The notes under the pieces were generated by a model. That model was not told the origin of the DNA. It saw only the letters and a program-made list of their open reading frames with translations, and ran no database searches. A stretch of DNA of 23,804 bases. Origin: a virus. Below, piece by piece: positions 1 to 23,804 of this stretch. Within the stretch, counting starts at the first letter, position 1. Each line of letters starts with the position of its first letter. The stretch is taken from positions 1 through 23,804 of IMG/VR virus record IMGVR_UViG_3300025781_000075; one strand, given 5' to 3'. A program made the translations under genes and the position numbers.

Positions 1-608
1 ATATACTTGATTGGACCTACCTCAGCTTCTACCTTGCGATTCTCTGCGGCAAAAGGTGCTCTCTCATCGTTAAGAGCAGATATCTTCTTCTGACTTTCCA
101 CGATTTCGTTTTGAAGCCTTTGTCTATCTTTGAGTTGACTACGCCGTATCTCATTGGCTTTAGTGGCACCCTTTTCATCGTCTGTGCGACTAAGAACTTG
201 GTCAACACTCGCATCCATTTGATTAAGTTGTTTGCGGTTGGATTCGATGTTGTCTTTTTCAGTCTTGATTTTTTCATCGTATATTGCCACCTTTGCTTGT
301 ACATCGCCACTTACTAGTGTTTGGTCACTGTGTGCTTTGGAAAGGAATCCAAATATGCCCAGACTGGTAATAATCATTAAAATGGTTACCGCGGTGACTG
401 CGTAGGTTTTCATCAAGAGGGGTAATCGAGTCCAGTGTGCCTTGATCCACGACGCAGTTACCAATTTGCCCACTTCCAGGCTTACACCCATGATTGCAAT
501 TGGTATGGCAGCAGCCGAGAAAATGGCCATCAAGCCCATCACAGAATAGTAAATGGCCACGCCCGAAATGGTAAGCCCGGAAAGTAATAAGAGAACGGCA
601 AGTATCAT
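1..608 (-). CDS. Membrane protein with coiled-coil domain, partial (3' end outside window)
   Basis: The reading frame starts at an ATG at 606-608 and stays open to the window edge, about 202 residues. The N-terminus is strongly hydrophobic: likely membrane segments at about residues 2-19, 23-43 and 69-89, with a short polar stretch between the second and third. From about residue 95 the protein becomes charged and heptad-like (many K, E, D, Q, N), which suggests a long coiled coil over residues 105-195. The visible end contains the phrase VEAEVGPIKY, which I associate from memory with uncharacterised membrane proteins of marine myoviruses. Function is unknown; an envelope-interacting or structural role is only a guess. 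No good Shine-Dalgarno sits before the ATG, but a strong sigma70-like promoter lies just upstream. Confidence 0.75.
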   Translation of the reverse strand, partial: MILAVLLLLSGLTISGVAIYYSVMGLMAIFSAAAIPIAIMGVSLEVGKLVTASWIKAHWTRLPLLMKTYAVTAVTILMIITSLGIFGFLSKAHSDQTLVSGDVQAKVAIYDEKIKTEKDNIESNRKQLNQMDASVDQVLSRTDDEKGATKANEIRRSQLKDRQRLQNEIVESQKKISALNDERAPFAAENRKVEAEVGPIKY

Positions 609-649
609 AGTAATAAAAGATGTTTAGTTACTTATTCTACTATGATACT
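601..649. repeat. 12-bp inverted repeat spanning promoter and start codon
   Basis: AGTATCATAGTA at 601-612 is the exact reverse complement of TACTATGATACT at 638-649. One arm covers the start codon of the membrane/coiled-coil gene. The other covers part of the -10 box and the promoter spacer. Because transcription should start between the arms, only one arm would be in the mRNA, so a DNA-level operator is more likely than an RNA hairpin. Confidence 0.7.
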
Positions 650-662
650 GCATCAATGTCAA
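634..662 (-). promoter_or_regulatory. Sigma70-type promoter for the membrane/coiled-coil gene
   Basis: On the minus strand a perfect -35 TTGACA (657-662) is followed after exactly 17 nt by TAGAAT (634-639). The predicted start of transcription is about 20 nt before the ATG at 608. This is a host-polymerase (early-type) promoter by sequence. It is overlapped by one arm of a 12-bp inverted repeat. Confidence 0.7.
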
Positions 663-671
663 GGGGTTTGG

Positions 672-2693
672 TTAAACTATGTTGTTGCCGATTGCAGTTA
701 CAAATAAGTTACCGGTTGTTCCGTCGAAATTAAAATATTTGATATACATACTTTGGTGTGATGTAACAAAAATACTAGAACCGTTTGTAGATTGCCCGCT
801 AGACACCCCGTGATTGAACTGTGTGCTGCCGCCAGCCGGACTCATTACCAGCACTTCCACTGTTTTGCCTATTGTAGTTGCTAGGTTGATCAAATTGGCA
901 GTGAGAGTTGTACCGGGCCCGGTTGTGTGTACATGTATCAAATCGTCTGTATCAAAGTTGATTGGAACCACATTGGCCACTAGGGTGGGCTGTGTTGCAT
1001 TGTGGGTAATACCCTTGGTTGAACTAAAAGTCCCATTAACAACAACATTGCCGGTGTTTAACGTCTTACCCGCGGCCATAACAACATTGCGATTTAATAC
1101 TAAATTTGCAGTGCTATTAGTGAGACCAATTTGTATATCAATGTTGCCTGTAGTGGATTGGATTGTGTTATCGACAAACTTTAATTGACCAACTTGTAAC
1201 TGGTTGGCTCCGTTGATTTGTAACACACCGTTTGTAACAGTAAGTGCTGCACTTATTGCGGCGTTAGCAGTATCTTGGATGTATATTGATCCCGGACCAA
1301 TATAGACACTCTTCCATTTTCTGGTCTCATTACCAAGGTAATATGTATTATCAAGGCTAGGAGTTATGTTACCGCCGATGTTGCTGTCTGCGGTTAAATT
1401 AATACCTGCAAAGGTCGGAGTGGCATTTGCAGAAACATCCTGCCCAATACTAACAGTAATAGTACTGCCTAAACTAACAGTGCCACCGCCCGTGACGCCT
1501 GTTCCTGCGTTTACTGTGACTGTTGAATTTTGTAATTTAACGTTTTGTATACTGCTTGCAGCCAATGCACCGATAACATCAGCATTGCTTAATGTTATAG
1601 CACCAGTACGTGTATTGAATGTTGTTACTCCGTTGGCGCCGACTGGAATTCTTTCCCAAGTTGCACCGTTATAAATTACCCAGTCGCCTGCAACAAAAGT
1701 AGACCCTAGGTTGGTACCACCGGTAGTAACTGCATATTCATATCCAGTTGTACCTACGCCATTGGCCAGTGTTGGTACGTTGGTATTAGCGTTCCATGTG
1801 CCTTGATAACTTACTCCGCCTAACAACGAAGTAGGAATTTGTGATAATGTAAGTCTACTTGCGCCGTCTAATGTAGCAACACCGCTGGCTGCGCCCAGTT
1901 GTGTTAATGGGATAGCCGCAGTACTCTGAGTTGTTGCGTCAGCAAAAGTAATACCACCACTGTCTATTGTTAAACTACGACTAACACTATTACTATTAAT
2001 AGCACTAGTCCAAAACTGTATGTTGCTGCCTTGGTTAGTTCCGGTTTGATCTTGGCTGGAAACAAAATCTATACGAGCTGTACTTAATGCAGGCCATCCT
2101 GCGGTGGTATAAGGAGTGGCACCTACTCGACTAACAACTTCTCCGGACAATACTGCGGAAGGAGCAGTGCTAGATCCATTGTATCTGCGGCCAATGTATG
2201 CTGCATATCCTGCTTGGCCATCATTGTAAATTCTGCTGCTGTTGTTAGGTTGCCCTGTTACGTGGAGTAATACACCAGTATTCTGCGGCGCTTGGACTGA
2301 ATTCGTTGAACTTCCAATAATATCAATGCCCGAGTCAAGGCTATTGACTACTGGTACATAAAAATTAATAGTTTTGTTTGATAGACTTTCAATCAGTAAA
2401 TCACCTGCAGGCGACTCAGTAACAAAATTACCAACTATATACACATTACCTGTGCCATTACTAGCAATAGTAAGATCCTGATTTGTGCCAGTGGAACTCA
2501 TTGTAGCCCCATTGAACACTATATTGCCGATTCTATTACTACCTAGAGCAATAGGATTACCACCAGGAGTAATGCCGTCACTAATCCTTAAGTTACCAGT
2601 CTGTTCGTTGTAGAACATATGGCCCGGTTTGCCGACATATATATTACCGTTTGTACCGTTTGCTCTACTAGTAAATAATTTTTGGATTGCCAT
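672..2693 (-). CDS. Tail fibre protein (673 aa)
   Basis: Large, low-charge protein rich in T, N, S, G and V, typical of a phage tail fibre. Residues about 15-50 carry the small N-terminal module in which a G/Y-rich strand is followed by NLRISDGITPGG. This resembles the N-terminal unit of many fibre proteins (Mtd_N-like 'ISDG'/'IGDG' motif). Around residues 265-385 is a widely shared fibre module with LGAASGVATLDG, a GTWNANTNVPTL strand, GDWVIYNG and then FNTRTGAITLSNADV. The middle has RKWKSVYIGPG, a motif seen in fibre and chaperone-associated regions. The C-terminal 100 residues are distinct and probably form the distal domain. It is the last gene of the fibre cassette and follows the 120-aa protein after 6 nt. 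Receptor binding is inferred from family, not shown. Confidence 0.85.
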   Translation of the reverse strand: MAIQKLFTSRANGTNGNIYVGKPGHMFYNEQTGNLRISDGITPGGNPIALGSNRIGNIVFNGATMSSTGTNQDLTIASNGTGNVYIVGNFVTESPAGDLLIESLSNKTINFYVPVVNSLDSGIDIIGSSTNSVQAPQNTGVLLHVTGQPNNSSRIYNDGQAGYAAYIGRRYNGSSTAPSAVLSGEVVSRVGATPYTTAGWPALSTARIDFVSSQDQTGTNQGSNIQFWTSAINSNSVSRSLTIDSGGITFADATTQSTAAIPLTQLGAASGVATLDGASRLTLSQIPTSLLGGVSYQGTWNANTNVPTLANGVGTTGYEYAVTTGGTNLGSTFVAGDWVIYNGATWERIPVGANGVTTFNTRTGAITLSNADVIGALAASSIQNVKLQNSTVTVNAGTGVTGGGTVSLGSTITVSIGQDVSANATPTFAGINLTADSNIGGNITPSLDNTYYLGNETRKWKSVYIGPGSIYIQDTANAAISAALTVTNGVLQINGANQLQVGQLKFVDNTIQSTTGNIDIQIGLTNSTANLVLNRNVVMAAGKTLNTGNVVVNGTFSSTKGITHNATQPTLVANVVPINFDTDDLIHVHTTGPGTTLTANLINLATTIGKTVEVLVMSPAGGSTQFNHGVSSGQSTNGSSIFVTSHQSMYIKYFNFDGTTGNLFVTAIGNNIV

Positions 2694-2699
2694 CGGGAC

Positions 2700-3062
2700 T
2701 TAACCTTCCCAGGGTTCGTCTTCGTCTGCAATATGTGCCAACAATGTGGGCATTGCCGTCATCATGGGCATGCCAGCGTTGCGTTTCATGATCGTTAATT
2801 CGTCCTCGTGCCCGCACTCGCATGGCTCATGTCCACATTCGGGGCAAACCTCTTCACCGGCTATTTTCTTCAGTAACTCTAGTTTCTGTTGCAAGGGTGG
2901 AACCATAGGCTCAACATTGATAACTTCTACGTTTTCGTCAGTTTCGGGTTCAGGTGCCGATTGCATTTCGATATCAGCGCCAGGACGATTGGTAATCTCA
3001 GTACCAGCTTCTTTGCCGTCTACAACGTCAGCCAGTTTGCGTAAAATTTCTGCTATGTTCAT
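2700..3062 (-). CDS. Small acidic protein with cysteine cluster (120 aa)
   Basis: Not recognised as a named family. The first 20 residues form a likely helix (MNIAEILRKLADVVDG). The middle is acidic and proline-containing. Residues about 73-87 hold four cysteines in CPECGHEPCECGHED, with two interleaved histidines, which looks like a compact zinc-binding knuckle. The C-terminus is rich in methionine and ends acidic. It lies between a small structural-type protein and a tail fibre gene with 6-nt gaps on both sides. Co-expression with virion genes is therefore likely, but no function can be assigned. It could be a scaffold-type or minor virion component. Confidence 0.7.
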   Translation of the reverse strand: MNIAEILRKLADVVDGKEAGTEITNRPGADIEMQSAPEPETDENVEVINVEPMVPPLQQKLELLKKIAGEEVCPECGHEPCECGHEDELTIMKRNAGMPMMTAMPTLLAHIADEDEPWEG

Positions 3063-3068
3063 GATATA

Positions 3069-3380
3069 TTAACCGTTAGTATAAATGTTTCCGCCAGTTG
3101 TTGGCCCTGCTATACCGCTTGCAGCCACGTTGCCAACTTGTACAATTGTGATTGCAGCAGTTGCACCGCCCACTGGCAGTAGACTTAGCGTATTACCCAG
3201 TCCTTGCATATTGAAATCGTTTTTTCTATTGGGCACTATTAACGGATAAGCACTGGAAGACACTGCTGTTCCGTTGATGTTGGCATAGCAAGCCACGTTA
3301 GAATATACTATGACCTTGGTGCTATTGATAGCAGGTGTAGTTATCGCAGTTGCTGAATTGTATGTTTGTGAATAAGCCAT
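3069..3380 (-). CDS. Small virion-type protein (103 aa)
   Basis: Short beta-rich protein made mostly of small and hydroxylated residues (A, T, S, N, G, I, V) with almost no charge. The composition matches small decoration or fibre-associated virion proteins. The start at 3380 has an AAGGA Shine-Dalgarno about 9 nt upstream. A late-promoter-like GATAAATA lies 24 nt upstream and overlaps the stop codon of the protease gene. No family is recognised. The position inside the fibre cassette supports a structural role, by inference only. Confidence 0.7.
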   Translation of the reverse strand: MAYSQTYNSATAITTPAINSTKVIVYSNVACYANINGTAVSSSAYPLIVPNRKNDFNMQGLGNTLSLLPVGGATAAITIVQVGNVAASGIAGPTTGGNIYTNG

Positions 3381-3403
3381 TCTCTAATCCTTGGGTCTTT
3401 GTG

Positions 3404-5116
3404 TTATTTATCTACAATGTTCAAGGTACTAGGACTTGTAAACGGCATTTGAAGCACACGATTTGGAGCTCCAAGCAAACTGCCTGACACATTGGTATAA
3501 TCCACTGCACTGCCTGAATCGGGCATGGCGTTTTTCACTGCGGTAGCCGACAAAAATGATCTAGCTTCGGTTGCAGTCATTGTGGGTCTAGCTTGCATCA
3601 CACAGGCCAGTACCCCGGTCACTTGTGGAGTGGCCTGACTGGTTCCGGTATCTTTGCTGAGATAAAATATGTGTCCGTACGGACTATTCGGAATTGTAAC
3701 ATTGGTGCTTCTGGGATCTTGCACTGCCTGTGCACCATTCAATGGCACATCGGCACTGGCCGCCATGATGTCAGTGCCAGGGGCAAATACGTCCACTCTT
3801 GGTCCGGTGCAACTATAGTCGGCTTTTTGATCTGCACCCACACTGTCAAGAGCACCCACAGTGACAAAACAGTTGGCGCTGGTGATTGTGCCTCTATGAT
3901 AGTAGTTCACATACGAGTAATAGCCTATGCCGTTAGGGGCATAAAATGGTGGGTTGTAGTTCAAGGTGTAACTATTGTTGTAGTCAGCGCCGCCAGGCAC
4001 GTCAATTTTGTAACTGGAGTTTCCGGCCGCCCCTACTAGCAATACTCCAGCATTGGCACAACTTTGTGCTGCGGCTTCCACACTGGGTACCCGAGCACCA
4101 TTGAGTCCATTGTACAAGGGACTGAGTCCATCTTCAATGATCAGCACACCAAACCTAGGACCCATTTCGGTACTGTAACCGGTATAGGGATAGTTTACAC
4201 CACGATAGTTCACAGTCATGCTGGTGGCACTGTTGAATTCGGCCACTGATCCAAGATAGCTGGTGTATCCCCAACTGTTGCTACAGATTGTGGGACGCAG
4301 GTTTCCGTTGGCTATCTTGGCCAAATGAAATGCTTTTACCAAATCAAACACATAACTGGTACTGACAATTGGGCTGAGATATTTGCCGGTAGTGATATCG
4401 TCACCAGGTCCAAATGCTCGAATACTGTACAGTCTAGCACCACTGGCCCAACCGCAGGTGTTTCCGGCTGCAATGCTGGCAGTGTTGGTGCCGTGCCCCT
4501 CACAGTCGCCTAAGTATCCGTTGATGCCTTGACCAGTGGCACAGGCCACCACAACCGGATCACCAAGCCCACTCAATACTGCATTGTGTTGACTCCAGTC
4601 ATAATCCACTACTCGGCTGCCTCCGGTGCCATCTGCGTTGACAGCAAACTCGGGATGGTTTGGCTCTATGCCGGTGTCAATCATGATAATGTCAACTCCG
4701 GTACCATCTAGATCGTAGGCAAATTCGGCAGTTACCGAATTTGAAGATGCAAATGGGTTTGATGGTACCGTTGATCTCAACAGTCCCCAGTTCTTCATTG
4801 AAGCATCCAGCACACTGGTTTGATAGTGCCAGACGCTGGTACGATCATAATTGGCAGCGGAACGCACACCAAAATGTACTGGGCGAATAAACGGATTGTT
4901 TTCGGGCGGCAGTTCCACGGCCTGTATGAAGGGATTGTCGGCTAGGGTAGCGGCTTCAAGATCGGTCAACAGGTAGTGACTGGAATAGTCATTCATGGGA
5001 CGATCGTTTACACACTCAACGACTCGGCCCAGTAATTGACCCTTGACCAAACCATCGTGTATGGTTTGCCAATCCTGGTGATTGTGTACAGTGATGACGT
5101 ATTCTTCAGTTATCAT
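3404..5116 (-). CDS. Subtilisin-like serine protease (S8 family), 570 aa
   Basis: All catalytic landmarks of a subtilase are present in order. Asp147 lies in IIMIDTG, His208 in GHGTNTASIAAG, oxyanion Asn366 in GAAGN and Ser493 in GTSQATPQVTG. Residues 1-110 precede the catalytic domain and could be a propeptide or a virion-docking segment. No signal peptide is visible. The domain has several long insertions, including a tyrosine/asparagine-rich stretch around 375-410, so it is larger than a minimal subtilase. The gene starts inside the end of the upstream fibre gene (ATGA overlap, 5113-5116), which argues for coupled translation and a virion role. A tail-borne protease that cuts host surface protein, or a maturation protease for fibres, would both fit. 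The enzyme family is certain; the target is unknown. Confidence 0.93.
   Translation of the reverse strand: MITEEYVITVHNHQDWQTIHDGLVKGQLLGRVVECVNDRPMNDYSSHYLLTDLEAATLADNPFIQAVELPPENNPFIRPVHFGVRSAANYDRTSVWHYQTSVLDASMKNWGLLRSTVPSNPFASSNSVTAEFAYDLDGTGVDIIMIDTGIEPNHPEFAVNADGTGGSRVVDYDWSQHNAVLSGLGDPVVVACATGQGINGYLGDCEGHGTNTASIAAGNTCGWASGARLYSIRAFGPGDDITTGKYLSPIVSTSYVFDLVKAFHLAKIANGNLRPTICSNSWGYTSYLGSVAEFNSATSMTVNYRGVNYPYTGYSTEMGPRFGVLIIEDGLSPLYNGLNGARVPSVEAAAQSCANAGVLLVGAAGNSSYKIDVPGGADYNNSYTLNYNPPFYAPNGIGYYSYVNYYHRGTITSANCFVTVGALDSVGADQKADYSCTGPRVDVFAPGTDIMAASADVPLNGAQAVQDPRSTNVTIPNSPYGHIFYLSKDTGTSQATPQVTGVLACVMQARPTMTATEARSFLSATAVKNAMPDSGSAVDYTNVSGSLLGAPNRVLQMPFTSPSTLNIVDK
3405..3412 (-). promoter_or_regulatory. 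T4-type late promoter motif
   Basis: The minus strand reads GATAAATA. It ends 24 nt before the ATG at 3380 and its TAA is also the stop codon of the subtilase gene. It fits the NATAAATA core of T4-type late promoters and matches the spacing seen at six other genes in the window. Confidence 0.5.
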
Positions 5117-6597
5117 ATTATTGCGTTGTTAGAAAAAAATACCCAATTGGTACCATTAAAATACACTGGCATATTTGCAGTTGTATCATATGCTACTGCA
5201 CCAGCGGTGTTGGCAACCGAGGACAGCAATTGTGTTCGTGTGTATTTGACCAGTACCATTGGGCCTTGATTCACGATCCATCCTGTGGGACTTAGTATAA
5301 TGTCACTGCCACTTGTTATCACAGCTGGACCAGTATGTCCCACAACATTTAGTGTGCTCAAGGTTACATTGTTGGCAGTTATGTTGCCACCGTATGTGGG
5401 CAAATAAGCGGCCACATTGGTATTACCGTAACCGCTACCGCCTGTGGTCAGTGTGTTGATTTCGGTTTGTAGTGTGCTTATGTTGGATACCAAATTGGCA
5501 TTTAGATTCACAATTTGTGCAGTCAATCCGTTGGCAGTTTGAGTCACAAACCTAGTGACCGAGCTATTGCTTGAAGTCACCAAATCATTTACATAATTTA
5601 CAACTGCGGTATTGCTGGTGACAATTTCGCTATTGGCCACTGCCAGGTTACTGGCAATAAAAGTTTCCAACAACTGTGTGAATGTGGCAACCTTGTTGTC
5701 GGTATAGTTGGTAAGCGATATTGTGGTACTGCTGATTGCAGCATTGGCCGCGTCAATTCTACTAGAATAATTTGTAACATTTGCTGCTAGTAAATTTATA
5801 GCAGTTGCCAGGCTGGCAGTGTTGGCATTCCAGGCAGTTGTGATTGCGGCCGCATTGGATGCCAGTACCGAATTCAAATAGGTAACCAGAGTGTTACCAA
5901 GATTGCCGTAGTTGATATTGGCCAATCTGGTGCCCAGCTGATAGTCAACATAGCCCTTCATGGCAGTATTGGCAGTAACAATTGCGGTATTGGCAGCAAC
6001 CACATTGGCAATCATGTTGGTGTTGAGACCGTTGATGTAGGCCACTACTGCGGTATTGGAAGATTGTATATTGGCATCGGCCGCTGCAACATTGGCATCA
6101 GTATTGGCCAGATGTTGTTGGATAGCGTTTATGTTGACCGTGGTAGTTGCAAGATTGGCAGCCACTCCAGTAAAGGTACTTAGACCAGCGGGAGCGCCAG
6201 CAGTCAACGAAGTCAGTGCACTGTTGACATAGGTTTGTGTATAACTTTCGCTATTGGCCAGTGTGCCAGCAATTGCAGTGTTGGCAGAATCCACATTGGC
6301 CAACATAGCAGCATTTAGAAGCTCTGCGTAGGCTATGATTTCATTGTCATAAGCAATCAACTGTGCCCAACCCGATGCATTGGCTGACACCAAACCAGCC
6401 ACTTGATCGTCAACATAGCCTTTGAGTGCAAGATTGGCAGTGACTATTGCGGCGTTGGCAGCATTTATTTCACTGTTGATAGTGGCAAGATTGGCCAAGA
6501 CCGCGGTCCATCTTGAACCGGTCCAGGTATAGGTAACTCCACCCGGCGTTGTGTATTGCTGGCCTGTTGTGGGGGTTGTTGGGAAACTTATTGACAT
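5113..6597 (-). CDS. Tail fibre protein with helical repeats (494 aa)
   Basis: The N-terminus (FPTTPTTGQQYTTPGGVTYTW, then GSRW) matches the small 'FP..P..G..Y...G..Y.W.G..W' module found at the start of phage fibre and adhesin proteins. The body is a series of degenerate 20-25 residue units built on NTAIVTANTAMKGYVDYQ, with A, N and T at regular positions, probably a trimeric coiled-coil or helical shaft. Near the C-terminus there is AAYLPTYGGNI and then VYFNGTNWVFFS, a common fibre tip strand. A 57-bp segment is nearly identical to one in the neighbouring upstream fibre gene. The stop overlaps the protease start. It is 12 nt downstream of the 553-aa fibre gene. Role in adsorption is inferred. 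Confidence 0.82.
   Translation of the reverse strand: MSISFPTTPTTGQQYTTPGGVTYTWTGSRWTAVLANLATINSEINAANAAIVTANLALKGYVDDQVAGLVSANASGWAQLIAYDNEIIAYAELLNAAMLANVDSANTAIAGTLANSESYTQTYVNSALTSLTAGAPAGLSTFTGVAANLATTTVNINAIQQHLANTDANVAAADANIQSSNTAVVAYINGLNTNMIANVVAANTAIVTANTAMKGYVDYQLGTRLANINYGNLGNTLVTYLNSVLASNAAAITTAWNANTASLATAINLLAANVTNYSSRIDAANAAISSTTISLTNYTDNKVATFTQLLETFIASNLAVANSEIVTSNTAVVNYVNDLVTSSNSSVTRFVTQTANGLTAQIVNLNANLVSNISTLQTEINTLTTGGSGYGNTNVAAYLPTYGGNITANNVTLSTLNVVGHTGPAVITSGSDIILSPTGWIVNQGPMVLVKYTRTQLLSSVANTAGAVAYDTTANMPVYFNGTNWVFFSNNAII
5944..6000 (-). repeat. 57-bp repeat shared between two fibre genes, copy 1
   Basis: This segment matches 7246-7302 at 54 of 57 positions by direct comparison. 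It encodes the NTAMKGYVDYQ-type repeat unit. Such identity between paralogous fibre repeats suggests recent duplication or gene conversion. Confidence 0.75.
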
Positions 6598-6609
6598 TTG
6601 TGTATCCTG

Positions 6610-8271
6610 TTATCTTGCGTATATGAGAACATTAGCAGTTGTTGCACCAAAACTGTTGTGCAGACTTTGCAGGCCAGTAATTACCACAGTGGTGTTGGCA
6701 AAGTTAGGCCAATTGATAGCAAACTGTACTCCGCCTGATGTACCCAGTCCATAATACTCGTTACTGTCAATTGTGATCAAGGGCAACAACTTGGATGGCA
6801 CCGGGAAAGTGGGTGAGTTGATTCCGGTGGTCTGAATCTTTACAAAGAACTCATTATAAGTGGCCATATAGTAATTGAGACTTTGAGTCATTGTGGCAGT
6901 GGCCGTTGATGTGGTTGCATCAATGTTGACCAAGGCTTCTACCGCAGTCCACTGTGCTGATGCTGAACCACCCGAACTGTATCCGCCCGGGATCAAATCA
7001 ATCCAGTCGTTTTGATAGCTCACATAAGCACTGCCTGCAGAACTGTCCCACCACAGTTGTCCCACCGAATTGATTGTGGGTGGTGTATCTGAAACTGTGA
7101 CCGGATTAGGTGCATAGGCAGCACCATTGGGCCAATATACACCAGTTCGGGTCGTAACTGTTTGTGTGGTAACATTGCCAATGTTGCCCGAATAGGTGGG
7201 CAAATACACTGCGATGTTGGCATTGCCAAATGTGCTGGCTCTACTGTCAACATAGGCCTTCATGGCAGTATTGGCAGTAACAATTGCGGCATTGGCAGCA
7301 GCAATATTGATGTTTGCAACAGACACATTGGCATTGGTCAAAATGATGTTGTTTTCGTTGGTACCAATTGCGTCCAAGATTGCTTCGAGGTTTCCGGTAT
7401 TGGCCTGTATGGGGACAATTTGGTCGTTAAAGTAGTTGACCACTGCGGTGTTGGCAGTGACTATTGCGGCATTGGCAGCAACCACATTGGCTGACAAACT
7501 GGTTAAAGAATCGCGTAAGGATGCAATTGCAAGATTCACAGCCAACACATTGGCATTGGTAAGATCTGATCTAGTGGCTAGAATATCAATGGCACTCAGT
7601 TGTGATGACAGGTCGCTTAGGAGGCCCACTGCATTGGCCTGCCAAGCCAGGTCCACCGAGTGAATGGCTGCGTTGGCAGCAGTTATGTTGGCTTGTAGGG
7701 CCACTACTTCGGACTGTATATAAGTGTTGCCTGCGCTCAAACCAGAAAGTTGGTTGCTGAGTGTGGCGAGTGTGCCAAATGCTCCGGACACACATCCAGT
7801 AATGGTCGTGAATTCGGTTTGGAGGGTTGATACTGCGCTGGGCAGGGGCGCCAGGGTCGTGTGCTGAGTGCCCACATTGGCATCTAGTGTGTTGAGATGG
7901 GTTACAATTGTGCCAACATTTTGTTGTAGTGCAGTGACTGTGGTTTGTACTGTGCTGACATCTACATTGCTGAGAGTGTTGATCAGCGTTTGAACATTGG
8001 CCAGGGCCGAATTTACATAAGCATTGCCGGCCAGGCTGAGACTGTTTACGTATGCTAGACTGACTGCGCCCGAAACATCATTGACTGTTAGGCTGATGTT
8101 ACCGGTGCGTCCGGCCACAGACTGTACCGGAGCGTTGACGTTTATTGTGGCGTTGCCCGAAGCGATATTGGCAAAATTGGCGTCAATGATTGCAAATGCA
8201 TCGCGGAGAGCAGTTCCGGTGCCATCGTTTGCAACATTACCTACGTAGACGTAAGAAAAAGAACTCATCAT
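6610..8271 (-). CDS. Tail fibre protein (553 aa)
   Basis: The N-terminus (YVGNVANDGTGTALRDAF, then DANFANI) is the classic 'ndGTGd.LRdAF..iN.NFa' module of T4-type fibre and baseplate-linked proteins. It is followed by PVQSVAGRTGNISLT, another common fibre motif. Residues about 90-330 are alanine- and asparagine-rich helical repeats of the same NAAIVTANTA type as in the downstream 494-aa fibre. Then comes VAVYLPTYSGNI. From about residue 385 a distinct C-terminal domain with DTPPTINSVGQLWWD and a final beta-rich 110 residues could be the tip. Two in-frame ATGs start the gene; the second (8266-8268) has the better spacing from AGGG. A late-promoter-like motif and an 8-bp inverted repeat precede it. 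It heads the whole fibre cassette. Confidence 0.85.
   Translation of the reverse strand: MMSSFSYVYVGNVANDGTGTALRDAFAIIDANFANIASGNATINVNAPVQSVAGRTGNISLTVNDVSGAVSLAYVNSLSLAGNAYVNSALANVQTLINTLSNVDVSTVQTTVTALQQNVGTIVTHLNTLDANVGTQHTTLAPLPSAVSTLQTEFTTITGCVSGAFGTLATLSNQLSGLSAGNTYIQSEVVALQANITAANAAIHSVDLAWQANAVGLLSDLSSQLSAIDILATRSDLTNANVLAVNLAIASLRDSLTSLSANVVAANAAIVTANTAVVNYFNDQIVPIQANTGNLEAILDAIGTNENNIILTNANVSVANINIAAANAAIVTANTAMKAYVDSRASTFGNANIAVYLPTYSGNIGNVTTQTVTTRTGVYWPNGAAYAPNPVTVSDTPPTINSVGQLWWDSSAGSAYVSYQNDWIDLIPGGYSSGGSASAQWTAVEALVNIDATTSTATATMTQSLNYYMATYNEFFVKIQTTGINSPTFPVPSKLLPLITIDSNEYYGLGTSGGVQFAINWPNFANTTVVITGLQSLHNSFGATTANVLIYAR
7246..7302 (-). repeat. 57-bp repeat shared between two fibre genes, copy 2
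   Basis: Partner of 5944-6000 with three mismatches in 57 positions. It encodes the NTAMKAYVDSR-type helical unit of the 553-aa fibre protein. Confidence 0.75.
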
Positions 8272-8292
8272 AATACCCTGTTATAGGGTATT
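8272..8292. repeat. 8-bp inverted repeat at the fibre gene start
   Basis: AATACCCT (8272-8279) and AGGGTATT (8285-8292) are perfect reverse complements separated by 5 nt. The arms abut the start codon at 8271 and contain the AGGG that would serve as Shine-Dalgarno. If wholly transcribed it could form a hairpin that hides the ribosome binding site. There is no T-run, so it is not a normal terminator. Confidence 0.65.
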
Positions 8293-8296
8293 TATG
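8289..8296 (-). promoter_or_regulatory. T4-type late promoter motif before the fibre cassette
   Basis: The minus strand reads CATAAATA, 17 nt before the ATG at 8271. It overlaps the outer arm of the 8272-8292 inverted repeat. It lies in the short gap after the UV endonuclease stop codon and would drive the whole fibre cassette. Confidence 0.55.
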
Positions 8297-8297
8297 A

Positions 8298-9308
8298 CTA
8301 GAGTCCTTGTTCGTACACCTGCTGGCTAGCAAGATTCTTGCCTTTGGCCTCGCACTGTATGTCAAAACTGTCACGGAAGCCCAGTGCCCAATCGTTGCAG
8401 GCCTCGTTCCAGTAAAAGTCCGAATGTGCACGTAGTTTTTGCTTTTTGTAGCCTTGTGCCAACAAAGTGTCAAGATCGGGCAATTCACGGGCATTGTGAC
8501 CAACCAAGACATCTTCTCTGCTGGTGCTGTAGTGTATAACCGGACGCTGGCCTCGCCAGCTTTCGATCACACGCTTACATCTATCGTCTTGGGGTGAAAT
8601 GTATTCACCTGTACGGATCCAGTGGTGGTGTATGTCGAGAACGAGTGCACAGGTACTGGCGAGTTCAAGGCTGGCGTCCAGGCCCCAAGACATTTCGTCG
8701 TTTTCAATAGTAAGGCAGTTCCTAGCCTCTGGTGATAACTGTCCAAATACGTCTTTGATTCCTTGTGGACCACGACGCCCGGATATGTGGACGTTGATCT
8801 TAAAGTCCTGGAATCGAACGCCGTATCCCATCCAACGGGCCATATCTGCATGATACTCAAACTCCTGTATACTTCTATTTACTATATCTGCGTTGTCGCT
8901 GGCAAGAACGCAGAATTGTCCAGGATGGAAGCTGAGTCTAACATCAAGTCTGCGAGCAGTTTCGCCAATGGGCGCAAATATCTTAGCACAGTGGTCCTGT
9001 ATCTCCTGTCGTTGCCACCAGGCTTGCCAGTCCTTTTCGGTATAGCCCTGTAGCATTTCACTGCCTAGGCGCACCATTCTACGTTCAGCGGGCAAGGTGG
9101 CCACACGCTCGATCAACTTTACTGCTGCCGAGGCATTGTGGTTCATAATGTCCCACTGACGTTGTTCAGCTTCACTCTTGTGTTCACGAAGCCAGCGCAT
9201 GGTGGTACTACGACCGTTGAGGTCGCGATCTACTGCGTTCACTTTCATGCCTCCACATTCAGACGGGTCATTGAGCCATTTGCAACAGAAGCCGATACGT
9301 TTAATCAT
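8298..9308 (-). CDS. uvsE: UV damage endonuclease (UvdE/UvsE), 336 aa
   Basis: A TIM-barrel repair endonuclease that nicks DNA 5' to UV photoproducts. The family's metal-site residues are visible along the chain: His128 in SFHPGQF, His174 in INVHISG, Glu202 in LTIEND, Asp225 and His227-229 in LVLDIHHHW, His259 in VIHYS and His295 in RAHSDF. I chose the ATG at 9308 because MIKRIGFCCKW matches the usual family N-terminus. A longer frame to 9410 would add 34 unlike residues and overlap a small ORF. No clear Shine-Dalgarno precedes this start. Instead the ATG lies inside the final codons of the 47-aa ORF, so translation may be coupled. A perfect consensus sigma70 promoter lies 144-172 nt upstream. 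The protein probably repairs phage DNA exposed to sunlight. Confidence 0.92.
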   Translation of the reverse strand: MIKRIGFCCKWLNDPSECGGMKVNAVDRDLNGRSTTMRWLREHKSEAEQRQWDIMNHNASAAVKLIERVATLPAERRMVRLGSEMLQGYTEKDWQAWWQRQEIQDHCAKIFAPIGETARRLDVRLSFHPGQFCVLASDNADIVNRSIQEFEYHADMARWMGYGVRFQDFKINVHISGRRGPQGIKDVFGQLSPEARNCLTIENDEMSWGLDASLELASTCALVLDIHHHWIRTGEYISPQDDRCKRVIESWRGQRPVIHYSTSREDVLVGHNARELPDLDTLLAQGYKKQKLRAHSDFYWNEACNDWALGFRDSFDIQCEAKGKNLASQQVYEQGL

Positions 9309-9444
9309 GTAATTTATTTGGATGTTTGGGTTTACGGGAGTACTGCTTCTTGCTCTCAACTCGTTTGGGACGAAAAGGTGTATTCTGTGCAAATAACACA
9401 AAATGAGCACGAGTACGAACAGGGACGGTGAGTTTTATCTTCAT
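9301..9444 (-). CDS. Small basic protein (47 aa)
   Basis: A 47-codon frame begins at the ATG at 9442-9444 and ends at TAA 9301-9303, overlapping the start of the UV endonuclease gene by 8 nt. The product starts MKIKLTVPVRTRAHF and ends in a very basic tail rich in K, R, P and H. It reads like a real protein and resembles, from memory, short basic ORFs of T4-type marine phages. It sits immediately behind a perfect sigma70 promoter, so close that the mRNA would have almost no leader. Function unknown; nucleic-acid binding is possible from its charge. Confidence 0.55.
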   Translation of the reverse strand: MKIKLTVPVRTRAHFVLFAQNTPFRPKRVESKKQYSRKPKHPNKLHD

Positions 9445-9467
9445 AATAGCTATTATAAACTATTATG
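9442..9467. repeat. Nested inverted repeats over the promoter -10 region
   Basis: CATAATAG (9442-9449) and CTATTATG (9460-9467) are perfect reverse complements. A second, 14-bp perfect palindrome ATAATAGCTATTAT lies at 9443-9456. Together they give three copies of the same half-site over the -10 box and start point, an operator-like arrangement. Confidence 0.65.
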
Positions 9468-9480
9468 AATTTGTTGTCAA
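9452..9480 (-). promoter_or_regulatory. Perfect consensus sigma70 promoter
   Basis: On the minus strand TTGACA (9475-9480) is followed after 17 nt by TATAAT (9452-9457), an exact match to both consensus boxes at optimal spacing. Transcription should begin at about 9445, next to the ATG at 9444. It would drive the 47-aa ORF and the UV endonuclease early in infection. Inverted repeats cover its -10 and start region. Confidence 0.8.
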
Positions 9481-9708
9481 TCAATGTACGTTGGGATCCG
9501 AGTCAAACCGTTGTACATCTACAACACCAAAAATCTTAAGTATTTTGTTTACATTTTTGGGTGCTCGAAACGGCACATTGTCGGGAAGGAAAACACTTTT
9601 GAGATCGCCATTGGCATCGAGTATAAATCCATAGTCCTCGTTTGATATTTCTTGGCTAACGTATTCTTCTTCGCTAAACTCATCAACCACTGCCAATTGT
9701 TTTCCCAT
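9481..9708 (-). CDS. Small acidic protein (75 aa)
   Basis: Seventy-five residues, acidic in the first third (DEFSEEEYVSQE) and more basic in the middle. The phrase DYGFILDANGDLKSVFLP could be a short beta hairpin. The start at 9708 has a GGGAG Shine-Dalgarno about 8 nt upstream, and a late-type TAAATA motif lies 23 nt upstream inside an inverted repeat. It lies between the SleB hydrolase and the UV endonuclease operon. No family is recognised. The good start signals and phage-like packing support a real gene. Confidence 0.7.
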   Translation of the reverse strand: MGKQLAVVDEFSEEEYVSQEISNEDYGFILDANGDLKSVFLPDNVPFRAPKNVNKILKIFGVVDVQRFDSDPNVH

Positions 9709-9724
9709 ACAGTAACTCCCGGTT

Positions 9725-9745
9725 TATAATGTATTTAACATTATA
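9725..9745. repeat. 8-bp inverted repeat around a late-type motif
   Basis: TATAATGT (9725-9732) and ACATTATA (9738-9745) are perfect reverse complements with a 5-nt loop ATTTA. It fills the gap between the SleB stop codon and the small acidic gene. There is no T-run for a terminator. Confidence 0.65.
9732..9739 (-). promoter_or_regulatory. Late promoter-like motif inside an inverted repeat
   Basis: The minus strand reads GTTAAATA, 23 nt before the ATG at 9708. It matches the TAAATA core of the other sites, although the T4 consensus would have TATAAATA. It occupies the loop of the 9725-9745 inverted repeat. Confidence 0.45.
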
Positions 9746-10351
9746 CTACGGGTTTTCGGCCACTGTCAAATCTTGTGCTTTGTCGGCATAAAAAATGTGC
9801 CCACCAATCCGCTCAATTTTACGCTTTTGTCTAGCCCAAGCTGGGTGAATATGCTTTTCGTGAAAATATTCAGCGTCTCGATATTTGTCACGGAATTCTT
9901 GATATCCGCCGTCAAGAAGTTCTTGAGCGACGGCAAGGCTATCTTCCCAACGGGAATCTGTATAGTTAATTTTACGTACATTTTCGCACCTCCATGAGAA
10001 TTGACATACTGCGTGATTTACCCAAACAGTTGTGGTTTCCTGTACCCGATGCACAGTCTTGAAAACTACCCCTGTGGTAATTTCGCGAACTCGTGTCACT
10101 GTTCGAGGCACACTAAAAACTGTTTTTTGATTTACCACTCCGCATATGGTACGTGGATATTTTTCATCGTTGCTTCGGTTAATGGTAACCAGGCCTACTG
10201 CAACCTTGCCTTCTTCGCTTTCTAAGCCAGCTTCGTAATAAATGTTACGAGCCAGACAATCCAATTCACGTGTGTTAATGGATTGTGCTTGACCGGGTGC
10301 CATTACGGTCAGGGCTAATATTGCTATTATGACTTGCATCATAATTCTCAT
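9746..10351 (-). CDS. SleB-type cell wall hydrolase with signal peptide (201 aa)
   Basis: A peptidoglycan hydrolase of the SleB (cortex-lytic/hydrolase_2) family, a likely endolysin. Residues 1-24 form a Sec signal peptide (hydrophobic IIAILALTVM, then an AQA/Q cleavage region). The catalytic domain starts at LARNIYYEAGLESEEG with the putative catalytic Glu40. It continues with AVGLVTINR and YPRTICGVV, then CQFSWRC (115-122), and ends with AEYFHEKHIHPAW and GGHIFY. About 38 extra residues lie between VVNQK and CQFSW. The start at 10351 is chosen because it gives the signal peptide and has a strong GGAG Shine-Dalgarno; the ATG at 10393 would add 14 charged residues. Export by the host Sec system fits a Gram-negative host. 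Confidence 0.88.
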   Translation of the reverse strand: MRIMMQVIIAILALTVMAPGQAQSINTRELDCLARNIYYEAGLESEEGKVAVGLVTINRSNDEKYPRTICGVVNQKTVFSVPRTVTRVREITTGVVFKTVHRVQETTTVWVNHAVCQFSWRCENVRKINYTDSRWEDSLAVAQELLDGGYQEFRDKYRDAEYFHEKHIHPAWARQKRKIERIGGHIFYADKAQDLTVAENP

Positions 10352-10380
10352 ATTGCTCTCCTTTTCTTTTCTTGTAAGTC

Positions 10381-10388
10381 TATTTAAG
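10381..10388 (-). promoter_or_regulatory. Late promoter-like motif before the SleB gene
   Basis: The minus strand reads CTTAAATA, 29 nt before the chosen start at 10351. It shares the TAAATA core and the placement of the other late-type sites. Confidence 0.4.
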
Positions 10389-10410
10389 AACAATTATCTA
10401 TAGTTATAAT

Positions 10411-10439
10411 ACTATATAAGTCAGACAGCATTGTCTTAA
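10411..10439 (-). promoter_or_regulatory. Possible sigma70 promoter before the SleB gene
   Basis: On the minus strand TTAAGA (10434-10439, 4 of 6 matches) is followed after 17 nt by TATAGT (10411-10416, 5 of 6). The -10 box is one arm of a 6-bp inverted repeat (10399-10404 with 10411-10416). The rest of the 122-nt gap at 10352-10473 is AT-rich and holds nothing else I can name. Confidence 0.35.
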
Positions 10440-10473
10440 ATACAATTCTTTGTGTTTTTCGGCCATTAAAACC

Positions 10474-12279
10474 CTACTGATTCTGGGTTAAGTACGTAGT
10501 TATTGGCACATTTTGTGTCTGTGATTGACTGATCACTGTGGATGGTGCAGGGTCATTATTTAGAGTAATTCCAGCCGAGGCCAACAAATCGCTGTTGATG
10601 GTTTCGGCCACTGCGGCTCGGATGGTGTCACCATAACTGTCTTTGGTAATCAAATTGGCAAAAAATTGATAGGTTTGATACTGTGTTTTGTCGGCGGCTA
10701 TGGTAGGAAGTGACTGGGAAAATGAGGTCAGGCTATTGGGATATCCGGCCCCAAATACTGCACCAGCTCGAGATAAAAAAGCAACTTCGGTGTTAAGTCT
10801 ATTCAGCATTTGCCAATAGGCTGTTTGTGCTGCCGCCAGGCCCGGTGTGCTAGTTGGGCTTAAAGATTTTAAAGCCGCGTTCAAGTTGGCCACTGCAATG
10901 ATTACGTTGCTGATATTGCGACCACTACCGCCACCATTGATGTAGTTGTTAAGCGCCGTTTTCAGGGCTGCAATATAGCTTGTGATACCGCTTGCGGCCG
11001 CCACTGTAACAAAATTTTGATTGATAATGTTGAGTTGGGTAACATAGGGATATCCACTAGTGGCTCCAAGAAAATCAACAATGGCCGGATTCCCAAACGG
11101 TCCCGAGCCAGTTCCGGCACCGGAAATGATACTGTTGGTAATCGAGGGCGACAAAGTCGCACTGTTGGCATTGGCGGTGGTATAGGGCAATACCGGCACT
11201 TCTAGACTCTGCAACAAGGTTGCCATGGAACTCCAGGTTGAAAAGTATCCCTTGCCCAATTTACTGTGTATATAACTGCCCAAGCCGCTGAGTGTGGTAA
11301 TACCCAGCTGATTTAGTTGTGCGAGATTGGCACTGTCCACTATCTTGGTCAAATCCAGGTAGTCATTGAGTGAAACAATTTGGCTGGACGTGGTTGACAC
11401 AAATCCTGTGGTGTGGGTTATGATGTCCAAATTAGAACCAGTGATGGACTTGTATATGGCAATCACTGTGTCAGTGGAGTTTCCGGGCACCGATGTAGTT
11501 GTGGTGCTGGTGGCAAGAGTGGGTATGGCCACTGCACCAATTGGAGTGTTGGTCGGTGCGGCCTTGGATTGTAAACTTGTAGTTGTGGTGCTGGTGGGTA
11601 TGGCCTGTAAATTAGTAGTATCCAAACCGGCAGCACTGAGTTGTGTGCTAAGATCGCCGTAACTGCCAAGATTTTGATTCAAGAGATTTTGTCCAAACAC
11701 ATAGGGATCGCCCATGGTACTGATGTTGTTGACATCATACATGGTACCAAATCGGCTCACCACATTGGCCAACACCTGAGCACTGGCTCCGATACCGCCA
11801 GTGGCCAAATCTGCTGGTCCAGTGTAGCCCAGTCCGCTCTGAGCATAAGTTTTGTTCTGTAAAATATTGGCACTGGCCACTGTATCAAACGAACTCACCA
11901 TGTACGCATAGGAATTGTTGTACACATTGGCAAATCCGCTCAAGCCTGATGCAAACGGTCCAGTGACTTGATTTTGTAGTGTACCCGAAAAACTGGCTAT
12001 ATTACCGGGATACAGTGCAACCCCGCCGCTGCCGGTTGCGGTGACATTGGCTGGATAGAGATCCAGTAACCATGTGCCATACGTGACACCCTGTCCAATA
12101 TTGGCCATCACATTGGCCACACTGCTATTGCCGGATGCCAGTGCACACACATTGGCAAATGCAGCCACGGTGGATTGACTTTGAAATTTGGTTATCTGCG
12201 CCAATACTGCGGTATTTGCAGCTAGGCCATAGCCACTAGCAACGGTGCTGGTTGCCGTCAACTGTAGTGCGCTGGCCAA
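10474..12279 (-). CDS. Large virion structural protein (601 aa), function unknown
   Basis: Low-charge protein rich in A, S, T, N, L and G, without signal peptide or membrane segment. The first 150 residues are alanine-rich and helical (MASALQLTATSTVASGYGLA). A threonine/serine stretch with TSTTTTSL and TSTTTTSV repeats marks a linker at about 230-265. The middle (about 275-350) includes SLNDYLDLTKIVDSANLAQL and a GLGSYIHSKLG segment. The C-terminus ends in a long helix and a Gln/Thr-rich tail. It starts 1 nt after the PAAR gene stop, so it is probably made with the spike tip and may belong to the tail or baseplate. No enzymatic motif is visible. I cannot name a family. Confidence 0.75.
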   Translation of the reverse strand: MASALQLTATSTVASGYGLAANTAVLAQITKFQSQSTVAAFANVCALASGNSSVANVMANIGQGVTYGTWLLDLYPANVTATGSGGVALYPGNIASFSGTLQNQVTGPFASGLSGFANVYNNSYAYMVSSFDTVASANILQNKTYAQSGLGYTGPADLATGGIGASAQVLANVVSRFGTMYDVNNISTMGDPYVFGQNLLNQNLGSYGDLSTQLSAAGLDTTNLQAIPTSTTTTSLQSKAAPTNTPIGAVAIPTLATSTTTTSVPGNSTDTVIAIYKSITGSNLDIITHTTGFVSTTSSQIVSLNDYLDLTKIVDSANLAQLNQLGITTLSGLGSYIHSKLGKGYFSTWSSMATLLQSLEVPVLPYTTANANSATLSPSITNSIISGAGTGSGPFGNPAIVDFLGATSGYPYVTQLNIINQNFVTVAAASGITSYIAALKTALNNYINGGGSGRNISNVIIAVANLNAALKSLSPTSTPGLAAAQTAYWQMLNRLNTEVAFLSRAGAVFGAGYPNSLTSFSQSLPTIAADKTQYQTYQFFANLITKDSYGDTIRAAVAETINSDLLASAGITLNNDPAPSTVISQSQTQNVPITTYLTQNQ

Positions 12280-12280
12280 T

Positions 12281-12667
12281 TTAGACCACTCCGCCGATCA
12301 AGATAGTGGGAGCAAGACTAGTAAAACAGTAGTGTGAGCAAGTGGCTATAGTGCCGTTCATGCCCGGTGCACTCACTGCCACTGGCAAGCCCATTACAAG
12401 CACTGTGGCCGAGGCCTGTATGGCACTCAAGGTAGATGTTGCACATTCAGGATTGTATCCCGGCAGTTTGGGGTCTACTGGATTGCCGTGTACGCTTACA
12501 ATAGAGTCAAGTGTAGCAATGGGTCTGCCGGCTGCTCGAACAGTTTGATTTGGCCCTCCCAGAATCTTACCAAGTCCGTTGGGCATTAGAGCAGTCAGGC
12601 CAAAGGCTCCTGTAAAAGGATCTGTGACACATCCCACTGTGGCTACTGGTAACATTTTTCCGGGCAT
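12281..12667 (-). CDS. PAAR-like spike tip protein (128 aa)
   Basis: PAAR proteins cap the central tail spike (T4 gp5.4-like) and sharpen it for membrane puncture. Features seen: an N-terminal MPGKMLPVATVGCVTDP turn, repeated short beta strands with G and P at regular spacing, a VHGNPV turn, a VLVMGLPVAVSA strand, and a late CSHYCF segment that could carry metal-binding His/Cys. The protein ends in hydrophobic IGGVV. Length and the repeating 'V.G.P.A' pattern fit PAAR domains, although the exact PAAR tetrapeptides are degenerate. It lies directly upstream of the 601-aa structural gene and 1 nt after the beta-rich small gene, consistent with a baseplate hub assembly unit. Confidence 0.72.
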   Translation of the reverse strand: MPGKMLPVATVGCVTDPFTGAFGLTALMPNGLGKILGGPNQTVRAAGRPIATLDSIVSVHGNPVDPKLPGYNPECATSTLSAIQASATVLVMGLPVAVSAPGMNGTIATCSHYCFTSLAPTILIGGVV

Positions 12668-12668
12668 A

Positions 12669-12962
12669 TTATACTAACTGAATTCCTGTGGTTGTTTTTA
12701 AATAATGTTTTTCTATTTCGCTTGTGGTAACAGAATGCAACATTATGTGCTCATTTTTGATTGCTATATCTTTATTTATATCGCCAGAAAACAGGCTCTG
12801 CACCAAACCCAATCCGCCCTGTGGGCCAGGAACCACAGTGCAGGGTTTGGAAATTGTAAAACCATCTGCAGTTTGCTCGACGATTTTGGCAACAACCTCG
12901 TCACCGTTTACCAGCTTGAAACTCACCACATCCCCGGAGGAATATCCTTTATTGATCAACAT
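12669..12962 (-). CDS. Small beta-rich protein, possibly Sm-like (97 aa)
   Basis: The first half (GDVVSFKLVNGDEVVAKIVEQ) has the alternating strand pattern of an Sm/Lsm-type barrel, in which a strand ending in NG is followed by DEVVAKI. A conserved-looking loop VPGPQGGLGLVQSLF follows, then a helix and the ending TTTGIQLV. I believe similar proteins occur in marine T4-type phages, but no function is known to me. It has an AAGGA Shine-Dalgarno and starts 3 nt after the glutaredoxin gene. It therefore joins the nrd genes to the PAAR gene. RNA binding is only a fold-based guess. Confidence 0.72.
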   Translation of the reverse strand: MLINKGYSSGDVVSFKLVNGDEVVAKIVEQTADGFTISKPCTVVPGPQGGLGLVQSLFSGDINKDIAIKNEHIMLHSVTTSEIEKHYLKTTTGIQLV

Positions 12963-12965
12963 ATT

Positions 12966-13190
12966 TTATCCTTGTAAATGTTTTCTTAATTCGTTGAATC
13001 CGCCCACGTGTGCGTCATCCAAAAATATCTGTGGCAGTGTTCGTGCAGTGGGCACTGCCTCCAACAACTGTTCACGTGTGTAGTCGTGATTGATATTGCG
13101 TTCTTCGTACTCGATGCCCTTGCTTTCTAACAATGCTTTGGCCTGTACACAAAAAGGGCAGGCATCCTTGCTCCATACTATTGCTTTCAT
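12966..13190 (-). CDS. grx: Glutaredoxin (74 aa)
   Basis: A small thiol-disulphide carrier that re-reduces ribonucleotide reductase. The dithiol active site CPFC (Cys11, Cys14) follows the first strand MKAIVWSKDA, and TLPQIF supplies the cis-proline. The GGFNEL segment near the end binds glutathione in the family. The start at 13190 is chosen over the longer frame to 13229 because it gives the standard N-terminus, has a GAGGA Shine-Dalgarno, and avoids a 29-nt overlap with nrdB. Ten nt separate it from the nrdB stop. The operon position directly after nrdB supports its role as electron donor for NrdA. It is short for a glutaredoxin but complete, similar to other phage versions. Confidence 0.92.
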   Translation of the reverse strand: MKAIVWSKDACPFCVQAKALLESKGIEYEERNINHDYTREQLLEAVPTARTLPQIFLDDAHVGGFNELRKHLQG

Positions 13191-13200
13191 CGTTTTCCTC

Positions 13201-14301
13201 TTATAAATTGGGTAGTGCTTCGTAGTCAAGTTGATCGCTCATGACTCCGATTACATAACTGGTTGATTCTGACTCTTGTAAGGCTGTTTGCTTCTTGCTG
13301 GTGTCAGTGTGCTTGTTGAACCACGGTATTGGTGTTGACCTTGGTGCAGGTGCTTGGTACTTGATACCGATGTCTTTTAATGCACCTAATGCGGTATAAT
13401 CAACAAAATCCTTCAAGATATTGGCGTTTAAACCTATCACAGGGCCTTTAATAAACAGGTAGTCAGCCCAGGCTTTCTCCTCACGTATCACGTCCATGTA
13501 CAGTTGATACACTTCGGCTTCACACTCGTCTCTAGCTTCGGCAAAACGGGAATCCTCTTTGATAACCTGATTGATTAGATATGCGGTCCAGGCTTTGTGT
13601 AACAATTCATCTTGCAGGATCAATGATATAATATTACCATTGCCCATAAAGATTCTGTTCTCGACCATGGCTAAACTGGTGGCAAAGCTCACCATGAAAC
13701 GGAATGCTTCTAGAGCATAACTGGCGTTGAGTGCCAACCATATGGCCTTGACATGTTCTTTTTCTGTCACCGGAAGCCCTATTTCTTTAGAACAGTTTAG
13801 TGTGTGCAAGGCATCATAATATTTGCCAACACTACTAGCCATGCTGATGATCTCTTGAGTATCGTGTATGGTGTTAAACACATCCTTGGGTACATTGTAG
13901 ATGTTGCGAATAATGTGGCTATAACTTTTACTGTGAATGTTGGTTTCAAAGAAACCCCAGTTGTACATAAGTGCTTCTACTTCGGGTAACGAACATACCG
14001 GAGTAAACACCTGTGTGGGACCACGTCCTTGCAAACTGTCTAGTGCAGTTTGACGCAACAGGTTGCTGGTAAAGATGTGTCTTACTGCTTCGCTTGCTTC
14101 TTTAAAATCGTTGCTGTCCTTTGTCAAACTAACTTCTTCAGGTTGCCAAAAGAATCCACGTGCAGTGGCATCAAAGTCAGCAATCTTTTTGTACTTGACT
14201 TCTTCAAAACGTTGTATGGTAACTGGACCGGCTGGGTCAAGAAACATCTTTCTTGACAAGTAATCGGTCTTGGTGTTTAGGTTGTATTGTGCTTGACTCA
14301 T
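13201..14301 (-). CDS. nrdB: Ribonucleotide reductase class I, small (beta) subunit (366 aa)
   Basis: Carries the di-iron/tyrosyl-radical centre that starts ribonucleotide reduction. Expected ligands can be followed: Asp88 in ALDSLQGR, Glu119 and His123 in FFETNIHSKSY, Glu198 in YALEAFRF, Glu232 and His235 in QDELLH. The likely radical Tyr127 sits in HSKSY. One oddity: Glu119 and His123 are four residues apart, whereas E. coli NrdB has three (ETIHSRSY). This may be a trait of marine phage NrdB proteins. The C-terminal tail (SYVIGVMSDQLDYEALPNL) is of the type that docks on NrdA. The ATG overlaps the aminotransferase stop by 4 nt. Confidence 0.95.
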   Translation of the reverse strand: MSQAQYNLNTKTDYLSRKMFLDPAGPVTIQRFEEVKYKKIADFDATARGFFWQPEEVSLTKDSNDFKEASEAVRHIFTSNLLRQTALDSLQGRGPTQVFTPVCSLPEVEALMYNWGFFETNIHSKSYSHIIRNIYNVPKDVFNTIHDTQEIISMASSVGKYYDALHTLNCSKEIGLPVTEKEHVKAIWLALNASYALEAFRFMVSFATSLAMVENRIFMGNGNIISLILQDELLHKAWTAYLINQVIKEDSRFAEARDECEAEVYQLYMDVIREEKAWADYLFIKGPVIGLNANILKDFVDYTALGALKDIGIKYQAPAPRSTPIPWFNKHTDTSKKQTALQESESTSYVIGVMSDQLDYEALPNL

Positions 14302-15401
14302 AGTTGTTCTAGTGCCTGTTGTAAACTTGCGACGGTTCCTGCAATGTCATTTAGTTTGTCTAGGCCAAAGAGACCAATTCTAAATGTCTTGAAGTCTGCA
14401 CGTTCACCCACCTGTAAAGGAACTCCGGCAGCAGTTTGATAGCCTAATGCTCTAAATTTAGTTGCGTTTTGCAACCCATCATCCTCGGTATAGCATACCA
14501 CTACACCAGGAGCATGATATCCAAAAGCGGCAACACTGGGAAAGCCCTTGGAGGCCAACATGTTTCTAATAGCAGTGCCCAATTCGTACTGTGCTTTTTT
14601 CAATGTGTCAAATCCCACTGCTTCAGTTTCCAGCATGGTGTCACGCAATTCTTTTAAGGCATCTGTGGGCATGGTGGTATGATAGATAAACTTGCCTTGC
14701 TCGTATGTTTCCACAATCTGCAACCACTTCTTCAAGTCCATGCTGTAACTAGTACTTGCAGTTGAATCAATAGCGGCTCTTGCTCGTGCGCCGAGTGCAA
14801 TCATGGCACAACAGGGAGTACTGCTCCAACCTTTTTGTGGTGCAGTGATTAATACATCAACTCCACACTGTTTCATGTCAACCCAGGCCGCACCTGATGC
14901 AATACAGTCCAGCACAAATAGTGCGCCCACTTCGGTACAGGCTCGTCCCACTTGGTCAAGATAGTTGTCAGGCAGGATCATGCCGGCCGATGTTTCCACA
15001 TGTGGTGCAAACACAACGGCGGGTCGATTTTGTCTAATAGCAGCCACAACTTGTGCGATGTCGGCCGGACGATACTGGGCTTGGTATTGATCAACAATTT
15101 GTTCTGCATTAACTACTGTGATATCATCAGTAATTTTTGCCATGTCAAATATCTGTGTCCAGCGATAACTGAACCATCCGTTACGGATAATCATGACTCG
15201 GGCATTGTTGGCAAATTGGCGTGCCACTGACTCCATGCCAAATGTGCCCGATCCGGGCACAATAACTGCTGATTCGGCATTGTATGCTGTTTTGATTAAT
15301 CGGCTAATATCTCGAACTACATCAACAAATTCATCGCTCATGTGATTTAGGCTTCGGTCTGTGTATACCACAGAAAATTCTTTTAGTTTGGTGTATGTCA
15401 T
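14298..15401 (-). CDS. Class V PLP-dependent aminotransferase (367 aa)
   Basis: A complete fold-type I, class V aminotransferase, of the alanine/serine-glyoxylate aminotransferase-like group. The PLP site is intact: a glycine loop VPGSGTFGME (about 48-57), APHVETSAG (132-140), Asp165 in LFVLDCIASGA, Schiff-base Lys190 in ITAPQKGWSSTP, and a late Arg341 in FKTFRIGLFG that may bind the substrate carboxylate. Length is normal for the family. It resembles proteobacterial chromosomal enzymes, so it is probably an acquired host metabolic gene. It sits between nrdA and nrdB and overlaps each by 4 nt, so its translation is coupled to both. Substrate is not predictable from the sequence; glyoxylate/pyruvate with serine, alanine or aminoethylphosphonate are possibilities. 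Confidence 0.92.
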   Translation of the reverse strand: MTYTKLKEFSVVYTDRSLNHMSDEFVDVVRDISRLIKTAYNAESAVIVPGSGTFGMESVARQFANNARVMIIRNGWFSYRWTQIFDMAKITDDITVVNAEQIVDQYQAQYRPADIAQVVAAIRQNRPAVVFAPHVETSAGMILPDNYLDQVGRACTEVGALFVLDCIASGAAWVDMKQCGVDVLITAPQKGWSSTPCCAMIALGARARAAIDSTASTSYSMDLKKWLQIVETYEQGKFIYHTTMPTDALKELRDTMLETEAVGFDTLKKAQYELGTAIRNMLASKGFPSVAAFGYHAPGVVVCYTEDDGLQNATKFRALGYQTAAGVPLQVGERADFKTFRIGLFGLDKLNDIAGTVASLQQALEQL

Positions 15402-17716
15402 AATTTACATGCCTCGCAGTCCTCTTGATCGTCCCAGTCAATGTCTTCTAGTACTGGTGCTTCTTCGGCTTCTGCTTTGGCTCCTTGTTTGTTGATCAGT
15501 GAATAATAAAAAGTCTTTAATCCCCAGGCATGTGCCTGCATTAGGTTCTTGGCAATCAAGGTAGTGGGCACTTTGCGTCCGGGAAAGTGTGCAGGATTAT
15601 AAAACGTATTTGTACTTATACTTTGATCAATGTAGGCAGCTAAAACCGCTGCCGTTTTTAAATATCCGTCACAGTCCTTTTGATCCCACATCAGTTGATA
15701 CTTGTTGCGTAGTTTGTGGTACTCGGGCACCACCTGTGTCAGCGAACCGGCCTTGCTTTCTTTTACCGAAATCAACTGCATGGGCATTTCGATACCGTTG
15801 GTGCTGTTGATCACAACACTCGAACTCTCTACTGGAGCAATGGCCATTTGTGTGGCATTACGTACTCCATAAGTTTTCATGTTGGTTCTTAAGGTTTCCC
15901 AATCCAGTTCGGGAGTGAAGTCAGCAAGCTCGTTAACACCCTTGGCACGTAATTCCCACGGAAACACACCTTGTCCATAACGTGTGTGATCTGAATCCAC
16001 ACACTTGCCACGTTCCCGGGCCAACTCAACACTGGCTTCGGTCAAGTAGTAGGCCTGATGTTCCATCCAACTTTTTACTTCAGACAAACTTTCTCGATCG
16101 CCGTATTTGAAGGATCTCTTAGCATGCCAGTAGGCAAGATTGGTGATTCCAATTCCAATGGGTCTAATTTCGTCATTGGACATTCGACTCTGGATGGAAA
16201 GGAAATCTTGGTAGTCCAGGATATTGTTAAGGCTACGATGCAGGATACGGCAAGCACGGCGCATATCCTCAGGATTGCGGAAAGCACCCCAATTGATTGA
16301 CCCCAGGGTGCAGAGCGCAATACGACCGTTAGGATCATCAAGGCGCTTAAAAGGTTTAGTAGGAAGTAATATTTCACAACAAAGGTTACTCTGATAAATG
16401 GTATGATATTCAGGATCAAACGGACCTTGACCCTGCACGTTGTCTATGAACACCAAGTAGATACGTCCAGTGTCAGTGCGCTCTTTTAGTATACCGCTCT
16501 TGAACACTTCTTCGGCAGTCATGACCTTTTTGCGTAGGTCCGTGCGCTTTTCGTAGGCCACATACAGTTCTTCAAAACGTGCAGTGTCTTGATAAAACGC
16601 TTCGTACAGGTCTGGTACTTGGTTGGGATCAAAGAATGTTATGTTTTCTTTTTGTTTGAATCGTCTCCAGAAGAAGGCTGAGAGTACGACTCCGTAGTCC
16701 ATAAATCTAACTCGCGTTTCTTCAGTTCCTTGGTTATTTTTAAGAACAATAAGATCATCAAACTGATGATGCCAAATAGGGTAAAAAACAGTAGCACTTG
16801 CATTACGAATACCTCCTTGCGAACATGAACGTAAATCACCAAACCACTTTTTCAAGAACGGAATCATGCCGGTGTGCATGATCTCACCACCACGGATCGG
16901 ACTACCAAGTGGGCGTAGTCTTCCAATTTCTAAGCCAATACCGGCACGTTTGCTGGCATACTTGGCCATCATTTCGCCTGAAGCAAAAATACTGTCTAGG
17001 TCGTCGTCACTGCGGATAAGAACACAACTACTAAACTGTTTAGTAGGTGTACCAAGACCGGCAAGAACAGGAGTAGCCAAAGTAAACAAACCATCACTGG
17101 CCGCATTGTAGTACTCTTTGATGAATCGCATTCTCGCAGTATTCGGTTCTTCTCTGTGAAATACTGTTGCGGCTGCAACCATATACCGGATTTGTGGTGT
17201 TTCGTAAATTTCCTTTGTGGCTCGATTACGTACTAGATACTTTTCAATAAGTTGCTCGATGGCGGCATAACTGTAGGCTTCGTCCTTGACATGATCCAAC
17301 ATGTCGTTCATGCGATTCCAGTCATCCTCGGTATACCACTCCAACAGTTCAGGAGTGTACAAGCCCACTTCAACATTGCGTTTCACAACTGTATAGAGGT
17401 GAGGAACTTCGTATGAACCGTATACGTCCTTACGCAACATACTTAGACGTTGCTTGCCGGCCACATATTGGTAATTGGTGTGTCCCACATCGGGATTGTG
17501 TTCGACGTCGATTAGATCTACGATTGCTCGTAGTGTTATTTCGTCAATTTCTCTTGTAGTAATGCCATCATAAAAGTGCGGTTGACTTTTAATCTCGATC
17601 ATGCTCTGACTTACATCTGCTATCCCACTACATATTTTTGCTATCTGCGCTTGCCATTTTTCTACTGCGAGTGGTTCTTTACGTCCACTTCTTTTTGTGA
17701 CTTGAATTGTTGACAT
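15398..17716 (-). CDS. nrdA: Ribonucleotide reductase class I, large (alpha) subunit (772 aa)
   Basis: Catalytic subunit that reduces NDPs to dNDPs. Residues 1-100 form an N-terminal ATP-cone (ITKR-type start VTKRSGRKEPL, then TNYQYVAGKQRL), the allosteric activity site. Catalytic residues are in place: Cys231 in FSSCVLI, Asn444, Cys446 and Glu448 in SNLCCEILLPT, Cys469 in ALCTLGSINW, and the radical-path tyrosines 737-738 in KTFYYS. The mobile C-terminal redox pair is Cys767/Cys770 in CEACKL, the likely partner of the glutaredoxin downstream. Length matches E. coli NrdA (761). The start has a GAGGA Shine-Dalgarno and lies 7 nt after a small unknown gene. The stop overlaps the aminotransferase start. 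Confidence 0.96.
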   Translation of the reverse strand: MSTIQVTKRSGRKEPLAVEKWQAQIAKICSGIADVSQSMIEIKSQPHFYDGITTREIDEITLRAIVDLIDVEHNPDVGHTNYQYVAGKQRLSMLRKDVYGSYEVPHLYTVVKRNVEVGLYTPELLEWYTEDDWNRMNDMLDHVKDEAYSYAAIEQLIEKYLVRNRATKEIYETPQIRYMVAAATVFHREEPNTARMRFIKEYYNAASDGLFTLATPVLAGLGTPTKQFSSCVLIRSDDDLDSIFASGEMMAKYASKRAGIGLEIGRLRPLGSPIRGGEIMHTGMIPFLKKWFGDLRSCSQGGIRNASATVFYPIWHHQFDDLIVLKNNQGTEETRVRFMDYGVVLSAFFWRRFKQKENITFFDPNQVPDLYEAFYQDTARFEELYVAYEKRTDLRKKVMTAEEVFKSGILKERTDTGRIYLVFIDNVQGQGPFDPEYHTIYQSNLCCEILLPTKPFKRLDDPNGRIALCTLGSINWGAFRNPEDMRRACRILHRSLNNILDYQDFLSIQSRMSNDEIRPIGIGITNLAYWHAKRSFKYGDRESLSEVKSWMEHQAYYLTEASVELARERGKCVDSDHTRYGQGVFPWELRAKGVNELADFTPELDWETLRTNMKTYGVRNATQMAIAPVESSSVVINSTNGIEMPMQLISVKESKAGSLTQVVPEYHKLRNKYQLMWDQKDCDGYLKTAAVLAAYIDQSISTNTFYNPAHFPGRKVPTTLIAKNLMQAHAWGLKTFYYSLINKQGAKAEAEEAPVLEDIDWDDQEDCEACKL

Positions 17717-17723
17717 TGATTCC

Positions 17724-18173
17724 TCAGTAATTTTGTAATTGTAATTCGTGTGCTGTATATATCTGTTCTAACCGTAGTGCTTTATCGAATTGTTCAATAT
17801 TTACAATCTCCGCGTCAATCAAATTAGCAATATATTTTCCATTGTTGAACCAAGATAAATTATACTCGTATCCGGTCTCGGGATCTTTATATACTCGTAT
17901 TTCGATATCTAGGTTGTTTCTATGCTCAGTTAATAACATAGTATACATGATTCCCAAGGCTTTTGCAAGATCACAGTAGATGTTTTCGTCCACCAACTGC
18001 CAAGGGTCTGGCCATGACATGCGATCTTTGGCGTCTAAATGATAGGGAATGAATGGAGCACGGCTCCACAACTCCACAGTTTGTTGCAAGGCCTGATCTA
18101 ATGGCAAGCGGCCAATAGAATATCGAAACTCACGCCAGGCCCTCAGTCGGTCCTCGGTTTTAAGTTGAAACAT
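17724..18173 (-). CDS. Conserved-type phage protein, unknown function (149 aa)
   Basis: A compact alpha/beta-looking protein beginning LRAWREFRYSIGRLPLDQAL, with a tryptophan/proline segment (SWPDPWQLVDENIYCDLAKALGIMYTMLLTEH) and a C-terminal charged part. No catalytic motif, signal peptide or membrane segment is seen. From memory, 'WREFR' plus 'PW.L...N.YC..AKALG..YT' proteins occur in T4-type marine phages. It is between the short fibre gene (3-nt gap) and nrdA (7-nt gap), so it is probably co-transcribed with nrdA. Any role in nucleotide metabolism is unproven. Confidence 0.75.
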   Translation of the reverse strand: MFQLKTEDRLRAWREFRYSIGRLPLDQALQQTVELWSRAPFIPYHLDAKDRMSWPDPWQLVDENIYCDLAKALGIMYTMLLTEHRNNLDIEIRVYKDPETGYEYNLSWFNNGKYIANLIDAEIVNIEQFDKALRLEQIYTAHELQLQNY

Positions 18174-18176
18174 TTA

Positions 18177-18746
18177 TTATGATTGTGTTGCTACTCGGTA
18201 AAATAGTGTGGTTGGCGATGTGGTCACATAATGGAAATCCATGTTGGTAGTCGGACTGCCATTTTGTATGTTGGCCAATACAGAAAAAGTTATATCAGTG
18301 GTGTTGGTTTCATTGTACTCTTCGTCGTACACAATTGACGACAACAGGTAACTGTAACTGACACGGATGGTACCAGTGCGTTGTTTCAAGCCTTGGGTAA
18401 GAGTGTACGAGATTACAGAATTACTAGCCGGAACACTGGTAATAGTTCCCGAACTGGTGGCCGGTAGTACAGTATTATAGTCAATTGCGGCAGTGACCTG
18501 TAGAGCCGACAACTGTTGTTGTAGTGATGTTACTGCACCAGCATAGCCCTGTGTGAAATTAAGTATACTGTTTTGTGTCAGTATTTCGGTCACACCCTCA
18601 ACTGGTGCACCTTCAGACAATAATCCATTGCCGATGTAGAGTTGGCGAGTATCTGTACTCCAACCAAATTCACCACCAGCCAATTGTGGACGATCTTGAT
18701 TAAGTCCTCTTCGAACCTGTATCTGACTTATTTGTGTGATTGCCAT
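18177..18746 (-). CDS. Short tail fibre/structural protein (189 aa)
   Basis: The N-terminus ISQIQVRRGLNQDRP, then GGEFGWSTDTRQLYIGNG, is a clear example of the small module (Mtd_N/hyaluronidase-type N-terminal domain) that begins many phage fibre and receptor-binding proteins. After residue 60 there is a short helical linker (GYAGAVTSLQQQLSALQV) and then a beta-rich 110-residue domain without close analogy. It is separated from the main fibre cassette by about 10 kb. It starts behind a late-type ACTAAATA motif that overlaps the exonuclease stop codon. A short fibre, collar or baseplate attachment role is likely by domain. Confidence 0.8.
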   Translation of the reverse strand: MAITQISQIQVRRGLNQDRPQLAGGEFGWSTDTRQLYIGNGLLSEGAPVEGVTEILTQNSILNFTQGYAGAVTSLQQQLSALQVTAAIDYNTVLPATSSGTITSVPASNSVISYTLTQGLKQRTGTIRVSYSYLLSSIVYDEEYNETNTTDITFSVLANIQNGSPTTNMDFHYVTTSPTTLFYRVATQS

Positions 18747-18769
18747 CGCTAAACCTCATTGTAATAATG

Positions 18770-18777
18770 TATTTAGT
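18770..18777 (-). promoter_or_regulatory. Late promoter-like motif before the short fibre gene
   Basis: The minus strand reads ACTAAATA, 23 nt before the ATG at 18746; its TAA is the exonuclease stop codon. It would start a unit running through the unknown gene into nrdA, although nrd genes are normally early. Confidence 0.42.
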
Positions 18778-19486
18778 TTGACAAATAGTATAGCTCCACA
18801 CGTTTCATCCACTCGTTGTGCCAGTAAGCAAACTCGTCGCCTTCAACAACAAATTCCAGGTATTCTGGCGTCGAAAACGTGCCATCTAGTAGTTGTTTTG
18901 GTTGTACACACATCAAAATTACACCGGTATTGATCTCAGTGCCGTGTGTGTCATTGTGTGCAGCTGCGTAAGCTGCCAGTTGAATAAAGTAGTCGCCAAT
19001 GTGCTCGCGCTTTTTGACTTTGTTGCTTTGCTTGAAATCCAGGATAGCAGGAGCACCCTTCCATACACCCACACAGTCTGTGGTACCAGCATATAACCCA
19101 CTATAATAAACTGGAACTTCGCTACCCCAGTATTCAGTAACATTGGGTTGCAGTCCTTCCAGTATCACTTGCGAAGCCATGAACCACGACGGATGTGCAT
19201 AGGGGTTTGTGGGCAAGGGTTTCATGTCATCACTGAGAATATAACTCTCAAGATAACTGTGCATACGGGTACCACGATTAGCAGCTTCAGTTGTGATCTG
19301 TTGTGCACGTTCGTGTCCAATGGCATCACGCCACTTTTGTAATGCTTCGCGTTTTTCAGCAGGAGCAGTACGATCTAGTATGGTTGTTACGCTAGGCACC
19401 CGGCTGCCATCAGGTAAACAGTAGTGTCGTTTGCCATCAACAGTGGTTCTGCTGATGGCAGTGTAATTGTATGGTGATTTTATCAT
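18773..19486 (-). CDS. PD-(D/E)XK exonuclease, RecB/MGME1-like (237 aa)
   Basis: A nuclease of the PD-(D/E)XK superfamily. The order of motifs is typical: SVTTILDRT (32-40), helix NRGTRMHSYLE with His76, Asp137 in GTTDCVGVW, Asp150 and Lys152 in AILDFKQS, and the downstream QLAAYAAA helix with Gln169. This resembles the mitochondrial MGME1-like and phage 'exonuclease' groups, which trim single-stranded ends in recombination and replication. Only three scattered cysteines are seen, so it lacks the four-cysteine Fe-S cluster of Cas4/AddB-type relatives. That weakens any direct link to the neighbouring iscA. The start overlaps the iscA stop by 4 nt. Confidence 0.87.
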   Translation of the reverse strand: MIKSPYNYTAISRTTVDGKRHYCLPDGSRVPSVTTILDRTAPAEKREALQKWRDAIGHERAQQITTEAANRGTRMHSYLESYILSDDMKPLPTNPYAHPSWFMASQVILEGLQPNVTEYWGSEVPVYYSGLYAGTTDCVGVWKGAPAILDFKQSNKVKKREHIGDYFIQLAAYAAAHNDTHGTEINTGVILMCVQPKQLLDGTFSTPEYLEFVVEGDEFAYWHNEWMKRVELYYLSN

Positions 19487-19809
19487 CGAACTCTAAAACT
19501 TTCTCCGCAACCGCAACGGTCACGTTCATTGGGATTTGTGAATTGAAAACCTTCGTTGAGGCCTTCGCGTACATAGTCTACTGTCATGCCCTTCAAATAG
19601 ACATCGCTCTTTTTGTCTACAAATATGGCAAAGTCTGGTTGTGCATAGTTGATGGTGTCGCCACTGTCTATGTAGGCATCTACATATTCTAACACATAAG
19701 CCAGTCCCGAGCAACCGGTCGTCCTAACACCGATTCGGATTCCAATGCCACCGCGCTTGGCCAAAAGTCGTACAATTTTGTTTCTGGCAGCTTCAGTGAC
19801 TGTGATCAT
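19483..19809 (-). CDS. iscA: Iron-sulphur cluster assembly protein IscA (108 aa)
   Basis: An A-type Fe-S carrier/iron donor of the HesB family. The three conserved cysteines are present: Cys33 in TTGCSGLAYVLEYVD, and Cys99 and Cys101 in RCGCGESF. The phrase VREGLNEGFQFTNPN is almost that of E. coli IscA (VKEGLNEGFKFTNPN), and the length equals that of E. coli (107). The similarity to IscA is stronger than to ErpA or SufA. Its ATG overlaps the stop of the glycosyltransferase-like gene by 4 nt and its own stop overlaps the exonuclease start. It belongs to an operon with iscU and probably supports cluster transfer during infection. A bacterial origin is likely. Confidence 0.93.
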   Translation of the reverse strand: MITVTEAARNKIVRLLAKRGGIGIRIGVRTTGCSGLAYVLEYVDAYIDSGDTINYAQPDFAIFVDKKSDVYLKGMTVDYVREGLNEGFQFTNPNERDRCGCGESFRVR

Positions 19810-20501
19810 GCTCGATATAGTTCGGGTGGGAAAAGATCGTGATAGTGATTCACATGGCTATGATAGAATCCATAGGCTCTAGCCTGATTGGCCCCGTACC
19901 AGTTTTCTATATCGCATCGGTAGTGATGCAGGTGTGGCACTTGACGTTGATACTGCACTTGACTAGGCAACTGCAACACTGTGATACGTTTCAAGAAATC
20001 ACTAGTGACCCAGTGTTGATTGCCACCAAAGTGCGGTGCGGCACCTGGTGTAAAATCCGGATTGTAATTGCATCCAGTTGCATCATATCCCTCACTGAGT
20101 TTTCGCACACAGTCCTGATAGCGTTCTATGGTCCAGTAGTCCATGAGCCAGCGCCAATCGCGTGTGGGCAATTCTTTTTCGGTACCTATATAAGTAATAC
20201 CTTTTTGGTGCATGTAGAGTGCATAAAAGTCTTCGCCACTGTTCAAGGCCATCTGTTGCATCAAGACCGCAGTTGAATGTTCCATCTCGGCTGGACTATC
20301 TGGACTGTCTAAGAAATGTAAATTGGGTTCATCGCGCCAGTATTCTTTTAGATGAACAAAACTGTCGGAACGATAGTGCAGGTTCACATACACATCGGCC
20401 ACCGACATCAAGCCGGATGTTTTTAATTTGGTCAATTGTTCCTGTGTTATTGTTTCCCATTTGGGCAAATCAATAACATGATAAAATACTTTGAGTTTCA
20501 T
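19806..20501 (-). CDS. Glycosyltransferase-like protein (231 aa)
   Basis: I recognise this only as a family of bacterial and viral proteins often found in surface-sugar gene clusters. Seen here: an N-terminal FYHVIDLPKW strand with an EQL..LK.SGL helix, the motif LYMHQKG (95-101), DWRWLMDYW (115-123) and HFGGNQHW (157-164), which corresponds to the 'H.SGN.WW' pattern, and DIENWYGA near the end. These motifs suggest a nucleotide-sugar transferase fold, but the donor and acceptor are unknown. It lies between iscU (2-nt gap) and iscA (4-nt overlap), an unexpected neighbour for Fe-S genes. It might modify phage or host glycans. It could instead be non-enzymatic. Confidence 0.6.
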   Translation of the reverse strand: MKLKVFYHVIDLPKWETITQEQLTKLKTSGLMSVADVYVNLHYRSDSFVHLKEYWRDEPNLHFLDSPDSPAEMEHSTAVLMQQMALNSGEDFYALYMHQKGITYIGTEKELPTRDWRWLMDYWTIERYQDCVRKLSEGYDATGCNYNPDFTPGAAPHFGGNQHWVTSDFLKRITVLQLPSQVQYQRQVPHLHHYRCDIENWYGANQARAYGFYHSHVNHYHDLFPPELYRA

Positions 20502-20503
20502 GA

Positions 20504-20887
20504 TTAGTTGATATTGTGTTTTGCTTTGTAGTCGGCTACTGCTGCCCGGATGGCATCTTCGGCCAGGATCGAACAGTGAATCTTGACTGGAGGGAGAGCA
20601 AGCTCTTCCGCAATCTCGCTATTTGTAATCGTTGCCGCGGCGTCAAGTGTTTTACCTTTAACCCACTCGGTAATGAGACTGCTTGACGCAATTGCGGAGC
20701 CGCAACCATAAGTCTTGAATCTTGCATCGGTGATGATTCCATTTTCGACCTTGATCTGTAGTTTCATGACATCACCACAAGCAGGTGCCCCCACCATGCC
20801 GGTGCCCACGCCTGCTTCGTCACGAGCAAACGAACCCACATTGCGTGGGTTCTCGTAGTGGTCAATAACTTTGTCGGAATAGGCCAT
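20504..20887 (-). CDS. iscU: Iron-sulphur cluster scaffold IscU (127 aa)
   Basis: The scaffold on which [2Fe-2S] clusters are built. All cluster ligands are intact: Cys37 with Asp39 in GAPACGDVMKLQIKV, Cys62 in TYGCGSAIASSS and Cys105 in KIHCSILAEDA. The LPPVK chaperone-recognition motif (just before KIHCS) is present, so host HscA/HscB could act on it. The protein is close to proteobacterial IscU along its whole length (E. coli 128 aa). The ATG at 20887 is chosen because MAYSDKVIDHYENPRNVGSF is the family N-terminus; the TTG at 20917 would add 10 unlike residues. No clear Shine-Dalgarno precedes the ATG. iscS, hscA, hscB and fdx are not seen nearby, so host partners are needed. Confidence 0.95.
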   Translation of the reverse strand: MAYSDKVIDHYENPRNVGSFARDEAGVGTGMVGAPACGDVMKLQIKVENGIITDARFKTYGCGSAIASSSLITEWVKGKTLDAAATITNSEIAEELALPPVKIHCSILAEDAIRAAVADYKAKHNIN

Positions 20888-20913
20888 TAGCGTATGTCTG
20901 TGGTGTGTTTGTG

Positions 20914-21018
20914 TCAAATACTCTTTTTAAGTATCTTGTACCAAATTTTCTTTTCGCGTTTGACATCGTGTCTAAAGATGGCAACGTACAATTTTCGGCG
21001 TAGTTTACGTAGTTTCAT
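20914..21018 (-). CDS. Very small basic protein (34 aa)
   Basis: A 34-codon frame from ATG 21016-21018 to TGA 20914-20916 fills the gap between the secreted-protein gene and iscU. The product starts MKLRKLRRKLYVAIFRHD and ends in KKIWYKILKKSI, strongly basic with regular hydrophobics, like an amphipathic helix. The fit in the gap (1 nt after the upstream stop) and its codon-like composition support translation. Function unknown; nucleic-acid or membrane binding is possible from composition. Confidence 0.55.
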   Translation of the reverse strand: MKLRKLRRKLYVAIFRHDVKREKKIWYKILKKSI

Positions 21019-21019
21019 A

Positions 21020-21337
21020 TCAGTTTGGCACCAATACTAATTGATACTGTCCGGTTTGTGGATTAACCATTTGTTGATAATGATAGCCCACTGGAGGAGG
21101 TGCATAACCAGGTTGTTGCACCACCATTGGGGGTTGTGTGTAAACAACTGCAGGCGGTTGCTCAACAACCACTGTGCGGGGTTGTGCCAGCTCGTATCCG
21201 AGCACTCCGCCAATAAGTGCAGGTGCTACCCAGCCACCGTTGTATCCATGATGGTAGTAGCCACCACGATAGCAACAGGCATCAGCCGATGCAATTGATG
21301 CCGATAACAATGCCGATATTAAAATGAGTCGTTTCAT
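21020..21337 (-). CDS. Small exported protein, Tyr/Gly/Pro-rich (105 aa)
   Basis: Residues 1-18 are a clear Sec signal peptide (MKRLILISALLSASIASA, then DA). The mature part begins CCYRGGYYHHGYNGG, with two cysteines and two histidines that could bind metal. It continues with a short hydrophobic glycine stretch (APALIGGVLGYELA) and a proline/valine/glutamine-rich tail. Similar short exported proteins are common in proteobacteria and may have been acquired from a host. The start has a GGAG Shine-Dalgarno. A late-type AATAAATA and a 10-bp inverted repeat lie directly upstream. Periplasmic or envelope location is predicted. The role is unknown. Confidence 0.75.
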   Translation of the reverse strand: MKRLILISALLSASIASADACCYRGGYYHHGYNGGWVAPALIGGVLGYELAQPRTVVVEQPPAVVYTQPPMVVQQPGYAPPPVGYHYQQMVNPQTGQYQLVLVPN

Positions 21338-21364
21338 AGTATACTCCTTTGTGTAGTATACTAT
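21336..21364. repeat. 10-bp inverted repeat around the ribosome binding site
   Basis: ATAGTATACT (21336-21345) and AGTATACTAT (21355-21364) are perfect reverse complements with a 9-nt loop. The inner 8 bases of each arm are themselves palindromic. The arms cover the last bases of the ATG and flank the Shine-Dalgarno region, so a full-length transcript would fold over its own start. Confidence 0.65.
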
Positions 21365-21371
21365 ATTTATT
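21364..21371 (-). promoter_or_regulatory. T4-type late promoter motif before the exported protein gene
   Basis: The minus strand reads AATAAATA, 26 nt before the ATG at 21337, and abuts the outer arm of the 21336-21364 inverted repeat. It would also serve the downstream iscU operon. Confidence 0.5.
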
Positions 21372-21392
21372 TGAAATTATCGATGATTTTGG

Positions 21393-21833
21393 TTATTTGC
21401 CAATGGCACGTTTTGCCATTCCGGATACCACGTTGGCGCTCTTGTCTGCGCTGGCATCTCCACCTTCTCCACCCGAAACATCAACGGTGTTCTCAAATGG
21501 TGTTAGATACAGGTATTTGTCACCGGTGTGTTGATCGTCTTTGGGAGGACCTTTCACCAGGTTCTTGACTGTGTCGTTGCTTTTGATTGCAGCATCCAGT
21601 GCCGCATAGTTGAAACTTTCAAAACCGGGAATCTGTCTAACACGATCTATCACAGTGTCAACTGCCACACGTGGAGTAACTGCACTGGTTTCAGCGGCTT
21701 CGCTACGAAGTAGTTCTAGTACTTCGATTAAAGCACTGTCGCCACGTGTTTCAGCTTCGTCTTCGATTGCGCTTGATTCTTGATCATGTTCAAGATCATC
21801 AAACGCTTCGGCAATGATTTCACGTATACGCAT
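21393..21833 (-). CDS. Probable structural/scaffold-type protein (146 aa)
   Basis: Starts MRIREIIAEAFDDLEHDQES, then a long acidic helical part, a middle VDTVIDRVRQIPGFESFNYAALDAAIKSND and a C-terminal TPFENTVDVSGGEGGDASADKSANVVSGMAKRAIGK that is glycine-rich. 'MR.REII.EA' starts are frequent in small virion and scaffold proteins of T4-type marine phages, as I recall them. The ATG at 21833 is preferred to the one at 21848 because it gives that start and avoids overlap with the upstream gene stop (21835). No catalytic motif. Function by context only. Confidence 0.68.
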   Translation of the reverse strand: MRIREIIAEAFDDLEHDQESSAIEDEAETRGDSALIEVLELLRSEAAETSAVTPRVAVDTVIDRVRQIPGFESFNYAALDAAIKSNDTVKNLVKGPPKDDQHTGDKYLYLTPFENTVDVSGGEGGDASADKSANVVSGMAKRAIGK

Positions 21834-21834
21834 A

Positions 21835-22557
21835 TTAACGACGTGCACGTCCTAGTGCTTGTGAACCGCCTGCAGCAGCATCCACTGCATCAAAGCCGTC
21901 GGTTTCAGCTCCAGCATCAGCAACAGGAGCTTCTGCACCTAGATCGGCACCACCTTCAGGAGGCGGAGTACCTAGATCATTTGTGCCCATGTCTGCACCG
22001 GGCATGCCACCCATGCTCATGTCACCAGCTGGTTGTTGTTCGCCAGCCAATTGCAACACTGCTGACTCGGCCTGTTCTTGACCTTTAGTTACTGAATCAT
22101 ATAAAGCAGCCAGTACTGGTTTAATGGCCTGTTTAAACTGTTCACTTTGTTCCATGCCAATTTGGTCACGGATTGTGGACACAAGAGCTGGGACTTGTTC
22201 ATTCTGAATCTTGCTGATTTTCTCAATCATGTCTTGGATTGAGTCAACAATGTCTTGAGCAGCAAGACGTGCTTCACTGGCACCAATCTCGCTTTCAAAC
22301 AAACCTTGTTCACTGTTCAACCAACGATCAAGACCTTCCTTGACCATCATCAATTCCATGTACTTGGCATTCTTTTCAGCAGTGTGAGCGCCAAAAGATT
22401 TTTTAATAGCATGGATATTTTCTGTCAGGGCCTTGCTTAGGCGTTGTGCTTTGGCGTAACTGAGATTATCGTAATCGATAGAAAAGCCGAAGCTTCGTTC
22501 CATGATTTTGTTAATCTTTTGTGGTGTTACTTCGGTACGCATTTCGGAGAGTCTCAT
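21835..22557 (-). CDS. Probable structural/scaffold-type protein (240 aa)
   Basis: Starts MRLSEMRTEVTPQKINKIM. Residues 1-165 are predicted helical (RLSKALTENIHAIKKS, KYMELMMVKEGLDRWL, IQDMIEKISKIQNEQ), and the last 65 are low-complexity G/A/P/D/M-rich (GDMSMGGMPGADMG, PPPEGGADLG) ending in RARR. Helical bodies with disordered acidic tails are seen in prohead scaffolds and internal head proteins. The KYMELMMVKEGLDRWL phrase is one I associate with uncharacterised T4-type marine phage proteins. It is preceded by a perfect TATAAATA, so late expression is likely. Scaffold role is inferred, not shown. Confidence 0.7.
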   Translation of the reverse strand: MRLSEMRTEVTPQKINKIMERSFGFSIDYDNLSYAKAQRLSKALTENIHAIKKSFGAHTAEKNAKYMELMMVKEGLDRWLNSEQGLFESEIGASEARLAAQDIVDSIQDMIEKISKIQNEQVPALVSTIRDQIGMEQSEQFKQAIKPVLAALYDSVTKGQEQAESAVLQLAGEQQPAGDMSMGGMPGADMGTNDLGTPPPEGGADLGAEAPVADAGAETDGFDAVDAAAGGSQALGRARR

Positions 22558-22582
22558 ATTCGTTTTCCCAAATTATATTGTA

Positions 22583-22590
22583 TATTTATA
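22583..22590 (-). promoter_or_regulatory. Perfect T4-type late promoter core
   Basis: The minus strand reads TATAAATA, an exact match to the T4 late-promoter core, 25 nt before the ATG at 22557. It lies in the short gap after the stop of the 181-aa gene. Confidence 0.65.
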
Positions 22591-22591
22591 T

Positions 22592-23137
22592 CTATTGCCA
22601 CACTTTAGCAAACTTGGCCACACGGTGCACACTGACAAGATCTTGTCTAGCCAGTGCCAATTTCTTTTCTGCTTCGTCAAGTCTAGCAGTTTTAATGTCC
22701 ACGCTCACGTAGTCTCGTTGTTTTCTAGCCCGTTCTATGCCCCTGCGTAGCGCCAAGCTATCTGTATAATTTTTATTTATTTCTTTGTCTAGAGCAATGA
22801 TATTGTCTGCGGTGCGATACTTTTGCTTGATGGTATAGATGGTGTAAAGCACAGCACTCACTTTGTTTTCAAATCTGTGCACTATATTGCCCTGTGGCGC
22901 AACGACATCACAGGTGTGATTGGGATGAATATCTACACGATAAAGTCCAATGCGATAGCCATTTTTGATGGGTATACAGATGCTGGTGTCATGATTGAGT
23001 TGAAGTTTGCCTAGCTCGCGATTGGTCCAGAGCTTGATGTAGTCAGTGACTTGATCAACCACGTGGCTGACATCTTGCGGCATATTGTCTTTGGTTTTAG
23101 CGGATTTTTTTCGTGTACGTGATTTGGCCATTGTCAT
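22592..23137 (-). CDS. Unknown basic protein (181 aa)
   Basis: The first 20 residues are strongly basic (AKSRTRKKSAKTK). The centre is beta-rich and contains DTSICIPIKNGYRIGLYRVDIHP and ENKVSAVLYTIYTIKQKY. The C-terminal 60 residues form a charged helix (RRGIERARKQRD, LDEAEKKLALARQDL). No named family is recognised. Two ATGs lie close together (23137 and 23131); neither has a well-placed Shine-Dalgarno, and the second gives MAKSRTRKK. It overlaps the preceding small gene by 41 nt. Virion or DNA-associated roles are both possible. Confidence 0.7.
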   Translation of the reverse strand: MTMAKSRTRKKSAKTKDNMPQDVSHVVDQVTDYIKLWTNRELGKLQLNHDTSICIPIKNGYRIGLYRVDIHPNHTCDVVAPQGNIVHRFENKVSAVLYTIYTIKQKYRTADNIIALDKEINKNYTDSLALRRGIERARKQRDYVSVDIKTARLDEAEKKLALARQDLVSVHRVAKFAKVWQ

Positions 23138-23306
23138 TGCGGCGTAGGAGTATGTCCTGCGTGGCTAGTTGATGAGCAATCAATTGCTCGCGTTCAGTTA
23201 GGTCTCTTTTTGAAATTTTAGGCTCATGTTGAAATCTACCCAACAAGTCGGCCTGTTCGTTGTTTATAGGAACACGCACTTGATTGAGTAGTTCTACTAT
23301 TTTCAT
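23097..23306 (-). CDS. Small unknown protein (69 aa)
   Basis: Starts MKIVELLNQVRVPINNEQ and ends with LIAHQLATQDILLRRNDNG followed by a strand and KKIR. The second half reads like a short winged-helix (helix, then hairpin), so a DNA-binding role is possible but unsupported. Its ATG overlaps the holin-like gene stop by 4 nt and its end overlaps the next gene, typical of phage packing. No family is recognised. Confidence 0.68.
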   Translation of the reverse strand: MKIVELLNQVRVPINNEQADLLGRFQHEPKISKRDLTEREQLIAHQLATQDILLRRNDNGQITYTKKIR

Positions 23307-23560
23307 TTAAAGTGTGTGGCTAGTAGGGTTATGATACCGGCAATCATGACACCCAAGATACTGGTGCCTATGGCGATGATGGTCTTGTAAGGGCCATCGC
23401 TTTTTTCGTTCAAGGCGTCTTTGATTTCGATGAGATGGATTTCCATCTTGTCAATTCTCTGCTCAAGATTTATTAGTTTATTTTCCAAGCTACTATACCT
23501 TTCAGCGCATAACTCTACGTGCGCCTCTAGGCTTTTCTTTTCAATATCTGTCCCGGCCAT
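23303..23560 (-). CDS. Holin-like/XhlA-like small membrane protein (85 aa)
   Basis: Residues 1-55 are a charged, heptad-like helix (ERYSSLENKLINLEQRIDKMEIHLIEIKDAL), and residues about 59-82 are one transmembrane segment (IIAIGTSILGVMIAGIITLLA) followed by HFK. This coiled-coil-plus-one-TM layout matches haemolysin XhlA-type proteins often called holins or holin-associated in phages. The start has an AGGA Shine-Dalgarno. It is 13 kb from the SleB hydrolase, whereas lysis genes are often adjacent. It might instead tether a protein complex to the membrane. Confidence 0.65.
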   Translation of the reverse strand: MAGTDIEKKSLEAHVELCAERYSSLENKLINLEQRIDKMEIHLIEIKDALNEKSDGPYKTIIAIGTSILGVMIAGIITLLATHFK

Positions 23561-23587
23561 ATTGTTCCTGTTGTAATGGTTATTGTT

Positions 23588-23661
23588 TATTGATGCTATT
23601 CAATAATAAATTTAAATATGAGCCTTGAGTAGTGAGCCTAAATGGTGCCTGAGCATCAATA
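23588..23661. repeat. 10-bp inverted repeat in the 106-nt non-coding gap
   Basis: TATTGATGCT (23588-23597) and AGCATCAATA (23652-23661) are perfect reverse complements 54 nt apart. The interval contains two copies of TGAGCCT and a related TGCCTGAG, so a larger folded RNA leader is possible. The gap (23561-23666) holds no gene that I can see. Confidence 0.55.
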
Positions 23662-23663
23662 GT

Positions 23664-23671
23664 TATTTATC
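23664..23671 (-). promoter_or_regulatory. T4-type late promoter-like motif
   Basis: The minus strand reads GATAAATA, with TAA acting as the stop codon of the gene at the window edge. It is 103 nt from the next start, so its transcript would carry a long leader containing one or both arms of the 23588-23661 inverted repeat. Confidence 0.35.
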
Positions 23672-23804
23672 TAGGCTTGATTTCCTTAAAGTATATGTTT
23701 TTAATACTGCCGTAAGGATAAAATATGGGCAACATGAATCTTGCAGTTTCTGTCAGGTATGTGATAATGGGCACTTGCTCAAAGTCGGATTGTAGTCCGC
23801 CCAG
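23667..23804 (-). CDS. C-terminal end of an unidentified protein (partial)
   Basis: An open frame enters from the window edge and stops at TAA 23667-23669, giving the last 45 residues, including FEQVPIITYLTETARFML, then PIFYPYGSIKN, and ending FKEIKPR. It is in the same direction as every other gene, and the stop overlaps a late-type promoter motif as seen at two other genes. The fragment is too short for me to identify a family. Confidence 0.6.
   Translation of the reverse strand: MGGLQSDFEQVPIITYLTETARFMLPIFYPYGSIKNIYFKEIKPR

Follow-up and report, generated by a model that had tools for sequence, protein, structure and literature searches.

An AGXT-like aminotransferase gene carried between nrdA and nrdB in phage ribonucleotide reductase operons

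Gene organization of the locus

What might a class V aminotransferase do between the two subunit genes of a phage ribonucleotide reductase (RNR)? The question is raised by the window, the whole 23.8-kb viral contig analysed here, which carries minus-strand tail, endolysin, head-like and RNR genes, with the following features around the insertion (AT, AGXT-like class V aminotransferase; ICL, isocitrate lyase; grx, glutaredoxin):

15398..17716, minus strand: nrdA, class Ia RNR large subunit, 772 aa (PF02867, Ribonuc_red_lgC, 3.9e-109; PHROG 84)
15398..15401, minus strand: ATGA overlap of the nrdA stop and the AT start, read from the sequence
14298..15401, minus strand: AT, AGXT-like class V aminotransferase of PLP fold type I, 367 aa (Aminotran_5, PF00266, 1.6e-6)
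14298..14301, minus strand: ATGA overlap of the AT stop and the nrdB start, read from the sequence
13201..14301, minus strand: nrdB, class Ia RNR small subunit, 366 aa (PF00268, Ribonuc_red_sm, 6.6e-41; PHROG 86, 3e-109)
12966..13190, minus strand: glutaredoxin, with its ATG at 13190 (PF00462, 2.5e-16; start read from the sequence)
12669..12962, minus strand: PHROG 527 protein following glutaredoxin, with a function-less annotation (PHROG match; its junction with grx serves below as the control slot)

Pfam matches establish nrdA, AT, nrdB and glutaredoxin as four real genes, and NrdA also passes the NCBIfam NF006578 cut-off (831.6 versus 813 bits). The 3' end of nrdA reads ...AAATTATGA, and the coordinates and both ATGA joints bear out the earlier note, which had described a complete aminotransferase gene joined to nrdA and nrdB by 4-nt overlaps and followed by glutaredoxin. 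The glutaredoxin start is most likely the ATG at 13190, with GAGG upstream, about 10 nt past the nrdB stop and thus without overlap with nrdB. Given the ATGA overlaps, we infer that nrdA, AT and nrdB would be co-translated. The GC content of AT (0.456) is close to that of nrdA (0.444) and nrdB (0.425), so that composition gives no mark of recent arrival. Genes for IscU (20504-20917) and an IscA-like protein (19483-19809) lie 2-3 kb upstream, on the same strand.

Family, fold and active site of the aminotransferase

AT scores 27.8 bits against Pfam Aminotran_5 (PF00266), above the curated cut-off of 21.5 bits. Its closest PDB entry is 3ke3 from Psychrobacter arcticus (E = 1e-131 by sequence, 4.6e-41 by fold), annotated only as a 'putative' serine-pyruvate aminotransferase and followed, by both sequence and fold, by the Sulfolobus serine:pyruvate aminotransferase (3zrp-3zrr) and AGXT enzymes. 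An AlphaFold (AF2) model of AT, obtained with 13 sequences in the alignment and a mean pLDDT of 75, likewise matches 3ke3 best (TM 0.84) and also retrieves 3zrr/3zrq and human AGT (query TM ~0.68-0.84); the modelled protein has the overall fold of AGXT enzymes. Three codons mark the putative active site:

14832..14834, minus strand: K190 codon, PLP Schiff-base lysine, aligned with human AGT K209
14907..14909, minus strand: D165 codon, pyridine-nitrogen aspartate, aligned with human AGT D183
14379..14381, minus strand: R341 codon, substrate carboxylate-binding arginine, aligned with human AGT R360

In an alignment of 20 viral and 40 bacterial AT sequences, K190, D165, Y240, T243 and R341 are invariant. 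The equivalents of human AGT S81, S158, D183, Q208, K209, Y260, T263 and R360 are identical in all 20 viral enzymes, and most are also kept in the 40 bacterial ones. The claim that the PLP-site residues Lys190 and Asp165 are intact is upheld by their match to human K209 and D183 and by their constancy in 20/20 viral copies, while the presence of R341 implies a substrate that bears a carboxylate. From these residues and from the selection described below, AT is very probably an active PLP aminotransferase. The closest relatives, 3ke3 and standalone Burkholderiales/Polynucleobacter homologues, resemble it in length, fold and PLP/carboxylate residues at ~48-67% identity; human AGXT, yeast Agx1 and Sulfolobus 3zrp have fold type I, class V membership and key residues in common with AT but just 19-27% identity to it, and human AGT H83 and W108 are replaced by T53 and F77 in the phage protein.

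Assignment to a specific reaction by NCBIfam was negative for each candidate tried. Both PhnW (2-aminoethylphosphonate transaminase; TIGR03301, 86.6 versus 360.8 bits; TIGR02326, 83.4 versus 400.8 bits) and BhcA (L-aspartate:glyoxylate aminotransferase; NF045640, 76.3 versus 650 bits) were rejected, and the pyridoxamine-pyruvate transaminase model likewise remains far under its cut-off. Since all the equivalogs do so, the AT subfamily carries no reaction assignment in NCBIfam. Cysteine desulfurase (IscS/NifS) was rejected as well, no such model being among the 17 NCBIfam matches and the QK and Arg motifs being of the AGXT type.

The last candidate has a counterpart at the level of function, namely that AT would be a cysteine desulfurase-like sulfur donor to the upstream IscU/IscA in Fe-S or diiron assembly. 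Such a role would fit the location of the IscU and IscA-like genes on the same strand, the common superfamily of class V aminotransferases and IscS, and the iscS annotation of the only isolated-phage matches of AT (26% identity). It is nonetheless highly improbable given the AGXT-type QK motif and the carboxylate arginine R341, the NCBIfam matches, which yield PhnW, BhcA and other aminotransferases and never a cysteine desulfurase, and the best PDB fold matches, which are all AGXT-like.

AGXT-family enzymes often accept both glyoxylate and pyruvate, and the main AT reaction could accordingly be serine:pyruvate (or alanine) transamination, feeding hydroxypyruvate/gluconeogenesis or alanine pools. 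Besides this double specificity, the proposal draws on the Sulfolobus enzyme 3zrp-3zrr, the next-best solved relative with a stated specificity, and on the serine-pyruvate annotation of 3ke3. At only ~26% identity, however, the Sulfolobus enzyme is too distant for substrate transfer, and the ICL association presented below favours glyoxylate; we therefore regard serine:pyruvate transamination as a doubtful candidate for the main reaction.

Distribution among viruses, origin and selection

IMG/VR scans with the AT protein, a profile and two DNA patterns identified AT on 22 viral contigs in addition to the window, and in 21 of these 22 the gene lies inside an RNR operon; near-duplicates among them and the window (L002/window, L030/L031 and L012/L028) make the independent lineages fewer. 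The usual order is nrdA-AT-nrdB-grx. The exceptions are nrdB-X-AT-grx in L024, AT-grx in the end-truncated L439 and AT adjoining nrdB on the short L015 locus, and in L029 AT is present with no RNR gene detected across 11.5 kb. Exact ATGA sequences at both AT joints occur in only some relatives, with 10-30 nt gaps or additional genes elsewhere. The nrdA-AT-nrdB order, whose recurrence the earlier note had proposed as a check, is indeed found on other IMG/VR viral contigs, and the arrangement is neither chance nor confined to the window contig. In a set of 50,697 deposited phage records, AT matched just two proteins, both distant (26%) and annotated iscS, and a PHROGs search with AT returned zero matches; the gene is thus one without a PHROG match and without a close homologue in that deposited set.

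Phylogenetically, the viral ATs form a single clade (support 99/90), with Polynucleobacter copies nearest and a sister relationship to these of moderate support (88/68). The Burkholderiales/Polynucleobacter genes stand alone, with no RNR linkage, whereas the phage copies, a clade of their own, are almost all within RNR operons. Bacterial homologues are found in 34 of 300 genomes of the Polynucleobacter order and 23 of 369 of its class; beyond local synteny in Polynucleobacter, no conserved neighbours were seen at the 40 loci inspected. Host gene context was accordingly discarded as a functional guide, the 40 bacterial homologues standing alone with no conserved partner. On the AT tree, the phage host is probably a freshwater member of the Burkholderiales.

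Between phage ATs, dN/dS is 0.055-0.10 for pairs with estimable dS, dS being saturated in many pairs, and the gene is under purifying selection, as for a maintained auxiliary metabolic gene (AMG). It is a metabolic gene of bacterial origin on viral genomes (tail, endolysin and RNR neighbours; in one case a 317-kb contig), and as such an AMG. With its PLP residues kept in 20/20 copies and dN/dS at these values, AT is no decaying passenger. The earlier note had held that a passenger would be suggested by related phages lacking the gene at an otherwise identical junction together with disrupted PLP residues elsewhere: the first was found, as detailed below, and the second was not, all 20 copies being intact.

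AT identity and NrdB identity are uncorrelated (rho -0.05, 105 non-independent pairs). Between the window and L003, AT is 91% and NrdB 44% identical; between the window and L030, the values are 66% and 87%. This independence indicates that AT entered the slot repeatedly in different RNR operons, or stayed in place during RNR exchange: AT moves separately from NrdB yet keeps to the RNR operon, even where the RNR lineage is no more than 44% identical.

The gap between nrdA and nrdB as a cargo slot

How firmly is AT tied to the operon? We sampled the 80 closest NrdB relatives in IMG/VR (84-91% identity), 68 of which have a readable nrdA-nrdB junction, and classed the two genes as side by side (within 60 nt) or as separated by cargo (more than 150 nt inserted). 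They are adjacent in 28/68 junctions, 18 with the exact ATGA overlap, and cargo is present in the other 40; AT itself is found in only one of the 68. The gap between nrdB and grx contains cargo in 28 of 78 relatives, as against 0 of 78 for the control gap between grx and the PHROG 527 gene (Fisher versus control, p = 8e-18 for nrdA-nrdB and 4e-10 for nrdB-grx, values that are indicative since the phages are related). In a second RNR lineage, with NrdB ~41-44% identical to that of the window, cargo is present in 18/78 junctions. The coexistence of cargo-laden and empty junctions identifies the nrdA-nrdB gap as an exchangeable cargo slot.

These data contradict the depiction of AT as 'locked' inside the RNR operon: the gene is missing from most close relatives, in many of which the junction is otherwise the same, and in L029 it lies away from detected RNR genes. 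Nor does it form a fixed functional unit with RNR, as the slot takes unrelated genes and AT occupies another place in the operon of L024 and of L439. Enzymes carried in the slot include a class II aldolase (MtnB/FucA-type models come nearest, with scores under cut-offs), Fe/Mn superoxide dismutase (SOD), a 2OG-Fe(II) oxygenase, a class IV aminotransferase and HNH endonucleases. Its other contents are IscU paired with IscA, a SpoT-like HD domain, a D-amino-acid dehydrogenase-like protein, and Tim44-like, PGDYG and methyltransferase proteins, and a peroxiredoxin is carried in the nrdB-grx gap. RNR genes lie within the flank of 67 of the 80 nearest viral ICL copies, with nrdA-ICL-nrdB in most, and adjoin 70 of the 80 nearest aldolase copies, both fractions being biased upward by the use of RNR-slot copies as queries and the retention of the 80 nearest.

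Genes between class Ia nrdA and nrdB are familiar from T4, with its nrdA-mobE-nrdB order, and from further insertions of homing endonucleases into phage RNR genes (PMC3653736, PMC2988022); in the passages of PMC3653736 consulted, the intervening genes are homing endonucleases or have no known function. The inserts described here differ in that they include metabolic enzymes (AT, ICL, class II aldolase, SOD), some of them attached through stop-start joints.

Could the gap then simply be a tolerant insertion hot spot, kept open by homing endonucleases and ATGA stop-start joints, with AT a useful moron that serves, for example, alanine/pyruvate or serine balance unrelated to dNTP supply? The homing endonuclease genes known to separate phage nrdA from nrdB (PMC3653736) speak for it, as do the HNH or GIY-like endonucleases that L021, L025, L033, L034, L117 and L271 carry within the slot or next to it and the lipoproteins, methyltransferase-like and PGDYG proteins, HD hydrolase and small ORFs that the slot also holds. 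It leaves unexplained, however, the gathering of ICL and aldolase at RNR and, judged from the named cargo only, an apparent metabolic and redox bias (ICL, aldolase, aminotransferases, SOD, peroxiredoxin, IscU/IscA). We consider the hot spot a serious rival, possible although somewhat improbable as the full explanation, and one compatible with the model that we favour, in which the hot spot would give the site and selection would retain what helps.

Isocitrate lyase in the same slot

The most telling of the inserts, the slot ICL, is a 401-aa protein that scores 678.9 bits against an NCBIfam cut-off of 562 and contains the catalytic KKCGH motif. Its product is glyoxylate, which is a substrate of AGXT. 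In L008 (IMGVR_UViG_3300032316_000656), the last 36 codons of an ICL gene cut by the contig end (72% identical, E = 5e-12) are followed by an 18-codon remnant of an aldolase start, AT and nrdB, and in L295 the order is nrdA-ICL-class IV aminotransferase-nrdB, the class IV enzyme being unrelated to AT. Two unrelated aminotransferases are thus found beside a glyoxylate-producing enzyme in the slot, each once. AT was found in 0/18 ICL records and ICL in 0/12 AT records, with only L008 containing both. Mutual exclusion was rejected as evidence: both genes are rare (AT in 1/68 and 0/78 junctions, ICL in 3/78 second-lineage junctions), so that chance alone would be expected to keep them apart, and L008 carries both.

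No malate synthase was detected in 20 larger phage records with AT or ICL (15 with ICL), which may be incomplete and in which the controls were positive. Glyoxylate from the phage ICL must hence reach host malate synthase or go elsewhere. Phage aceA and aceBA AMGs in marine viromes have been described as forming, together with malate synthase, a glyoxylate shunt (PMC5332604, PMC4053976). The marine aceA phages resemble those studied here in that a phage-borne ICL feeds the glyoxylate node; unlike in aceA/aceBA, the ICL here resides in the RNR slot and malate synthase was not found in the tested records. That other phages carry ICL in this slot gives independent, circumstantial backing to a glyoxylate/glycine role of AT. 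Given this association and the kinship with AGXT, we put the chance that glyoxylate-to-glycine conversion is the main AT reaction at about even.

Proposed role in nucleotide supply

Glycine feeds the purine rings, and glycine cleavage and serine hydroxymethyltransferase (SHMT) yield one-carbon units. We propose that AT may be a phage AMG that encodes an alanine/serine:glyoxylate(pyruvate)-type enzyme, was obtained once from a Polynucleobacter-like member of the Burkholderiales and is kept by selection, in a slot through which many related phages would co-express extra genes with RNR. AT would convert glyoxylate to glycine, taking the amino group from alanine, serine or another donor, and this glycine would enter purine rings and, through host glycine cleavage and SHMT, yield the one-carbon units that purines and thymidylate require, at steps before the adjacent RNR; the slot ICL of other phages would offer an alternative or complementary route to more glyoxylate. 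Taken as a whole, the account of an AMG in an RNR cargo slot that converts glyoxylate to glycine for nucleotide supply stands, in our estimate, just short of an even chance. A benefit through purine and one-carbon supply, suggested by the position beside RNR and by textbook metabolism, is put forward more tentatively. It is rather unlikely that the gap is a dedicated exchangeable metabolic-cargo slot in a widespread phage group that would favour glyoxylate-node enzymes and keep glycine/one-carbon output in step with RNR. As the slot also takes genes without an evident dNTP link, position alone is no proof of such a link.

That phage nrdA and nrdB can be separated by homing endonuclease and other genes is known in outline (PMC3653736), as is phage aceA (PMC5332604, PMC4053976); the literature searched, with many subscription papers outside its reach, yielded no description of an aminotransferase or ICL in a phage RNR operon. 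If the proposed role of AT is correct, phages would use the RNR operon itself to adjust precursor metabolism at the level of amino acids, auxiliary metabolism would reach from dNTP making back to the atoms of purines and thymidylate, and nrdA-nrdB gap sequences across phages would provide a readout of what limits their DNA synthesis. Even without a glycine role, the recurrent stop-start cargo slot would be a natural system for the way in which morons join operons unbroken.

By eye, no neighbour of AT supporting a role in DNA hypermodification was seen, and no SHMT was found in the 20 larger phage records. ThyX is encoded in one of these 20, the 317-kb AT-carrying viral contig, which by eye also contains GroEL-like and SOD-like genes.

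Metabolic cargo between nrdA and nrdB

Among close relatives, the most frequent metabolic cargo of the nrdA/nrdB slot is a class II aldolase/adducin-family gene, which sequence models describe as MtnB/FucA-like with scores below equivalog cut-offs and whose relatives are encoded by at least 599 viral stretches (L-numbers denote IMG/VR viral loci).

L348-L425; L032:9122-9763; L085:1707-2366: class II aldolase/adducin-family gene

In L008 (L008:1-248), an 18-codon scar of the aldolase start persists immediately upstream of the class V aminotransferase gene and is evidence of gene loss within the slot.

Many phages carry a complete isocitrate lyase gene in the nrdA/nrdB gap or in that between nrdB and the glutaredoxin gene, an arrangement for which our literature search found no report.

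L186:3787-4992; L188:3787-4992; L194:1004-2209; about 60 more loci within L269-L347: full-length isocitrate lyase, nrdA/nrdB or nrdB/glutaredoxin gap

No malate synthase was found in 20 larger records of aminotransferase or isocitrate lyase phages, 15 of them carrying the lyase. Within the slot, a class IV aminotransferase (L295:2101-2973) and a D-amino-acid dehydrogenase-like protein (L341:6206-7381) each adjoin isocitrate lyase, and one phage carries a SpoT-like HD-domain protein (L153:1449-1946), possibly a ppGpp hydrolase.

Iron-sulfur genes and other neighbours

The window has its IscA-like and IscU genes upstream of nrdA, but other phages carry theirs inside the slot, which suggests that iron-sulfur or iron supply genes move together with ribonucleotide reductase.

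window:19483-19809 and 20504-20917: IscA-like and IscU genes, upstream of nrdA
L115:1141-1840; L290; L292; L317: IscA-like and IscU genes, within the slot
window:10474-12279: 601-aa protein, following the PAAR-like gene

The 601-aa protein has no PHROG match; relatives encode related proteins with identity as low as 24%. Endonuclease-like ORFs interrupt nrdA in two phages (L033:2746-6228, L284:2214-3879), and in a third a 70-codon partial nrdA copy (L028:7419-7628) immediately precedes the complete nrdA.
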